In this document: positions 1 to 64,000 of the stretch, piece after piece
Layout of the letters: each line of letters starts with the position of its first letter
Numbering within the stretch: the first letter of the stretch is position 1
Origin: Hydrogenothermaceae bacterium
GTDB taxonomy: Bacteria; Aquificota; Aquificia; Aquificales; Hydrogenothermaceae
Direction: 5' to 3'
NCBI GenBank assembly: GCA_026418535.1
Contig: JAOABC010000001.1
Location: 248,001 to 312,000 of the forward strand
DNA: 64,000 nt
Notes under the pieces: generated by a model
The model's database searches: none
What the model was told of the DNA's origin: nothing
The model's input: the letters and a program-made list of their open reading frames with translations, nothing else
Made by a program: the position numbers and the translations under genes

Positions 1-302
1 CCGTGTCCTACCCTTCCGAGTTCCAAAATGAGCTTCAAGCTCCTGTTCTGTGGGGAACAAAGAGGGTTGGACCTGATCTTATCAGAGAGGCCGCTGTCCA
101 TAACATAGATTGGCAGGTTGCTCACCTCTACAACCCAGAATCTACCTCTCCAGGGTCAAACATGCCTAGATACCCTTGGTACTTTGAAAAGGATGAAAAA
201 GGTAACATAGTCCCTAACGAAAGAGGTATAGGGCTACTCACTTACATAATGTGGTTAGGTTCTTGGGAAATTAAACCTACAAAAGAGTGGGCTTTAAAGT
301 GA
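1..302 (+). CDS. ccoO: cbb3-type cytochrome c oxidase subunit II, C-terminal part
   Basis: This reading frame runs in from the left edge, so only the last ~99 residues of CcoO are present; the GTG at position 3 is not a true start. CcoO is the membrane-anchored monohaem cytochrome c subunit of the cbb3 terminal oxidase. The fragment shows the family signature after the haem site: GTKRVGPDL, then HLYNPESTSPGSNMP, then YPWYF, where the Met of SNMP is the expected axial haem ligand. The CxxCH motif must lie just left of the window. Two small membrane-protein genes follow on the same strand and complete the operon. The family assignment is firm; whether this is a separate CcoO or the end of a CcoN-CcoO fusion cannot be seen. 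Confidence 0.9.
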   Translation, partial: VSYPSEFQNELQAPVLWGTKRVGPDLIREAAVHNIDWQVAHLYNPESTSPGSNMPRYPWYFEKDEKGNIVPNERGIGLLTYIMWLGSWEIKPTKEWALK

Positions 303-320
303 TGTTAATTGAATTTGAAT

Positions 321-340
321 GGGGCTTTAGCCCCCATTTT
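321..340 (+). terminator. Hairpin with short T run after ccoO
   Basis: GGGGCT (321-326) pairs with AGCCCC (329-334) across a two-base loop and is followed by CATTTTAG. It lies in the 59-base gap between ccoO and the next oxidase gene. It could be a weak terminator that lowers expression of the downstream small subunits, or a 3'-end stabilising hairpin in a processed operon mRNA. The T run is short, so full termination is doubtful. Confidence 0.4.
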
Positions 341-361
341 AGTTAAGAGAGGTGTTTAGAG

Positions 362-649
362 ATGAGGATATCTCAGAGAACGATAGCTCTTATGACCTTG
401 TTCATATTCCTCTTTGTGGTAGGCTCCATCATAGCTGTTAGGACGGTTGCTTACCTCCAGGCAGGTTTTGAGTTAAAAGGCTTTTTAGTCCAAGTGATAA
501 CCTACGTTATCGCTCTAACTGGATGGTTGTTACTTTTTGTCTACGCTTATGTTAAGGGAGACTTTAAGGATATAGAAGGTCCTAAGTATGACCTCTTAGA
601 AAAAGAGGAAAAGATTATAGAAGCTGAAAAAAAAGCTGGGAGGTATTAG
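362..649 (+). CDS. Two-helix small membrane protein of the cbb3 oxidase operon
   Basis: A 95-residue protein with ATG start and an upstream AGAGGTG ribosome site. It shows two hydrophobic helices (about residues 8-30 and 42-64) followed by a charged tail containing GPKYDLLEKEEKIIEAEKK. It sits between ccoO and a CcoP-N-like gene, which points to an accessory subunit or assembly factor of the oxidase, in the position that CcoQ/FixQ takes in proteobacteria. It lacks the short single-helix architecture of classical CcoQ, so I do not give it that symbol. The function is inferred from context only. Confidence 0.65.
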   Translation: MRISQRTIALMTLFIFLFVVGSIIAVRTVAYLQAGFELKGFLVQVITYVIALTGWLLLFVYAYVKGDFKDIEGPKYDLLEKEEKIIEAEKKAGRY

Positions 650-652
650 AGA

Positions 653-877
653 ATGGCAGGACATTTAGAGAATACAAGGGCTATAGACAAGATTACCTAT
701 GTAACTGATGCTATTCCTACTTGGTGGGTGATGTTCTGGATAGGTTACATACTCTTTACAGTGTCTTACATAGTTTTTGACTGGGTTCCAGATTTCTTAA
801 GCTGGATGTCTGTTGTTGGTCAAGGTGCTGAAGCTGCAGATAAACATATCTGGTTAAGAGAGTTGATAAGAAACTGA
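653..877 (+). CDS. Stand-alone CcoP N-terminal (FixP_N-like) membrane segment
   Basis: A 74-residue protein starting 3 bases after the previous stop. Its core, residues ~15-42, resembles the N-terminal helix of CcoP/FixP: a DAIPTWW stretch (CcoP: NPLPxWW) followed by one transmembrane helix ending in YIVFDW. In typical CcoP this helix is followed by two CxxCH cytochrome c domains; here the protein ends after about 30 more residues and has no cysteine. A hairpin follows directly, so no cytochrome part is hidden downstream. It probably anchors or stabilises the oxidase, with electrons entering through CcoO alone. The similarity is judged by eye and is short. Confidence 0.6.
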   Translation: MAGHLENTRAIDKITYVTDAIPTWWVMFWIGYILFTVSYIVFDWVPDFLSWMSVVGQGAEAADKHIWLRELIRN

Positions 878-883
878 CTAAAC

Positions 884-908
884 AGAGGGGGAGATTCCCC
901 CCCCCTCT
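884..908 (+). terminator. Probable terminator of the cbb3 operon
   Basis: AGAGGGGG (884-891) can pair with CCCCCTCT (901-908) around a 9-base loop, just after the last oxidase gene. The downstream strand is pyrimidine rich (CTCCTTTCATCTATC, then TTTTT) but has no clean uninterrupted T tract next to the stem, so the terminator call is moderate. Confidence 0.5.
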
Positions 909-954
909 CTCCTTTCATCTATCTTTTTATCCTAAAGAATTTTGATCTCCTTGA

Positions 955-963
955 TGATATAAT
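955..963 (+). promoter_or_regulatory. Extended -10 promoter placing the start at the ATG of the next gene
   Basis: The sequence TGATATAAT (955-963) is a TGn-extended -10 hexamer. A start 6-7 bases downstream falls on position 970, the A of the following ATG. No Shine-Dalgarno-like sequence precedes that ATG, which fits a leaderless message. No good -35 at 17 bp is visible, as is common for extended -10 promoters. Confidence 0.45.
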
Positions 964-969
964 GTTTAA

Positions 970-2247
970 ATGAAGTTTTTTTATTTTGTTCTTGCTTTGT
1001 TAATTGGTGTCTACAATCTCTCTTTCGGAGGAGAAAAGTACTTGGAGAAAACTAACATAAACGGTATGGAATTTATACTTAAACAGACAAAAGGTCCGGG
1101 AATAGTGTCTGGAGTTTTTTTTATAAAGGGTGGAAGTATTGAAGACCCTTCTGGAAAAAAGGGGCTTGTAAACATAACTTTAAAGCTCCTTCTGAAAGGC
1201 TCGAAGAACTACAGTTCACTCAATATAAATAAATTTTTCGAAGACAGTGGAGGTTTTATATCAGCCTCTGTTTCTGAAGAGTTTTCAACTATAGAGTTTG
1301 CTGTCAGGGCTGATGATTTTGAAAAGGCTATAGAGATAATAAAGGATATCCTGGAAAACCCACTCTTCCCGGAGGATAAACTCTCTATCGAGATAGAAAA
1401 TGTAAAGTCTCAGTTAAGAGCCAAAAGAGAGGAGAGTTTTTCCTATGCTTTTGATAAGCTCAGATCAGAGGCTTTTAAGGAGACAGTGTATGAGGTTTCT
1501 CCACTAGGAAGAGAAGAAGACTTAAATGGGATCACTGTCTCAGATGTAAGGCAGATGTGGAAAAAGCTATTCAGTAGAGAAAGGTTCATCGTATCTATCG
1601 TAGGTGATCTACCTTTAGACAGAATGAAGTCTAAGCTATCCTTCTTTAACATTCCAAAAGGTGATATTCCTAATTTCCCTTCTGTAGAGATAAAGTCGTC
1701 TAAAGGCGGTTGTAAGTTTTATACTAGGGAAGGGGCTCAGTCAACTGTGCTGACCTTATATAAAGCCCCGGCTGTAAAGGATAGGGATTACTTCAAGTTC
1801 AGATTGCTCAACTCTGTCCTTGGGAGTGGTTTTACTTCAAAACTGTTTCAGGAGTTAAGAGAAAAGAGGGGTTATGCTTATGCTGTAGGTAGTGTATACA
1901 TGCCAAGATTAAACTTTGGTTCGATGGTTACTTATATTGGAACAGCTCCGGAAAAAACAGATGATGCTATCTCTGATATGAAGATTGTAATTGACTCTTT
2001 TGAGAAGATGGTTTCTGAGGAAGACATCAAAATCGCAAAAGAAAAACTGATCGGTGATTTTCTCATGGACCATCAGACAAGAGCGAAGCAGGCATACTAC
2101 CTTGGATGGTTTGAGGCTGTAGGTCTTGGATATGAGTACGATGAAAAATATCCTGATATTATAAGGTCTATAACTCTGAAAGACGTTGTAGATGTTTACA
2201 GAAAGTTCATAACTCAAGGCAGTATCTGTGTAGTAGTAAAACCATAA
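970..2247 (+). CDS. M16 (pitrilysin/MPP-like) family protein lacking the HxxEH zinc motif, exported
   Basis: A 425-residue protein with an N-terminal signal sequence (residues 1-20, hydrophobic, ending SFGG). The fold signature is that of M16B subunits: N-terminal half with KGGSIEDPSGKKGLVN, C-terminal half with LREKRGYAYAVGS, the Arg/Tyr-bearing segment of the family. The zinc motif HxxEH, expected around residues 68-72 after GLV, reads NITLK, so all metal ligands are missing. M16 heterodimers often pair one active and one inactive subunit, and this looks like the inactive partner; no active partner is seen in the window. The start at 970 is preceded by an in-frame-terminated ATG (962) and no ribosome site. 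Confidence 0.85.
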   Translation: MKFFYFVLALLIGVYNLSFGGEKYLEKTNINGMEFILKQTKGPGIVSGVFFIKGGSIEDPSGKKGLVNITLKLLLKGSKNYSSLNINKFFEDSGGFISASVSEEFSTIEFAVRADDFEKAIEIIKDILENPLFPEDKLSIEIENVKSQLRAKREESFSYAFDKLRSEAFKETVYEVSPLGREEDLNGITVSDVRQMWKKLFSRERFIVSIVGDLPLDRMKSKLSFFNIPKGDIPNFPSVEIKSSKGGCKFYTREGAQSTVLTLYKAPAVKDRDYFKFRLLNSVLGSGFTSKLFQELREKRGYAYAVGSVYMPRLNFGSMVTYIGTAPEKTDDAISDMKIVIDSFEKMVSEEDIKIAKEKLIGDFLMDHQTRAKQAYYLGWFEAVGLGYEYDEKYPDIIRSITLKDVVDVYRKFITQGSICVVVKP

Positions 2248-2264
2248 AACTTTGGAGGTCTGAA

Positions 2265-3089
2265 TTGATTTGGTTCACAGAGTATCAGACTAAAAATACG
2301 GGTTTAACTGTAAAGGTTAGGGAAAGTAAGAGTTTTCAGTCTGAGTATCAAGAGATACTACTTTTAGATACGTACGAGTATGGCAAGATGCTGGTTTTAG
2401 ATGGAGCCGTTCAGACTTGTGAAAGAGATGAGTTCATATACCATGAGATGTTGGCTCATCCGGCTCTCCTGTTTCATTCAAGCCCAGAAAGGGTACTGGT
2501 AATAGGAGGTGGGGATGGTGGAACTGTTCGGGAAGTTTTAAAACACAGCTCTGTGAAAGAAGTCAATCTCTGTGAGATAGACAGGATGGTAATAGAGGTC
2601 TCTAAGGAGTATCTTCCTTCCATATCCTCAAAGTTGTCTGATGAGAGAGTTAAAATCTTTGTTGAGGATGGTAATAGATTCTTAGATGAGAGAAAAGGAT
2701 ACTACGATGTTATACTTCTAGACCTATCTGACCCTGTCGGTCCGGCAGAGGCTCTATTTAAGAGAAACTTCTACCAGAAGGTAGAGCAGGCACTGAGGGA
2801 AGGTGGTATCATGGCAGCCCAGACTGAGTCTCCTTTTTTACAAGAAGAGTACTTTAGGACTGCTGTGAAAGAAATAAGGGCGGTATTTAAAAATAGCAAG
2901 ACTTACCTTGCTTTTATCCCAACTTATCCAGCCGGTATGTGGAGCTTTACTATAGCTTCAGACAGTGTAGACTTCTCTGATATAAAAGATACGAATATCA
3001 GTAGGTTGAATACAAAATATCTTTCTGATACAATACTAAGTTCTCTGTTTGTATTGCCGAAGTTTGTGTCTGATATGATTGAAGAATAA
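2265..3089 (+). CDS. speE: Spermidine synthase (polyamine aminopropyltransferase)
   Basis: A 274-residue aminopropyltransferase that moves the aminopropyl group of decarboxylated S-adenosylmethionine to a diamine or polyamine acceptor in the cytoplasm. The N-terminal beta domain, the dcSAM site GGGDGG (~residue 82), the acceptor-binding YHEMLAHP (~62-69) and the catalytic LDLSDPVGP loop (~151-159) are all present. It uses a TTG start at 2265, supported by TTGGAGGTCTGAA upstream. The next gene is a branched-chain polyamine synthase, so the pair should make spermidine or thermospermine and then branched tetra-/penta-amines, as in other thermophiles. Acceptor specificity cannot be read from the sequence. 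Confidence 0.93.
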   Translation: MIWFTEYQTKNTGLTVKVRESKSFQSEYQEILLLDTYEYGKMLVLDGAVQTCERDEFIYHEMLAHPALLFHSSPERVLVIGGGDGGTVREVLKHSSVKEVNLCEIDRMVIEVSKEYLPSISSKLSDERVKIFVEDGNRFLDERKGYYDVILLDLSDPVGPAEALFKRNFYQKVEQALREGGIMAAQTESPFLQEEYFRTAVKEIRAVFKNSKTYLAFIPTYPAGMWSFTIASDSVDFSDIKDTNISRLNTKYLSDTILSSLFVLPKFVSDMIEE

Positions 3090-3110
3090 ATTTCATAGAG
3101 AGGTGGTAAA

Positions 3111-4190
3111 TTGACAAAGGAGATCTTAGGTATTATCGCTTCAAGGGCTGCTGAGAAGACAGGCATAAAACTCTACGGTAGAAGTGTTGAGAGGGTTTTA
3201 GCCGGTCTTTTGGTAAGTTCTGACTTTTGGAAGATTGTAGACTGTGCAGACCAACCTGTTCCTGCTACATCTCAGATAGTAAAAGAGCTTGTAGCTGAAG
3301 GTATAGCAAAGATAGAGAACGATGAGATCCTGTTAACTGAAAAAGGGTTCAACATAGTAAAAGAGTTAAAGATTCCTCCTGCTGTGGATTACTCCTGCAA
3401 GGCTTGTGAGGGTAGAGGTATTCCTTTCTATGCAAATTTAGATTGGTATCATACCTTCCTACAAGTCACAAAAGATAGACCAAAGGCTATACAGGACTAT
3501 GATCAAGGTAGTGTAACTCCAGAGACTACTGTATCTAGGGTTCTGTTCTTAGATTCAAGGGAGGATTTAAGGAATAAAGACATCCTTGTTATGGGTGCAG
3601 AAGATGATTTAACAGGTCTTGCTGTTGCTCTTACAAGACTGCCAAGGAGAGTTTTAGTCTTGGATATAGACGAAAGATCTATAGATTTTGATAATAGAAT
3701 ATTTAAAGAACTTGGTATAGACAATGCAGAGGCCATAAGGTGGGATTTAAGGAATCCATTCCCGGAGGAGTGGATAAAGTCCTTTGATGTATTCATCACA
3801 GACCCTCCGGAAACTCTAAAAGCCTTCAAAGCTTTCATAGCGAGAGGCATAGCATCTTTGAAGTCTGAGGGAAGTGTGGGGTACTTTGGACTGACTCTGA
3901 GAGATTCCTCCATAACTAGATGGCATCAGTTCCAGAAGGCTCTAATCAACGACTACGGTATGGTTATAACGGACATCGTTCAGGACTTTAATGCTTATAT
4001 GAACTGGGATTATCACGCAGAGACCAAGGCTCAGGAAGTGGCACCTGTAAACAAGGTTCCAACAGATATATGGTACAGGTCAGCTTGGGTAAGAATGGAG
4101 GCTCTTCCTGGATTTAAGGGTGAGAATGTTCAGATAACAGACGAAGTGTTCGGGGAGCTCTACTTAGACGAGGAAGGTTCAACAACATAA
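3111..4190 (+). CDS. bpsA: Branched-chain polyamine synthase (N4-bis(aminopropyl)spermidine synthase)
   Basis: A 359-residue enzyme that adds aminopropyl groups to the internal nitrogen of spermidine to give quaternary branched polyamines, which protect nucleic acids at high temperature. Family features: N-terminal winged-helix-like region (~1-90), the CKACEGRGIP motif (~96-105), YDQGSVTPETTVSR (~129-142), the SAM-binding stretch GAEDDLTGLA (~161-170) and the acceptor loop TDPPET (~231-236). Length fits the Thermococcus/Thermus enzyme. It starts with TTG behind GAGGTGGTAAA and lies 21 bases after speE, so the two are one unit. Confidence 0.92.
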   Translation: MTKEILGIIASRAAEKTGIKLYGRSVERVLAGLLVSSDFWKIVDCADQPVPATSQIVKELVAEGIAKIENDEILLTEKGFNIVKELKIPPAVDYSCKACEGRGIPFYANLDWYHTFLQVTKDRPKAIQDYDQGSVTPETTVSRVLFLDSREDLRNKDILVMGAEDDLTGLAVALTRLPRRVLVLDIDERSIDFDNRIFKELGIDNAEAIRWDLRNPFPEEWIKSFDVFITDPPETLKAFKAFIARGIASLKSEGSVGYFGLTLRDSSITRWHQFQKALINDYGMVITDIVQDFNAYMNWDYHAETKAQEVAPVNKVPTDIWYRSAWVRMEALPGFKGENVQITDEVFGELYLDEEGSTT

Positions 4191-4235
4191 AATCTCAAGG
4201 GGGCTAGTAGGCTCCCTTCATCATTCATCTATACT

Positions 4236-4263
4236 TTGACACAGCCGAAATATTTCTTAAATT
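4236..4263 (+). promoter_or_regulatory. Candidate sigma-70-type promoter
   Basis: TTGACA (4236-4241) followed after 16 bases by TAAATT (4258-4263). It lies in the gap after bpsA and would serve the small membrane protein and ribBA. The -35 is perfect, the -10 only fair. Confidence 0.4.
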
Positions 4264-4291
4264 TATATTTAAAATCTAAGAGGTTTTGTTT

Positions 4292-4615
4292 TTGAATGTT
4301 CTTAAAATAGTTTTGTCTTTATTGTTTATTGGATTACTTGTCCACATTTATGTCAGCTATCTACCAGTTTGGGTGAAGAAGTTCCAGGAGATGGTTCTGG
4401 AAGAGCCTGTGAAGAAGGAGAGAGTTGTAAGAGAAGAAAAAAGTCCTCCTGTTGAGAAAAGAGAGAGTGAAAAGGATGAAGTACAAGAGAAGAGAGTAGA
4501 AGAAGAGTTAAGGAGGGTCCTTGGTATTCCGGAGAAAAAAGAGGAGAAAGAGGAGGAGAGTATCATTGATAAAATCATCAACTATATTAAAATGTTAAAA
4601 GAAAAATTCTTCTAA
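4292..4615 (+). CDS. Small single-helix membrane protein with charged coiled tail
   Basis: A ~107-residue protein. TTG at 4292 is preferred over TTG at 4286 because the ribosome site TAAGAGG (4277-4283) is 8 bases from the former but only 2 from the latter. One N-terminal hydrophobic helix (residues ~3-22) is followed by a highly charged, Glu/Lys-rich region (~35-90) likely to form a coiled coil, then a short amphipathic end ([17 protein letters not shown]). No family is recognised. It lies 10 bases before ribBA; no functional link is evident. Confidence 0.6.
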
Positions 4616-4625
4616 GGGGAAAAAC

Positions 4626-5858
4626 ATGAGGTTCAACACTATAGAAGAGGCCATAAAGGATATCTACGAAGGGAAGATGGTTATTATGGTAGATGATCCG
4701 GATAGAGAGAACGAAGGAGATCTGGTGATGGCAGCTGAGAAGGTAACACCTCAAGCTATAAACTTTATGGCTAAAGAAGGAAGAGGTTTAATCTGTCTCT
4801 CTATGCTCCCCGAGAGATTAAAGGAACTCGATATCCCTCTGATGACTCTAAACAACACAGACCCAAAAGGAACAGCTTTCTGTATATCTATAGACGCTCA
4901 TCCAAAGTACGGTAGCACTACCGGTATATCGGCTTTTGATAGAGCTCTAACTATAAGGTTAGCTGTTTCTCCGGATGCTAAACCCGATGACTTCGTAAAA
5001 CCCGGTCACATATTCCCCCTTATGGCAAAAAAAGGAGGTGTTCTAGAGAGAACAGGTCATACGGAGGCTTCCGTTGATCTTGCAAAACTTGCGGGGCTTT
5101 ATCCAGCTGGTGTAATCTGTGAGATAATGAAGGATGATGGGACTATGGCAAGGTTGAACGACCTGTTTGAGTTTGCCAAGAAGTACGACCTTAAAATAAT
5201 AACAATAGCGGACTTGGTCCAGTACAGACTCCGGAAGGAAAAGTACATAAAAAGAGAGGCAGAGGCTTTCTTACCCACAAAGTATGGTGTTTTCAAGATA
5301 TACGGTTACATAAACACACTTGATGAAACAGAACATGTAGCTTTAGTGATGGGGGATATAAACCCAGAAGAGCCCACTCTTGTTAGGGTTCACTCTGAAT
5401 GTTTGACTGGAGATATCTTTGGTTCTCTCAGATGTGACTGCCAGAACCAGCTACACAAAGCATTAAAGATAATAACCCAGGAGGGAAAGGGTGTCCTTGT
5501 GTACATGAGAGGACATGAGGGCAGAGGTATAGGTATCTTAAACAAGATAAAAGCTTACGATTTACAGGATAAAGGATACGACACAGTTGAGGCTAACCAT
5601 AAGCTTGGATTTCAATCTGACTTGAGAGACTTTGGAACCGGAGCTCAGATACTGTTGGATATAGGTGTTAAGAAGATGAGATTGATGACCAACAATCCAA
5701 GGAAGATAGTTGCTTTAGAGGGGTTTGGGCTTGAAATAGTGGAAAGAGTTCCTCTTTTTACTGGAACAAACCCTCATAATGAGAGATACATAAAGACTAA
5801 GAAGAACAAACTTGGACATATCATAGAAGAGTTTGAAGGTGAAAAGTGCGATATCTGA
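4626..5858 (+). CDS. ribBA: Bifunctional 3,4-dihydroxy-2-butanone-4-phosphate synthase / GTP cyclohydrolase II
   Basis: A 410-residue riboflavin-biosynthesis fusion. Residues 1-~200 form the RibB domain, converting ribulose-5-phosphate; its acidic loop [11 protein letters not shown] (residues ~19-29) is intact. Residues ~205-400 form the RibA domain, opening GTP; the zinc site C-x10-C-x-C ([14 protein letters not shown], ~260-273) and RGHEGRGIG (~297-305) are intact. Start ATG 4626 with AAGGGGAAAA upstream. The last 13 bases overlap the next gene, a multihaem lipoprotein, indicating translational coupling. No FMN riboswitch-like conserved core is visible upstream. Confidence 0.95.
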
Positions 5859-6751
5859 TTGCTTTCCTTGGGATATTCCTGGTTTCTTGTGATAAAGTTA
5901 AAGAGATCTTCCAAGAGGAGGACTTACTGAAGAGACCCATAGCTCAGAGATGCGGAGACTGCCATCAGGAGATATATCAGCAGTGGAAAAACTCAAGACA
6001 CGCCTTGGCGTGGATTAGTCCAGAATTTAAAAGAGCTAGTGAAAATTACTCTAAAGAAAGATGTCTCTCTTGCCATGCTCCCTATGAGATAAATATAGGG
6101 GAAAAACCAAAACTGAGGGAGGCTAACCTCTCTGATGGTGTTAACTGTGTTTCCTGTCACTTTAAGGATGCAACTCAATCTATGCACGGTCCATACGATG
6201 TATTTTCACCTCCTCATCCTTCCACTAAAAATCTACAGTATACCAAGTCGGAGATCTGTAGTGGATGTCATCAAGAAACTTACAAACAGTGGAAAAGTGC
6301 AAATGTGGAGAAAAACTGTCAGACTTGTCATATGCAACCAAAGAATAGCAAGCTTATACAGAAGTTCCCTTTTGACTTGTTCCATACATCAAAAGAAGTC
6401 TACTACCATGGGTTCGTAGTCCCTACAACAAAGCCAGATTTTTTCAGGGTTCAGATCATTAAGGATAAAGATAGTACAACTCTCTATATAACCAACCTGA
6501 AGGTTCCACATAATGTTCCAACTGCAGACCATGGAAGCCCAAAATACTACATAGATTTACAGTTCTTCAAACATGGAAGTTTGGTGTACTCAGATGGGCA
6601 GACTATAACGAAGAAAGAGGCATTCGTTCCTAAACAGACAACAGAGATAAAGTTCAATACCGGTTTTGATTACGATAAAGTGGTGGTAAAAATAAGTAGA
6701 AAACTTAGCTGGGAAGATAGTCCTAAGAAAATAGGAGAATTTGAATTTTAA
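5846..6751 (+). CDS. Five-haem c-type cytochrome lipoprotein
   Basis: A 301-residue exported protein starting with GTG inside the ribBA end. The N-terminus is a lipoprotein signal (lipobox LVSC, Cys at ~15). Five CxxCH motifs are present: CGDCH, CLSCH, CVSCH, CSGCH and CQTCH, all within residues ~35-165, with [16 protein letters not shown] spacing like the cytochrome c554/c552-type multihaem family. The last ~120 residues are haem-free and beta-rich. It should be a periplasmic or outer-membrane electron carrier. The redox partner is unknown; neighbours are biosynthetic genes, so context does not help. Confidence 0.85.
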
Positions 6752-7166
6752 TATAATAGCTTACACAGACAATTATGAAACTAAAGTTTTAGATCTGTTA
6801 TCATCCCTCTTCAAAAAGAGATATACCAGTGAGTATCTAAGGTCTAACCTGTCTAATAGATACATACTCCTTGAAGGAAACACTGTAGTAGGCTTTTTAG
6901 AGTTTCTAACCGTCCTGGATAGTGGTGAGATTCTCATGATTGCTGTAGATAGAAAGTACCAAGGTATGGGTTTAGGAAAAATGCTGATAGAGTTTGCTCT
7001 CAGGATGATGAAAGACAAAGGGGTAAAGGAGGTTTACCTTGATGTATTTGTTGAGAATGACAAGGCTGTAAATTTTTATAGGAATTATGGATTTGAGGTT
7101 GTTCTTATAAGGAGAGGTTACTACAGCGATGGGGGAGATGCATTTTTAATGAGGAAGAGGATATAA
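6741..7166 (+). CDS. rimI: GNAT-family N-acetyltransferase, RimI-like
   Basis: A 141-residue GNAT protein beginning with TTG and overlapping the preceding cytochrome gene by 11 bases. The acetyl-CoA pyrophosphate loop is VDRKYQGMGLGKML (residues ~73-86, Q/RxxGxG/A), and the C-terminal DVFVENDKAVNFYRNYGFE segment is characteristic of RimI, which acetylates the N-terminal alanine of ribosomal protein S18. Function as an S18 acetylase rather than another protein acetylase is likely but not proven. Confidence 0.75.
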   Translation: MNFNIIAYTDNYETKVLDLLSSLFKKRYTSEYLRSNLSNRYILLEGNTVVGFLEFLTVLDSGEILMIAVDRKYQGMGLGKMLIEFALRMMKDKGVKEVYLDVFVENDKAVNFYRNYGFEVVLIRRGYYSDGGDAFLMRKRI

Positions 7167-7191
7167 TAGAATGAAAAAAGGAGTATAGGGT

Positions 7192-7719
7192 ATGCAGATA
7201 AAGGGCAGAGATTTAGAGTTATTGATAGACAGTAAAACCATAGAGGAAAAAATCAAGGAGATGGGACGGAATATCAGTATGGAGTTTGCAGGGGAAGATC
7301 TTTATGTCATAGGTATACTGAAAGGCTCGTGTATCTTCTTTGCTGACTTGGTGAGAGAGATAGAGGGAAGGGTCTATATAGATTTTATGCAGGTGTCTTC
7401 TTATGGAACTGGAATGGAGAGTTTCGGAGAGGTTATATTCATAAAAGATATGTCTGTTGATATAAAGGATAGGAATGTTCTTATAGTGGATGATATTATC
7501 GATACAGGTAGAACTCTGAAGGCTCTAGTAGAGGCCTTGTCCTTAAGGTATCCGAAGAAGTTAAGAACAGCGGTTCTGTTAGATAAAAAGGATAGAAGAG
7601 AGGTAGACTACGAAGCTGATTTTGTGGGTTTTACTATTCCAGATAAGTTTGTGGTTGGTTATGGTCTAGACTGGGGAGAGGAGGGAAGGAATCTAAATGG
7701 TGTTTACGTCGTAAGATAA
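7192..7719 (+). CDS. hpt: Hypoxanthine phosphoribosyltransferase
   Basis: A 175-residue purine-salvage enzyme forming IMP (and usually GMP) from the base and PRPP. The PRPP-binding motif VLIVDDIIDTGRTL (~97-110) is canonical, as are the GILKGSCIFFADL region (~41-53) and the C-terminal FVVGYGLDWGEEGRNL (~153-168). Start ATG at 7192 is preceded by AAAGGAG. It lies in a plus-strand run with short spacing on both sides. Confidence 0.93.
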   Translation: MQIKGRDLELLIDSKTIEEKIKEMGRNISMEFAGEDLYVIGILKGSCIFFADLVREIEGRVYIDFMQVSSYGTGMESFGEVIFIKDMSVDIKDRNVLIVDDIIDTGRTLKALVEALSLRYPKKLRTAVLLDKKDRREVDYEADFVGFTIPDKFVVGYGLDWGEEGRNLNGVYVVR

Positions 7720-7738
7720 TCTCTATGAGGTAAGATGT

Positions 7739-8653
7739 ATGAAAATGGTAGATGTTTCTATGAAGTTTGAGACCATCCGGACGGCCCAAGCTGAGGGTAA
7801 GATATACCTATCAAAAGAAACTGTTGAGATGATAAAGAATAGGCAGATACCTAAGGGGGATGTTTTGGTAGCATCCCAGATGGCCGGGATAATGGGAGCA
7901 AAGAAAACTCCGGAAGTACTGCCTTTCTGTCATCTAATACTCATAGATCAGGCTTTTGTAGAAACCAGATTAGATGAGGATGGTGTCTACGTTAGGTCTT
8001 ACGTAAGGTGTATAGGCAGAACTGGGGTTGAGATGGAGGCTCTCTCAGCTGTATCTGCAGCTCTTTTAAATGTTTACGATATGTGTAAAGCTTTTGATAA
8101 AAATATGGTCATATCAGAGATAAGACTCCTGTCTAAAACTGGAGGAAAGTCTGACTATGAGGAAGACCTATCTGGGTTGACCTGTGGAGTTATAACCCTA
8201 AGTGATAGCTGTTATAGGGGAGAGGAAGAAGACAGGAGTGGTAAACTGGCTATTGAGATCATAGAGAATGAGTTCAACGGAAAGGTGGTTGAGTATCATA
8301 TCCTACCTGACGAAGAAAAGATAATAGTAGAGAAACTAAAGAGTCTCGTGGATAAGGTAGATATACTCTTTACAACCGGTGGAACTGGCTTTAGTGAGAG
8401 AGACGTCACTCCGGAGGCAACTTTAAAGGTGGTAGACAAGGAGATGATTGGATTTGAAGAAGCTATGAGGGTTTTAGGAGTAAAGTTTACCCCTAAGTCT
8501 CTACTGTCGAGAGGTGTCTGTGGTATAGCTGGAGACCACACTCTGATAGTAAACCTTCCTGGAAGTACCAGGGGTGTGAGGGATAACCTGAGGATGATAG
8601 CCCCTCTACTAAAGCACGCTATAAGGATGGCAAGGAGAGAGAAGAAACATTAG
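7739..8653 (+). CDS. moaC: Molybdenum cofactor biosynthesis fusion, MoaC domain plus MogA/MoaB domain
   Basis: A 304-residue fusion. Residues ~1-145 are MoaC (cyclic pyranopterin monophosphate synthase), with MVDVSMK, the VLPFCHL motif and GRTGVEMEALSAVSAALL including the conserved catalytic region. Residues ~150-304 are a MogA/MoaB molybdopterin adenylyltransferase-type domain, with TGGTGFSERDVTPEAT (~222-237) and NLPGSTRGV (~278-286). Two steps of cofactor synthesis are thus joined in one chain. ATG 7739 has a GAGGTAAG site upstream. Confidence 0.9.
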   Translation: MKMVDVSMKFETIRTAQAEGKIYLSKETVEMIKNRQIPKGDVLVASQMAGIMGAKKTPEVLPFCHLILIDQAFVETRLDEDGVYVRSYVRCIGRTGVEMEALSAVSAALLNVYDMCKAFDKNMVISEIRLLSKTGGKSDYEEDLSGLTCGVITLSDSCYRGEEEDRSGKLAIEIIENEFNGKVVEYHILPDEEKIIVEKLKSLVDKVDILFTTGGTGFSERDVTPEATLKVVDKEMIGFEEAMRVLGVKFTPKSLLSRGVCGIAGDHTLIVNLPGSTRGVRDNLRMIAPLLKHAIRMARREKKH

Positions 8654-8666
8654 AGACCTGGCTATC

Positions 8667-9161
8667 TTGATTTTTGCTCTGATGTGGAACGGAAAGATGG
8701 ATGACGATCTCCATTCTGTGGAAGAAAGGATAACCTCAGAGTTTGGTCAGATATTCCTTCAAACACAGTCATTCAATGTAGATTATGCTAGATACTATCA
8801 TAGAGAGATGGGAGTAGGACTACACAAGAAGTTTGTGGTGGTGGATACCCTTATCCAAAAGTGTGAAGGAGTGTCTATAAAGAAATGGGCTATTTCTTTA
8901 GAAGATCACTACAGTCTAAGGGGTAATAGGACTGTTAATATAGACCCTGTATGGTTGGATGAGTATCAGGTGGTTGCTCTTTCAAAGAAAGATAGAGGAA
9001 GTAGGATCTGTATAGGGAAAGGAGTTTACGGGGAGATGGAGCTGTTTTACCATCATGGCTCTTTCCATCCTTTCCCTTGGACATATATTGACTACAAGGG
9101 AAATATTAGGTTCTTTGAAGAGGTTAGGAAGATATACCTTAATAAGGCAAGAGAGGTATGA
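8667..9161 (+). CDS. DUF4416 family protein
   Basis: A 164-residue protein starting at TTG 8667. It matches the pattern of the DUF4416 family: FxQIFLQTQSFNxDYxxYYxxEMGxGLxKKFVVVD in the first half, RTVNIDPVWL in the middle, RICIGKGVYGEMELFYHHGSFHPFPWTYIDY in the second half (given here only as a consensus-style reading; the key segments are near residues 28-65, 92-101 and 112-142). The function of the family is unknown. The stop overlaps the start of the next gene (ATGA). Confidence 0.7.
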   Translation: MIFALMWNGKMDDDLHSVEERITSEFGQIFLQTQSFNVDYARYYHREMGVGLHKKFVVVDTLIQKCEGVSIKKWAISLEDHYSLRGNRTVNIDPVWLDEYQVVALSKKDRGSRICIGKGVYGEMELFYHHGSFHPFPWTYIDYKGNIRFFEEVRKIYLNKAREV

Positions 9162-9967
9162 AGAGACTTCTTGTGAAACATCAGCAGAGTTTAAAGGAAT
9201 TTTTGGCTCAAGGTCTTGGTATATCAAAGAACAGAGCTAAAGAGCTGATAGACAGTAGGAATGTGTTTATAAATAACCGGAGAGTTTGGATAGCTACCCA
9301 TACCTTAAAACCGGGAGACGTAGTAGAACTGTCTTTTGTAGAAGATGAGAGGGATGTAGAGCCAAAGGTGATATACGAAGACAGGTACATAATAGCGGTT
9401 AACAAACCTCCTTTCCTCCTTAGCGATAAATCAAAGGAATCCCTTGAGGAAATCTTAAGACAGAGATATAGAAACGAAGATATAAAGGCAATCCATAGGT
9501 TAGATATGGAGACGTCCGGAGTGATAATATTTGGGAAAAATTACTCTGTATACCAACGTTTTAAGCAGATGTGGAAAGATAGGAGTATCCTGAAGATATA
9601 CTTAGCCATATCTCATAATGAAAGTCTGTTTTCCACAAAGATGATAAATTCTCAGATAGACGGAAAAGAGGCCATCTCAAAAGTGAGACTGATAAAAAAA
9701 GGGAATGGATTTTCGCACTTCGAAGTTCAGATAGAAACTGGAAGAAAGCATCAGATAAGAAGACATCTTTCTAGTATAAGACATCCTATAGTGGGAGATA
9801 AAATCTATGGTATCAAAAAGGTGGAAATTCCGTTCCTAAAATCAGTAAGGAGGCATATGCTCCATGCCTACAAACTTCAGTTTATCCATCCTTTTACAGG
9901 GGAAAAGATCTCTTTAAAAGCACAGGTTCCTGCTGATTTTATGAGTGTATTACACTATCTTAAGTAG
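9158..9967 (+). CDS. RluA-family pseudouridine synthase
   Basis: A 269-residue RNA pseudouridine synthase. Residues ~5-70 form an S4 RNA-binding domain (ISKNRAKELIDSRNVFINNR), followed by the RluA catalytic domain with AIHRLDMETSGVIIF (~110-124), where the Asp of HRLD is the catalytic nucleophile, and ETGRKHQIRRHLSSIRHPIVGD (~185-206) for substrate binding. This is the RluC/RluD layout, but the modified uridine cannot be told from sequence. ATG 9158 overlaps the upstream stop. Confidence 0.88.
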   Translation: MKRLLVKHQQSLKEFLAQGLGISKNRAKELIDSRNVFINNRRVWIATHTLKPGDVVELSFVEDERDVEPKVIYEDRYIIAVNKPPFLLSDKSKESLEEILRQRYRNEDIKAIHRLDMETSGVIIFGKNYSVYQRFKQMWKDRSILKIYLAISHNESLFSTKMINSQIDGKEAISKVRLIKKGNGFSHFEVQIETGRKHQIRRHLSSIRHPIVGDKIYGIKKVEIPFLKSVRRHMLHAYKLQFIHPFTGEKISLKAQVPADFMSVLHYLK

Positions 9968-10001
9968 TATAATAATAGTCAAAAATTGTAGAGGTAAATG
10001 T

Positions 10002-10829
10002 ATGAAGATACATGTAGCCCATAGTCCTGATTCTGATGATGCTTTTATGTTCTACGGCATAAACTCCGGAAAAGTAGATACTAAAGGGTATGAGTTTATA
10101 GATGTTTTAGCAGATATAGAAACACTAAACAGAGAAGCACTCAAGGGAACTTACGAGGTTTCAGCTATCTCCATTCATGCTTTTCCGTATGTGGCAGATA
10201 AGTACGCTCTATTCTCAAGTGGTGGGAGTATGGGAGACAACTACGGACCTATGATTGTATCAAAGGAGGAGTTTGATCCTTCGGAATTACCGAAAAAGAA
10301 GATAGGAGTTCCGGGAACACTTACATCCGCTTTTCTTGCTTTAAAACTCTATCAACCTAACCTGAACTATGAAGTTATACCTTTCGATAAGATAGCGGAC
10401 GCTATAAAAGATCGGTCTGTGGATGCAGGACTTATCATCCACGAAAGTCAACTAACTTACCAGGATGAGGGTCTAGTGTGTGTGGTCGACCTTGGGAAGT
10501 GGTGGTTTGAAAGAACCGGAGGACTTCCTCTACCACTGGGGGGAAACATCATAAGGAGGGATCTAGGTTATCGTGTGATGAGAGAGATCTCTAAGATACT
10601 CAGGGAGAGTATAAAGTACTCCTTAACTCATAGAGATGAAGCCGTCGAGTATGCTTTAAGGTTTGCAAGGGGCATGGATAAAGATAGAGCAGACAAATTC
10701 ATAGGTATGTACGTGAACGATCTTACCATGGATTACGGTGAGAGGGGTATAAAAGCTATAGAGTTGTTTTTGAAGGAGGCTTTTGAGAAAGGTTTAATAC
10801 CAAATCTTCCTGAAATACAGTTCGTATGA
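10002..10829 (+). CDS. mqnD: 1,4-dihydroxy-6-naphthoate synthase (futalosine pathway)
   Basis: A 275-residue protein of the periplasmic-binding-protein fold that cleaves cyclic de-hypoxanthine futalosine in menaquinone/thio-naphthoquinone synthesis. Diagnostic features are the N-terminal HSPDSDDAFMFY motif, the GVPGTLTSAFLALKL segment and ESQLTY near residue ~135. The ATG at 10002 is chosen over a longer frame because AGAGG (9990-9994) is well placed and the family starts with this motif. It indicates that the organism makes its quinone by the futalosine route. Confidence 0.88.
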   Translation: MKIHVAHSPDSDDAFMFYGINSGKVDTKGYEFIDVLADIETLNREALKGTYEVSAISIHAFPYVADKYALFSSGGSMGDNYGPMIVSKEEFDPSELPKKKIGVPGTLTSAFLALKLYQPNLNYEVIPFDKIADAIKDRSVDAGLIIHESQLTYQDEGLVCVVDLGKWWFERTGGLPLPLGGNIIRRDLGYRVMREISKILRESIKYSLTHRDEAVEYALRFARGMDKDRADKFIGMYVNDLTMDYGERGIKAIELFLKEAFEKGLIPNLPEIQFV

Positions 10830-10838
10830 GGTGCTGAC

Positions 10839-11312
10839 ATGAAGATTCTTCTTCTTGATGAAGATGAGATGAGTTTTGAAGTTCTAAGTGAAGTAGCATC
10901 TCTAAGTGATTCAGAAGTAGTTCTGTTTAAGACTGTGGAGGAGGCTAAAAACTACATATCTAACAACAAAGACTTTCATGCTGTTATTGCCTTACCAAAA
11001 CTTGGAAATATCCCTTCATTACAGATCCTTGCCATGATGAAAAAGGATCCTGATCTGAAGAATATTCCTTTTATGATTATATCTCACTCTCCCACCCAAG
11101 AAGAGATAAAGTACTATAAAGCTATCGGTGTAGTTGAGGTCTTCGAGATTCCGTTTAACCCTCTAGAGGTTTTCCTCATCATAACTAACTACCTAAAGGA
11201 TGTGAAAGGTGAGGAGGAAGTTAGGGCTATACTCCAAGAGACAAAGAAAGAAAAGTCTGTCTTTCAAAAGATTCTTGAGTTTATCAATAAACTCTTTGGT
11301 AGAGGCAAGTGA
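10839..11312 (+). CDS. Pseudo-receiver domain protein
   Basis: A 157-residue protein with the alternating fold pattern of a response-regulator receiver domain over residues 1-~120 and a charged C-terminal tail. The acidic pocket (DED at 7-9) is kept, but the phosphoacceptor Asp, expected near residue 51 after a VI strand, reads Ala (AVIALPKLG), and the conserved Lys before PF is Ile (EIPF, ~104). It therefore should not be phosphorylated in the usual way. No output domain is present. It overlaps the following Toprim gene by 4 bases, so the two may act together. Confidence 0.7.
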   Translation: MKILLLDEDEMSFEVLSEVASLSDSEVVLFKTVEEAKNYISNNKDFHAVIALPKLGNIPSLQILAMMKKDPDLKNIPFMIISHSPTQEEIKYYKAIGVVEVFEIPFNPLEVFLIITNYLKDVKGEEEVRAILQETKKEKSVFQKILEFINKLFGRGK

Positions 11313-11692
11313 GTTTTTCATCCTTAAAGGACTGGTTAGACTCTTTAAAGTCCAGATCAGCAGATAGGGTTTGTGTTTTAGTTGAGGGGAAGAGAGACTT
11401 TAGCAAGTTGACTGCCCTTGGTGTTCGGAATATCTGCACACTAAAGGGAAGGAGATACTATGATGTAATAGAGGAGATACTGGAAAACTGTAACCTGTGT
11501 ATAATCCTCTTTGATTTAGATAAACACGGAGAGAGGATGACAAAGAAATTTTCAGCCCTCCTAAAAAAGGAAGGAATAAAGGTAGACTTATCCTACAGGG
11601 AGTATCTCAAAACCTTGGGTGTGATAGAGGTAGAAAATATCTTCTGTATAGAAAAAATATATTCACATTTTCTGGAGATGAGCATTTGTTAG
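11309..11692 (+). CDS. Small stand-alone Toprim domain protein
   Basis: A 127-residue protein that is nearly all Toprim domain: the catalytic Glu in [11 protein letters not shown] (residues ~21-31) and the metal-binding DLD in [11 protein letters not shown] (~64-74). It starts with GTG overlapping the upstream pseudo-receiver and its stop overlaps hisF. Small Toprim proteins resemble the core of RNase M5, primases and OLD nucleases; which nucleic acid this one acts on is unknown. Confidence 0.72.
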
Positions 11693-12447
11693 CAAAAAGG
11701 ATTATTCCTTGTCTTGATGTAAATAGAGGAAGAGTAGTTAAGGGTGTGAAGTTTGTAAACTTAGTAGATGCTGGAGATCCAGTAGAGATAGCTGCTGCTT
11801 ATGACGCCCAGGGAGCTGACGAGATAGTGTTTTTAGATATCACTGCTTCTGCTGAGGATAGAGGTATTATACTGGATGTTGTAAAGAAGACGGCGGAAAC
11901 AGTGTTCATGCCCCTTACAGTAGGTGGAGGTGTAAGGACACTTGAAGATGTCAGGAAACTTCTTGAGAGTGGTGCTGATAAGGTTTCTATAAACACGGCA
12001 GCTGTAAAAGATCCTTCTCTGGTAGAGAGTATTGCAAAGAGGTTTGGTTCCTCAACTATCGTAGTAGCGATAGATGCAAAAGCTGTTGATAAAGATAGGT
12101 GGGAAGTATTTATAAATGGAGGAAGAACACCCACAGGGATAGATGCTGTAGAGTGGGCAAAGGCTATTTACGACCTTGGTGCAGGGGAGATCCTCCTTAC
12201 ATCAATGGATAAGGATGGAACAAAAAGTGGATACGATGTTGCCCTAACGAGAGCTGTGTCAGAAGCGGTTAAGATACCTGTTATAGCTTCTGGAGGAGCT
12301 GGGAAAAAAGAACATTTCTACGATGCTTTTACAGAAGGAAAAGCTGATGCAGCTTTAGCAGCATCCCTATTTCACTTTAAAGAGCTTACAATAGAAGAAC
12401 TCAAGATTTATCTGAGAAATGTGGGAGTAAACGTGAGAATGAGGTGA
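11686..12447 (+). CDS. hisF: Imidazole glycerol phosphate synthase, cyclase subunit
   Basis: A 253-residue (beta/alpha)8 barrel that, with HisH, makes imidazole glycerol phosphate and AICAR in histidine synthesis. Diagnostic motifs: [18 protein letters not shown] at the N-terminus with the catalytic Asp, [33 protein letters not shown] with the second catalytic Asp, and VIASGGAG. Length is standard. It begins with TTG at 11686, overlapping the Toprim stop by 7 bases. No other his gene lies in the window. Confidence 0.96.
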
Positions 12448-12452
12448 ATATT

Positions 12453-14042
12453 ATGGATAAGAAAGTTTTAATATATGATACAACCCTTAGGGATGGAACT
12501 CAGGCTGAAGGGGTAAGTGTATCTGTAGAGGATAAGCTCCGGATAACTGAGAAACTGGATAGCTTTGGAGTTCCCTATATAGAAGCTGGTTGGCCAGGGT
12601 CTAACCCGAAGGATATGGCTTTCTTCAAAGAAGTTAAGAGCCTGAAGTTGAAAAACGCAAAGATAGTTGCCTTCGGTTCTACAAGAAAAGCCTCCTTAAA
12701 TGTGGAGAGAGACCCTCAGATACAGGACCTGATAAGAGCAGAGACTCCAGTTATAACGATATTTGGAAAATCTTGGGACTTGCATGTGACAGATGCTCTA
12801 AAAACCACGCTAGAAAAGAACTTAGAGATGATACACTCCTCTGTAGAATATCTGAAGAAGTATGCAGATGAAGTTATCTTCGATGCTGAGCATTTCTTTG
12901 ATGGATACAAAACAAACCCAGATTATGCTATAGAGGTTTTAAGGGTGGCCCAACAAGCTGGAGCAGACTACTTAGTCCTCTGTGATACAAACGGTGGAAC
13001 CCTCCCTAACGAGATAGAGAATATCATAAAGGCTGTTAGGAAAAGTGGAATAGATGGTAAATTGGGTATACATGCCCACAACGACTCAGATACGGCAGTC
13101 TGGTCTTCTATAGTTGCGGTCCTAAATGGAGCCGTAATGGTCCATGGAACTATAAACGGTATCGGAGAGAGATGTGGAAACGCAAATCTGTGCTCCATAA
13201 TACCTAACCTCACTCTAAAACTCGGTTATGAAACTGTTGGAAGAGACAATCTAAAAAAGCTAAAGGAGATATCTAACTTCGTTTCAGACATAGTAAACAT
13301 GCCTGTTCCTAAGAACATGCCATACGTTGGAGACTCTGCTTTTGCTCACAAAGGTGGTGTTCATGCTTCAGCGGTTTTAAAAACACCAAAGAGTTACGAA
13401 CATATCTTTCCGGATGATGTAGGTAACACAAGGAAAGTCTTAGTATCTGACCTTGCAGGTAAGAGTAATATCATATACAAAGCAAAAGAACTTGGCATAG
13501 ATATAGACTACAGTGATGAAAGATTAACTAAGTTGGTCCAAGAGATAAAGGAGCTAGAAAGCCAAGGGTACCATTATGAAGCTGCGGAAGGTTCATTAGA
13601 ATTACTGATAAGAAAGCACCTTAGAACGTTAGGAAAGTACTTCAACCTTGACGCCTACAGAGTTTTAATAGCCAGAAGATATACAGATATAGCTCCAATA
13701 TCTGAGGCTACAGTAAGGATAAAAATAGAGAACCACTATGAGCATACAGCATCCTTAGGACATGGACCTGTTAATGCCTTAGATAGAGCACTTAAGAAGG
13801 CTCTTGTAAGTAGGTATCCGTCTCTCTCCGAGGTTGAGTTAATAGATTACAAGGTCAGGATCGTGAACGAGAGTGGTGGAACAGCCGCTAAGATAAGGGT
13901 ACTTATAGAAAGTAGGGATAAGGATAAAAAGTGGGGAACTGTGGGTGTATCTGATAATATAATAGAAGCCTCTTGGCAGGCTGTAGTGGATAGTATAATA
14001 TACAAACTTGTTAAAGATGGAATAAAACCTTTAGAGGAGTAG
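12453..14042 (+). CDS. cimA: (R)-citramalate synthase
   Basis: A ~529-residue enzyme condensing pyruvate and acetyl-CoA to citramalate, the first step of the threonine-independent isoleucine route. The alpha-IPM/homocitrate synthase fold is shown by DTTLRDGTQAEGVSVS (~8-23), LGIHAHNDSDTAV (~200-212), and GERCGNANLCSI (~230-241); the C-terminal ~100 residues form the LeuA dimer/regulatory domain with HTASLGHGPVNALD. QAEG and length fit the CimA subgroup rather than LeuA. ATG 12453 is chosen because GAGGTG sits 8 bases upstream; a GTG at 12444 is less likely. Confidence 0.9.
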   Translation: MDKKVLIYDTTLRDGTQAEGVSVSVEDKLRITEKLDSFGVPYIEAGWPGSNPKDMAFFKEVKSLKLKNAKIVAFGSTRKASLNVERDPQIQDLIRAETPVITIFGKSWDLHVTDALKTTLEKNLEMIHSSVEYLKKYADEVIFDAEHFFDGYKTNPDYAIEVLRVAQQAGADYLVLCDTNGGTLPNEIENIIKAVRKSGIDGKLGIHAHNDSDTAVWSSIVAVLNGAVMVHGTINGIGERCGNANLCSIIPNLTLKLGYETVGRDNLKKLKEISNFVSDIVNMPVPKNMPYVGDSAFAHKGGVHASAVLKTPKSYEHIFPDDVGNTRKVLVSDLAGKSNIIYKAKELGIDIDYSDERLTKLVQEIKELESQGYHYEAAEGSLELLIRKHLRTLGKYFNLDAYRVLIARRYTDIAPISEATVRIKIENHYEHTASLGHGPVNALDRALKKALVSRYPSLSEVELIDYKVRIVNESGGTAAKIRVLIESRDKDKKWGTVGVSDNIIEASWQAVVDSIIYKLVKDGIKPLEE

Positions 14043-14043
14043 T

Positions 14044-14619
14044 ATGGTTAACGACCACGTTTACGTCTCAGTTTTGCACTATCCGGCTGTAAATAAAGAA
14101 GGTAGGTGGGTGTGCACATCCTTCACTACTTTAGATTTCCATGATATAGCCAGACCTGCAAGGACGTACGAGCTTGCAGCTTACTACATAATTCAACCCC
14201 TTGAAACCCAGCAGTTTATAATAAAACAGCAGATAAATTATTGGACAGAGGGATTTGGAGCTTCTTTTAATCCAAGACGTTCCATGGCAGGGGAGATGGT
14301 TAGAGTCAGGTCTTCCCTTACAGAGGTTATCCAAGAGATAGAGAAAGATACTGGAAAGTCTCCAAAACTAATAGGAACATCTGCTAAGATATATCCGCAG
14401 ACTGTCTCTTACAGTCAGATGAGGGATATAATCCAGAAGAGAAATGATGTGTTTTTGATACTTTTTGGAACCGGATGGGGTATGCCCCAAGAGTTAGTTA
14501 TGAGTTGTGACTACATTTTAGAGCCGATTCTTGGAGCCGGAAACTACAACCATCTATCAGTTCGGAATGCTGCGGCGATAATAATGGACAGACTTCTTTC
14601 ACCAAACAGATGTAAGTAG
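14044..14619 (+). CDS. SPOUT-type SAM-dependent RNA methyltransferase family protein
   Basis: A 191-residue protein with the features of the predicted RNA methyltransferase family represented in Aquifex and Thermotoga (Pfam Methyltrn_RNA_4): YVSVLHYPAVNKEGRWV at the N-terminus, DFHDIARPARTY (~36-47), GFGASFNPRR (~75-84), and the trefoil-knot-like LFGTGWGMPQE plus GAGNYNHLSVRNAAAIIMDR near the end. The RNA target is unknown. The gene starts 1 base after the cimA stop and is followed by mraY. Confidence 0.75.
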   Translation: MVNDHVYVSVLHYPAVNKEGRWVCTSFTTLDFHDIARPARTYELAAYYIIQPLETQQFIIKQQINYWTEGFGASFNPRRSMAGEMVRVRSSLTEVIQEIEKDTGKSPKLIGTSAKIYPQTVSYSQMRDIIQKRNDVFLILFGTGWGMPQELVMSCDYILEPILGAGNYNHLSVRNAAAIIMDRLLSPNRCK

Positions 14620-14630
14620 GAGACTGTGGT

Positions 14631-15698
14631 TTGTTCTATCACATACTCTATGAATACTTTGATATAAACCTGTTTAAGTATATAACTTTTAGAGGATTCT
14701 ATGCCCTTATCACAGCTTTTTTCCTATCTCTGCTCTTTGGACCATACTTGATAGATCGTCTGAAGGAGTTCCAGAACAAAAGGGGTGGTTATGTGAGAGA
14801 GGACACCCCGGACTGGCATCGAATGAAAAAGCACACGCCAACTATGGGGGGCGTCCTAGTACTGATAGTTGTGTTCATAACTTTCCTGATGTGGAGTAGA
14901 CTTGATAACCTATACAGTTGGTTAGTTCTTATAACATTTTTGTCCTTTGGTGCTATAGGATTCTTTGATGATTTTGTAAAGATAAGGAATAAAAAAGGTA
15001 TATCCTCAAAATTAAAGTTCAGTTTACAGTTCGTAGTTGCTATAGTTGTCTCTTTTGTCCTCTACATTTATCCCAAGTTTAGCTCTGTGCTCTATGTTCC
15101 CTTTTTTAAGAATCTAACTTTTGATTTAGGTGTCTTCTATATACTGTTTATGGTTTTCATTATAGTTGGTGCATCGAACGCTGTAAATCTGACAGATGGA
15201 TTGGATGGTTTAGCTATTGGTCCATCTCTCATATCTATAGCTACCTTTGCAATCTTTGCCTATATAGCTGGAAATGTAGTTTTAGCTAAGTACCTGTATA
15301 TTCCATACGTAGATGGAGCTGGAGAGTTAGTGGTGTTTATGATGGCTCTCCTTGGGGCAGGACTTGGTTTTCTGTGGTTCAACTCCTTTCCAGCAGAGAT
15401 GTTCATGGGGGATGCAGGTTCTCTGTCGATTGGCGCCACTCTAGGTCTGATATCCATCTTGACGAAGCAAGAGCTAGTTCTTGCTATTGTGGGAGGGATA
15501 TTTGTCCTTGAAACTCTCTCTGTGATAGCTCAGGTCGGATATTTCAGGATAACGGGCGGTAAAAGGTTATTTAAGATGGCTCCAATCCACCATCACTTTG
15601 AGCTAAGTGGAACTCCGGAGCCAAAGATAGTTGTCAGAGTGTGGATAATATCTTTACTTTTGTCTATCATAGCTCTATCTACTTTAAAGATAAGGTGA
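14631..15698 (+). CDS. mraY: Phospho-N-acetylmuramoyl-pentapeptide transferase
   Basis: A 355-residue polytopic membrane enzyme (about ten helices) that moves phospho-MurNAc-pentapeptide to undecaprenyl phosphate, forming lipid I at the inner membrane face. The catalytic motifs are all seen: TPTMGG (~70), FFDDFVKI (~115), NLTDGLDGLA (~187) and FMGDAGSLSIG (~262), plus APIHHHFE (~320). TTG start at 14631 with GTAGGAG upstream. It converges with the pseudogene on the other strand, with only 10 bases between stops. Confidence 0.95.
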   Translation: MFYHILYEYFDINLFKYITFRGFYALITAFFLSLLFGPYLIDRLKEFQNKRGGYVREDTPDWHRMKKHTPTMGGVLVLIVVFITFLMWSRLDNLYSWLVLITFLSFGAIGFFDDFVKIRNKKGISSKLKFSLQFVVAIVVSFVLYIYPKFSSVLYVPFFKNLTFDLGVFYILFMVFIIVGASNAVNLTDGLDGLAIGPSLISIATFAIFAYIAGNVVLAKYLYIPYVDGAGELVVFMMALLGAGLGFLWFNSFPAEMFMGDAGSLSIGATLGLISILTKQELVLAIVGGIFVLETLSVIAQVGYFRITGGKRLFKMAPIHHHFELSGTPEPKIVVRVWIISLLLSIIALSTLKIR

Positions 15699-15708
15699 GG
15701 TCTTACTT

Positions 15709-16365
15709 CTACCTAGATAACTTCTGGGAGCTTTTAAAGAACTCTTCTAGTCTATTTTTTACCTTCCTGTGAAAAGACTGAGCATCCATCTGAGAGAGTA
15801 TCTCTATAGCATCATCCAGACTGTCTACAGCGTATATATGAAAGTTATCTTTCTTAATCTCTGCCAGGGCCTGCTCATCTAGAACCAGATTGTCTATATT
15901 CCTTGAAGTGACTATCACTCCCTGTTTTCCGCTTAATCCCACAACATTACAGACCTTAAAGAAACCTTCAACCTTCTCTTTTATAGCCCCTACAGGTTGT
16001 ATGTTTCCATGTTGGTCTATGGAGCCTATTATGGCTGTATCCTGTCTGATAGGGATTTCACCTATCTCTGAAAGTATAGCAATAGCCTCTGCAGCTGAAG
16101 CACTGTCTCCTTCTACCTCTCCGTACGACTGTTCAAATACAACACTACACGACAAAGTTAGGGGAAAATCTGAACCATATTTTCTACCTATGAACCCTGT
16201 TAGTATAAGCACTCCTTTATCATGGATAGGGCCACTTAATCCAACCTCCCTTTTTATGCCTATTATTCCCTTCTCTCCTATATATGCAGACGCAGTAATT
16301 CTACTTGGTACTCCAAAAGAGATGTCTCTTATGTAGTAAACGGACAGACCGTTTACCTGTCCCAC
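15709..16365 (-). CDS. Intact S16 protease-domain reading frame inside the Lon-like pseudogene
   Basis: The 3' third of the decayed Lon-like gene is still open for 218 codons. It contains the whole S16 peptidase domain: GQVNGLSVY, SRITASAYIG, the catalytic Ser in EGDSAS (Ser88) and the catalytic Lys in KEKVEGFF (Lys131). A GTG at 16365 could start translation, but no ribosome site is evident, and the frame continues upstream to a stop near 16434. Without its AAA motor the fragment is unlikely to be a regulated protease. It is listed separately because it may be annotated or expressed as a protein. Confidence 0.45.
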   Translation of the reverse strand: MGQVNGLSVYYIRDISFGVPSRITASAYIGEKGIIGIKREVGLSGPIHDKGVLILTGFIGRKYGSDFPLTLSCSVVFEQSYGEVEGDSASAAEAIAILSEIGEIPIRQDTAIIGSIDQHGNIQPVGAIKEKVEGFFKVCNVVGLSGKQGVIVTSRNIDNLVLDEQALAEIKKDNFHIYAVDSLDDAIEILSQMDAQSFHRKVKNRLEEFFKSSQKLSR

Positions 16366-17930
16366 TTTTTCTCCTTCTATGTCAACAATTATTTTGCCTT
16401 CTTTAATAAGCTCTACTATCTTCTTTCGATTAGGTTATTTCTGTATTTTCTCTCTTCCAAGACAGTTTTTATATCTTCAGATGTCACCTCTTCAGAAGTT
16501 CACTAATACCATCCGTACTGACCTACTTTAGACCTTCCTCCTCTATCAGTTTTTTTTTATAAACATGGGAAACTTCTGGATATCCTCCTCTTTCACCACT
16601 TTCACTGGATTAAACTCAGCCTTTATCTTGAAAATTCTGCTGAACTCAGGGTCGTATTCTGATAGAAGTTCGTATACAAGATTGTCCCCTATCATCACAA
16701 TCTTTGATTTGAACTCAACTGGTATTGGGTCTATCCCTATGTGAAGGGAGAAGATATCAAAGTTAGAGTTTCCCCCTATTTTTATCTCTTTAGTTATCAC
16801 TGTTTTTTTTGAGTGTTTCCCAGAGGAGGATGTTTTTTAGTATATCCTTCACGTAGAGGACCAGGAACCCTCCCCTTGCCCTGTGTAAGCTTCCTGCAAC
16901 TATGTTCATGTGGTTAGCAAACAGCACTCCCATGTAAGCTTCGTAAAATACATTACCAAAAAGGTTTTTAAAGGATGGGTTTGTCTCGAAGACTACAGGG
17001 GTACCTTTTAAGTTTGAGTTATCTACGATAACGTTAAGCTTAAATAACTTTATGTCTTGCTCTATCGTCTTATTTACTAAAGGATTCTTTTCTGTGATCT
17101 TACACTCTACGAATATGTATATGTTCTCTATGATTTTTCCCTTGTGGTAATGGATAAACTCAAGTGTCTCTTTTTCCTATCTAAACTCCTCCTCTATCTT
17201 GAAGTATATGTTATCAACTAACTGGTTATATACTTTTAGCTTTAGCCCCTTCAACATCTCTTCCAGATATGGTCTATTTCTCTAAGCTCTCTTATATACT
17301 CTCTGAAGGCCTCTTCAAACTCTTCTACATCCTTTTGAAACTTCTCAAACTGTCTATCTGTTAAGGTCTCTACGTTGGGGAATATCTTGCCGTTTATGAT
17401 TGGAGTAAGTTTATACCTGTCGGAGTGATGACCACTCCAAGGTTGTGTTGTAAAGCTCTGTCTCTGAGCTCTTCAAAAATCCTCTCTCTCCTATCTTCTG
17501 CTTGTTTAAGTATCCTTATCTTTTCATCTTCGTATCTCTTATCCTCAAGTATCTTTATACACTCTTCCTTTAACCTCTGGATTATGCTATCTACTTTTAA
17601 GGACAAATATCTTCCAGTTCCTTTCTTTAGGAGTATGTATTTTAGTTTCAGTGGTTCTTCAAAGTTGTGATAGTAGACTATACCTTCTGGAGGTTCCATT
17701 TTCAGGGATGCTTCTTCAAGTTTTAGCTTAGTATACACAGTTCTACCACTTCCATCTGGACCGGCTACAAAGATGTTGTACCCTTCACTTTTCACACTTA
17801 GACCTGTGTTGAATACTTTTTCAACCCTACTTTGTCCGCTGAAGAAGGGAGCAGGTTCAACCTCTCTAGATGACTTTTCCGCTTTTATATCTATCAGGAG
17901 TTCTTCATAGCTTATCTTCTTTACTGCCAT
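15709..17930 (-). pseudogene. Decayed AAA/S16 Lon-like ATP-dependent protease gene
   Basis: The whole 2.2-kb interval reads, in shifting minus-strand frames, as a LonB/YcbZ-like protease with AAA_32 N-terminus. Pieces in order: N-terminal residues with Walker A-like GPDGSGRT (17930-17394); after a frameshift, TPIINGKIFPNVETL and following (to ~17265); after another, a stretch with PVVFETNPSFKNLFG and GSLHRARGGFLVLYVKD, interrupted by a TAG near 17180 (to ~16800); then KIVMIGDNLVYELL (16800-16546); short scraps including an EERKYRNNLIERR-like piece; finally the S16 domain (16435-15709). At least four frameshifts, several stops and an internal loss in the ATPase region make a working full-length product impossible. 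Residues remain well conserved, so decay is recent. Confidence 0.85.
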
Positions 17931-19905
17931 TCTCCTCTCCAGGAAGCTTTATCACTATATTAGCTCCATCTTTATTATACATAGCTTTTATGCTACCTTT
18001 GTGACTCTGGACGATCTCCTTTGCTATCGTAAGTCCAAGTCCGCTACCCTTTGGTTTTTTTGAGTAGTAGGGCAGAAAGACCTTTTCAAGTTGATCAGGT
18101 GGAATACCAGGACCGTTGTCTAAAAACTCTATCACCACTCCTCCGTCGAACCTCCTTGTAGTGATCTGAAGTTTGAAGGCGGATTCAAAACTATTTTGGA
18201 TTATATTAGAAAAAGCCTGTTTTAACAACTTCTTATCCCCAGTTATGTAGATGCCTTCTTCACAGTTTAACTCTATGTTGAAGTCTTCAAAGTTATACAT
18301 ACTGATGATCTCTCTCAAGATTTCACACAAGTTTAACTGTGTAAACTCTGGATCTGTAAAGCTCCTACCAAACTGGCTGAAGTCTCTTACAAGGTTTGAT
18401 AGATGTTCAACCTCTGTGAGTATTACTTTGACACTCTTCTCTACTATCTCTCCTAAGTTTGGGTTTGACTTCTTATACTGGTTCATTATTCTCTCTGCTG
18501 ATAGTCTAATAGGGGTTAGGGGGTTCTTTATCTCGTGTGCTATCCTCTGGGCTATCTCCTTCCAAGTGTTTAACTTCTGAGCAAGAATTATGTGCGTTAT
18601 ATCCTCTATAACAATCACGTATCCACTTTGGCTTATATGTTTTACCTTAACTAAGAGGTTTTTTCCGGATAACTCCAGTATTTGTTCGTCCTCAGATCTA
18701 AGGTCTATAGATATCATCTTATTTAGGTCTTCTATACTCCTCTTCTTAAATTGAGACAACTCTTCTCCAACGATGAAAACTGCAGACTTGTTTATGTTCT
18801 CTATAATACCCTCCGGAGATGAGTAGAGTACTCCTGTCTTTATATTGTCTAAGATAGCCTCAAGGTAGTCTTTGTTTTTCTTTAGTGTTTGGTTTTTATC
18901 CTGCAACTTCTGATATAAATATCCAAGATGGTCTACCATCCTATTAAATTCCTTTATGAGGATACCAACTTCATCAGAAGACTTCAGGTTTACTTTTACA
19001 GATAGGTCTCCTTGAGAAAGTCTATCCACAGCTTTTGTTAGTTCTTCAAGAGGATATGTTATTTGTCTCGCTATGAACTTTGAGAACCAAAAACCGGCAA
19101 ATATGACACTTACAGTTATTGTCAGAAGCATTAGTATATAACCTATTCGTATCGGTGCTTTGTAGTATTTAAACTCACTGTAAACATCTGATATAACTTT
19201 AATCTCTTCCTTGGATAAGAGTAAGTAATTTGGTAGTCTATATACGATTAAAACCTTTTTGTCTTCTGGTAGAAGTCCAGACAAAACTACACTCTCCTCA
19301 AGTATAAACGTCCCCTCCCTGTTCAACATCTGTAAGGTTGAGGGACTAAGACTCTCCCCGTAATACTCCTGAAGCTGTAAATCTCTATTAAATACTGCTA
19401 AGCTACTGAGTCCAAAGTTTTTATAAGCATTCTCTGGTATTATCTCCCCTTTATATATGAGTGTGTATATCTTGTTTAGCCATTCCTGGTTAGTTATAAG
19501 GTTGTAGGATACTATTTCGTCCACTTTACCTATAGCAGAGCCAACCTTCCCAGAAAACCATATGTTCGTAGCACTGGAGATAAGGGATACAGACACAGTA
19601 AACAATAAAGCAGAAGGGATGACAACTAAGGATGTTAAAATGATGAAAAGCTTTACCCTAAGTTTTCCAGTTATTCCCTTTTCAAAGAAGACTTTTATCA
19701 GATACTTGAAGCTTGAACCTAAAATTATAAGTAGGAAGATAATGTCTATATTCAGTATGAACAGAAATAGGTAAGGGTTGAATACATCCCTTACCTTTGT
19801 GATTTTACTGTATATATAGAGATTGGAGATGATAAGTAACAGAAAGAGAGAAAGGTAGAGAAGGATGTTCTGTGTTCTTTTGTCTGTTATATCAATCTTT
19901 TTCAT
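17905..19905 (-). CDS. NtrY-like membrane sensor histidine kinase
   Basis: A 666-residue kinase with NtrY architecture: N-terminal transmembrane helices (~14-34, 42-66 and 84-106), a periplasmic loop, a further helix (~250-275), HAMP (~275-330, PLEELTKAVDRLSQGDL), PAS (~350-430), the dimerisation H-box HEIKNPLTPIRLSAERI (~455-471) and a HATPase domain with N, G1 and G2 boxes (IIQNSFES, LDNGPGIPP, KGSGLGLTIAKEI). It should phosphorylate an NtrC-type sigma-54 activator, but no such regulator is in the window. It overlaps the upstream citryl-CoA lyase gene by 14 bases and the downstream Lon-like pseudogene by 26 bases. Confidence 0.88.
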   Translation of the reverse strand: MKKIDITDKRTQNILLYLSLFLLLIISNLYIYSKITKVRDVFNPYLFLFILNIDIIFLLIILGSSFKYLIKVFFEKGITGKLRVKLFIILTSLVVIPSALLFTVSVSLISSATNIWFSGKVGSAIGKVDEIVSYNLITNQEWLNKIYTLIYKGEIIPENAYKNFGLSSLAVFNRDLQLQEYYGESLSPSTLQMLNREGTFILEESVVLSGLLPEDKKVLIVYRLPNYLLLSKEEIKVISDVYSEFKYYKAPIRIGYILMLLTITVSVIFAGFWFSKFIARQITYPLEELTKAVDRLSQGDLSVKVNLKSSDEVGILIKEFNRMVDHLGYLYQKLQDKNQTLKKNKDYLEAILDNIKTGVLYSSPEGIIENINKSAVFIVGEELSQFKKRSIEDLNKMISIDLRSEDEQILELSGKNLLVKVKHISQSGYVIVIEDITHIILAQKLNTWKEIAQRIAHEIKNPLTPIRLSAERIMNQYKKSNPNLGEIVEKSVKVILTEVEHLSNLVRDFSQFGRSFTDPEFTQLNLCEILREIISMYNFEDFNIELNCEEGIYITGDKKLLKQAFSNIIQNSFESAFKLQITTRRFDGGVVIEFLDNGPGIPPDQLEKVFLPYYSKKPKGSGLGLTIAKEIVQSHKGSIKAMYNKDGANIVIKLPGEENGSKEDKL

Positions 19906-20674
19906 CTATGGCGAGAGGTCTGGGCGGAAAACCCGTATACTCTATGTCTCTCTCCTCATCAAGTCTTCTGAATGGCTTTTCTGTAGTGAGTTCTTCAAAG
20001 GCATGGGCTACTAATCCTGCTATCCTCCCAATTATGAAGAAGCCTTTTCCTAACCTATAGTCAAATCCCATATCTGAGGTTATAGAGGCTATGGCACCGT
20101 CTACATTCATAACCAACCTTTTTCCTTTTACTCTCTCTATCTCCTCCTCAAGTAAAGTGGCAAACTCACAGTGTTTACCAAAAAAACCGTACTCCCTTGC
20201 GAGAGAGAGGAGTTTTCTACTCCTTGGGTCAAACTCTTTGTAGTATTTATGTCCAAATCCAGCTAATCTCAGATCTCCTTTAGCAACCTTCTCTGCAAGC
20301 TCTCTGGCAGCAGTCCTCAGGTCATCTGAAGATGCTAAACTCTCCTGGAAAATCCTCATAGCATCCTCCAAGGCTCCGCCGTGGTATCTACCAAATGCCA
20401 GTATCCCGGCAGCAACACCGACGTGTAGCTCGTTACCTCCAGATAATATATGTCTCATACCTACAACTGATGGCGGTGCAACCCCGTGATCTACCACAGA
20501 TGTGAATATAGCATCCAGCATCTTTCTCTCATGATCTGTAGGAAGTTCTCCCTTCAGAACCAAAAAGATGCTCTCTGTAAATGATAGGCTCCCTATCATC
20601 TCTGTCAGCGGATATCCCCTGATGTAGCTCTCTTCCTTAGTGTTGAAGGTTATTGCCGTCTTCCACTTACTCAT
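19892..20674 (-). CDS. ccl: Citryl-CoA lyase
   Basis: A 260-residue protein of the citrate-synthase fold. It is much shorter than citrate synthase (~370-430) but keeps its active-site segments: GRYHGGALEDAM, GFGHKYYKEFDPRS and NVDGAIASI. This size and content match the citryl-CoA lyase of Hydrogenobacter, which splits citryl-CoA to oxaloacetate and acetyl-CoA in the reductive TCA cycle after citryl-CoA synthetase. That split, two-enzyme route is typical of the Aquificaceae. It overlaps the gph stop (ATGA) and sits in an operon with eno and a carboxylase subunit, all central carbon genes. A citrate synthase-like protein of other function is the alternative. Confidence 0.82.
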   Translation of the reverse strand: MSKWKTAITFNTKEESYIRGYPLTEMIGSLSFTESIFLVLKGELPTDHERKMLDAIFTSVVDHGVAPPSVVGMRHILSGGNELHVGVAAGILAFGRYHGGALEDAMRIFQESLASSDDLRTAARELAEKVAKGDLRLAGFGHKYYKEFDPRSRKLLSLAREYGFFGKHCEFATLLEEEIERVKGKRLVMNVDGAIASITSDMGFDYRLGKGFFIIGRIAGLVAHAFEELTTEKPFRRLDEERDIEYTGFPPRPLAIDEKD

Positions 20675-21310
20675 CTCTCTACCTCAAAATCGTAGAAATC
20701 TCTTATTACAAAGTCAGGTTTCACACTTAATGCTATCTCTTTTTTTCCATAACCATGGAGGACAAGACATGTACTGATACCTGCATTTTTCCCAGCTTGG
20801 ATATCAGCCTCACTATCTCCTATGATGACTGTATCTTCCTTTCTCTGGTTCAGTTTGTCCAGTGTGTAGTATACAGGTAAGGGGTTTGGTTTCTTCTCCG
20901 GTGTTGTGTCTGCACCAACTACCATATCTATAAATTCGTATATACCAAAGTACTTTAGGATATCTATAGAGATCGACTCATACTTATTCGTAATTACTGC
21001 AATATTCCTACCATTCTTCTTGAGGCTCTGGATAATCTCTTCCGTCCTTGGGTAGAGGGTAGACTTTATAACAGGGTTTGAGGAGTAAAACTCCCTAAAA
21101 TGCCCTAGAATCTCTTCTTTTATATCTTGAGGTAGTTCAGGAAACAGGTCGTCTATTAACTTCCTAGCTCCATATCCTACAAACTTAACTATCTCTTCAG
21201 AGGGCCTTGGGCTTATGCCCACTCTTTCCAAAGCGTAATTCACACTTATGGCTATATCCTCTTTAGAGTCCAGTATAGTTCCATCAAGGTCAAATATGTA
21301 GAGTTGGAAG

Positions 21311-21318
<8 letters not shown>
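20671..21318 (-). CDS. gph: HAD-family phosphatase, phosphoglycolate phosphatase-like
   Basis: A 215-residue HAD hydrolase. Motif I is FDLDGTILDS (nucleophile Asp at ~9), motif II AVITNK, motif III includes KKPNPLP, and motif IV is IIGDSEADIQAGKNAG. The cap is of the small helical C1 type. The family member that removes phosphoglycolate is the best guess; autotrophs with an oxidase may need it, but specificity is not certain. It lies in a tight minus-strand operon, overlapping both neighbours. Confidence 0.8.
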
Positions 21319-22979
<1,661 letters not shown>

Positions 22980-22989
22980 CTAACTCCTC

Positions 22990-24432
22990 CTATAGTTTAT
23001 GATGAGCTGCTATCGCAGCTGCTATTGCCAGGGCTAAGTCTTCCCTTCTCTTCTCTGTTGCTTGTAGATTGAAGAGAGGCAATTTCTCGTCTATGTACCT
23101 TGTGGTAAACCTTCCTGCTCTAAAGTCAGGGTCTCTAACTATGTTCCTCAGTAATGGTAGGTTCGTTGGCACACCTCTTACTATGAACTCATCAAGGGCT
23201 CTCTGAGCTCGGTTTACGACTTGGTCCCATGTTAAAGCCCACACAGATAACTTTGCTATCATAGAGTCGTAGTAAGGAGGTATTACGTAGTCCTTATAGA
23301 CAGCTGCATCCACCCTAACTCCAGGTCCTCCTGGAGAGTGGTAGGAAGTTATGAGACCTACAGAGGGTGAAAAGTTCCTGTTAGGGTCTTCTGCATTTAC
23401 CCTAAACTCTATAGCGTACCCTCTCATGGAAACCTCTTCCTGAAGAAATCCAAGCTTTTCTCCCTGGGCTATCTCTATCATCCTCTGAACTATGTCTATT
23501 CCGGTTACCATCTCTGTAACTGTGTGTTCAACCTGTAATCTGGTGTTCATCTCTATAAAGTAGAAGTTATCCTTTTCATCTACAAGAAACTCCAGAGTTC
23601 CAACGTTCTCGTAACCAACCTTAAACATAGCCTTTACAGCTGTCCTGTAAAGCTCCCTTCTAACCTCAGGGTTTAATCTTGGAGATGGAGCGATCTCTAC
23701 CACTTTCTGATGTCTTCTCTGGATTGAACAGTCTCTCTCTCCAAGGTGTATCACATTTCCGTACTTGTCAGCCATTATTTGTATCTCTATGTGTCTTGGG
23801 TTTTCTACAAACTTCTCTATAAAAACATCTCCCTTACTGAAGAACTTCTTTGTCTCATTGTAAGCTGATTGAAATAGTTCCTCAAAGTCCTTCTCTTCCC
23901 GGACTATCCTCATTCCCCTTCCACCACCACCGTATGCGGCTTTCAGGATAACCGGATAGCCGATTTCGTCTGCTATCTGCTTAGCTTTAGTCATATCTGA
24001 TATTGGTTCATCACTACCTGGAAGTATTGGGACCCCCAGCTCCTTCATCTTCTTTTTAGCAGCCATCTTGTCCCCAAACAGGGCTATATGCTCTGGCTTT
24101 GGTCCTATGAATATCAGACCCTGTCTAGTTACGTATTCAGCAAACTCCGGGTTTTCAGATAAGAACCCATATCCTGGATGAATAGCATCACATCTCGTCT
24201 GCTTCGCAAGGTCTACTATCCGGAAGTAGTTAAGATAAGCTTGTATAGGGTCTCCTGTTATGAGATAAGACTCATCTGCCTTCTTTACGTATATACTCTT
24301 AGCATCCGCTTCAGAGTAAATAGCAACAGTCTTTATTCCCAATTCTTTACAGGCTCTTATAATTCTTGTGGCTATCTCTCCTCTGTTTGCAACAAGGACT
24401 TTATTTATCTCCCTCTTTTGGGGTTTCATCAC
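22990..24432 (-). CDS. Biotin carboxylase subunit of an acyl/2-oxoacid carboxylase
   Basis: A 480-residue ATP-grasp biotin carboxylase: [36 protein letters not shown], the glycine-rich [33 protein letters not shown] and [22 protein letters not shown] are all present. The C-terminal extension [21 protein letters not shown] is typical of stand-alone PycA/CfiB-type subunits of pyruvate or 2-oxoglutarate carboxylase rather than AccC. With citryl-CoA lyase and enolase in the same operon, a role in anaplerosis or the reductive TCA cycle (CfiB) is likely. The biotin-carrying transferase subunit is not in the window, so the substrate cannot be fixed. Confidence 0.85.
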
Positions 24433-25655
24433 ACCTCACCTTCCCCGTTTTCTATGAATGCTTCGTGTAATGTTCTTACAGCAAGTTCTGCATACTTTTC
24501 ATCTATAAGACAAGATATCTTTATCTCAGATGTAGATATTGCATAGATGTTTATGCCTTCTTTGTATAGGGCTTCAAACATTTTTGCAGCTGTTCCGGCA
24601 TGAGTTTTCATTCCAAGCCCAACCACGGATATTTTAGCTATCTTGTCATTTCTTTCTACTCCAGCAGCTCCTATCTCTGCTATCACTTTTTTTGCTATCT
24701 CCTCTGCCAAATCTGCGTCTACCTTGTTAACTGTAAAAGATATATCTGTATGACCTTCGTGGGATACGTTCTGAACTATCATATCCACAACGATGTTTCT
24801 GTCTCCCAAGGCTCTGAACAGTTTTGCTGCAACCCCAGGTTTATCTGGAACTCTAACTAATGTAATCCTTGATTCTTTTAATTCATGACTTATACCTCTT
24901 ACCACTACCTTTTCCATCTCTTCATTCTCCTCCACTATCCAAGTTCCTTCTTCATCATTAAAGGAAGACCTTACATGTATCTTAACACCATACTTTGCAC
25001 CAAACTCCACAGACCTTATCTGCATCACTTTGGAGCCTAAAGATGCCATCTCCATCATCTCTTCGTAAGATATAACTGGAATTTTCTTAGCATTCTCTAC
25101 TATCCTTGGGTCGGCTGTAAACACTCCAGGTACATCTGTGTATATTTCACAGACATCAGCATTTAAAGCTGCTGCAAGAGCAACGGCTGACGTATCTGAA
25201 CCACCTCTACCTAATGTAGTTATGTCTCCTCCTTCACTGATACCCTGAAAACCGGCTATAACCACTACCTTTCCTTCGTCAAGATGTTTCATTATCCTGT
25301 GTTTATCTATCTTTTTAATCCTTGCCTTTGTGTGGACATTGTCTGTGATTATAGGAACTTGCCAACCTGTCAGACTTATAGTATTCACTCCAAGTTCTTT
25401 AAGGGCTAAGGCAACAAGACCTATAGCCACCTGTTCTCCTGTAGAGACTATCATATCCTGTTCCCTTGGGTCTGGTCTGTTTGAGAGCTCTTTTGTTAGA
25501 GCTATCAGTCTGTCTGTTTCTCCAGTCATAGCAGAGGATACTACTACGACTTTATTTCCCTCATCTACAGCTTTTTTTATTTTCTTTGCTACGTTCCTTA
25601 TCCTCTCTATCGAACCAACGGAAGTCCCACCGTACTTCTGAACTACTAAAGGCAA
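24429..25655 (-). CDS. lysC: Aspartate kinase
   Basis: A 408-residue aspartate kinase, first step toward lysine, threonine and methionine. N-terminal kinase domain with [15 protein letters not shown] (~4-18), [28 protein letters not shown] (~149-166) and [18 protein letters not shown]; the C-terminal ~150 residues hold two ACT domains ([20 protein letters not shown] and [19 protein letters not shown]), the feedback-binding region. It overlaps the carboxylase gene by 4 bases and is the first gene of the minus-strand block. Confidence 0.95.
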
Positions 25656-25685
25656 AATTATCCTCCTGAAAAAGGTTTGATTACT

Positions 25686-25714
25686 ATTATAACTTAAAAA
25701 AACTATTCATTCAG
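25686..25714 (-). promoter_or_regulatory. Candidate promoter of the lysC-to-ntrY block
   Basis: On the minus strand TATAAT (25686-25691) is a perfect -10; 17 bases upstream lies CTGAAT (25709-25714), a poor -35. Transcription would begin about 23 bases before the lysC ribosome site TCAGGAGGA. The call rests mainly on the -10 and its position. Confidence 0.4.
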
Positions 25715-25920
25715 AAAGTTTAAAAATTCAAGAAACAAAGACAGATAAGATTTTTAATATTAACCTGAAAAGAATCATCAATAAATAGTAAGACAGTTAT
25801 GGAATAGATCCGAAAAGACAAAATTAATTTATACACTTGATGAGGAACTATCTCAGATCATTTCACAACATACCGATATAGATTCAATATAACTTCGACA
25901 TAAATTCCTGTATTCTAAAT

Positions 25921-25952
25921 TATGATGATAGTAGAGTTGATATTTTTGGTAT
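25921..25952 (+). repeat. 32-base dispersed repeat, copy 1
   Basis: This 32-base segment matches the complement of 45240-45271 at all but three positions. In both places translation of the repeat gives a similar peptide (DDS-x-V-[DN]-IFG), and both lie in gene-free A+T-rich gaps next to promoters. It is probably a remnant of the same mobile or repeated gene. Confidence 0.6.
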
Positions 25953-25973
25953 TTTTTTGGTATGCTGGGTTAT

Positions 25974-25988
25974 CGTTGTATATCAACG
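25974..25988 (+). terminator. Small hairpin with T-rich tail
   Basis: CGTTG (25974-25978) and CAACG (25984-25988) flank a TATAT loop and are followed by GTTTTTGATTTT. It may be a weak terminator or a 5' stabilising hairpin if transcription starts at the upstream promoter candidate near 25973. The stem is only 5 bp. Confidence 0.35.
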
Positions 25989-26021
25989 GTTTTTGATTTT
26001 AAAAACAGCCTCCTTTAATCA

Positions 26022-26050
26022 TTGGATAAAATGAAAATATGTGATATATT
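26022..26050 (+). promoter_or_regulatory. Promoter of the DEAD-box helicase gene
   Basis: TTGGAT (26022-26027), 17-base spacer, TATATT (26045-26050). The predicted start is near 26057, giving a leader of about 116 bases before the helicase ATG. Spacing is ideal and both hexamers are good. Confidence 0.6.
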
Positions 26051-26059
26051 ATTTGCAAG

Positions 26060-26166
26060 TAAAGAGGAAATATCCTCTAAAAGAAACATTAGATTCTGGG
26101 GAAAAACGTTGTTATCTAATGTTCAAAGAGTATCTTTCCTCTTTAAAATCAAAAATTTTAAGGAGG
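26060..26166 (+). promoter_or_regulatory. Structured 5' leader of the DEAD-box helicase mRNA
   Basis: The leader contains nested perfect complements: TAAAGAGGAAA (26060-26070) with TTTCCTCTTTA (26135-26145), 11 bp, enclosing AACATTAGAT (26085-26094) with ATCTAATGTT (26114-26123), 10 bp. A competing 6-bp hairpin, AGAGGA (26063-26068) with TCCTCT (26073-26078), uses the same 5' strand and so excludes the outer stem. The strong ribosome site AAGGAGG (26160-26166) follows a small AAAAT/ATTTT hairpin. Such switching leaders upstream of RNA helicases are typical of cold-shock or autoregulatory control; the specific mechanism is inferred. Confidence 0.6.
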
Positions 26167-26172
26167 CATTTT

Positions 26173-27375
26173 ATGTCAAAGTCTTTTCAAGAGTTAGGAA
26201 TCTCAAAGGAGGTTCTAAAGTCGTTAGAGTCCATAGGTTACACCAAACCTACAGAGATACAGGAGAAGGCTATCCCATTAGCTATTAGTGGAAAGGATAT
26301 AGTAGCTCAGGCTCAAACCGGAACAGGCAAAACAGCAGCTTTTGGTATACCTCTCGTAGAGAAGGTCAACCCAAAATTCAAAAGAATACAAGCTTTAGTC
26401 CTTGTTCCTACAAGGGAGTTAGCTATACAAGTAACAAAGGAAGTCAAAGACCTTGGAAAGAACAAAAGAGTTTTTGTTCTCGCTGTTTACGGTGGGAAGT
26501 CTATAAAACACCAGATAGATTTTCTGAAGAAGGGAAGTGATGTGATTGTTGTTGGAACACCAGGAAGAGTAAGGGACCTGATAGAAAGAGGACACTTAGG
26601 GTTAGAAAGTGTGAATACGTTGGTTCTTGATGAAGCTGATAGGATGTTGGAGATGGGTTTTATAGAGGACATTGAGTTTATCATGTCAAATCTCCCTGAA
26701 AATAGACAAAACTTACTATTCTCTGCAACTATGCCAAGAGAGATCTTAGAGTTGGCTGAGGAGTTTCTAAAACCGGATTATGAAACTATAAAGGTAAAGC
26801 CAGATGAGGTCACAGTTGAGAAGATCAGACAGATTGTGTATAGAGTTTCTCCTTCAAAATTATATGAAACTCTAAAAGAGGTCTTATCAGACTATACTTC
26901 AGAGAAGAGTATAGTCTTTACCCAAACTAAGTTAGAAGCAGATAAAGTTGCTGAAAAACTACAGAATGACGGCTTCAACGCAAGTGCAATTCACGGAGAC
27001 TTTAGTCAGAACAAGAGAGAGTTAGTTCTTAAGAAGTTTAGGACCGGAGAACTTAAGATACTGGTTGCTACAGATGTTGCAGCAAGGGGTTTAGATATAA
27101 AGGGTGTTGAGCTTGTTGTAAACTATAAACTTCCAAGGGATATTGAGAGTTATATCCACAGAGTAGGGAGAACAGGAAGAGCTGGTAGAGAAGGAACAGC
27201 TATATCTGTCATAACTCCGGAGCAGGACAAGGTGTTTATACAGATTCAGAAAAAAATAAACAAGAAATTGGAGATAATAAACTCAAATCCAGAGAATTTC
27301 TCTCAGGAAAAGAAACAGGAGAAGAAGAGTTATAAAAGGTCAGATAGAAGACCAACTGCTGGAAGAAGGAGATAA
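26173..27375 (+). CDS. DEAD-box ATP-dependent RNA helicase
   Basis: A 400-residue RNA helicase. In order: Q-motif (FQELGISKEVLKSLESIGYTKPTEIQ), motif I AQTGTGKTAA, Ia PTRELAIQ, motif II VLDEADRML, motif III FSATMP, motif IV IVFTQTK, motif V DVAARGLDI and motif VI HRVGRTGRAGREG, then a short basic tail (KRSDRRPTAGRRR). It resembles CshA/RhlE-type helicases involved in RNA unwinding, ribosome assembly and decay. The ATG at 26173 is chosen because AAGGAGG lies 6 bases upstream and it begins the Q-motif region; a longer frame from 26041 overlaps the leader structure. Confidence 0.95.
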   Translation: MSKSFQELGISKEVLKSLESIGYTKPTEIQEKAIPLAISGKDIVAQAQTGTGKTAAFGIPLVEKVNPKFKRIQALVLVPTRELAIQVTKEVKDLGKNKRVFVLAVYGGKSIKHQIDFLKKGSDVIVVGTPGRVRDLIERGHLGLESVNTLVLDEADRMLEMGFIEDIEFIMSNLPENRQNLLFSATMPREILELAEEFLKPDYETIKVKPDEVTVEKIRQIVYRVSPSKLYETLKEVLSDYTSEKSIVFTQTKLEADKVAEKLQNDGFNASAIHGDFSQNKRELVLKKFRTGELKILVATDVAARGLDIKGVELVVNYKLPRDIESYIHRVGRTGRAGREGTAISVITPEQDKVFIQIQKKINKKLEIINSNPENFSQEKKQEKKSYKRSDRRPTAGRRR

Positions 27376-27389
27376 AAACAGTAAATTGC

Positions 27390-27406
27390 CCCACCTAAAA
27401 GGTGGG
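27390..27406. terminator. Convergent-gene hairpin overlapping a stop codon
   Basis: CCCACC (27390-27395) pairs with GGTGGG (27401-27406) around TAAAA. The stem includes the stop codon of the minus-strand L,D-transpeptidase gene and lies 15 bases after the helicase stop. A likely bidirectional terminator, though flanking T runs are short. Confidence 0.5.
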
Positions 27407-28216
27407 AGTATCTATCTTTGAGGAATCGTATATGATAACCTCTGTTCCTAAATCTATAATATCGAAGATCCTTTCTATATCTTCGTTCCTCATAGCTACA
27501 CAACCATAACTTATATTCATACCAACACCTTTTTCACTTTTCTTGTTAGTTCCATGTATCATATAAGAACTACCGTTTAACCTCAAAGCCCTTGTTCCAA
27601 GTCCGTTATCTGGGTTCCCGTAAGGGACAACTGCTGGTAATTTTGGATTTTCACTCCTTACACTTGAAGGTACTATCCAATCTGGGCTTACTTTTTTCTC
27701 GCTTATCTTAAAAGAGCCAAGAGGTGTTGGGTACTTTTCATACCCTGTTCCTACAGGAAAGGTTATAACAAATCTCTTTCCATCCTTTTCTACCGGTATA
27801 AATAGTCTCTTTTTATAAATATCTACATAAACTTTACTTCTCTCAAAGTTCTTCGGTAGTCTGTTTCTTAAATCTACCTTTATAATGTCCCCTTTCTTGA
27901 GTTTAAACGGCTGTATAAGAGGATTTGCCATCTTCAGTTCATAATAGCCCACCTTTAGGTTATAAGCCACCTCTACAAGATTAGCCTCATTTACTACCTT
28001 GTATATGTAGACACTACCAAACTCTCCATTTTCGTCAATCTCAAAGACTTCAAGATTTTTAATATAAAAATTGCCCCTTAACTTTACAAGCTCATGATCT
28101 GATCCATAGGCCTTATACTCTTCACCTTTTGTAAAGGTGATTAAAAATATAAAAATTATAAAAAATGTGATTTTAATCATATTATCTACAGCTATAGAAT
28201 TTAGCTTTATGAACAT
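27395..28216 (-). CDS. L,D-transpeptidase (YkuD family), exported
   Basis: A protein of up to 273 residues; a start at 28180 (MIKIT...) would place a clean signal peptide (hydrophobic to ~residue 20, ending FTKG) at the N-terminus and may be the true one. A central region (~90-125, with a GDIIKVDLRNRLP-type segment) resembles the beta domain before YkuD domains. The catalytic YkuD domain covers ~130-265: TPLGSFKI, MIHGTN, and SYGCVAMRNEDIE, containing the His and Cys of the active site. It cross-links peptidoglycan or anchors proteins in the periplasm. Confidence 0.87.
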   Translation of the reverse strand: MFIKLNSIAVDNMIKITFFIIFIFLITFTKGEEYKAYGSDHELVKLRGNFYIKNLEVFEIDENGEFGSVYIYKVVNEANLVEVAYNLKVGYYELKMANPLIQPFKLKKGDIIKVDLRNRLPKNFERSKVYVDIYKKRLFIPVEKDGKRFVITFPVGTGYEKYPTPLGSFKISEKKVSPDWIVPSSVRSENPKLPAVVPYGNPDNGLGTRALRLNGSSYMIHGTNKKSEKGVGMNISYGCVAMRNEDIERIFDIIDLGTEVIIYDSSKIDTPTF

Positions 28217-28248
28217 AAATAGATTTTAACATAAAGGAGGTGTTTAAG

Positions 28249-28452
28249 ATGGAAACTTATGTCTTGTTCCTTTTGGCATTCACTTTAGTTATGGTAGTAT
28301 ACGTTCTTTACTTTGTAAAGAAGGCTAAAGAAGAAGTGGCCGGGAAGATAGAAGAGATATCCTGTAAGGTAGACCCTCTGGTTCAGAAGGTTAGTGGAGA
28401 GAAGTATGTCTGTAAAGAAGATCATATTGAGTTCCAAACAGAGAAGAAATAG
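28249..28452 (+). CDS. Small single-helix membrane protein
   Basis: A 67-residue protein. The ATG at 28249 is set by a strong AAAGGAGG (ending 28240) 8 bases upstream. One transmembrane helix (residues ~4-23) is followed by a charged tail with two cysteines (ISCKVDP and KYVCKED), which would face the cytoplasm. No family recognised. It has its own promoter-sized gap upstream and a terminator behind it, so it is a single-gene unit. Confidence 0.65.
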   Translation: METYVLFLLAFTLVMVVYVLYFVKKAKEEVAGKIEEISCKVDPLVQKVSGEKYVCKEDHIEFQTEKK

Positions 28453-28458
28453 TCTGTA

Positions 28459-28479
28459 TGGGGGTAGTAAAAACCCCCA
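28459..28479 (+). terminator. Rho-independent terminator
   Basis: TGGGGGT (28459-28465) pairs with ACCCCCA (28473-28479) around AGTAAAA, followed by CTTTTAGG. It ends the small membrane-protein gene, 7 bases after the stop. Confidence 0.65.
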
Positions 28480-28487
28480 CTTTTAGG

Positions 28488-29633
28488 TTAGGGGCGGATT
28501 GTAAATCTATTCAATCCATTCTCTGAATATACGTCTACTTTTAGGTTATAATTGTTGCATATTTTTTTTACAATGGAAAGTCCAACTCCAATACCAGGGA
28601 TAGTTCCGGAACTTTCTTCCCGGTAATACTTTTTAAATACTTTATCTTTATCTGCTATCTGAGGTCCTGTGTTAGTTATAGATATACTCTTGCCGTCAAT
28701 CTCTATCTCCACTCTACCTCCATCATAGCTGTACTTTATGGCATTGTCTATAAGGTTGCTAAATAGTATATCAAAGTCTACATAATCTCCCTTCAATACA
28801 GGGTTATCCTTTTCCTCCACTATAACTGTCAGCCTTTTCTGCTGTATCAGAGGATTGAACCTTTCTAATATTTCTTTTATGATGTTGTTTATATTTATCT
28901 CCTCTCTTTTATTGGATGGTTTTTCATTTAGGTAACCTATGTTCTTGAGCAGAGCTTTTATGTACTTTACATTTTTCTCTATGTTGTCCAAGTTTTTTGA
29001 TTTAATACCGGATTTTACTTTCAGTAGGTATAGGTTTGTATCTATAATTGAGATAGGAGTTCTGATATCATGGGATATTATCTGTAGAATCTGGTTTAAC
29101 TTATCTCTACTTCTTTTTATAGGTTCAAGCAGTCTACCAAACACAGAATAAGCAAGGAACCCAGATAATCCCAATACGAGAATGTCTGAAAATAGTATTG
29201 AAAATCTCAATTTTTTCAGTTCTTTTCTCATTTCTTTTGTTGAAGTAGCTACTACTATAGAGTAAGCTCTTGAGTTATTCGAGTAGATTATGTAACTCTC
29301 TTCTTCCAGTTTAGTAGACTGTTTAGAGAAAGATATAAAGTTATCCTCGTTCTTTATACAGACTGTGTTAGCTCTGTCTGCTATACACACGGTTGTGTTG
29401 TTTGGGAGGTTGTAGTTTATCAACTTCTTTAGATTTACACCTTCGGAGTCTATCAACTGTAGTATATCTAAGTATATAGTCTTGTTGTTTTCCTGTATCT
29501 CTGCTATCCTCTGGTTTTTGTAAGATAGGTATACAGAGTAGGACATGATGGAAAGAACCAAGAATATAAGGAACTGTATAAAGAGGACTATCTTCAGTCT
29601 TAAACTGTGAAATTCGTCTAACTCCTTACTCAA
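28488..29633 (-). CDS. Two-component sensor histidine kinase
   Basis: A 381-residue membrane kinase with two helices (~13-33 and ~144-164) enclosing a ~110-residue periplasmic sensor region that contains two cysteines (TVCIADRANTVCIKN). The H-box is ISHDIRTPISIIDTNLY (~188-204), and the ATPase domain has NLIDNAIKYSYDGG (N box), ISITNTGPQI and GIGVGLSIVKKI (G boxes). It overlaps the OmpR-type regulator gene by 8 bases, and the two form a pair. The signal is unknown; the loop cysteines are a point of interest. Confidence 0.9.
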   Translation of the reverse strand: MSKELDEFHSLRLKIVLFIQFLIFLVLSIMSYSVYLSYKNQRIAEIQENNKTIYLDILQLIDSEGVNLKKLINYNLPNNTTVCIADRANTVCIKNEDNFISFSKQSTKLEEESYIIYSNNSRAYSIVVATSTKEMRKELKKLRFSILFSDILVLGLSGFLAYSVFGRLLEPIKRSRDKLNQILQIISHDIRTPISIIDTNLYLLKVKSGIKSKNLDNIEKNVKYIKALLKNIGYLNEKPSNKREEININNIIKEILERFNPLIQQKRLTVIVEEKDNPVLKGDYVDFDILFSNLIDNAIKYSYDGGRVEIEIDGKSISITNTGPQIADKDKVFKKYYREESSGTIPGIGVGLSIVKKICNNYNLKVDVYSENGLNRFTIRP

Positions 29634-30288
29634 TCCTATACCCGACTCCAGAGATGGTCTTTATGATATCTTTTTCTTTGTCTCCAATTACTCTTCTAAG
29701 TAGTTTCATGTTTGCCCTTATGGTATCACTTGATGGATTTTCTGAGGCTTCCCAACATTTTCCGGCTATAATCTCGTAAGTTAGGACTTTCCCTCTATTC
29801 CGGAGAAGCTGTTCTAAGATGCAGAACAGTTTTGGTGTTATCTCTACCTCTTTCCCACCTTTAAGGACGACTCTCCTGTTTAAATCTACAGTTAGGTCTT
29901 CTAACTGAATCACATCTGACTGTATCGAGTTTATCCTCTTGTATACAGCATTTATCCTTGCTATAAGCTCCGGGATCTCAAATGGCTTCACTATATAGTC
30001 ATCTGCCCCGACTTGAAAACCTCTAAGTTTCTCCTCTAGCTGGCCTAATGCTGTTAACATGACGATAGGTGTTTTTACTCCCCTTTCCCTCATTACTTTA
30101 GCAACACTGTATCCATCTAAACCTGGTAGCATTATATCCAGTATGACAAGGTCGTACTGAATCTTATTTATTAGAATAACTGCATCTCTCCCATCTGTAA
30201 CAGAATCTACTATATGTCCTTCCATTTTTAGTATTTCTCTTAGAGATTCGTTCAGTTCCTTATTATCTTCCACTATCAGAATCTTCAT
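29626..30288 (-). CDS. OmpR/PhoB-family response regulator
   Basis: A 220-residue regulator: receiver domain (1-~118) with phosphoacceptor Asp51 in VILDIMLPGLDGY, acidic pair Glu7-Asp8, and Lys101 in YIVKPFE; winged-helix DNA-binding domain (~125-220) ending in ISGVGYRIE. It is the partner of the kinase gene that follows. The first bases overlap the 3' end of the tRNA nucleotidyltransferase gene, so the three may be cotranscribed. Target genes are not evident. Confidence 0.93.
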   Translation of the reverse strand: MKILIVEDNKELNESLREILKMEGHIVDSVTDGRDAVILINKIQYDLVILDIMLPGLDGYSVAKVMRERGVKTPIVMLTALGQLEEKLRGFQVGADDYIVKPFEIPELIARINAVYKRINSIQSDVIQLEDLTVDLNRRVVLKGGKEVEITPKLFCILEQLLRNRGKVLTYEIIAGKCWEASENPSSDTIRANMKLLRRVIGDKEKDIIKTISGVGYRIE

Positions 30289-32815
30289 CTCTTAACCTAC
30301 TTATATATTCTTCCTTTATATATTTTATCCCATCCTCCTTACTTTTAAACGCCCCTTGAATATACTTTGAGTTCACATCTTCCAGAATCTTTTTAAAAAG
30401 GCTAGAGGGTTTTAGTCCAAGTTTTATCAGGTCATCCCCCCTTATCAATGGGTTTTTAGACTTGTGATACACTTCCAGTATGTTAGACGTCACTTTATCT
30501 TCTGAAAGTACAGATACTGTTACGATTACATCAACGTGCTCTCTCAGCAACTCTAATACTGTCTGTATACTGTATCTCTCCCGAAGTTCAAGGATATATC
30601 TAAAAACTTTCTGGATATGCTTAGACTCCCTGTCAAAGTGGTAATTTTTGAGAATAAAATAAGACCTTTCAAGAGGTTTTGAGGATAGGAGTGTCAAGAG
30701 ATACACAAAGGTTTTTGAGACTTCTGTGGAGAAGAATTTCTTAAACATAATTATCATATCCCTTACTTTTTGGAGTTTATAGAGTGCCTGATTTGGGATT
30801 GTTTCTACCTCTAACACAGAGTTTAGTATTCCATATTCCTGCATGAGGTTTATTATTTCTAGTACGTTCTCCTCGTTGAAGGTAAGATCCAGTTCAAGTT
30901 TTATCCTCCCTGGTGGTGCGAAGCTCAATAGATTGTTCTTTATAGCGTTCTTTAAAAGCCTTTCCGTATCTTTGCGTAGCTTAAAGTTGAACCTTCCAGC
31001 AAACCTTACAGCCCTCAGTATTCTGATAGGGTCTTCTACAAAACTAACCGGATGTAGGACTTTTATCCTCTTTTCTTTAATGTCTACTGTTCCTCCAAAG
31101 TAGTCGTATAAAGTGCCAAAGTTTCCTTCTGTGATCTCTACAGTGATAGTGTTTATGGAGAAGTCTCTCCGGAGGAGATCTTCTCTGACATTGGCTCTCT
31201 CTATCCTTGGATAAGCTCCAGGGTAGTCATAAATTTCTTTCCTTGCTGTTGCAAAATCAATCTTTAATCCATTTGATAATTTTACGTATCCTGTAAGAAA
31301 CTCCGGGTATATAAAGTAGCTGTAGTTTCTGATCTTTCCGTACTCTTTCAAAAGAGCTGATCCATCCCCTTCAACAAGTATATCTATATCAAGGTTTTTC
31401 CTTCCCATTAACATGTCCCTCACCACCCCTCCAACTACAAAAGCCCTGTAACCCATAACCTTAGCTATTTCCCCTATTTTCTTTAACTCTTGGACTATCT
31501 CCGGAGGAAAGGTCTTTTTTATGAGGGTGACTACGTTTTTCTTCTTTACTGATCTACTTACATGGATAGTTATATCCTGCTTGAATAACCTTCTAGACAG
31601 CTCTCTCCTACTTACTATTCCAACAAACTTACTTCTGTCTAAGACTGGAAATATTTCTTGGTCAATTGTCTTAAATAACTTTACCAACTCAAATATACAG
31701 CTATTTATTCCGATGGTTATCGTATCCTGAGTGTAATTTATTATCTTCTCGTCTCCAAGACCGTGTTTTATCAATTCTCTTACAGTCTTGTCCATTATAC
31801 AACCTTGAAATCTCCCATTCTTATCTACAACTACATACATAGGAAAATGAGGAAGTTTTTGGACCTGGACTATACTATCCTCATCACTTAAGATAGGGAT
31901 GTTCCTCTCCACAAATTCCTCTATCTTCAGTTTTCTCTCTGACAGAGTAAACCTTAGAATATCCACAACTTCGTTTAGACTAAAACCTCTAACCTTAGCA
32001 CTTGCAGCATACCAGTGTCCCCCACCATCAAAAGAGGAGACTATCTTAGACACATCTAAACTTCTGTTTTTTGACCTAGCTATGATACTCACCTTGTTTT
32101 TCTGTCCTACTATCGCAAAATAGCCATCTAAACTCTCAAAATCTTTTATAAATTTTAGAAGCCTTGATATATCCTTTGAGTATCTACTATTGTAATGTGT
32201 TATCCCAATTCTCTTGTCTTCTAGTTCCAATATCTGTATGTTTTTTATAAGTTGGTTTAAAGTAGATATGTCCTCTGTATCAAACTTATCTTCTACTATA
32301 TCTCTAACTTTATTAAAATCTATTCCAAATCTCATTAGATACTCTAAAGCTTCTATATCTCTTAACGTTGTGGATTGGAACTTAAAGCTACCAGTATCTT
32401 CGTATATACCTAAGGATATTAGAGTGGCTTCCCGGGAGGTAAGTATCTTTCTTCTTTTCTTTAAAAGTTCAACCACCAATGTTGTTGCAGAGCCAACCTC
32501 TTCTACGTGAACTTCTGTTTTGTCTCTATTAGACTCTGTAGGGTGGTGGTCGTATATCACTAATCTTCCTTCATAACCGTTAGGGATGCTATGGGAATCT
32601 GTTAGGTACAATTTCTTTACCTTTTTCCAGTCCAAGCTATCCTTGCTTATTATTCTGTTATGAAGTAGATCTCTAAATTCATCTAATGCCTTTTTTGCTG
32701 ACAGGCTAAAACTGTTAGGTAGAGCTATTTTCAAATCTTTTTTTAAAACTGTTAGGGCGAATGAAGAGGAAAGGGTGTCCAGGTCTGCCCCTTCTTGGAT
32801 TAATACTACTTGCAT
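30263..32815 (-). CDS. tRNA nucleotidyltransferase/poly(A) polymerase with DHH and CBS domains
   Basis: An 850-residue multidomain protein. Residues ~1-300: DHH-type phosphoesterase with IYDHHPTES and FDGGGHWYAASAKV (the DHHA1 GGGH motif). Residues ~305-430: a pair of CBS-like segments. Residues ~445-840: class II nucleotidyltransferase with VVGGVVRDMLMGRKNLDIDILVEGDG (given as motif positions ~457-482), RRDFSINT and EDPIRILRAVRFAGRF. The same layout is known from Aquifex, where CCA addition is split between a CC-adding and an A-adding enzyme; the A-adding one has this long form. Which activity this protein has cannot be read directly. Confidence 0.88.
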   Translation of the reverse strand: MQVVLIQEGADLDTLSSSFALTVLKKDLKIALPNSFSLSAKKALDEFRDLLHNRIISKDSLDWKKVKKLYLTDSHSIPNGYEGRLVIYDHHPTESNRDKTEVHVEEVGSATTLVVELLKKRRKILTSREATLISLGIYEDTGSFKFQSTTLRDIEALEYLMRFGIDFNKVRDIVEDKFDTEDISTLNQLIKNIQILELEDKRIGITHYNSRYSKDISRLLKFIKDFESLDGYFAIVGQKNKVSIIARSKNRSLDVSKIVSSFDGGGHWYAASAKVRGFSLNEVVDILRFTLSERKLKIEEFVERNIPILSDEDSIVQVQKLPHFPMYVVVDKNGRFQGCIMDKTVRELIKHGLGDEKIINYTQDTITIGINSCIFELVKLFKTIDQEIFPVLDRSKFVGIVSRRELSRRLFKQDITIHVSRSVKKKNVVTLIKKTFPPEIVQELKKIGEIAKVMGYRAFVVGGVVRDMLMGRKNLDIDILVEGDGSALLKEYGKIRNYSYFIYPEFLTGYVKLSNGLKIDFATARKEIYDYPGAYPRIERANVREDLLRRDFSINTITVEITEGNFGTLYDYFGGTVDIKEKRIKVLHPVSFVEDPIRILRAVRFAGRFNFKLRKDTERLLKNAIKNNLLSFAPPGRIKLELDLTFNEENVLEIINLMQEYGILNSVLEVETIPNQALYKLQKVRDMIIMFKKFFSTEVSKTFVYLLTLLSSKPLERSYFILKNYHFDRESKHIQKVFRYILELRERYSIQTVLELLREHVDVIVTVSVLSEDKVTSNILEVYHKSKNPLIRGDDLIKLGLKPSSLFKKILEDVNSKYIQGAFKSKEDGIKYIKEEYISRLRDEDSDSGR

Positions 32816-32838
32816 TTTCCCTCTACTAATATTATAAT
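32810..32838 (+). promoter_or_regulatory. Promoter of tRNA-Leu
   Basis: TTGCAT (32810-32815), 17 bases, TATAAT (32833-32838). The start would be near 32845, 6 bases before the mature tRNA. The -35 overlaps the start codon of the divergent nucleotidyltransferase gene. Confidence 0.65.
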
Positions 32839-32850
32839 ATTTTATCTATT

Positions 32851-32934
32851 GCCCAGGTGGCGAAATTGGCAGACGCGCTATCTTGAGGGGGTAGTGCCCG
32901 AGAGGGCGTGTGGGTTCAAATCCCACCCTGGGCA
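32851..32934 (+). tRNA. tRNA-Leu (anticodon GAG)
   Basis: An 84-base tRNA with a long variable arm. Acceptor GCCCAGG pairs with CCTGGGC, discriminator A at 32934. The anticodon stem CTATC/GGTAG encloses the loop TTGAGGG, giving anticodon GAG (codon CUC/CUU). The variable arm TGCCCGAGAGGGCG forms a stem, and the T arm GTGGG-TTCAAAT-CCCAC is canonical. CCA is not encoded. Confidence 0.96.
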
Positions 32935-32940
32935 TTCAGG

Positions 32941-34266
32941 TCAATCTCCTGCTATAGTAATTCCTTCTACCAGGACAGATGGGCTTCCTATGTTAGCATA
33001 GAACTTTAGATCTCTACCAACTGCTACAGTTTTTTGAAGTAGTTCTAAGAAGTTTCCTGCTATGATTGCACCTCTAACTCCTCTGACAATCTCTCCCCTA
33101 GAGATTATTAGGCCGTTTACTCCCAAAGAGAAGTCTCCAGATATTGGGTCTGCGGTGTGAAGTCCCATCATGTCAATTACATAGAACACCTCATCCTTAT
33201 CTTGGATTATCTTCTGGATGTCATCATCAGATCTCTCTATGTAGAAATTTGTTATACTTACAGATGGAAATGTTCTAAAGTCGCTTCTTGATGAGTTCCC
33301 AGTTGACTGAGAGTTAGCTTTTTTAGCTGTGCTTAGATTATGGAGGAACCCTGTAAAGTATCCGTTCTCTACAACTACAGTCTTCCTCTTTATCACTCCA
33401 TCTCCATCGTAGGATGAAGAAGCTAAACCTTTTGAAAGTACGCCGTTATCTATCAGGGTTATTTTCTCGGAGGCAACTTTTTGCTCAACTTTATCTTTAA
33501 AGAGAGTCTTTCCCTTTATTAAGTTATCTCCTAGGAAAGCTGGGGAGAAAGTGTCCAGAAGTTCAACTATACTGGAAGGGGGGAACAAGACTAACATACT
33601 CTTTGTCTTTATACTACCTGCTCCGAGAAGGGATGTGGAGTTGAAAACGGCTTCTTTAGCTATCTCCTCTAAGTCTAAGTCAGATAAGAACCTCTTTGAG
33701 TTGTAGCTCCAGGCTATCTGGGAGTCTTCTCCTTCCTTTGCCACTGCAGACACCATTGCCGTATATACTGTTCCTATCTCTCTTACCTCTAAACCAAAAG
33801 AGTTTATCAGGTGTTTTTCAAAGATGTTCTCTATGAATGTTGAGTTCCTTACTGCCTTTATCCTATCGTCTGTCTGTTTGACTAACCTTTCCAGCTCTAT
33901 GGATTTTCCTATCTTTTCCTCTACAGGAAGTTTTGTAGCAAAAAGGTCGTAATACTCTATCTCTTCCGCTTTTTGCAGTCTATCCTTTAGAACTACCGTC
34001 TCTTCTCCTGATACTACATCACAAAGGTCTTTTGCCCTCTCTATAGTTTCTTCTATGGATTTCGTATCAAAAACGGTGGAGTAAGAAAACCCCTGCTTTT
34101 TACCCTTTATTACCCGAACACTAAAACCAACATCCTCAGAAGCTATAATTTTATCTACTCTAAGGTCTTGTGATTCAGACTTGAGTTTTCTATTCTTCAA
34201 AAAGAATATCTCGTACTCGTATCTGGTTAGCTTTTTCTTTGCTATCTCCACTACTCTATCTAGCAT
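32941..34266 (-). CDS. pmbA: TldD/PmbA family protein, PmbA (TldE)-like
   Basis: A 441-residue protein of the TldD/PmbA family. N-terminal region has the usual ESQDLRVDKIIASEDVGFSVRVI pattern (positions ~30-52) and the C-terminal half has GDGVIKRKTVVVENGYFTGFLHNL and DFSLGVNGLIISRGE. It lacks the HExxxH zinc motif of TldD, so it is the PmbA/TldE partner, which with TldD forms a protease of unfolded peptides. No TldD is in the window. It overlaps the thioesterase gene start by 11 bases. Confidence 0.88.
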   Translation of the reverse strand: MLDRVVEIAKKKLTRYEYEIFFLKNRKLKSESQDLRVDKIIASEDVGFSVRVIKGKKQGFSYSTVFDTKSIEETIERAKDLCDVVSGEETVVLKDRLQKAEEIEYYDLFATKLPVEEKIGKSIELERLVKQTDDRIKAVRNSTFIENIFEKHLINSFGLEVREIGTVYTAMVSAVAKEGEDSQIAWSYNSKRFLSDLDLEEIAKEAVFNSTSLLGAGSIKTKSMLVLFPPSSIVELLDTFSPAFLGDNLIKGKTLFKDKVEQKVASEKITLIDNGVLSKGLASSSYDGDGVIKRKTVVVENGYFTGFLHNLSTAKKANSQSTGNSSRSDFRTFPSVSITNFYIERSDDDIQKIIQDKDEVFYVIDMMGLHTADPISGDFSLGVNGLIISRGEIVRGVRGAIIAGNFLELLQKTVAVGRDLKFYANIGSPSVLVEGITIAGD

Positions 34267-34660
34267 AGTACATCTCCAATCTTTCTCTTAGTATCTGTGG
34301 AATCTTTATAACTTTTCTACTGTCTGACTTTATACAACAGTGTTTTGTGTATGCTGTAGCTACTTTTCTGTCGGTTAGGACTGTGTATTCGAAACTGAAG
34401 AAGTAGCTGTCTATCTGGCTTATAGAAAAGTCTATCCTGACTTCATCCCCAAATAGAAGGGAATTAATGTAGTTCATCTTTAACTCTAAGAGAACAACAT
34501 CCACTGAATACTCTCTCCGGAGAATATGATAGGGTAAACCTATCTGTTCTAAGAAAAAACCTCTACATTCTTCAAAATACCTTGGATAGTTTGAGTGGTG
34601 GACCACTCCTTGGGCGTCTGTTTCGTAGAAATTTACTTTTCTCCGGAAAGTTAAACTCAT
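34256..34660 (-). CDS. Acyl-CoA thioesterase, YbgC/hotdog family
   Basis: A 134-residue hotdog-fold protein. The family signature YETDAQGVVHHSNYPRYFEECR (~residues 12-33) includes the catalytic Asp (of ETDAQG) and the usual H/N/Y pattern of 4-hydroxybenzoyl-CoA thioesterase-like enzymes. It would cleave short acyl-CoA or acyl-ACP thioesters. Stop and start overlap both neighbours in a minus-strand run. The substrate is not known. Confidence 0.85.
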   Translation of the reverse strand: MSLTFRRKVNFYETDAQGVVHHSNYPRYFEECRGFFLEQIGLPYHILRREYSVDVVLLELKMNYINSLLFGDEVRIDFSISQIDSYFFSFEYTVLTDRKVATAYTKHCCIKSDSRKVIKIPQILRERLEMYYAR

Positions 34661-35064
34661 TCTTCCTCTTTCTCTCCAAGTAGAACCTGAGCTACCCTGT
34701 TTGCTCCCTCTATAAACCCAACTGTTAGCTCATCAAGTTCTATCTCAAGGACAGGAATATCCTCTATCTTCTCAGACTCAAAATCCACTTTTGATACGAA
34801 TGCAAGGGTTATCGCTTCTTTCTCTATCAGGCTGTCCCATGTTTCTCCGTAAGGCAGACCGAGGAATATCTCTACATCGTCGAATATTAGAGATAAGGTT
34901 AGGAAAAGCTCTCCCTCCTCTTCATCGTAGCTCACATCTACTGTTGTCTCCGGAGATGTATTACTCTCAACCACTTCCTCTGTTTTCTCATCCGGCTCTA
35001 CTAATGCCACTATCTCTCCATCTTCAGATAGAAGAATTTCATAAGGTTCATACATATTTTCCAT
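34657..35064 (-). CDS. Acidic protein of unknown function
   Basis: A 135-residue, strongly acidic, cysteine-free protein. The first ~45 residues are Glu-rich and probably flexible; residues ~45-125 alternate short strands and helices (ELFLTLSLIFDDVEIFLGLPYG, then VLEIELDELTVGFIEGANRVAQVLL). There is no signal or transmembrane segment. A good AAAGGAGAAAG site precedes ATG 35064. No family is recognised; its place between a phosphohexomutase and a thioesterase gives no firm clue. Confidence 0.65.
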   Translation of the reverse strand: MENMYEPYEILLSEDGEIVALVEPDEKTEEVVESNTSPETTVDVSYDEEEGELFLTLSLIFDDVEIFLGLPYGETWDSLIEKEAITLAFVSKVDFESEKIEDIPVLEIELDELTVGFIEGANRVAQVLLGEKEEE

Positions 35065-35083
35065 ATTCTTTCTCCTTTTTAGA

Positions 35084-36460
35084 TTATTCTACCATGGAAA
35101 TAGAATTATCTATTAGTCTGTCTACCTTCTCTGTAGAGGGAGCCTCTGCGTAGATTCTCAGAACAGGCTCCGTTCCGGAGGCTCTGAAGAGTATCCAGCT
35201 ATCGTCCTCTAATATCACCTTGACACCATCAGCTTTGTCTATCTCCCTTATTTTGAATCCTGCAAACTCTGTTGTTTCTATATCTTTCATTTTTTTAACA
35301 AATTCTACTCCCTTGTTTCCTTCTACTTTTAAGTCTTCTCTCCGGTAATGAGCTTCCCCAAACTCTTTAAACAGATCTTTAACTATCTCCGAGATAGATT
35401 TCGAATAGAGGTTCATCATCTCTAGTATGAGCAATCCAGATAGAATCCCATCCCTTTCCGGAATATGAAAACCAAACCCGTACCCTCCAGACTCTTCACC
35501 ACCAAAGGCCACTTTTTCCTTTAGCATTATATCTGCTACGTGTTTAAACCCTACAGGTGTTTTATGGATCTTTCTTTTCTCTTTCTCTGCTATTCTGTCT
35601 GCAAGGTAGGTAGTGGATACAGTTTTAACTATACTTCCTTCTTCATTCCTGTTTCTCACAGTGTGTAACAGTAGAAGGGCGTACAGTACCTGTGTGCTGA
35701 TAAAACTCCCATTTTCATCCACTATCCCAACTCTGTCAGAATCACCATCGTTAGCTATACCGACGTCAGCACCCACGGTCAACACTTTTGCTTTCAGTAA
35801 AGATAAGTTTTTATCTATAGGCTCCGGATGGTGTCCTCCAAAGTAGGGATCTCTCCAGTTATTTATAGATTCTATGGTGATAAAACTGTCCTCAAGTATC
35901 CTGTTATAGACATTGGCACTGGTTGCATACATAGGGTCATGGACTAATTTTATATGTCTCTGTTTGAATATGTTAGGGTCAAAAAAGCTCTTTAACCTAT
36001 CTATGTATATACTCTGTAAATCTTTTTCTTCGTAGCTTAAATATCCGGTTTTTACATCCACCTTTCCTATTTTACTCTCAACATCCTTTACTATATCCTC
36101 AGTTGCCGGTCCTCCATATTTAGCCTTTATCTTGTATCCGTTGTATCTGTATCCATTGTGAGATGCGGTTATGATCACACCTTCATCAAACTTTAGATGT
36201 TTAACAGCAAAGGATAGGGCTGGAGTGGTGGTTGTACCCTTAGATAACACAACCTCGAATCCATTGGAAGAGAAAACCTCTGCAACCACAAGTGCAAAAT
36301 CCCTAGACATGAACCTTGTATCGTAACCTATGACCACCTTTTTACCCTTTCTCTCTTTTAGAGAGTCTACATGGGCTTGGGCTATCTTCCTTAAATTCTC
36401 GAAGGTGTAGTTGTCCCCAATAACACCTCTAAACCCGTCAGTTCCGAATTTTATCATCAC
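35084..36460 (-). CDS. Phosphoglucomutase/phosphomannomutase family protein
   Basis: A 458-residue alpha-D-phosphohexomutase. Key sites are present: FGTDGFRGVIGD at the N-terminus, the phosphoserine loop ITASHNGYRYNGYK (~97-110), the metal loop NDGDSDRVGIVD (~238-249), the sugar loop GGEESGGYGFGFH (~320-332) and the phosphate site FRASGTEPVLRIYAEAP (~430-446). It interconverts glucose or mannose 1- and 6-phosphates, supplying envelope polysaccharide or glycogen. Hexose specificity is not clear. It starts at ATG 36460, 8 bases after the DUF302-like gene stop. Confidence 0.92.
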   Translation of the reverse strand: MMIKFGTDGFRGVIGDNYTFENLRKIAQAHVDSLKERKGKKVVIGYDTRFMSRDFALVVAEVFSSNGFEVVLSKGTTTTPALSFAVKHLKFDEGVIITASHNGYRYNGYKIKAKYGGPATEDIVKDVESKIGKVDVKTGYLSYEEKDLQSIYIDRLKSFFDPNIFKQRHIKLVHDPMYATSANVYNRILEDSFITIESINNWRDPYFGGHHPEPIDKNLSLLKAKVLTVGADVGIANDGDSDRVGIVDENGSFISTQVLYALLLLHTVRNRNEEGSIVKTVSTTYLADRIAEKEKRKIHKTPVGFKHVADIMLKEKVAFGGEESGGYGFGFHIPERDGILSGLLILEMMNLYSKSISEIVKDLFKEFGEAHYRREDLKVEGNKGVEFVKKMKDIETTEFAGFKIREIDKADGVKVILEDDSWILFRASGTEPVLRIYAEAPSTEKVDRLIDNSISMVE

Positions 36461-36467
36461 TTTCCCC

Positions 36468-36968
36468 CTAGATGGATTTCTTCTTCTCTCTCAGAGTAAG
36501 GTAGACCTTATCTAACATATCACTGACCCTAGAGCTGTAATCCTGAGCATACTCATCTAGAACCTTACTATCGTAGATTATATCCCAGATATAAGGGTTA
36601 TTACCAACTACAGCCGTCCCATTCCCAAGGTTATACACTACCAGATTAACTCCTACATAGGCAACGGCATTTGGGTTTACACCCTTTGCTTTCTCTATTT
36701 CTTGAATAGAGTACAAGTTTATCAGGAATGTTGAGTTATCTGTGTATACCAGATTGTAGGAGAAACCCTCTTCTTCTGCTATGTAAGATAGCTGGTTTAC
36801 AAACTCTTGGGGTTTTACTCTTGGGTATGCTTTTTGGATGGTCAGGTCTTTTCTGACTGTATCTGTTGCCTTATTGTAAACAAAGAGATATAAAAAAAAG
36901 AGTGTAGCAAGCACTCCAAATCCAGTTATAAGAATGAATGGTAAATTGATATTAGATCTCTTTCCCAT
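36468..36968 (-). CDS. Membrane-anchored DUF302-like protein
   Basis: A 166-residue protein with an N-terminal transmembrane anchor (~11-31) and an exported domain. The pattern of the domain (strand-helix start PQEFVNQLSYIAEEEGF, then VNLVVYNLGNGTAVVGNNP and a C-terminal amphipathic helix) resembles the DUF302 proteins found near the sox genes in this window, but the match is weak. It overlaps a 50-codon membrane-protein gene upstream by 17 bases. Function unknown. Confidence 0.6.
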   Translation of the reverse strand: MGKRSNINLPFILITGFGVLATLFFLYLFVYNKATDTVRKDLTIQKAYPRVKPQEFVNQLSYIAEEEGFSYNLVYTDNSTFLINLYSIQEIEKAKGVNPNAVAYVGVNLVVYNLGNGTAVVGNNPYIWDIIYDSKVLDEYAQDYSSRVSDMLDKVYLTLREKKKSI

Positions 36969-37104
36969 CTTTTTGGTCTTTACTTTTCTGCTTTTCCTCG
37001 TTGTAAGACGCCTTTATAGATAGCCCCCACAGTAAACCTACTATTATGACCATCCATGTGAAGAATATTATCCCTGCCAACTCAAACCAGCTTGCTTCTT
37101 CCAT
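36952..37104 (-). CDS. 50-residue membrane protein
   Basis: A short gene with ATG at 37104 behind AGAGGTCATCTAAG, coding for 50 residues: acidic N-terminus (MEEASWFE), one hydrophobic helix (~9-29, ending LLWGLSIK) and a Lys/Glu-rich cytoplasmic tail. Its stop lies 17 bases inside the next gene, which suggests translational coupling with the DUF302-like membrane protein. The size, helix and charged tail recall small oxidase subunits (CcoQ/CydX type), but that is only a resemblance. Confidence 0.6.
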   Translation of the reverse strand: MEEASWFELAGIIFFTWMVIIVGLLWGLSIKASYNEEKQKSKDQKDGKEI

Positions 37105-37134
37105 CTTAGATGACCTCTTTAGGGATTTTAAAAA

Positions 37135-38109
37135 TTATACCACCAAAGCCTCTTTCTTTTGTTTTAAGAATTTCTTGGATGTTTCTATCAGTCTGTTTTT
37201 TACCTCAGAGTACTCTCCTCTCAATCTACAACCAGCTGCATCTTTGTGTCCACCACCTCCCAAGGATGATGCTATCTGTTGGACGTTTATCTCTCCTTTT
37301 CCTCTGAGAGACACTCTCCATGTATAGTGGTCTTCTTTCTGTATCATCAGTATAGCAACTTCCACTCCTTCTATACTTCTTGCAAAGTTCACAAAGCCCT
37401 CTGTCTCCTCTTCTACTGCTCCAACCTCTCTCAGGAAATCCCTGAATACTGTCATCAAGGTTATCCTTCCCCCACAGTGAAGCTCTAAGGTTGATAAGGA
37501 CTTTTGTAGTAGTAGTAGTGTGGAGAGCTTATTCCTCTCAAAAATCATCTTAGATATGTGGAATGGGTCCGCTCCTTTTGAGACTAAAAACTCTGCCATC
37601 TCAAAGGTTCTGTTATTTGTGTTGTTATATCTGAAACTACCTGTGTCTGTTATAAGTCCTGTGTAGAGACAAGTGGCGATTTCCTGATCTATCTCTTCTT
37701 CATCCCAATGACGCAGTATCTCACCAACAAGGTAGGTAGTAGATGGGCATCCAACCTCTATATAATCGTAGGGGCTCTCAAAGCTTCCACCTATGTGATG
37801 GTCTATCCTTATCACTTCTTTTGCATTTATATCTACTCCTGCTCTACTCTTTGATGCTGCATCTACCAAGATTGCTATCTCAAACTTCCTGTCTATAGGG
37901 AGTTTTTGGATCTCCTCACACTTTGGTAGGAAATTGTATATGTAGGGAACGCTGTCTTTCATCCCTGCTACCACATCCTTTCCTTTCTTTTTTAGGAAGA
38001 GGTAGAGTCCAAGCATACTTCCTATCCCATCCCCGTCTGGGTTCTCATGGGTGAATATAAGTATCTGTCTTTCTTCCCTCTTTAGCCTTTCCACTATGGG
38101 GACAATCAT
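37135..38109 (-). CDS. nrnA: DHH-family phosphoesterase, NrnA-like oligoribonuclease/pAp phosphatase
   Basis: A 324-residue protein with the NrnA layout: N-terminal DHH domain with THENPDGDGIGSMLGL (~20-35), a catalytic Asp in ILVDAASKS, the IDHHIGG motif (~127-133) and TGLITDTGSFRYNNT; the C-terminal DHHA1 domain ends with the substrate-binding SSLGGGGHKDAAGC (~288-301). NrnA degrades nano-RNAs and 3'-phosphoadenosine-5'-phosphate. GTG or other starts upstream are not favoured; ATG 38109 follows the nth stop closely. Confidence 0.9.
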   Translation of the reverse strand: MIVPIVERLKREERQILIFTHENPDGDGIGSMLGLYLFLKKKGKDVVAGMKDSVPYIYNFLPKCEEIQKLPIDRKFEIAILVDAASKSRAGVDINAKEVIRIDHHIGGSFESPYDYIEVGCPSTTYLVGEILRHWDEEEIDQEIATCLYTGLITDTGSFRYNNTNNRTFEMAEFLVSKGADPFHISKMIFERNKLSTLLLLQKSLSTLELHCGGRITLMTVFRDFLREVGAVEEETEGFVNFARSIEGVEVAILMIQKEDHYTWRVSLRGKGEINVQQIASSLGGGGHKDAAGCRLRGEYSEVKNRLIETSKKFLKQKKEALVV

Positions 38110-38114
38110 CTTGA

Positions 38115-38750
38115 TTACCTCGCTTTTTTCTTGTACGAACAGATATAGTATAGATTACACTCTCCACACTTTGGATTGTATGCTGTGCATATATACCTTC
38201 CAAATAAGACTAATGCTTTGGATATATAGATCCAGTTATCTTTCAAGAAGAACCTTGAGAGGTCTTCTTCCACTTTCTCCGGAGTTCTTCTTTGAGATAT
38301 CTTCAATCTCTTCGTTACAACTCTCATAACATGAGTATCTACAACTATGGCTGGTATGTTGAAAGTGTTTACCAGTATAGTGGAAGCTGTTTTCCTCCCT
38401 ACTCTCGGAAGCATCGTAAGTTCTTTTATACTATCTGGTACTTTCCTATCAAACCTCTCAACCAAAGAGTTTGCACACTCTTTTATGAGGAGAGCTTTTC
38501 TCCTGTAAAAACCTAATGGTTTTAGAATATTCTCCAACTCATGAATGTCTGCCTTTGCTAAGTCTCTGGGAGATGGATACTTCTCAAATAGTTTTGGAGA
38601 TACTTGATTTACTCTCTTATCTGTAGTCTGGGCAGAAAGGATAACTACTATCAGAAGTTGGTATAGATTTTTGTAGTCTAGTTCTATTCTTGGCTCCGGA
38701 AAGTGTTTTTTTAGACCTTCTACAACTTCTTTCTCACTGAAGTTTACCAT
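38115..38750 (-). CDS. nth: Endonuclease III
   Basis: A 211-residue DNA glycosylase/AP lyase for oxidised pyrimidines. The helix-hairpin-helix LTMLPRVGRKTASTILVN (~108-125) contains the catalytic Lys of VGRKTA, and the catalytic Asp lies in VVDTHVMRVVTKRL. The [4Fe-4S] site C-x6-C-x2-C-x5-C at the C-terminus (CTAYNPKCGECNLYYIC) is complete. It overlaps the exonuclease start by 1 base; the two DNA-repair genes form an operon with hemB upstream. Confidence 0.95.
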   Translation of the reverse strand: MVNFSEKEVVEGLKKHFPEPRIELDYKNLYQLLIVVILSAQTTDKRVNQVSPKLFEKYPSPRDLAKADIHELENILKPLGFYRRKALLIKECANSLVERFDRKVPDSIKELTMLPRVGRKTASTILVNTFNIPAIVVDTHVMRVVTKRLKISQRRTPEKVEEDLSRFFLKDNWIYISKALVLFGRYICTAYNPKCGECNLYYICSYKKKAR

Positions 38751-39640
38751 CAGAATAAACTCTTCTGTTCAAACTCTCTTTTTTCCTTGACTTTCTCTTT
38801 GGGACTATCTTTTAGAAAGCTTTTAAAACCAAGTTCTCCAAAAAGTTCCTTTAATTTTATAAAATCTGCTTTCTCCCTTTTAAGGCTCTCTATCTGTATA
38901 TCAAAGGGAACAGTGTAGAGTTTAAGTAACTCTCTGGACTTTTTAACATCCTCAAAGGATATACCCTTAAATAACTTTCTATACTTCTGGGGAAGCTTTT
39001 CTATGTTTTCCATAATTCTCTCTAGTGAACCAAACTGATTAAGGAGCTGTCGGGCTGCTTTTGGGCCAACTCCTTTTATACCTGGAACGTTGTCTATAGT
39101 ATCTCCTATAAGTGTAAGGTAATCTAAGAATTGGTTGGCTTCTACTCCGTACTTTTTGTATACCTCGATTTTATCGTAAAGGATTTCACTTATAGGATTG
39201 TAGACCTTAATACCTTCTCCAACAAGTTGTATCATGTCTTTATCCGGACTGACTACGATAACCTCAAAACCGTTCTTTGTGGCTTCTTTGCTAAGGGTAG
39301 CTATAATATCATCTGCTTCGTATTTCTCCATCTCCACTATCTTTATCCCTAGAAGTGTGAGTATCTGTTTTATATATGGAATCTGTGGTTTTAGATCGTT
39401 CGGTGTTTCTCTCCTGGTTGCCTTATAGTCTTGGTAAGCTTCGTGCCGGATGGTTTTTCCTTTTGCATCAAAAACAGCAATCACATAATCTGTTTGAAAG
39501 TCTTCAAGGAGTTTCAGTAGCATCCGGATAAAACCGTAGATTGCTCCTGTAGGAAGTCCTTTTTCGGAGGTAAGAGGTGGTAGAGCAAAGAAGGCTCTGT
39601 ATATATAGGATGATGAGTCTATAAGAAGTAGCCTTTTCAT
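38750..39640 (-). CDS. 5'-3' exonuclease (stand-alone Pol I N-terminal-type domain)
   Basis: A 296-residue flap-type nuclease equal to the N-terminal domain of DNA polymerase I. Metal-binding acids are seen in [40 protein letters not shown] and [12 protein letters not shown]; the helix-hairpin-helix is [25 protein letters not shown]. Aquificales DNA polymerase I lacks this domain, and the nuclease is supplied in trans, which this gene fits. It removes RNA primers and flaps. It overlaps hemB by 4 bases. Confidence 0.9.
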
Positions 39641-40611
39641 GATTTTATTATTTTCGCTACCTCCTTAGCGAAATATGTAATAATTATATCAGCTCCAGCT
39701 CTCTTTATAGAAGTGATGGTTTCCATCATAACTTTCTTCTCATCAATCCAACCAAGTTTACCTGCAGCTTTTATAAGAGAGTACTCTCCACTCACATTGT
39801 AAGCGGCAATAGGGATGTTAAACAGCTCCTTTATATTCCTTATTATGTCCAGATAGGCAAGAGCTGGCTTTACCATAACTATATCTGCACCTTCTTCTAT
39901 GTCAAGCTGAACCTCTCTAAGGGCTTCTTTTCTATTTCCTGGGTCCATCTGATATGTTCTCCTGTCTCCAAAAGCAGGGGTAGAGTCCGCAGCCTCTCTA
40001 AACGGTCCATAGTAGGAAGAAGCATACTTTGCAGAGTAGGACATGATAGGTATGTGGTCAAATCCTGCACAGTCAAGAGCTTCTCTGATGGTTTTCACCA
40101 CCCCGTCCATCATTCCAGAAGGAGCTACCATATCTACTCCAGCTTTAGCATGGGATACGACCTGTTTCCTAGTGTTCTCTAAAGTTTCGTCGTTGTCTAC
40201 ATCATTGTCATGGAGTACTCCACAGTGTCCATGGGATGTGTACTCACAGAAACATACATCGCTTATAACGTAAAGTTGAGGATAATTTTTCTTTATAAAC
40301 CTGATGGTTCTCTGTATTATTCCTTCTTCGTTCCATGTATCTGAGCCTACCTCATCTTTATGGGATGGGATTCCAAATAGGAGAACAGCGGGAATACCAA
40401 GGTTTACCACCTCATCGAGTTCCTTTGGAAGTCTGTCTAGAGAATATCTGTATATCCCAGGCATGGAAAAAATCTCTTTTTCTATGTTTTCTCCATCCTC
40501 CACAAATACTGGGTATATAAGGTCGTCTACTGTGATGGTAGTTTCTCTGATTAATCTTCTTATATTTTCATTTTTCCTAAGTCTTCTTAATCTGTTTACT
40601 GGAAAAGGCAT
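39637..40611 (-). CDS. hemB: Delta-aminolevulinic acid dehydratase (porphobilinogen synthase)
   Basis: A 324-residue haem-pathway enzyme. The zinc-type cysteine cluster is present ([14 protein letters not shown], ~118-131), the two active-site lysines lie in [16 protein letters not shown] and [12 protein letters not shown], and [12 protein letters not shown] is the family signature. It condenses two ALA molecules to porphobilinogen, needed for the many cytochromes in this window. ATG 40611 with AGGAGG in the upstream leader. Confidence 0.97.
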
Positions 40612-40672
40612 TCTATCCTCCTTTTACCTTTTATATACTATTTTACTTTACAGAGATATTCAACCAAAGCTC

Positions 40673-41341
40673 TTACACCGATTCTACCTTCTTCTCTCTT
40701 TGGTTCCGGAGCTTCGATAGAAAGGTTTTAGTCTGCTCTATGTGAGCGCCCCTAAGTAGAACTAGTCTTGAGTGTTCATAATCCATTTTATGGATTTTAC
40801 AATCCATCTTTAGTTTTTCACTTATCTCTCTAGAGAAGTTGATCGCACTGTCCACTATAGCTAACCTTAAATTTTCTATCTTGATTTTTAGCAAGTTGTC
40901 TGACACTCCCCAGAACAGGTTTGATACACTGTAGTTTACCCTTTCTCCATAGCTATCTTTGATCTTCCGTAAAGTTTCAAGGATTAGGTTCTGATCTTTA
41001 GGCTCTTTTAGTCTGAACTGGTACTGTATGTTTCCTTTGTATCCGGAACATCTCATCTTTTCTTTTTCCCACCAGCAGTTTTTGTATACAGAGTAGCTTC
41101 CACCTGAGTAGTATAAACTAAGGGCTCTAACATTTTTATCCAACTCTCCGAGAATATACAAGACCTCTGACTCTTTTTGTCCTGATGAATCTACGTATAC
41201 AGGTAAGAAAAGGGTATCCGGTTCTATAGACTCGCTCTCCTCAAATACTATAGATACTTTTGCTATGTCTATCTGGTTTGCAAGGGAGTGTGTTATGATT
41301 ATTAATACAAAAAGAGGGGTGAATATATGGTATACCTTCAT
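40673..41341 (-). CDS. Exported SIMPL/DUF541-like protein
   Basis: A 222-residue protein with a signal peptide (1-~21, ending HSLANQ). The C-terminal half (~110-200) resembles the SIMPL (DUF541) domain: LILETLRKIKDSYGERVNYSVSNLFWGVSD, then AIVDSAINFSREISEKLKMDCKIHKMDYEHS. Two cysteines (KNCWW and MRCSG) in the middle could form a disulfide. Periplasmic role unknown. It is preceded by a hairpin that separates it from the upstream lipoprotein gene. Confidence 0.6.
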   Translation of the reverse strand: MKVYHIFTPLFVLIIITHSLANQIDIAKVSIVFEESESIEPDTLFLPVYVDSSGQKESEVLYILGELDKNVRALSLYYSGGSYSVYKNCWWEKEKMRCSGYKGNIQYQFRLKEPKDQNLILETLRKIKDSYGERVNYSVSNLFWGVSDNLLKIKIENLRLAIVDSAINFSREISEKLKMDCKIHKMDYEHSRLVLLRGAHIEQTKTFLSKLRNQREKKVESV

Positions 41342-41359
41342 ACCTTAACTCCAGAGAGG

Positions 41360-41378
41360 TATAGCCTCTGAGGCTATA
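41360..41378 (-). terminator. Intergenic hairpin
   Basis: TATAGCC (41360-41366) pairs with GGCTATA (41372-41378) around TCTGA, between the glycine-zipper lipoprotein gene and the downstream gene on the minus strand. No T run follows it on that strand, so it may be an mRNA-stability or attenuation hairpin rather than a full terminator. Confidence 0.3.
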
Positions 41379-41380
41379 AA

Positions 41381-41809
41381 TCAGTATTTCCTCTCTATCT
41401 TTTCACTCTCACAGATTTCCTTGATCTGGTCTTTTACAAGCTTTCCATTCTCGTATATTTTCTCTTGGACTTTATGGCATCTTGTCTTTGCATCGTATCC
41501 AACCGGTGTTGCCTCGTATACACCTCTACCATCCTCTGTCTGGTATCTTACAGGCTGATTTGTCTGGATAGCCTCTACAGCTCCCCTTTTAGATATCTCC
41601 GCTATTGTAGCTCCGGCTATAGCTCCTATAACTCCACCTATAACACCACCCTTCCATTTGTTCCCGCTTGTAAGGATTGCTCCTGCTGTGGCACCAGTTA
41701 CTGCACCCATTAATCCCCCTTCGTAGGTAGTGTTTGATGGTCTGTAGGTTTGGGCACAACTTGCAAGAAATACTGAGGCTACTAAGCTTCCTGCTAATAC
41801 TTTTCTCAT
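41381..41809 (-). CDS. Glycine-zipper lipoprotein
   Basis: A 142-residue lipoprotein (signal with lipobox FLASC, Cys18). Residues ~30-72 form a glycine zipper: GGLMGAVTGATAGAIL and GGVIGGVIGAIAGATIAE, two membrane-inserting helices as in the 17-kDa surface antigen/SlyB type. The C-terminal ~65 residues form a soluble part with a Cys pair (RCHKVQ and EICESE), as in related outer-membrane lipoproteins. Probable outer-membrane integrity role. ATG 41809 follows AGGAGG. Confidence 0.8.
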   Translation of the reverse strand: MRKVLAGSLVASVFLASCAQTYRPSNTTYEGGLMGAVTGATAGAILTSGNKWKGGVIGGVIGAIAGATIAEISKRGAVEAIQTNQPVRYQTEDGRGVYEATPVGYDAKTRCHKVQEKIYENGKLVKDQIKEICESEKIERKY

Positions 41810-41822
41810 TTTCTAAACCTCC

Positions 41823-42521
41823 TTATGTTAGTTTAAACTTAGCTTGACATATAGCCACTATAACAGCAGCCTCCATCCTTAGAACCGTTCTACTTAAGGA
41901 TAGAGGGATAAAACCCTCTCTCTTCAACAGATTTACCTCTTCCTCTTCCAAGCCACCTTCCGGACCGATCAGTATACTCACCTCTCTTTCCTGTTTGACC
42001 TCTAAACTCTTAAGAGTATTTTTTTTCTCTTTCTCATAGAAAACCAACTTAAGACAATCGTCTAACTTAATTTTATGGATTTCTATCGGGTTTTCAATAG
42101 TTAAAGGGAATGGTCTCTTACACTGTTTTATAGACTGTAAGGCTATTCTCTGCCACTTATCTATCTTTTTTTGGACATCCTTCTGTTTTACAGCTGATCT
42201 CCTTGATAAAACCGGAGTAAGTATTTTGACACCCAGTTGTGATATAGGTTCTATAATGTCATCTACCTTTGAAAGCTGGTTTGGCATACAGAGAAACAAA
42301 TGGATATTTAACTCTTCTTGGATAATTTCCAGTTTCTTTATAGGCTTTACTAAAGCCTTTCTTTTGTCTATCTGGAGTATCTCTCCCTCATAGATATTCC
42401 CTTCTAAATCGTTCACCTCTACTCTGTCAGACAGATTTAGCCTGAGGACTTTTAGGTGTTTTAGCTCTTCCTCTGTTATGGTGAGTAGCTCGCCTTCCTT
42501 CTTACCTATCAACCTATACAT
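41823..42521 (-). CDS. rsmE: 16S rRNA m3U1498 methyltransferase
   Basis: A 232-residue SPOUT methyltransferase with an N-terminal PUA-like domain (~1-70) and the knot motifs ILIGPEGGLEEEEVNLL (~183-199) and LSRTVLRMEAAVIVAI (~208-223). A region IALQSIKQCKRPFPLTI (~127-143) corresponds to the family's EQxxR segment, with KQCKR in its place. It methylates U1498 of 16S rRNA. It overlaps the ABC permease gene by 8 bases. Confidence 0.92.
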   Translation of the reverse strand: MYRLIGKKEGELLTITEEELKHLKVLRLNLSDRVEVNDLEGNIYEGEILQIDKRKALVKPIKKLEIIQEELNIHLFLCMPNQLSKVDDIIEPISQLGVKILTPVLSRRSAVKQKDVQKKIDKWQRIALQSIKQCKRPFPLTIENPIEIHKIKLDDCLKLVFYEKEKKNTLKSLEVKQEREVSILIGPEGGLEEEEVNLLKREGFIPLSLSRTVLRMEAAVIVAICQAKFKLT

Positions 42522-43332
42522 CTAACCTAAGTATCCTCTTAGTGATTGCCAATATGAAAAATATTAGAGAGTATACTATAACTATCGTTGATCCGGATGG
42601 TAAGTTAAACTCAAAGGAGATAACTATTCCCAATACAACGGTCAGTATACTTATTAGCAAAGATGAGATAAGTATTTTTCGGTAATGCCAGAAAATCTGG
42701 GATGCAGTGGCAGCAGGTAGTATCATCATTGCTGAGGAGAGTATAGAGCCTACCAACTTTATAGATAGGACTGTAGCGATAGCTACTGTAGAGAGAAGAG
42801 AGTAGTATAGCAGCTCACTGTTTATCCCGGATACTTTTGCAAGCTCATCGTCAAAACAGCAGTAGAGAATTTTGTCAAAGAACATATAAAAAAAGACCAA
42901 TGTAAAGAGTGTAAAGATACCCAAGAGTACTATATCCTCTGTTGTTATAGTTAGTATGTTTCCGAAGAGGAAGGCAAAGAGGTCTGAGTTGTAGTTATTT
43001 GAAAAAGATATAAGGACTACTCCAAGGGCCATGGAGAGAGATAGGAGTATACCGATAGATAGATCTTCGTGTAGTTTGTTAGTCCTACTTAGGTATCCTA
43101 TTATAAGTCCCACTATAACTGCGAATATGCTCCCGCTTAAGGATGGAGATATACCTGCTAAGTATCCGATTGCCAATCCACCGAAAGCTGCATGGGATAT
43201 TCCTATATTTATGAAGGACCAGCTCTTCATGTATATAAACAGAGATAGGACAGAAAGGACTATAGCAAGTATGACTCCACCTACCAGAGCATTCCTTAAG
43301 AAGTCTACAGTAAAAATGTCCAGTATCATCAA
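42514..43332 (-). CDS. Metal ABC transporter permease (ZnuB/MntB-type)
   Basis: A 272-residue integral membrane protein with about 7-8 helices of the ABC-3 family. Signature segments are the GISHAAFGGLAIGYLAG region (~43-59), VSGINSELLYYSLLS (~166-180) and VGSILSSAMMILPAATA (~200-216). These permeases import Zn2+ or Mn2+ (sometimes Fe2+). The ATPase gene is directly upstream with a 4-base overlap; no solute-binding protein is in the window, so the metal is not defined. Confidence 0.88.
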   Translation of the reverse strand: MMILDIFTVDFLRNALVGGVILAIVLSVLSLFIYMKSWSFINIGISHAAFGGLAIGYLAGISPSLSGSIFAVIVGLIIGYLSRTNKLHEDLSIGILLSLSMALGVVLISFSNNYNSDLFAFLFGNILTITTEDIVLLGIFTLFTLVFFYMFFDKILYCCFDDELAKVSGINSELLYYSLLSTVAIATVLSIKLVGSILSSAMMILPAATASQIFWHYRKILISSLLISILTVVLGIVISFEFNLPSGSTIVIVYSLIFFILAITKRILRLDV

Positions 43333-44111
43333 TGTTTTACACCTTCCACTAGTTTATCAGGCATAAAGTGTTGACAGGTTACACACTCCGGAGAGTGGAT
43401 TAAAAGGTTCACATCCAAACCGTACAGGCTTTCCAGTACCTTTGTCTGGAAGAACTCCCTCGGTCTTCCAAAGAAGTGTAGTCTTCTGTTTAGTCCTGCT
43501 ACTTTATGGACATAGTTTGCAACCACTCCCACATCGTGGGATACCATAACTATAGTTATTTTATTCTCTTGATTTATCTTTTTGAGAAACTCATAGAAGT
43601 TTTCTTGAGCTACCACATCCACCCCTGTAGATGGCTCATCAAGGAGAAGTATATCTGGCCTGGAGATGAGAGCTCTGGCTATCATTATCCTCTGCTGCTG
43701 TCCTCCGGAGAGTTTCCCAAAGGGATACTCCTCAAAACCACCCATTCCTACATACTCTATGTATTCTCTTGCTACCTTCTCTTTGTCCTTTTTTCTACCC
43801 TTCTTATTTACTAACCCAAACATAATCACATCAAGGGCTCTAACGGGAAATTTTGCATCAAAGGAGGACTTCTGGGGTAAATATCCTAGTTTACCATCTT
43901 TTATATAGTCTCTGGGAAGCTTACCGTTTATGTGGACTATCCCTGAGGAAGGCTTTAGAAAACCAAGTATAGTTTTTATTAGAGTCGTCTTTCCACTACC
44001 GTTTGGCCCAACTATAGCTACTATCTCACCCTTATCTATCTTAAGGTTTATATCCTCAAGGATGATTTTATTCTCTAATATAACAGACAGACTTCTTATA
44101 TCCACCATCAA
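43329..44111 (-). CDS. Metal ABC transporter ATP-binding protein (ZnuC-type)
   Basis: A 260-residue ABC ATPase: Walker A GPNGSGKTTL (~34-43), Q-loop YLPQKSS, signature LSGGQQQRIMIARAL (~133-147), Walker B ILLDEPSTGVD (~155-165) and H-loop VSHDVGVV. The C-terminal tail contains HSPECVTCQHFMPD, a Cys/His-rich segment that could sense or bind metal. It is coupled to the permease gene and to the upstream alcohol dehydrogenase gene by 4-base overlaps. Confidence 0.9.
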   Translation of the reverse strand: MMVDIRSLSVILENKIILEDINLKIDKGEIVAIVGPNGSGKTTLIKTILGFLKPSSGIVHINGKLPRDYIKDGKLGYLPQKSSFDAKFPVRALDVIMFGLVNKKGRKKDKEKVAREYIEYVGMGGFEEYPFGKLSGGQQQRIMIARALISRPDILLLDEPSTGVDVVAQENFYEFLKKINQENKITIVMVSHDVGVVANYVHKVAGLNRRLHFFGRPREFFQTKVLESLYGLDVNLLIHSPECVTCQHFMPDKLVEGVKH

Positions 44112-45139
44112 TCGATCCTTACCACAATCTTACCAAAGAACTGCCTGCTGAGTAGCTTTTCGTAAGCCTTCTGCACCTGCTCTAAACTGTATACACTATC
44201 TATAACAGGTTTTAGTTTTTCTGGAAAGAGCTTCATCAGTTCTAAGAACTCTCCCTTAGTTCCCATATAGATACCGTGTATAGTTAAATTTTTTCCAAAA
44301 ATCTGTCTTAAATTGACCGTCGCTTCCGCGCCGGTAGTGGAACCAAAGGTTATAACCCTTCCACCTCTCTTTGCACACTGGATGGACTTCGGAAAAGTTT
44401 GAGCCCCAATATGGTCAACCACTATATCGCAGAGTTTTCCCTCTGTATACTCCTTAACTTTCAGAAGAAAGTCCTCTTTACCGTAATTTATAACGAAGTC
44501 TGCCCCAAGCTCTCTAACTTTCTCCTCTTTCCAATCATCTCCCACGGTAGTAATAACAGTCCCATTGTAGAGTTTTGCTATCTGTATCAGAGCTGTTCCT
44601 ACTCCAGAAGTCCCACCGTGTATCAATACGGTTTCACCCTGTTTTATCCTTGCTCTACTTACGAGGGAGTGCCAAGATGTTATGTAGGTTATTGGTATAC
44701 AGCTCGCCTCTTCGAAAGACAGGCCTTTAGGTATCTTAAACACGTTAACTCCAGGGACCTTCACATACTCAGCAGAAACACCACTCTCTACGGTCCCAAG
44801 AGGCCTGAACTTATCACATTCATTATCTTTTCCGGATATACACCTCTCACATATACCACAGGATATTCCGGAGAATATAACCACCCTATCTCCTTCCTTC
44901 AGATGTTTCACAGAACTACCAACCTTTTCTACTACTCCAGACCCATCAGAAGCGAATATATGAGGAAGAGGAATCTCCATAGGGTATTTACCCTCCATAA
45001 CCCAAACATCAAGATGATTGAGAGAGAAAGCTTTTATCCGGATTAAAACTTCATCCTCTCTCTCTATCTCAGGCTTCGGTAGTTGACCAACCTTTATTCT
45101 CTTGTATCCCTTAAGCTCTTTATAGTAAGCTGCTTTCAT
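44108..45139 (-). CDS. Zinc-type alcohol dehydrogenase/quinone oxidoreductase family protein
   Basis: A 343-residue medium-chain dehydrogenase. The structural-zinc lobe is present (SCGICERCISGKDNEC, ~96-111), and the NAD(P) site is VLIHGGTSGVGTALIQIAK (~169-187). The catalytic-zinc region shows the SDGSGVVEKVG variant (~66-76), so catalytic zinc binding is uncertain. Substrate unknown. As the first gene of an operon with a Zn/Mn transporter, behind an operator-like palindrome, it may be part of a metal-responsive unit. Confidence 0.82.
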   Translation of the reverse strand: MKAAYYKELKGYKRIKVGQLPKPEIEREDEVLIRIKAFSLNHLDVWVMEGKYPMEIPLPHIFASDGSGVVEKVGSSVKHLKEGDRVVIFSGISCGICERCISGKDNECDKFRPLGTVESGVSAEYVKVPGVNVFKIPKGLSFEEASCIPITYITSWHSLVSRARIKQGETVLIHGGTSGVGTALIQIAKLYNGTVITTVGDDWKEEKVRELGADFVINYGKEDFLLKVKEYTEGKLCDIVVDHIGAQTFPKSIQCAKRGGRVITFGSTTGAEATVNLRQIFGKNLTIHGIYMGTKGEFLELMKLFPEKLKPVIDSVYSLEQVQKAYEKLLSRQFFGKIVVRID

Positions 45140-45153
45140 TTTTTACCTCTAAT

Positions 45154-45167
45154 ACTGAAATTTCAGT
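45154..45167. promoter_or_regulatory. Perfect 14-bp palindrome at the predicted start site, operator candidate
   Basis: ACTGAAATTTCAGT is a perfect palindrome. It begins 2 bases downstream of the minus-strand -10 hexamer (45169-45174) and so covers the predicted transcription start of the dehydrogenase-metal transporter operon. That is the usual place for a repressor operator. No hairpin role is likely, as there is no loop. Confidence 0.6.
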
Positions 45168-45168
45168 T

Positions 45169-45197
45169 ATTATACTTCTATTTTCCACTTATTTCCA
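45169..45197 (-). promoter_or_regulatory. Promoter of the dehydrogenase-metal ABC operon
   Basis: On the minus strand: TGGAAA (45192-45197), 17 bases, TATAAT (45169-45174). Predicted start about 45162, inside the palindrome; the AGAGG ribosome site and ATG 45139 follow. Confidence 0.6.
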
Positions 45198-45411
45198 TTA
45201 ACGGAGAGGCTGTTAAAAAAATAGAAAGCATTAATACACATACCAAAAATATTAACTCCACTATCATCATGATACTCTATAAACAAATGTACTCCTCTCA
45301 AAGTGGTCCACCTCTCTTTTTGGTAGGTTTATTATGTTTGGATCTATACTAATTGAACTTCTTCTTTTCTATCCTTGTTTCTTGGATTTTTAAACAGTTT
45401 CTTACCTGCTC
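45198..45411. other. Gene-free A+T-rich stretch
   Basis: No gene is supported. It contains the second copy of the 32-base repeat and, on the minus strand around it, a degenerate reading frame with stops that reads like worn coding sequence (E-Y-H-D-D-S-G-V-N-I-F-G). It lies between the divergent promoters of the dehydrogenase operon and tRNA-Ser. Confidence 0.5.
45240..45271 (-). repeat. 32-base dispersed repeat, copy 2
   Basis: The complement of this segment matches 25921-25952 except at three positions (see copy 1). Flanking similarity is low, so what remains is a short conserved core of an older element. Confidence 0.6.
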
Positions 45412-45440
45412 TTGAATTTACATGATTTTTGTAGTATATT
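45412..45440 (+). promoter_or_regulatory. Promoter of the tRNA-Ser operon
   Basis: TTGAAT (45412-45417), 17 bases, TATATT (45435-45440). The start would be about 45447, 9 bases before tRNA-Ser. The second tRNA and the zinc-ribbon gene follow with no clear terminator between. Confidence 0.6.
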
Positions 45441-45455
45441 ATTAATCTATTGTTA

Positions 45456-45543
45456 GGAGGAGTGGCTGAGTGGACGAAAGCGGGTGATTTGAAATCACTT
45501 GAGGGTTGACAGCCCTCCGGGGGTTCGAATCCCTCCTCCTCCG
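45456..45543 (+). tRNA. tRNA-Ser (anticodon TGA)
   Basis: An 88-base tRNA with a long variable arm. Acceptor GGAGGAG pairs with CTCCTCC, discriminator G at 45543. The anticodon stem GGTGA/TCACT holds loop TTTGAAA, so the anticodon is TGA. The variable arm GAGGGTTGACAGCCCTC forms a stem, and the T loop is TTCGAAT. CCA is not encoded. Confidence 0.96.
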
Positions 45544-45591
45544 CTTGACTGTTCAGGCTGAATATGATAAGATACTAGTCTTGACTCAATA

Positions 45592-45665
45592 GGGCCTGTA
45601 GCTCAGTTGGTTAGAGCAGACGGCTCATAACCGTCCGGCCGGGGGTTCGAGTCCCTCCAGGCCCA
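45592..45665 (+). tRNA. tRNA with CAT anticodon (elongator Met or Ile2)
   Basis: A 74-base tRNA: acceptor GGGCCTG/CAGGCCC, discriminator A, D arm GCTCAGTTGGTTAGAGC, anticodon stem GACGG/CCGTC with loop CTCATAA (anticodon CAT), T arm with GGTTCGAGTCC. It is not the initiator (its 1-72 pair is G-C and the anticodon stem lacks three G-C pairs of the initiator type). Whether it is elongator Met or the lysidine-modified Ile tRNA cannot be settled here; the GGGCCTGTAGCTCAG start is also common in Ile tRNAs. Confidence 0.9.
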
Positions 45666-45695
45666 CTTCCTCTTAAAGAAGTAAGTGGAGAGAAT

Positions 45696-46406
45696 ATGGA
45701 TAGTAATTCTGTTAAAAGTTTGCTTGCTTTGCAAGAAATAGACACTAAGATCCAGGAAATTTCAGAAAAAATCAAATTCCTCCCAAAATCTATAGAAACT
45801 TTACACAAAGAGAAAGAAAGCGCATCTATTCATTTTGAGCAGTTAAACAAAAAGCTAAAAGAGTTAGACTTTATAAAGAAGGAAAAAGAGTTAAATATAC
45901 AAGACTTAAATAGTAGAATATCCAATGTAGAGAAAGCTCTTGAGAAGGTGAGGACTAACGATGAATATAAGAACCTTCTCCGGGAGAAAGCAAGGGCAGA
46001 AGAGTCTATATTGGAGTTAGAGGATGAGATACTTTCAATTATGGAAGAGATGGAGCAACTAAAAAAAACTATACAGATTAAAGAGAAGGAAAAAGAGAAA
46101 GAGCTGACAAGAATAGATGAGAAGATTCGGAAATTGGAGAATGAAGAGAGAGAACTTTCCCTAACTCTATCAGAATTACAAAAAGAAAGAGAAGAGTTGG
46201 TTAAACTTTTAAAGCCTCAAGAGTACTCTCAGTATGAGAACATTAAAAAAAGAGTAAAAACAAAACCTATAGCTATAGTTCAGGATGCTACCTGCACTGG
46301 TTGTTATATGATTATACCGCCGAAAGTTTTTTCAGAGCTCCTTAAAACAGAAAAGATGCTTTCCTGTCCTAATTGTGGAAGATATCTGTACTATGATAAC
46401 AAATGA
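45696..46406 (+). CDS. Coiled-coil protein with C-terminal C4 zinc ribbon
   Basis: A 236-residue protein. Residues ~10-185 form a long antiparallel coiled coil rich in Lys and Glu; residues ~200-232 form a zinc ribbon with CxxC pairs CTGC and CPNC (in ATCTGCYMIIPP and LSCPNCGRYLYY). This is the widespread zf-RING_7/CT398-like family of unknown biochemical function, proposed to link to nucleic acids or cargo. ATG 45696 follows GTGGAGAGA; it directly follows the two tRNA genes and is probably cotranscribed with them. Confidence 0.85.
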   Translation: MDSNSVKSLLALQEIDTKIQEISEKIKFLPKSIETLHKEKESASIHFEQLNKKLKELDFIKKEKELNIQDLNSRISNVEKALEKVRTNDEYKNLLREKARAEESILELEDEILSIMEEMEQLKKTIQIKEKEKEKELTRIDEKIRKLENEERELSLTLSELQKEREELVKLLKPQEYSQYENIKKRVKTKPIAIVQDATCTGCYMIIPPKVFSELLKTEKMLSCPNCGRYLYYDNK

Positions 46407-46415
46407 GAGGTTTGT

Positions 46416-47255
46416 ATGATAGGTATAATAGGTGGGAGTGGTTTATATAATATAGATGGGATAAACATAATAGAGGAGGTTGAGGTTTCTACCCCTTTTG
46501 GAAAACCTTCAGATAACTATATAGTGGCTGAGTACAGCGGCAAGACTGTTGTTTTTCTTCCGAGACACGGTAGAGGACATAAATTCCCACCTCATATGAT
46601 AAATTTTAGAGCAAACATATGGGGTTTTAGGAAACTTGGGATAAACAAGGTTATATCTATATCTGCAGTTGGAGGTATAAACAAAGATCTGAAACCTGGA
46701 GACTTTGTTATTTCTGATAATTTCGTGGATTTTACTAAATCGAGGGTTCAAACTTTTTATGAGGGTATACACTCTAAAACTGCTGATACTCAGTTTAAGG
46801 ATGAGGTTGAAGAGTATCTTAACGGTAAAAGAGTAGTTCACATTGACATCACGGAGCCTTTCTGTCCTGTTGTAAGATATACATTAATAAAAGCGTGTAA
46901 AGAAAACTCTTCCTCTTTTGTAGATAGGGGTGTGTATGTTGCAACAGAAGGGCCAAGACTGGAGAGTGCTTCAGAAATCAGGATATTTTCCAATTTGGGT
47001 TTTGATGTAGTTGGGATGACTTTGGTTCCGGAGGTAGTTCTCGCAAGAGAGTTGAGGATGCACTTTGGGTCTATAAGTATAGTTACCAATCTTGCTGCTG
47101 GAATATCAGAAAGTAGATTAACTTCAGATGAAGTGGTCCAGATGATGCATATAAAAAATGAAGAGATAAAACAGGTTATATTAAAAGCTCTGGAAAAACT
47201 TCCGGAAAAGTTTAGTTGTCAGTGTGAAGAGGTTTTAAAAGGGGCAGCTATTTAG
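46416..47255 (+). CDS. mtnP: 5'-methylthioadenosine phosphorylase
   Basis: A 279-residue purine-nucleoside-phosphorylase-fold enzyme. Phosphate loop GIIGGSGLY and PRHGRGHKFPPH, base/ribose contacts in VATEGPRLESASEIR and GMTLVPEVVLAREL. It removes methylthioadenosine, the by-product of the two polyamine synthases encoded at 2.3-4.2 kb, so a role in recycling MTA is coherent. It ends tail-to-tail with the ferritin-like gene, the two stop codons overlapping. Confidence 0.9.
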   Translation: MIGIIGGSGLYNIDGINIIEEVEVSTPFGKPSDNYIVAEYSGKTVVFLPRHGRGHKFPPHMINFRANIWGFRKLGINKVISISAVGGINKDLKPGDFVISDNFVDFTKSRVQTFYEGIHSKTADTQFKDEVEEYLNGKRVVHIDITEPFCPVVRYTLIKACKENSSSFVDRGVYVATEGPRLESASEIRIFSNLGFDVVGMTLVPEVVLARELRMHFGSISIVTNLAAGISESRLTSDEVVQMMHIKNEEIKQVILKALEKLPEKFSCQCEEVLKGAAI

Positions 47256-48178
47256 CCACCCTTTTTGAACAAACTTCCTACTGTAAAAGCTCTAATGATC
47301 TCTGATGCTGCTCTTTCACTTATATCCTCATTTTTTAAGAATCTCTCTAAATCTGTGTAATGAATCTCCCTATTTGCTATTCTCTGTAAGATCAAAGATA
47401 GTTCAGGATTTTCCATTCTATTTGCAACTGATCTGTATTCATTCTGAGAATCTATCTCCTCTTGCTTTGTATACTTTATAACTTCCTCTGGATTTTCTGA
47501 CACTGTAGCTTTGGGGAGACTAACGTCTATACTAAATCCTTTCTCTGATATCTCCTCTGCTATCCAGCCGAAGTGTTTCATTTGGTCTATAGCTTTTTGC
47601 TCTATTTCATCACTTAATATAGGGTTCTTATGTCTCAAGACGAAGGACTGGAAGAGGTGTTCCAGTATCTTCTTATACTGTTTCTGTAGCAGCTCGTTCA
47701 GGAGCTGAACTACTCTTGCCATATTCTCGTCTACTTCAGAAGAGCTATTTTTTGCTATACTCTTCAGATTATCTTTCATTTTTTTAAAGATTGTGCTGTG
47801 GGATGTCTCGTCTTCTATAGCTCTTGCTAGTATTTTCCTCGTACTTTGGTCTGTGATCTCTTCTCTTTGTCTTTTGTATTCTTCTATAGCCATCATTTCA
47901 GCGTCTATGTTTAACTGCATAAGCTCTTCGTAAGTTGGTGCACTTAAAAATACAGTTGCTCTATCGAATATAGAAGGCTTTCCTCCAAGCTCAACTACTC
48001 TATGAGCAAACATCCTAAGATGTCTCATCTCTTCTCGTGCTATCTCCTCAATTTCGTTTTCAATCTCCGGATCTCCTATCGTGTAGGCATGGAATAGATA
48101 CTGTATAATAGCTGAGTGTTCCAAGGATATGTTGTAATTAAGATACTGTATAATTTTTTCTCTCTCTGAATCTATCAT
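47252..48178 (-). CDS. Tandem ferritin-like (rubrerythrin/bacterioferritin-type) protein
   Basis: A ~308-residue protein of two four-helix domains. Domain 1 (~1-140) has iron-ligand motifs in LEHSAIIQYLFH, AREEMRHL, DAEMMAIEEYK and EDETSHSTIF. Domain 2 (~155-295) repeats the pattern in weaker form: KKILEHLFQSF, KAIDQMKHFGW, EEIDSQNEYRS and ANREIHYTDLE. The start at 48178 is supported by AAAGGAGGATAGT directly upstream; an earlier ATG at 48199 lies before that site. It probably binds a di-iron centre for peroxide or iron handling. Confidence 0.8.
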   Translation of the reverse strand: MIDSEREKIIQYLNYNISLEHSAIIQYLFHAYTIGDPEIENEIEEIAREEMRHLRMFAHRVVELGGKPSIFDRATVFLSAPTYEELMQLNIDAEMMAIEEYKRQREEITDQSTRKILARAIEDETSHSTIFKKMKDNLKSIAKNSSSEVDENMARVVQLLNELLQKQYKKILEHLFQSFVLRHKNPILSDEIEQKAIDQMKHFGWIAEEISEKGFSIDVSLPKATVSENPEEVIKYTKQEEIDSQNEYRSVANRMENPELSLILQRIANREIHYTDLERFLKNEDISERAASEIIRAFTVGSLFKKGG

Positions 48179-48179
48179 A

Positions 48180-48556
48180 CTATCCTCCTTTAATTTCATT
48201 GTAGTTTAAAATATCTATCTCATCTCCTTTCATTGCAAGTACATAAACTCTGTTCCTTGTCAGGTAGCTTAAAACATCCTCCGGCTGGAAAATATTAGAT
48301 TTTCTATAATTTTCAGTCTTTTCTCTTTCAAACCTCTCCTGCCATTCCTTGAACTTTCTATCTTTTTCGGCTCTCTCCTTTTCAAACTTTTCATTCCAAT
48401 TTTTCTTTTCCTATTCTAACTTTTTTCCATCCTATCCTATCTTTTTCTCTCTGAAGATTAGATTTTTACATAGACTTTAGTATCTGTTCAGAAAGTTTAA
48501 GCAGTCTCTCTACCGTTTTTTTCTAAACTTTCTACTCTTTCTTCTAAGTAAGCCAT
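48180..48556 (-). pseudogene. Remnant of a coiled-coil (DUF3782-like) protein gene
   Basis: Read on the minus strand from ATG 48556, the sequence begins MAYLEERVESLEK, then a run of seven A (instead of six) shifts the frame out of TVERLLKLSEQILKS. After stops and further shifts another piece appears, WNEKFEKERAEKDRKFKEW and then NIFQPEDVLSYLTRNRVYVLAMKG, ending in TAG at 48180. The start and coiled-coil style resemble DUF3782/nuclease-like proteins common in thermophiles. Several lesions rule out a product. It overlaps the ferritin-like gene's start region by 1-2 bases only at its end. Confidence 0.65.
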
Positions 48557-48597
48557 ATCTCTCCACTTTTATAAGTATAAGGTACAGAAGACCTTTA

Positions 48598-50460
48598 TCA
48601 ACCTGTTTTTTTCCTTTCCCGGAGTTTTTCTATATAAACTAGTATGGCTGTTATGGAAGCTGGAGTTATTCCCTCTAACCTTGCCGCCTGTCCAAGGGTA
48701 AGCGGTTTTGCTTTTGTCAATTTCTGACTAGCTTCTTTAGTTAGTCCTGGAACCTGTGAGTAATCTATATCAGCAGGTATCTTAATTCCATCTAAGTATT
48801 TCATCTTTTCGTTCAGTCTTCTTTCTCTCTCAAAATAACCGTCGTACTTTACTAATATCTCTACTTCTTGTTTGACATAATCTTGTTTTGGTGTTGGTAT
48901 ACCTTCTTTATTTAGTTTGTATATGGTTATCTCCGGTTTCTGTAGATACGTGAAGATAGATACTCTCTTATCTTCAACCTTTAATGTTTCCTCTTTATAT
49001 CTATTCATCCATATACTGATTTCTTCTTCCAACTCTTTGATAAATTTGTACTCTTTTTCGGATAACATGCCTATACTGTAAGCCTTCTGATAAAGTCTTA
49101 GAATTGGGTTGTCTTGCCGGATGTGCAGCCTGTACTCTGACCTTGAAGTGAAGAGTCTGTATGGTTCTATCACCCCTTTTGTTGTTAGGTCGTCTATCAT
49201 TACTCCTATGTAACTCTCATCTCTGCTTAAAATAAATGGTTCTTCTTTTCCGAGAGATCTTAAAGCTGCGTTTATTCCTGCAACTATTCCCTGTCCAGCT
49301 GCCTCTTCGTAACCTGTGGTACCATTGAAGTTTCCTGCGTGGAACAAACTTTTAACTCTCTTCGTTTCAAGGGTAGGGTAGAGTTCGGTTGGCATGACTA
49401 TGTCATACTCGATAGCATAGGCTGGTTTTAGTAGAACCACATTCTCAAGGCCGGGTATAGACCTGTACATCTCCCACTGGATATCTTCAGGTAAAGATGT
49501 GCTCATACCGTTTGGGTATATACTTATTCCATCTATAGTCTCTGGCTCCAGCCATATAGTGTGTCTCTCTTTCCCTTCAAATTTGGCTATCTTATCCTCT
49601 ATGGATGGGCAGTATCTTGGTCCTATACCAGTTATAGCTCCACCGTAAAGGGCTGTTCTGTGTAAGTTCTCCTTTATTATCCTGTGGGTCTCTGGTGTGG
49701 TATATGTTATGTAACATGGAACTTCATCTTCAAACTTGAACCAGTAGCTTCCAACAGGTTCTGTCCAGAAAGAAAACTTTGGAGCTGGGTTATCTCCCCT
49801 TGCTTCTTCAAGGTTTGAGAAGTCTATAGTTCTCTTGTCTAACCTTGCCGGTGTTCCGGTTTTAAACCTTGCAAGTTCAAAACCTTCTCTTTTATAGAAA
49901 TCAGGTAGTTTTGTGGATGGTTTTTCTTCCATCCTTCCTGCAGGGAAGTTTTTATCTCCTATATGTATAACACCGTTTAAGAATGTGCCAGTTGTTATCA
50001 CAACAGATTTTGTCCTTATCTTCAGTCCATTTAAGGTTATTACTCCCTCTACTTCTTTTCTACCATCTTTTAAGACTATATCTACAACTTCATCTTCTAT
50101 GACTGTAAGATTCTCTGTGTTATATGTTTTGTTTGCCATGTATTTTCTATACTCTTCTTTGTCTGCTTGTGCTCTTGGAGATTGAACTGCAGGACCTTTC
50201 CTGGTGTTCAACATCTTATACTGTATACCTGTCTGGTCTACGGCTTTTCCCATCTCTCCCCCAAGGGCGTCTACCTCTCTGACCACTATTCCTTTCGCAA
50301 TACCACCGATAGCAGGGTTACAAGGCATAAGCCCTATCTTCTCTTTGTCTAAAGTGATCAAGGCAGTTTTTACTCCTAATTTTGCAGAAGCTAAAGCAGC
50401 TTCTATGCCTGCATGCCCTCCACCAACTACAACCACACCAAACTCTGTATCGTAGATCAT
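48598..50460 (-). CDS. mnmG: tRNA uridine-5-carboxymethylaminomethyl modification enzyme MnmG
   Basis: A ~620-residue FAD protein acting with MnmE on wobble uridines of tRNA. FAD site [21 protein letters not shown] at the N-terminus, [25 protein letters not shown] (motif, positions ~48-72), [26 protein letters not shown]-like [26 protein letters not shown], and the C-terminal GidA-associated domain (~540-610). ATG 50460 is chosen over GTG 50472 because AGAGGTG then has proper spacing. Confidence 0.96.
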
Positions 50461-50543
50461 TAGATTGATCACCTCTTTTGTTTTTTTTGCTAAGATAATA
50501 TAGAATAAAAGATGATGATTTTCAAAGATTTATAATAGATATA

Positions 50544-50566
50544 TGGCAGGGCTGTAAGCCCTGCCA
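50544..50566 (-). terminator. Strong hairpin after the sox-side DUF302 gene
   Basis: TGGCAGGGCT (50544-50553) pairs with AGCCCTGCCA (50557-50566) around GTA, just after the stop at 50572 on the minus strand. The downstream sequence (ATATATCTATTAT) is A+T-rich but lacks a pure T run. It likely ends the sulfur-oxidation transcription block. Confidence 0.6.
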
Positions 50567-50571
50567 TCATC

Positions 50572-51114
50572 TTACATAAGTTGTTTTATAGCTTTGTCTA
50601 TTCTGTTTTCTAACTCTTCTATGGCTTTTTTGGCATCCGGATACTTTGTTTTATCTAAAAGGAGAGATGGTCTAGTTCTAACTATGTAGGTCTTATCGTC
50701 TCCTTCATACTGGTAGACGGTTATAACCAGTGGAGATAGAGCCATAGCATTTGGGTCTGTTGTGTATACTTTATAGAGGGTTGAGATACTCGTTACTAAG
50801 AAGTTCTGTATGTAGTCAACCTTCAGCTTTTTGCAATCTGGAAATAGGCTGATGTTGTTTACTAGCGGGGCAGTAGGGTCTGTGGCTGTAACTACTACTA
50901 TCTGAGAAGCCTCTAAGTTTCCTTTCAGTGCTATCATGATGTCTGCCGGATCTCCATCAACTTTGTATACGACCACACCTTTACCTGATGGAAGTTCTGA
51001 CTTTTTTTGTTCTTTCATTTTTTGTTCCTTCATTGCTGTTTTTGGTTTTTCTGATGACAAGGCTGGGATAGATATTAAGGATGCTGATATGAGAGATAAG
51101 AATATCTTTTTCAT
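50572..51114 (-). CDS. Exported DUF302-like protein
   Basis: A 180-residue periplasmic protein (signal peptide 1-~21). The mature part (~45-175) fits a divergent DUF302 domain: GVVVYKVDGDPADIMIALKGNLEASQIVVV, a central Cys-containing stretch (LFPDCKKLKV), PLVITVYQYEGDDKTYIVRTRPS and a C-terminal helix. It is a distant relative of the DUF302 lipoprotein encoded at 53.9-54.5 kb; both flank the SoxH/porin genes. A role in sulfur oxidation is inferred from position only. Confidence 0.65.
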   Translation of the reverse strand: MKKIFLSLISASLISIPALSSEKPKTAMKEQKMKEQKKSELPSGKGVVVYKVDGDPADIMIALKGNLEASQIVVVTATDPTAPLVNNISLFPDCKKLKVDYIQNFLVTSISTLYKVYTTDPNAMALSPLVITVYQYEGDDKTYIVRTRPSLLLDKTKYPDAKKAIEELENRIDKAIKQLM

Positions 51115-51158
51115 TAAAAAAACCTCCTGTCAGTTTTAGGAGAAAATTATATCAAAAA

Positions 51159-51626
51159 TCAGTGTAGTGGTATGTATGCATAGCCGTTATTCTGGAAGTC
51201 TACAAGTGCTATAAAACCATTCTCTACAAATTCAACAAAGCTGTAGACATTTTTAGGGTTTATCTTCCTTCCCATCATTCCTTCTTTGCACATCACAAAT
51301 TTGACGTTGTAGTTTTTAACAAGGTTAATAAGTCTTGTTTCTATGTCTTTTTGTTTTTCTATAAGTTTAGTGTCGTCTTTGTAGGGAGAATCTTTCAGGT
51401 CTTTCAGGAAGAATCTGTAGGCATCACCGTGTATCACTACTGCTACTTTAAGTTCTTTGAGACTGTTTTTGTAGTACTCTGCTGAGTTTGCTATAGCACC
51501 AAGTAGGTATATCTCAAACCTCTTTAAATCTCCGGTTGTGAGGTTCACAACTGCCTTAGGGTTGTCGTCTGCAAGGGATAGGGAGGATAAAATTAGCAAA
51601 AGTAGAACAACAAAAACCTTTCTCAT
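51159..51626 (-). CDS. Exported DsrE-like protein
   Basis: A 155-residue protein with a signal peptide (1-~19, SLSLADDN). The mature domain has the DsrE/F fold pattern: AVVNLTTGDLKRFEIYLLGAIANSAEYY, then ELKVAVVIHGDAYRFFLKDL and NVKFVMCKEGM with a single Cys in the usual active-site position of DsrE-type sulfur-transfer proteins, then a C-terminal FVENGFIALVDFQNNGYAYIPL. It probably binds sulfur in the periplasm. It lies between SoxH-like and DUF302 genes. Confidence 0.8.
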   Translation of the reverse strand: MRKVFVVLLLLILSSLSLADDNPKAVVNLTTGDLKRFEIYLLGAIANSAEYYKNSLKELKVAVVIHGDAYRFFLKDLKDSPYKDDTKLIEKQKDIETRLINLVKNYNVKFVMCKEGMMGRKINPKNVYSFVEFVENGFIALVDFQNNGYAYIPLH

Positions 51627-51643
51627 CTTTTCTACCTCCTGAA

Positions 51644-52561
51644 TTATTCAAAATCTTCCAGGTCAAGGTCGTTGTATATTTTGTATATGTTTGGGTCGTT
51701 AAACACTTGATACGTTACGAAGTTTTTGTAAGGGGAGCTTTGATTTATAAACTCTTTTATCTGGTCTAGGGACTTCCCCTCTTCTTTCAGTTTTTTCACT
51801 GCATCCCTTAGATAGTTTAAGTACCCCAAAGTGAACTCTAAAGCCTTCTTGTCTAAAAGTTCGTTGTGACTTCCTAGTATAACTTTCGGGTTCATCCTTT
51901 GTATATCCTTCAAAACTTTTATCCAGTTTTTTACGGAAGAGCCTTTATCTCCAGCGAAAGGTATCCTACTTAGGTAAACTAGATTTCCCACAAAGAAGAC
52001 ATTTTCTCCTTTTACTAGCACTACTATGTCGTTATTTGTGTGGGCTGGGTTCATCGGGATTATAGATAGGCTGTATTTTCCTATGCTTATATCCTTCGGA
52101 GAAGTTATCTCTACATCTGCCTGTGTTAGTTTTACGTTCTTGTAGATACCTCCAAACCTCTGGTTTGATAGTTCAAGGGTTAATTTACTCTCCGGAGTTT
52201 TGAAAAATTCGTTTAGATTTTTATGGGCTATCACAGTAGCTCCTAATTCCTTAAATGTAGAAACTCCATACCAGTGGTCTGGATGGTAGTGGGTTATTAT
52301 AAGATACTTTACAGGAACTTTTTTCACTTTTTGAAGTTCAGTGTAAAACTCCTTTGACATTTCCGGAGTAGATAGGCTGTCTATCATCGCCCACCCTTCT
52401 TCTGTCAGGATTGCATAAGCGTTAGACATAAAACCCATATTCTCCGGAGAAGGCATAGCATCAACACCCCGGACCATATACATGTTTTTGTAAAACTGCT
52501 TTAATTCCATAGAGAATGCAGTGGAGAAGAGAAAGAGAAATCCAAGAATTATACGAACCAT
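51644..52561 (-). CDS. SoxH-like metallo-beta-lactamase-fold hydrolase, exported
   Basis: A 305-residue protein with a signal peptide (1-~17). The metal motif HYHPDH (His91, His93, Asp95, His96) and His174 (NPAHTNND) are present, as is the late GSHNEL His. The bridging Asp expected in the VGDLVF-type motif is Asn193 (VGNLVY), which would alter or weaken the binuclear site. The RIPFAGDKGSSVKNW segment is as in SoxH proteins of sox clusters. Substrate unknown. It begins after the porin terminator and is followed by the DsrE-like gene. Confidence 0.82.
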   Translation of the reverse strand: MVRIILGFLFLFSTAFSMELKQFYKNMYMVRGVDAMPSPENMGFMSNAYAILTEEGWAMIDSLSTPEMSKEFYTELQKVKKVPVKYLIITHYHPDHWYGVSTFKELGATVIAHKNLNEFFKTPESKLTLELSNQRFGGIYKNVKLTQADVEITSPKDISIGKYSLSIIPMNPAHTNNDIVVLVKGENVFFVGNLVYLSRIPFAGDKGSSVKNWIKVLKDIQRMNPKVILGSHNELLDKKALEFTLGYLNYLRDAVKKLKEEGKSLDQIKEFINQSSPYKNFVTYQVFNDPNIYKIYNDLDLEDFE

Positions 52562-52585
52562 CTTAGACCTCCTAAAAATAGAAAA

Positions 52586-52608
52586 TCCTACCCTAAAGTA
52601 GGGTAGGA
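52586..52608 (-). terminator. Rho-independent terminator after the porin gene
   Basis: TCCTACCCTA (52586-52595) and TAGGGTAGGA (52599-52608), a perfect 10-bp stem with an AAG loop; on the minus strand it is followed by TTTTCTATTTTT. A strong terminator ending the soxW-YZ-B-porin unit. Confidence 0.8.
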
Positions 52609-52627
52609 GAAAAGGCTAAACTATGAT

Positions 52628-53863
52628 TTAGAATATAAGCTGTAGTCCAACTCCGATGTAGTCTCCCGCCTTGTCTTTACCGTACCAAGAGTATGGGGAT
52701 TTATGATCTCCATCCTGTTTAACATAGTGGAGATTTAACTTTAGGTTGTTTTGCTTTATATACCAGTTTAAACCAACATCTAAGACTTTAAACTTACCAT
52801 TCCCATTCGGAGACTTTCCCCCATCCCCCTTAAGCTCAGAGTAATTTATAGTAGGTTCAAGTATAGTTTTATTTGGCAGGTTGAAGTTGTATCCAGCTCT
52901 TATGTGCCAAACTTTGTCATCGTAGCTGTCTTTTGAAATATCAAAGTCTCTTGAGAGGATATCATATTCAAAGTTAAAGTTAAGATCTTTATAGTTTGCG
53001 AGTATGTCAAACCCAAGCATCTTATTTGATTTAAAATCATCTGTTCTTCCTTGGTATGCGTAGTTAACAGCAGCTGTAATACCGTTTCTCTTTCCAAAGT
53101 AGTTAATCTTATAGCCCATACCGTACCTCTTCATCTCTGGGTCTCCAAGAGATAGAGCTACTCTCGCGGTAATTAAGGGGTTCCAATTTTTATCTGTTTT
53201 ATAGTTGTCTGTATTAAATATTCCGAAGTTGTAGTTTATGCCCCATTTTGCTTTTTCGTCGTTGTAAAGCACACCTATGTTTATACCTGTTTCACGACCT
53301 GGACCTGTCTTAACTAAATGCTGTCTTGGATAAAAATTAGTTAAGTTCTTCTCTAAACCGGTTGTTTCAAACCCTGCTGTTATACTCTCTCTACCTACCT
53401 GGGGTCTAAAGTAACCCATTGTTATGTTGGCCCAGTTTTTGTGAAGGGAATATGTAAAGAAAGCGTCCCAAAGGTAAAACTCTTTATTACCTGTATTACT
53501 GCCGATTATGCCAATGTTGTTGTTCTTAGTTATTGCTGTATGAGGGTCTAGTCCAACGTTATCATAAGCAAACCAAACTCTCCAAGAAAGGCCCTCTGTT
53601 ATTTCCCCTTGAAAACCTACTCTTGACCTTCTAAGCAGAAAATCTGCTCTATCTTTATAGTCTGTATATTGTGTACAATTATTATTAGTAGTAGCAGTAC
53701 ATTCAGTTCTATTCATAGTGTAGATAGCCCATAGCTGGTTCATGAAGAAGATCTCCATCTCTTGTCCGTCTCCAAAGTAGAATTTTGGAGCTGCTTCAGA
53801 AATAGATGGAACTAACGTCATCAATCCAAGACCTAAGATTCCGCTTCTAAAAAGCTTTTTCAT
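52628..53863 (-). CDS. Outer-membrane porin
   Basis: A ~411-residue protein with a signal peptide (cleavage near SISEAAP) and a mature part of alternating short amphipathic strands ending in the outer-membrane signature phenylalanine (VGLQLIF). Strands such as GLSWRVWFAYDNVGL and the central FETTGLEKNLTNFYPRQHL fit the phosphate-selective OprP/OprO-like porins. The start at 53863 is preferred because AGGAGG lies 9 bases upstream. In a sox cluster it may admit thiosulfate or other anions. Confidence 0.75.
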   Translation of the reverse strand: MKKLFRSGILGLGLMTLVPSISEAAPKFYFGDGQEMEIFFMNQLWAIYTMNRTECTATTNNNCTQYTDYKDRADFLLRRSRVGFQGEITEGLSWRVWFAYDNVGLDPHTAITKNNNIGIIGSNTGNKEFYLWDAFFTYSLHKNWANITMGYFRPQVGRESITAGFETTGLEKNLTNFYPRQHLVKTGPGRETGINIGVLYNDEKAKWGINYNFGIFNTDNYKTDKNWNPLITARVALSLGDPEMKRYGMGYKINYFGKRNGITAAVNYAYQGRTDDFKSNKMLGFDILANYKDLNFNFEYDILSRDFDISKDSYDDKVWHIRAGYNFNLPNKTILEPTINYSELKGDGGKSPNGNGKFKVLDVGLNWYIKQNNLKLNLHYVKQDGDHKSPYSWYGKDKAGDYIGVGLQLIF

Positions 53864-53883
53864 AACAGCCAACCTCCTAAAGA

Positions 53884-54501
53884 TTATTTTGAGATACTAT
53901 CTAGAACTTTTTTTATATCTCTATCTAAATTTCTTAGAGACCTTATAGCTTCAGCATCCGGATTGTCCATATACTTTATAGCTTTACTTGGCCTGAAGGT
54001 ACCTATAACTACCCTTCCATCTTTTTCGTAAGTATAGACCCTTATGGGAAATTGGGAGACTAGTTGAGGATTGTTTTTTAGAACCTTAGAGCATTCCGAT
54101 AGTTTACACACAAGGTAGAGGTTCATATTCTTCCAGAAGTTCTCTACTCCTAGTTCTTGAGCTCCTTTAGATATATGGGAAACGTAGATTATCTTAAAGT
54201 TGCTGTTTTCAAGCTCAGTCCTGAGAAGGATATCTACCTCTTCCGGAAACATGTTTACAGATTTTTCGTAGATATCGGGCATCTCCTCATCTTCAGCTGG
54301 TTCTGCAACAGCAACAGACAGACTTTTTATAATAGACCTCTTTTCCTTGGCTTCTTCTTTTAACTGAACTTTCTCTCTCTTGGGTTCATCATAACCTGTT
54401 CCAAGGTAGTCTCCTGTTTGTAAGGATATGTCCTTTATAGTCCCTCCACAGGAAATAAAAAGTAGACTTCCAGCTAATGTAAACCAGAAAACTCTCTTCA
54501 T
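53884..54501 (-). CDS. DUF302-domain lipoprotein
   Basis: A 205-residue lipoprotein (lipobox LFISC, Cys18). After a charged linker (~35-85) comes a clear DUF302 domain (~85-195): EVDILLRTELENSNFKIIYVSHISKG, NLYLVCKLSECSKVLKNNPQLV, FPIRVYTYEKDGRVVIGTFRPS and a closing helix. The domain has two cysteines (VCKLSEC) spaced like a redox or sulfur-binding pair. It is translated just after soxB and before a porin; DUF302 function is not established. Confidence 0.8.
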   Translation of the reverse strand: MKRVFWFTLAGSLLFISCGGTIKDISLQTGDYLGTGYDEPKREKVQLKEEAKEKRSIIKSLSVAVAEPAEDEEMPDIYEKSVNMFPEEVDILLRTELENSNFKIIYVSHISKGAQELGVENFWKNMNLYLVCKLSECSKVLKNNPQLVSQFPIRVYTYEKDGRVVIGTFRPSKAIKYMDNPDAEAIRSLRNLDRDIKKVLDSISK

Positions 54502-54520
54502 CTACTCCCCCCCTCTTTTG

Positions 54521-56251
54521 TTAACATCCTCCTGTATTATCTGGACAGCCGCATGGATAGTCTACTATCTTCACGTTAGATCTCTGAGGAGGGTTTACCA
54601 CTTTAACTCTTTTTATGTAGTCTATGGTTATGTCGTATACTGGCCTGAGTTTTTTTATGTTCTTGCCAGCTCTGTGCATGTTGCCACCCCATGCTGCCAC
54701 TACGTAGTTTCTATTTGGGTCTAGGTCTTTTCCGTTTACCTTTATGTTGGACAGTCTCTTCCCTGGTTCTCCGTTTATCCTTATCTCATACTCTAAGCCC
54801 AGGGCCCTACTCATATCTCCACCTTGTTGGTAGAGAGGATTAGAGTTAAAGACGTTATCCGCTATATCTTCCAGTATATTTTTCATCTGGCTTCCTGTCA
54901 TCTCAAACTTATAAACATCTGGATAAGTTATGGCGGTCATACTGTAAACGTCGTCTACAGTTATATCATCTCCTGACAGCAGAGTTGTTCCCCAACGATA
55001 ACCAGAATTGAAAACAATCTCACAGTCTGCCTCTTCCTTTATAGCTTCCATTATTACCCTGTCGAATGTAGAGTAGAAGGTGTCTCTCTTGTAGAGAGTG
55101 GTCTGAGTTTTTCCTATTACCTGGGATAGTTCTTTCTCGTAAGGTTCATAGAGTTTGTTTACAAGGTTTTCCACTTCCTTATCCGGTTTTATAAAGTTAG
55201 ATGCTACAGGATAGAGCTTAAAGGCGAAGTTTGTGATCTTCTTATTCTTCACCTCAAGGTCTAGTCTTCCAAGGTATTTTCCATGGCTTCCGGATATAAC
55301 TATGATAGTGTTGTTTACCACTACAGGACTTGGTGCTGGGTCATGAGTATGTCCAGACAGTATAACATCTATACCGTTTACCATCTTCGCTACAGCCTGG
55401 TCTACAGTAAAACCATCGTGAGAGAGAAGGACTACTATATCTGCCCCTTTATTTCTCACTTCCTTAACAAATTTCTGTAACCTCTCTATTTGTATTCCAA
55501 AAGTCCATCCCTCTGTAAACTCCTTCGGGTTGGCTATAGGAGTGTAAGGGAATGAGTTTCCTATCACTGCAACTTTCGTACCACCAACATCCCTTATAGT
55601 GTAAGGCTTGAATATCAGGTCACCCCAGATGTCATCTGCTACGTTCTGAGATATAAACTCAGCTTTTAGGTGTTTGTTTACAAGCTCTAAAACTCTATCT
55701 TTACCGTATGTATACTCCCAGTGTCCAACCATTATATCTACACCAAGGGCATTCTGAGCTTCCACGATCGCTTTAGCCTTCGTGAATAGTCCTACAGCAG
55801 TGCCCTGCCATGTATCTCCAGCGTCCATAAAGAGAACTTTATCACTTCCTCTCTCCGCTTTTATCTGGTTGATTAAGGTTTTTATGTAAGCCACTCCCCC
55901 CATCTTACCGTACTTTTTAGCTAGCTCCTCAAAGGTTATATAGGTATCGAAGTATGCTCTCATACTTTTTGGTTTTATTTTGTAGTAGTCCATAAAGGTC
56001 TGTCCACACAAGAAACCAGGCGTCCCCACAAGCTCCTTAGCTGAGATTAGGTTTGATGGTTCCCTCCAGTATAGAGGCTTTAGGTGAGCATGTAAATCAC
56101 ATATGTGTAGCAGTGTAATATTCCCAACAGGTTTAAACTCGAACAGCTTTTCTGGGTTTAGATTGTTTAACTTTGCAAAAGCATCCTCCGCAGTTAGAGA
56201 AAACCCTGCTATAGCAGCAAGGTGAAAAAGATCCCTTCTTGATATATTCAT
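54521..56251 (-). CDS. soxB: Sulfate thiohydrolase SoxB
   Basis: A 576-residue periplasmic enzyme with a twin-arginine signal (SRRDLF). It removes the terminal sulfone of SoxY-bound thiosulfate as sulfate. The calcineurin-like dimanganese site is intact: LLHICDLHAHL, FMDAGDTWQGTAVG, VGHWEYTYG, LLSHDGF and LSGHTHDPAP. The C-terminal 5'-nucleotidase domain is complete, and a Cys-rich end (DYPCGCPDNTGGC) is unusual. The gene follows the soxA pseudogene by 10 bases. Confidence 0.95.
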   Translation of the reverse strand: MNISRRDLFHLAAIAGFSLTAEDAFAKLNNLNPEKLFEFKPVGNITLLHICDLHAHLKPLYWREPSNLISAKELVGTPGFLCGQTFMDYYKIKPKSMRAYFDTYITFEELAKKYGKMGGVAYIKTLINQIKAERGSDKVLFMDAGDTWQGTAVGLFTKAKAIVEAQNALGVDIMVGHWEYTYGKDRVLELVNKHLKAEFISQNVADDIWGDLIFKPYTIRDVGGTKVAVIGNSFPYTPIANPKEFTEGWTFGIQIERLQKFVKEVRNKGADIVVLLSHDGFTVDQAVAKMVNGIDVILSGHTHDPAPSPVVVNNTIIVISGSHGKYLGRLDLEVKNKKITNFAFKLYPVASNFIKPDKEVENLVNKLYEPYEKELSQVIGKTQTTLYKRDTFYSTFDRVIMEAIKEEADCEIVFNSGYRWGTTLLSGDDITVDDVYSMTAITYPDVYKFEMTGSQMKNILEDIADNVFNSNPLYQQGGDMSRALGLEYEIRINGEPGKRLSNIKVNGKDLDPNRNYVVAAWGGNMHRAGKNIKKLRPVYDITIDYIKRVKVVNPPQRSNVKIVDYPCGCPDNTGGC

Positions 56252-56261
56252 TCCAATCCTC

Positions 56262-56980
56262 CTATCTCACAAGCCCTGGTACTTCTATAGCAGCTCCGTT
56301 AGCAAATGATGTGACGTAAAGCTCAAGAGCGACCATCTCCTTCGAATCTAATGGAAGAACCTTCATCCCAGCTTGAGACATACACTGCTGGAACCTCTAT
56401 TCCATAGTGACAACCCTACTCTAGGTCATCCTATATCCAGGCCAGTGAGCTGCTGCTGTAGTTCCCTTCAAACCATTGTACTCATGCCCTAATGGTGACA
56501 ACCTCTGCATTCTCAGTACTAAACCAGCAGCATTCTCATGACAACTGGAGCAAGCTAAGTTTCTCTTTCCCCTCTTTAACTCAAACACATACTTACCGTA
56601 GTTGTAGTAGTCTTTTACAACCTAATTTGAAAAGGTTTATCTACCCCTTGATTTAGTTTCTGACACATCTGTATTCTCTGCTGTAGAGATATAACAGTGT
56701 TTAGCTTTGGCTCGTACTTCGGATAACTTCCGACCGCCTTCTTTAACTTTTCTTCACTGTGGCAGGAAGCACAAAACTTGTTGGAAATACCCATTGGTCT
56801 ATGGAAAAGAGCTCCACCAACCTCCTGGGCAAAAACTTCTCCTGGGTTTATGCCAGATTGGTAAAGTTTTAAGTCTTCTTCTGATATTGCTTGTCCCGCT
56901 TCATCAGAGAGTGCTAGATCTGACAACACTACTGAGCTAGCTAAAACAAGGCAGAATAATGCATTTCTATTTTTTAGCAT
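56262..56980 (-). pseudogene. soxA: soxA pseudogene (thiosulfate-oxidising cytochrome c subunit)
   Basis: The N-terminal 121 codons (56980-56615) are open: signal peptide, haem motif CASCH, and IQMCQKLNQGVDKPF. The frame is then lost at ~56620; the shifted frame continues as VVKDYYNYGKYVFELKRGKRNLACSSCHENAAG with a second CxxCH, down to HWPGYRMT, then TAG (56421-56423), SRVVTME, TAG (56397-56399), RFQQCMSQAG and the SoxA-like end ALELYVTSFANGAAIEVPGL. The Cys of RFQQCM is the residue that normally carries the active-site cysteine. A frameshift and two stops make a complete SoxA impossible by normal decoding. Confidence 0.88.
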
Positions 56981-57037
56981 AGCTACTCTCCTGAAAATAA
57001 TTTATCAAAGTATGAAGCCTCCATAAGGGGCTTTACT

Positions 57038-57364
57038 TTACACTTTTATATCTACTACTTTTTCTGTTACGTCACCTTTGTTGTCTTTCCACACTATCTT
57101 TAAGGGAGCAGATTTTGTAGCCTTTACGTAGAAGGATATAAATGGGTTTGCACTTACAGATCCAGATACTTCCATAGTGGTAATTTTATCGTCTCCGTAG
57201 AAAACTTCAACGGAAGTTATATGCTCAGCTGCTATGTATTTACCACTTTCCTTGTCCTTCATCAAACCTGTTTCCATTGGGTGCATTATAACGCTATCAA
57301 TCCTTATTAGATCATCTTTTTTATATTCTTTTGGGCTGATCTTTACCATTGCACTTTTTGGCAT
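57038..57364 (-). CDS. soxZ: Sulfur carrier complex subunit SoxZ
   Basis: A 108-residue protein of immunoglobulin-like beta fold, the partner of SoxY. It begins MPKSAMVKISPKEYKKDD and keeps the family pattern VIMHPMETGLMKDKE, the conserved VFYGDDKI and FISFYVKATKSAPLKIVWKDNKG. SoxYZ carries sulfur intermediates in the periplasm. It has no signal peptide of its own, as is usual; it is exported with SoxY. ATG 57364 follows AAGGAGG and lies 28 bases after soxY. Confidence 0.95.
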   Translation of the reverse strand: MPKSAMVKISPKEYKKDDLIRIDSVIMHPMETGLMKDKESGKYIAAEHITSVEVFYGDDKITTMEVSGSVSANPFISFYVKATKSAPLKIVWKDNKGDVTEKVVDIKV

Positions 57365-57391
57365 AACAGTCCTCCTTCTTTTAGTTTAAAA

Positions 57392-57856
57392 TTATCCACA
57401 ACCACCAACGGTTACCTTTACTAACTTTTGAGCTTTAATAAAACTACCATCTGCTAATTCCGCAACAGCAACAACGTTCATAGTTTCAGCTAACCTTACT
57501 CTTGTAGATAGATAAGCTTTTCCGTTAGCAGGAGTAAAGTAGATACTCATGGTCCTTGCGTTGTGGTTTTTTTCTGTCAATACGTGAATAGCTTTGACTT
57601 GTTCTACAGGAAGTTCAACCTCAACTGTTATAGGAACCACAGCACCGTTTTCAGCTATCTCTGGAGCTACCAGTTTCACCTTGTCCGAGTCTTTTACAGA
57701 CTTATCTTGTGTAATCTCTTTTAGGGCATCGGTGTAAGATTTTTTAGGTGATGGATTGTCTATCAACTCTGCTGCAAAACCACCATAAACAACACCGCTG
57801 AGGCTAATACCAGCTGTAGTTACCGCTGCAGTCTTTAGAAAAGTCCTTCTGTCCAT
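57392..57856 (-). CDS. soxY: Sulfur carrier protein SoxY
   Basis: A 154-residue protein with a twin-arginine signal (DRRTFLKTAAVTTAG) and the invariant C-terminal swinging arm ending VGGCG, where the Cys near the end carries the sulfur substrate. The preceding beta domain has VVPITVEVELPVEQVKAIHVL. It should act with SoxZ as the carrier on which SoxB works. ATG 57856 has AGGAGG upstream; soxW is directly before it. Confidence 0.96.
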   Translation of the reverse strand: MDRRTFLKTAAVTTAGISLSGVVYGGFAAELIDNPSPKKSYTDALKEITQDKSVKDSDKVKLVAPEIAENGAVVPITVEVELPVEQVKAIHVLTEKNHNARTMSIYFTPANGKAYLSTRVRLAETMNVVAVAELADGSFIKAQKLVKVTVGGCG

Positions 57857-57866
57857 AAAAACCTCC

Positions 57867-58301
57867 TTACTTCATAAAGTATTCTGTCATACTAATACTA
57901 TTGTAAGCTCCTGTATAAAAATATTCCAGTATCTTTAAAAAGTCTTTCTCTTCCCATGCACCAAACACAGACTTTATAAAAGTGCCGTCTGGCTTGAAGA
58001 AGTAGAACATAGGGGTCCCTGTGAATCCGTACTTTTTCCTAACTTCTATACCTTCTTTACTACACTTCCTGAGTTTAACCGGCACGAAGTTTTTACTCAT
58101 TGTATCTTCCACTCTCTTGCTATCAAAGACCTTAAACTCCATCAGATCACAGTAGTGACAAGTTGGAGAGTGTATGTAAACAAGTATCAGCTTGTTATCC
58201 TTCTTTGCCAACTCAAAAGCTCTGTTGTAGTCCACCCAGTTTATCTCTGCCTTCCCATTGGCAAATAACACAAACAATAGAAGGAAAAGTATCTTTTTCA
58301 C
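57867..58301 (-). CDS. soxW: Thioredoxin-like protein SoxW
   Basis: A 144-residue exported thioredoxin-fold protein (signal peptide 1-~17). The active site is SPTCHYCDLM (CxxC, Cys residues near 49 and 52), in the thioredoxin_7/SoxW context VYIHSPTCHYCDLMEFKVF, with GTPMFYFFKPDGT as the cis-Pro loop. SoxW keeps SoxY or other cysteines reduced. GTG start at 58301; its ribosome site CAGGAG lies inside the 3' end of the soxX pseudogene, so the two were coupled. Confidence 0.85.
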   Translation of the reverse strand: MKKILFLLLFVLFANGKAEINWVDYNRAFELAKKDNKLILVYIHSPTCHYCDLMEFKVFDSKRVEDTMSKNFVPVKLRKCSKEGIEVRKKYGFTGTPMFYFFKPDGTFIKSVFGAWEEKDFLKILEYFYTGAYNSISMTEYFMK

Positions 58302-58305
58302 TTGT

Positions 58306-58654
58306 TTACTCCTGTGTTAGTAGAAATGCTGTTAACTGACAAATTTCTTCAAATGTTAACTGACCTGTGGTTGCCTGAACAGTCATTCTACACATTGACA
58401 TGCCACGCAGTTTCCTTTTGAGACTATGCTGTACACTTCTTTACCTTTCTCGGCTAGTTTTTTAACAACTCTTTGTCTGCAAGGTTACAGTCTGGTGATA
58501 TTGCGTATATTTTTCCTTCCGGTGGAACATCCTTTACAATCATCTCTTTAGCTTGGGGATTCTCTATTACTGCGTCCTGTAAGGTCAGTGCAAAGGCTGA
58601 CATAGACAATACCATCAACCCGCCTACAGTCAACACTTTCTTTACTATCTTCAT
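58306..58654 (-). pseudogene. soxX: soxX pseudogene (cytochrome c subunit)
   Basis: From ATG 58654 a 66-codon frame gives a signal peptide and a SoxX-like N-terminus, ending at a TAG after KELLKN. One base shifted, the sequence continues KKLAEKGKEVYSIVSKGNCVAC, where the haem site ends in CAA, not His, and immediately hits a stop. A third frame then gives the SoxX C-terminus, MTVQATTGQLTFEEICQLTAFLLTQE, ending at 58306. Between CVAC and the C-terminus about 50 residues, including the Met-ligand region, are missing. The gene is thus frameshifted and internally deleted. Confidence 0.85.
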
Positions 58655-58690
58655 GCTACCCTCCTGTTAAATTTTCTTAAAAAACTTAGG

Positions 58691-58705
58691 GCAAATTCTG
58701 TGCCA
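58691..58705 (-). promoter_or_regulatory. Sigma-54 promoter of the sox operon
   Basis: On the minus strand TGGCAC-AGAAT-TTGC (58705 down to 58691): invariant GG and GC separated by 10 bases, a near-perfect RpoN (-24/-12) promoter. Transcription should start near 58679, giving a short leader to ATG 58654 with AGGAGGG. It would drive soxX (pseudogene), soxW, soxY, soxZ, soxA (pseudogene), soxB and downstream genes. Confidence 0.8.
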
Positions 58706-58755
58706 ATTAGAGGATAGTTTAAATGTAACGTTTTTATTGTGTGTGTAACAGAAAA

Positions 58756-58796
58756 CTGTCCCATTTGGGACAGCTTATATGTTCTAGATAGGACAG
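58756..58796. promoter_or_regulatory. Inverted repeat plus extra half-site, candidate activator-binding region
   Basis: CTGTCCC-ATTT-GGGACAG (58756-58773) is a perfect 7+7 inverted repeat; a further TAGGACAG half-site lies at 58789-58796, 23 bases from the matching half. The block is ~80-115 bp upstream of the predicted sigma-54 start, the usual place for NtrC-family enhancer sites. The inverted repeat could also end the upstream FCSD transcript, since GTTTTC follows it on the minus strand. Confidence 0.55.
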
Positions 58797-58797
58797 A

Positions 58798-60072
58798 TTA
58801 TCCAAATAAATCTCTCCATAAACCCTTAGCCCATTCATTGTATCTTTTAACAGTGGATTTTCTCCTTGTGTTATCTTCTCTGTGGGTTGGGATGATTTTT
58901 CCAGAAGACTTTTCTATTCTAAAGCTTGTCTCTGACATTATTGCCTCTTCATCACTTACCATAGAGTAGCATAGAACCATCAGGAGTTCATCCTTAGACT
59001 TCTTTCCTGTTATCTTTTCTGTAATATTGTTTGCCACAATCTTACCTTGCATATGGGCTCCAAAACCGGATTTAGGTAAGAAGGTTCTTGCAGAGTCTCC
59101 TATCACGTATACATCTTTAATTTTTGTTTCAAAGGTAAAAGTGTCTACCTCTACCCATTTTTGACCTGGCTCTAACAGGCCTATCTTTTCCACTATCTTT
59201 GAAGCCTTCATAGGGGGTATCACGTTCGCTAAACTGAACTTAAACTCTCCGTTTGTGGTTTTCACTATCTTTTTTCCATGATCTATAGACTTTACGTATG
59301 TTCCGGTTATATATTCAGCATACCCTTTATACAGTTCGTAGTATGCGTTCATAAATCCTTCAGCATTTATTATAGGTCTCTCGTTTGCATCTATAAAGTA
59401 CAACTTGGCTTTTAGGTTTCTTTTCTTCAGATAGTTCAAGATCACTGCAGCTCTTTCGTAAGGAGCAGGAGGACATCTATAAGGATAGGCTGGAACTGTC
59501 ATAACTATATCTCCACCTTCAAACTCCTCTATCAGCTTTTTTAAGTACAGATGCTCTCCCCCAGGTTTGAAAGCAGGAGGATAAGCCTTATAGAACGCTT
59601 TTTCTTCTTCATTTATATCGTAAGATATGCCGGGGGATAGGATTAAGAAGTCATAGAATACTCTTAAGTTTGGAGTGATAACAACCTTCTTATCCAGGTC
59701 TATATCCTGTACTCTATCGTTTATAACCTCTATACCGTACTTTACAGTCAGGTTATTGTAAGCAAAACACAGTTCTGAGAACTCGTAGAAACCTCCAAGG
59801 TAGTGATTGCTCATCGGACAAGATACAAAAAATGGGTTTTTCTCTATAAGAATAACAGACACTTCTGGATTTTGTTTCTTTATATACTTAGCTGCTGTGA
59901 TACCACCATATCCACCACCAATAACCACCACTTTAGCTTTTTTGTCTGACCTACTCTCTGTGTAGTTTGAAATACCACCAGCTACAGATTGTTCTAGAAA
60001 ACCAGTTGCCACTACAGATGCTGTAGCTAAGAACAAATCCCTCCTGTTAACACTTAATCTGTTCTTTGACAT
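58798..60072 (-). CDS. Flavocytochrome c sulfide dehydrogenase flavoprotein subunit (SoxF/FccB-like), copy 1
   Basis: A 424-residue exported flavoprotein with a twin-arginine signal (VNRRDLF). FAD site VVVIGGGYGGITAAKYI, the redox-active cysteine region YRCPPAPYERAA (~168-179), the second Cys in LCYSMVSDE (~374), and DVYVIGDSARTF near the flavin. It oxidises sulfide or loads polysulfide. A partner c-type cytochrome (FccA-like) is encoded upstream at 62.2 kb. It overlaps the Rieske gene by 26 bases, so both are translated together. Confidence 0.88.
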   Translation of the reverse strand: MSKNRLSVNRRDLFLATASVVATGFLEQSVAGGISNYTESRSDKKAKVVVIGGGYGGITAAKYIKKQNPEVSVILIEKNPFFVSCPMSNHYLGGFYEFSELCFAYNNLTVKYGIEVINDRVQDIDLDKKVVITPNLRVFYDFLILSPGISYDINEEEKAFYKAYPPAFKPGGEHLYLKKLIEEFEGGDIVMTVPAYPYRCPPAPYERAAVILNYLKKRNLKAKLYFIDANERPIINAEGFMNAYYELYKGYAEYITGTYVKSIDHGKKIVKTTNGEFKFSLANVIPPMKASKIVEKIGLLEPGQKWVEVDTFTFETKIKDVYVIGDSARTFLPKSGFGAHMQGKIVANNITEKITGKKSKDELLMVLCYSMVSDEEAIMSETSFRIEKSSGKIIPTHREDNTRRKSTVKRYNEWAKGLWRDLFG

Positions 60073-60763
60073 GTTTTTCTACCTCCATAACAACTGTTTT
60101 ATCCATCTCTTCTTTTGCTTTTTCTAAAGAGCCAAACTGCTCTATCATGTCTGACTTGTAAAGATCAAAGAACTCACTGAACTGGTCTTTACCTATTATA
60201 CCAGTTGCGTAGATACTCCCCCCTTCCATTACTAAGGACACTGCTGCCAAGGGAAACTCTGCTGGCCCCTCAACTATAGATCCACCGTTTATAGGGTCAA
60301 ACACAGATATATGTGCACAGCACTGGATTACTCCGGATTTTCCGGTAATTTCAGACTTTTCTTTCGATGAGTAGTAGTTTAGTAGAGAAAAGTCTTTTGT
60401 TGGATAGCTCCACTGGTGAGGACAGATTGCTGAGTAAGCCACTATACCCTTTTTGGAACCTATACCTCCTGTAAATCTGTAAACACTACCGTTGTTAAGT
60501 TTTATATCCAGTGGCTTTACTTCTCGGCCAGTATTTATTATGTAGCATGGAGTTGACCTGTATGGGTAAAAAAACAGAAGGGCTGTATTAGATTGTATAT
60601 CTGTCTCTTTCAACGGTGTCCCATCTTCCTTAACAAGAAGGGTTTTTTTATACTTTTTAAAATAACTTCCCTCTACAGCCAAAGCATCTTCAAACTTAAA
60701 AAGATTAAACATGCTTCCTACTGCAAATAAAGAACACGTTTTTAGAATATCTCTTCTGTTCAT
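60047..60763 (-). CDS. Rieske [2Fe-2S] protein with Tat signal
   Basis: A 238-residue protein starting MNRRDILKT (twin-arginine signal). The cluster ligands are CPH (Cys114, His116) and CCAH (Cys148, His151), in the CxH...CxxH Rieske order. The loop between them is 31 residues, about twice the usual 15-17, due to an insertion (TKDFSLLNYYSSKEKSEIT). The C-terminal ~70 residues are helical and lack further motifs. Encoded between two FCSD flavoproteins, it is likely an electron carrier of sulfide or sulfur oxidation rather than of the bc1 complex. Confidence 0.85.
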   Translation of the reverse strand: MNRRDILKTCSLFAVGSMFNLFKFEDALAVEGSYFKKYKKTLLVKEDGTPLKETDIQSNTALLFFYPYRSTPCYIINTGREVKPLDIKLNNGSVYRFTGGIGSKKGIVAYSAICPHQWSYPTKDFSLLNYYSSKEKSEITGKSGVIQCCAHISVFDPINGGSIVEGPAEFPLAAVSLVMEGGSIYATGIIGKDQFSEFFDLYKSDMIEQFGSLEKAKEEMDKTVVMEVEKHVKEQIKC

Positions 60764-60791
60764 TTTATACCTCCTTTGTCTAAATAAAAAA

Positions 60792-60810
60792 GGGGGATTT
60801 TAAATCCCCC
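60792..60810 (-). terminator. Terminator after the upstream FCSD gene
   Basis: GGGGGATTT and AAATCCCCC (60792-60810) with a minimal loop; on the minus strand the stem is followed by TTTTTTATTT. It separates the cytochrome-FCSD pair from the Rieske-FCSD pair. Confidence 0.8.
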
Positions 60811-60850
60811 ATATTTTACACTATAGTGAGTTTTGTGTTAGATATCTATA

Positions 60851-62164
60851 CTACCCCTTCCCCCATGTATCTGCTGCTATATTGTCATACCAGACTTGAG
60901 CGTATACTGCTTCTTTTTGCCTGAACTTCTCATCCATTCCAACTGGACTTACTCCTCCAGAACCTGACACAGCTTCAAACCCCTTATCACTGACTCTAAC
61001 GATGTGAGCAACAGATATTCCATAATCTGGAGAGACTAAACTGTAGCAAGTGTTCACCATGGTTATGTCGTCTATCTTCTGGCCGTTTATAGATGCAACT
61101 ATAGCGTTGGCTACAACTTTAGCTTCAGAGTTTGCAGAGTATCCTGACTTTGGAAGAGGTCCTGCTATACATGAATCTCCTAAGACATAGACATCTTTAG
61201 CTTTAGTAGATTCAAATGTCTTTGCTACTACAGGTGCCCAACCTTTCTCATCTGCAAGTCCAGATTTTAAGACAATCTCTCCAGCCCTCTGGTGTGGGAT
61301 GAAGTTTAAAACGTCAGCTTTAACTTTCTCTCCGGAGGACGTCTCTACAGTCTTTGTTTTAGGATCTATTTTCACAACCTTACCACCAAGGTCAGCCTGA
61401 ACCCACTCTATCATTCCCGGATAAAGAGCATTCCATGCTTCCATAAATAATTTCTGCTTTGCAAATTCATTTTTAGCATCCAAAATTATTATCTTAGATT
61501 TGGGCTTGTCGTTCTTTAGATACCAAGCAACCAGTCCTGCTCTCTCGTAAGGTCCAGGAGGACATCTAAATGGGTTTGGAGGAGCTACCATTACGAATAC
61601 TCCACCGTCTGGCATGGCTTCCAGTTGCTTTCTCAGCACTAATGTCTGCTCTCCAGCTCTCCAAGCATGAGGAATGTCGTTAACCATAGATTCTGAAGCT
61701 CCCTCTATAGCTCCAAAGTTAAAACTTATACCTGGAGAGAGGACTAGTTTATCGTAAGATACAGTTTTGCCATCGTTTAACTTTACTTTTTTTCCAGTAG
61801 TATCTATCTCTACTACAGATCTATGGACCACATTAACACTGTACTTTGACTTCAATACAGAATAATCAAAAGTTATCTCTTCTATCTTTTTAAATCCACC
61901 TATAACTGTGTTACTGAAAGGACAGGTTATAAACTTCTCATTAGGTTCTATCAAAGTAACAGCTATGTCTTTATCTGCTCTTCTGATATACTTGGCTGCT
62001 GTAGCACCACCAAATCCACCACCTACTACCACTACGTGAGCTTTTCCTTTTACTTGTTCTTGAGATAGCATAGAGGACATGCCAAATGCTTTATCTAATC
62101 CTATAAAAGTTGTAGCTCCTGCTACAGCTGTGACTTTCAAAAGTTCTCTTCTTGAAATTCTCAT
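60851..62164 (-). CDS. Flavocytochrome c sulfide dehydrogenase flavoprotein subunit (SoxF/FccB-like), copy 2
   Basis: A 437-residue exported flavoprotein with Tat signal (SRRELLK). FAD motif VVVVGGGFGGATAAKYI (~46-62), TCPFSNTVIGG (first Cys), FRCPPGPYERAG (~198-209) with the disulfide Cys, NTCYSLVSPDYG (~370-381) with the partner Cys, and DVYVLGDSCIAG. It keeps all FCSD catalytic features. The downstream position next to a monohaem cytochrome gene (62184-62495) makes this the likely FccAB pair. It differs enough from copy 1 to be an old paralogue. Confidence 0.9.
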   Translation of the reverse strand: MRISRRELLKVTAVAGATTFIGLDKAFGMSSMLSQEQVKGKAHVVVVGGGFGGATAAKYIRRADKDIAVTLIEPNEKFITCPFSNTVIGGFKKIEEITFDYSVLKSKYSVNVVHRSVVEIDTTGKKVKLNDGKTVSYDKLVLSPGISFNFGAIEGASESMVNDIPHAWRAGEQTLVLRKQLEAMPDGGVFVMVAPPNPFRCPPGPYERAGLVAWYLKNDKPKSKIIILDAKNEFAKQKLFMEAWNALYPGMIEWVQADLGGKVVKIDPKTKTVETSSGEKVKADVLNFIPHQRAGEIVLKSGLADEKGWAPVVAKTFESTKAKDVYVLGDSCIAGPLPKSGYSANSEAKVVANAIVASINGQKIDDITMVNTCYSLVSPDYGISVAHIVRVSDKGFEAVSGSGGVSPVGMDEKFRQKEAVYAQVWYDNIAADTWGKG

Positions 62165-62183
62165 AATACTAACCTCCTTCTTT

Positions 62184-62495
62184 TTATTTTAAGGTTGATA
62201 TATATTGAGCTATAGCTGTGATCTCTTCATCAGAGTATCCTTTTACTATTCTGTTCATTATAGTGCCTTTTTTCTTATCCTCTTTATAAGCTCTGAGGTC
62301 CATCTCTAAGACCTTTGCAGGCTTTCCGGCGATAGAGTACCCATTTTTGTTTGCACTTTTTCCTTCTGAACCATGACAACCGAAACAGGTAGTAGCCATA
62401 ACTTCTGCAGATTTTAGCGTGACCTCAGCCTTTGCATGGGCAAAAAATCCAACTGTTAACCCTGCTGCTAACCCCACAGTAACTAGCTTATACAT
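62184..62495 (-). CDS. Monohaem cytochrome c (FccA-like sulfide dehydrogenase cytochrome subunit)
   Basis: A 103-residue exported cytochrome c with a signal peptide (1-~23, ending HAKAE) and one haem site CFGCH (~38-42), with KGTIMNRI (~80-87) giving the probable Met ligand and YSDEEITAIAQYIS the C-terminal helix. ATG 62495 is set by TTAGGAGGTAAAAC; the longer frame upstream runs into the promoter region and is not used. It precedes the FCSD gene by 19 bases and is its probable electron acceptor. Confidence 0.88.
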   Translation of the reverse strand: MYKLVTVGLAAGLTVGFFAHAKAEVTLKSAEVMATTCFGCHGSEGKSANKNGYSIAGKPAKVLEMDLRAYKEDKKKGTIMNRIVKGYSDEEITAIAQYISTLK

Positions 62496-62520
62496 TGTTT
62501 TACCTCCTAACAATGATGTT

Positions 62521-62540
62521 TTTGAATTATTTTGAATTAT
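62521..62540. repeat. Tandem 10-base repeat upstream of the cytochrome gene
   Basis: TTTGAATTAT occurs twice head to tail (62521-62530, 62531-62540), between the TTGACA-containing promoter region and the cytochrome ATG (62495, minus strand). It could be a regulator site or the product of slippage. Confidence 0.5.
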
Positions 62541-62546
62541 TTTTAT

Positions 62547-62578
62547 ACGCTTTTTTTTCTTTGTCAAATACATATTAC
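62547..62578 (-). promoter_or_regulatory. Candidate promoter of the cytochrome-FCSD operon
   Basis: On the minus strand a perfect TTGACA is followed after 14-17 A-rich bases by TATAAAAAT, offering imperfectly spaced -10 choices. It lies ~60 bases upstream of the cytochrome start and just after the porin terminators, so a promoter is needed here; the exact -10 is uncertain. Confidence 0.4.
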
Positions 62579-62631
62579 ACAGATACATATAAAAATATTT
62601 GAATATTACATAATTAAAAATAAACAAAAAG

Positions 62632-62649
62632 GCCCGCCATAAGGCGGGC
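62632..62649 (-). terminator. Second terminator after the porin gene
   Basis: GCCCGCC (62632-62638) pairs with GGCGGGC (62643-62649) around ATAA; on the minus strand CTTTTTG follows. Strong. Confidence 0.8.
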
Positions 62650-62676
62650 AAAAAGAGGTTTTACCATCAAGAAAAC

Positions 62677-62692
62677 CCCACCATCCGGTGGG
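62677..62692 (-). terminator. First terminator after the porin gene
   Basis: CCCACC (62677-62682) pairs with GGTGGG (62687-62692) around ATCC; on the minus strand GGTTTTCTT follows. It lies in tandem with the stronger hairpin 28 bases on. Confidence 0.6.
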
Positions 62693-62703
62693 AGAATAGT
62701 AGA

Positions 62704-64000
62704 TTAATACCTATAAGTTAACTGTAACCAGTATTTAGAGACATCACTAGAAGGTGAAGAAGGGACTCCTAAATTCTGATTTAAAGAAATAGATTTATCA
62801 GCATTATAAAAGGCAGCTTTTGCTAAGAGAGATAATTTCTTAGTTAAGTTTTTAGTATACTGTAGATCTATCTCATCACCGTAAGAGCCTTTTCCTCCTG
62901 TCTTTGAGTCAAACTTATAGTATATAAAATCAAAGTTTCCATATTCTTTATGTTTATAACTCACAGCTAGATGCCAAGCTTTTAAACCATAATAGAAACC
63001 ATTAGCCGTTCCTGCTGCTAAAACATCCGCCCAACCTTCAAACCCATGGTATGTAGTTAAAGGTGTGGAAAATCCTCTTTTTGTTATTCCTCCGGAAGTT
63101 TTGTACTCACTGAACTCATAGTATCCTATTCTTCCTGATAAACCTCCAGAGGTAGCTCCAACATAGACTCTCCAAAAATCACCATCAACTTTAGGTTTTG
63201 TAGGTAGGTACTTTCTCTCGTAAGGGTCTGTTTGAGTAGCGTATTCAGCTAAGTAGTTAAAAGATAGTATGTCTGAGGCTTTAATATCTCCTCTCGCATT
63301 TATTCCATATGTATTACTTGCGTCAGTTATAAGGTAGGCATAACCTGTCAACTTTAGTAAAGGAGCAACTGTATAGGTTCCATGGAATATCCATGGTGCT
63401 TTGTCAAAAGACCAGTCAAGACTTGAAGTGTTAGCAAAATTCACACCAGTTAAATTTGCTGCTATCAAACCATCCTGAGCCCACCACTTCCTTTCATAAA
63501 CCATAGCTACTAATAAGTCTAAGTTTGGAATCTCTTTGCTATTTATTCCCACAATTCCGAAGGTTTGAGGTGTCTGTCTCCAGTTAGCGTCAGATATGAA
63601 CCTTTGGTCGTCTAAATTAACCCTCGTTCTACCTAAAATTAATGTGGTTTTACCCCACGTATAAGATATTTTAGCTTCTGTTAATCTGGTAACAGATGGA
63701 TCAGCTATAAATGGATATTTACACTCCACATTACCTGGACATACATTACCATAGGTTCTTTTTTTGTCTAATAAATCAGAAACATCGTTTAACTCTACAT
63801 AACCTTTAAGACCATTTACCTGAAAAATCTTATCTATATGTGCTCCAAGTCTAATTCTTGTAATTAGAGCTGTAGCATCTTCCGTAGCACCTGGTGTTGC
63901 CTTCTTACTAGTCCAGTCGAACCTCGGTCTAAGCTCGAACTCCGGCTTTAAATCCCCTATAAATGTGGGAACCTCAGCTTTTACATCAGAAACCATACCG
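62704..64000 (-). CDS. Outer-membrane porin-like protein, N-terminus cut by window edge
   Basis: About 430 codons of a minus-strand gene whose start lies beyond the right edge. The visible N-terminus (DVKAEVPTFIGDLKPEFELRPRFDW) already begins near the mature end of a signal peptide. The protein consists of alternating strands and turns, with a C-terminal aromatic end (LQLTYRY-type; last strand KYWLQLTYRY) typical of beta-barrel proteins, and a tail of LSLLAKAAFYNADKSI-like strands. It resembles Opr-type porins of alginate or sulfur bacteria in style only. Its position before the sulfide dehydrogenase genes suggests uptake of sulfur compounds or anions. Confidence 0.7.
   Translation of the reverse strand, partial: GMVSDVKAEVPTFIGDLKPEFELRPRFDWTSKKATPGATEDATALITRIRLGAHIDKIFQVNGLKGYVELNDVSDLLDKKRTYGNVCPGNVECKYPFIADPSVTRLTEAKISYTWGKTTLILGRTRVNLDDQRFISDANWRQTPQTFGIVGINSKEIPNLDLLVAMVYERKWWAQDGLIAANLTGVNFANTSSLDWSFDKAPWIFHGTYTVAPLLKLTGYAYLITDASNTYGINARGDIKASDILSFNYLAEYATQTDPYERKYLPTKPKVDGDFWRVYVGATSGGLSGRIGYYEFSEYKTSGGITKRGFSTPLTTYHGFEGWADVLAAGTANGFYYGLKAWHLAVSYKHKEYGNFDFIYYKFDSKTGGKGSYGDEIDLQYTKNLTKKLSLLAKAAFYNADKSISLNQNLGVPSSPSSDVSKYWLQLTYRY

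Follow-up and report, generated by a model that had tools for sequence, protein, structure and literature searches.

The sox operon in this stretch of DNA raises the question of whether intact soxW, soxY, soxZ and soxB genes, standing beside broken soxX and soxA genes, serve a Sox route that no longer needs SoxAX or are the remains of a recently lost pathway. The window, meaning the whole 64,000-nucleotide stretch that was analysed, covers positions 248001-312000 of contig 11 in a 1.47 Mb assembly of 29 contigs with 99.94% completeness. Based on SoxB, the nearest named relatives were Hydrogenothermaceae isolate SKW173 and Sulfurihydrogenibium MAGs. SKW173 was identified with genome G001 (loci L016 and L047 were 100% identical across 3663 bp), represented by L047 and the sole congener within the genome set. 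On the minus strand, the genes follow the order cytochrome c, flavocytochrome c sulfide dehydrogenase (FCSD) flavoprotein, Rieske-like protein, FCSD flavoprotein, soxX, soxW, soxY, soxZ, soxA, soxB, DUF302, porin, SoxH-like hydrolase and DsrE. This matches the truncated Sox system of Aquificota (SoxXA-YZ-B without SoxCD), as in the LSSB sulfur-turf bacterium, where a cytochrome, FCSD flavoprotein, Rieske, FCSD flavoprotein, soxX, soxY, soxZ, soxA and soxB follow one another (PMC3504083). There, soxX and soxA were reported as genes and in SKW173 both are full-length, whereas here both are pseudogenes.

Lesions in soxX and soxA were called from nucleotide alignments against SKW173 and two Sulfurihydrogenibium MAGs (L048 and L049), all three of which hold an intact soxX. 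The soxX pseudogene (58280-58654, minus strand) starts with ATG at 58654, meets its first out-of-frame stop (frame 1) at 58454-58456 and is spread over three reading frames. A frameshift, a lost haem His and a deletion of about 50 residues had been described from the sequence beforehand, and all three were recovered. The first is a 1-bp deletion near 58470, held in the stretch 58457-58477. The second is a change of the haem-ligand codon from CAC to CAA at 58395-58397, His to Gln, which turns CXXCH into CXXCQ. The third is a 175-bp deletion (about 58 codons) at about 58386/58387 (junction 58378-58394), where 176 bases in SKW173 align with 1 base here and past which the SoxX tail picks up in a different frame. 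With these two deletions and the CXXCQ motif, a SoxX carrying the CXXCH haem site in one piece is absent.

The soxA pseudogene (56262-56980, minus strand) runs from its native start at 56980 to its native stop TAG at 56262-56264 and occupies two reading frames, with the first out-of-frame stop at 56615-56617. The preliminary description was right that the frame is broken; the cause is not a simple frameshift but a frame-shifting 85-bp deletion at about 56631-56633 (junction 56621-56641), the 85 bases being present in SKW173. It had also counted two in-frame TAG codons, and the alignment revealed three: one replacing a conserved Pro codon (56622-56624), one replacing a Gln/Lys codon (56421-56423) and one replacing a conserved Gln codon (56397-56399). 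The first of these, 6-9 bp away from the deletion junction, may stem from the same event. The remnant keeps its two haem motifs as well as FQQCM, the catalytic Cys context; a single-frame SoxA with both haem domains and the catalytic Cys is absent, given the 85-bp deletion and the three TAGs. The earlier assignment of both soxX and soxA as pseudogenes at these positions was confirmed by the alignment with the three relatives; within the assembly, both are genuine pseudogenes.

Expression of the soxA fragments by recoding, with TAG read as an amino acid (Gln), is very improbable. Two of the three soxA TAGs do stand at Gln positions of SKW173, and missense changes in soxA are not raised. However, the first TAG replaces Pro, TAG ends 14 of the 66 ORFs in the window that reach 100 aa or more, and the frame is already shifted by the 85-bp deletion before any of the three TAGs is reached. 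Recoding was rejected on the last two grounds.

Frame breaks in the window are not limited to sox. A LonB/LonC-like AAA protease gene (15709-17930, minus strand) lies in pieces: a Lon_C part, an AAA_32 domain whose two halves are read in different frames, and an N-terminus of the LonC-helical type. A coiled-coil gene (48190-48590, minus strand) carries a frameshift and lacks about 450 bp that are present in the congener, whose homologue is intact with 288 aa (L047:15811-16677). These two genes are what speaks for an artefact of assembly or sequencing, or for a rare allele of one strain among a population most of which keeps soxXA, as the origin of the sox lesions. This explanation is unlikely all the same: base-calling errors do not typically produce an 85-bp and a 175-bp deletion, three TAG substitutions and a His to Gln exchange, and almost all other genes across the 64 kb are uninterrupted. 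The same two genes qualify the preliminary description, in which the sox operon was called otherwise intact; the operon bears this out, but the window as a whole does not. They also weaken its argument that the sox lesions are not due to chance. Joint loss of SoxAX function is itself supported by independent lesions in both partners and the lack of a second copy, and decay of the second subunit is expected once either SoxAX subunit is lost. Because the pseudogenes belong to a wider background in the window, the step from two broken partners to a special rewiring is weakened.

The four remaining sox genes, described as clean from the outset, are all uninterrupted, and SoxB, SoxY and SoxZ were identified above curated NCBIfam cut-offs. 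On the minus strand, as are all genes in this paragraph, the soxW-like thioredoxin gene is an intact 144-aa ORF at 57867-58301 (Thioredoxin_7/Thioredoxin_2) in the same position as in SKW173. The soxY gene (57392-57856) encodes the C-terminal VGGCG arm and scored 160 bits against TIGR04488 (cut-off 125), soxZ (57038-57364) reached 105.9 bits with TIGR04490 (cut-off 76) and the soxB thiosulfohydrolase gene (54521-56251) 823 bits with TIGR04486 (cut-off 550). The SoxYZ carrier with its C-terminal GGCG arm and the SoxB thiosulfohydrolase are both present as intact genes. Further intact genes are a DUF302 lipoprotein-like gene downstream of soxB (53884-54501; PF03625), a SoxH-related hydrolase of the metallo-beta-lactamase fold (51644-52561; PF00753, with TIGR04559 and TIGR04558 below cut-off) and an exported DsrE-family protein (51159-51626; PF02635, E 5e-14). 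FCSD flavoprotein 2 (58798-60072; FCSD_central, FCSD-flav_bind) is intact, as is FCSD flavoprotein 1 (60851-62164), which aligned with its orthologues in SKW173 and L048 and showed weak similarity to NF049943, a type III sulfide quinone reductase (123 bits, cut-off 525). The Rieske-like protein between them (60047-60763) matched PF00355 weakly, with 19.4 bits below the cut-off of 20.3, and holds the same place in the LSSB bacterium (PMC3504083). An intact monohaem cytochrome c (62184-62492), with cytochrome c family matches and CxxCH in its sequence, is the probable FCSD partner.

Synonymous sites between this genome and SKW173 are nearly saturated (pS 0.68-0.81), and despite this the soxA remnant protein is still highly similar. 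Amino-acid changes were polarised with L048 into those found only in this genome and those found only in SKW173. They numbered 14:6 for the soxA remnant (ratio 2.33), 77:32 for soxW, soxY, soxZ and soxB pooled and 234:113 for seven neighbouring genes (ratio 2.07), and the ratios do not differ (Fisher p 0.56 and 1.0, with 0.56 for soxWYZB versus neighbours). On a fixed tree, the branches of this genome were longer for soxW, soxY, soxZ, soxA and soxB, which had suggested relaxed selection over the whole sox operon; this was rejected, as the non-sox neighbours are equally imbalanced. The soxWYZB genes show neither relaxation nor new constraint. The soxA gene was under constraint until recently and the lesions in soxX and soxA are young, because the remnants are almost as conserved as working genes. 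It follows that intact soxYZB genes are uninformative on rewiring; a plain recent loss predicts the same. One observation counts against a simple loss. The soxA remnant has three nonsense codons (56397-56624) without an excess of missense changes, where neutral expectation is about 0.05 nonsense to 0.70 missense, a ratio that is odd for plain neutral decay.

A second soxXA locus had been proposed as one way out and is not present in the 99.94%-complete assembly. The SoxA profile matched only two pieces of the broken soxA in the whole draft assembly. There, PF21342, which covers SoxA/TsdA cytochromes more widely, likewise matched only soxA remnant pieces, with no TsdA or other SoxA/TsdA-type cytochrome, and the SoxX protein of SKW173 as query matched only three pieces of the broken soxX. 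Weak matches to the SoxX profile elsewhere in the genome are other cytochromes, of a kind also found in relatives. DoxD of the thiosulfate:quinone oxidoreductase (TQO) was not found in the assembly. The known entry enzymes SoxAX, TsdA and TQO are missing or broken in this draft, and a second copy outside its 29 contigs retains a small probability.

The reading preferred here, with a probability of about 0.64, is a recent loss of SoxAX. With both subunits inactivated, thiosulfate would no longer be coupled to the SoxY arm and the truncated SoxXA-YZ-B pathway could not start from thiosulfate. The soxW, soxY, soxZ and soxB genes would persist intact mainly because the time for decay has been too short. 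The FCSD pair just upstream would allow sulfide oxidation, most likely the remaining livelihood, and we infer that thiosulfate oxidation has been lost in the living cell with sulfide in its place. Loss of the full Sox system also occurred elsewhere in the same family: the Hydrogenothermaceae isolate Venenivibrio stagnispumantis is without the full SOX pathway (PMC10762115). The full pathway was reported missing there, whereas here remnants of soxX and soxA are visible and soxYZB are intact. The other pseudogenes of the window and a deletion fusion of soxA and soxB in genome G055 also favour a recent loss. Under a recent loss, the locus would catch a respiratory pathway at an early stage of being taken apart, beginning with its entry enzyme, and with an intact congener alongside.

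Alternatively, SoxYZ might be loaded without SoxAX by FCSD polysulfide or persulfide, by sulfite or by a DsrE/rhodanese carrier, with SoxB hydrolysing the sulfonated SoxY and selection keeping soxWYZB. Intact soxYZB and the nearby DsrE and FCSD genes would fit such a rewired pathway, and SoxB acting with TsdA, instead of SoxAX, has been proposed for a thiosulfate to S0 route in Erythrobacter flavus 21-3 (PMC9426585). Compared with that strain, the only cytochrome of the TsdA/SoxA type here is the broken soxA. DoxD is lacking as well, and a route to SoxY-S-SO3 that bypasses SoxAX is hypothetical. The lesions are too young for the retention of soxYZB to be meaningful. The rewired pathway is therefore improbable in this genome, and the SoxAX-independent route put forward in the preliminary description is unsupported by it, the soxWYZB genes being no more constrained or changed than their neighbours. 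No treatment of SoxAX-independent Sox was found in the open literature searched. Thioalkalivibrio was rejected as a precedent, since soxAX is present in 75 of 75 strains (PMC6382920).

A case that looks stable emerged from the phylum. Among 136 Aquificota genomes scanned, SoxB was detected in 82 and SoxA in 77 at the thresholds used. The clear exception was genus g16, in which all four soxB-bearing genomes (G053, G085, G086 and G087) hold a full-length SoxB and no SoxA. Their soxW-soxY-soxZ-soxB clusters lie at L063 5712-10253, L066 4654-9887, L067 5083-9325 and L068 1791-5288. SoxX was not found in G053, the only g16 genome covered by the SoxX profile in the scan of relatives, and no remnants were seen in the G053 cluster. 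The order in G053 and G085 is dsrE-soxW-soxY-(small Cys-rich gene)-soxZ-soxB-DUF302-like. The cluster of G086 is alike except that the small Cys-rich gene was not detected, and dsrE, present in the other three genomes, was not found within the 5.3-kb contig of G087. With dN 0.024 and dS 0.91 for soxB and dN 0.033 and dS 0.52 for soxY, the g16 cluster is under purifying selection, and the SoxY arm VGGCG was invariant in the three g16 genomes read. The genus thus differs from the genome studied here, where SoxA is broken rather than absent, in the remnant-free cluster of G053, in its purifying selection and in DoxD (TQO), which is present in all four genomes.

The G053 assembly comprises 1,559,514 bp in one contig and is presumably Hydrogenobaculum sp. 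Y04AAS1. Genus g16 is probably Hydrogenobaculum; among Yellowstone Aquificales, tqoAB was reported only for Hydrogenobaculum-like populations (PMC3665934). The small protein encoded between soxY and soxZ in G053 (L063 8608-8913) and G085 (L066 8241-8561) is exported and rich in Cys, Met and His, a possible metal or sulfur carrier. A DUF302-like gene stands behind soxB in g16 as it does in the window.

Four genomes that keep soxW-soxY-soxZ-soxB without SoxA, at dN well below dS, speak for a rewired pathway. With a sox cluster in another genus that looks stable without SoxAX, the YZB genes need not have been kept passively. A Sox system without SoxAX may operate in g16 and perhaps later in the present lineage, SoxYZ receiving sulfur from a non-haem source (FCSD polysulfide, DsrE/rhodanese or sulfite) and SoxB releasing sulfate, in which case this genome would represent the first step; the proposal as a whole is doubtful. 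A SoxAX-independent route is a real and testable question for g16, to which this locus alone lends no support. If the g16 cluster is active, the accepted first Sox step would not always be required, and soxB and soxYZ as metagenomic markers would overcall thiosulfate oxidation.

A further case was found in genome G055, where a deletion has joined about 50 N-terminal residues of SoxA, in frame, to the C-terminal portion of SoxB (L064 1727-2569, minus strand) and soxW, soxY and soxZ are intact. Loss of SoxA(X) with soxYZ kept has occurred at least three times, in this genome, in g16 and in G055, and the g16 case looks stable. As a sink for SoxY sulfane sulfur, sHdr is unproven in this genome: the HdrB profile gave a strong match inside a fumarate-reductase-like cluster and weak matches to another protein, without the expected pair. 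With the same profile, no sHdrB1/B2-like pair was detected in the Hydrogenothermaceae genomes G000, G001 and G008, and such a pair, about 3.8 kb apart, was present in both G053 and G055.
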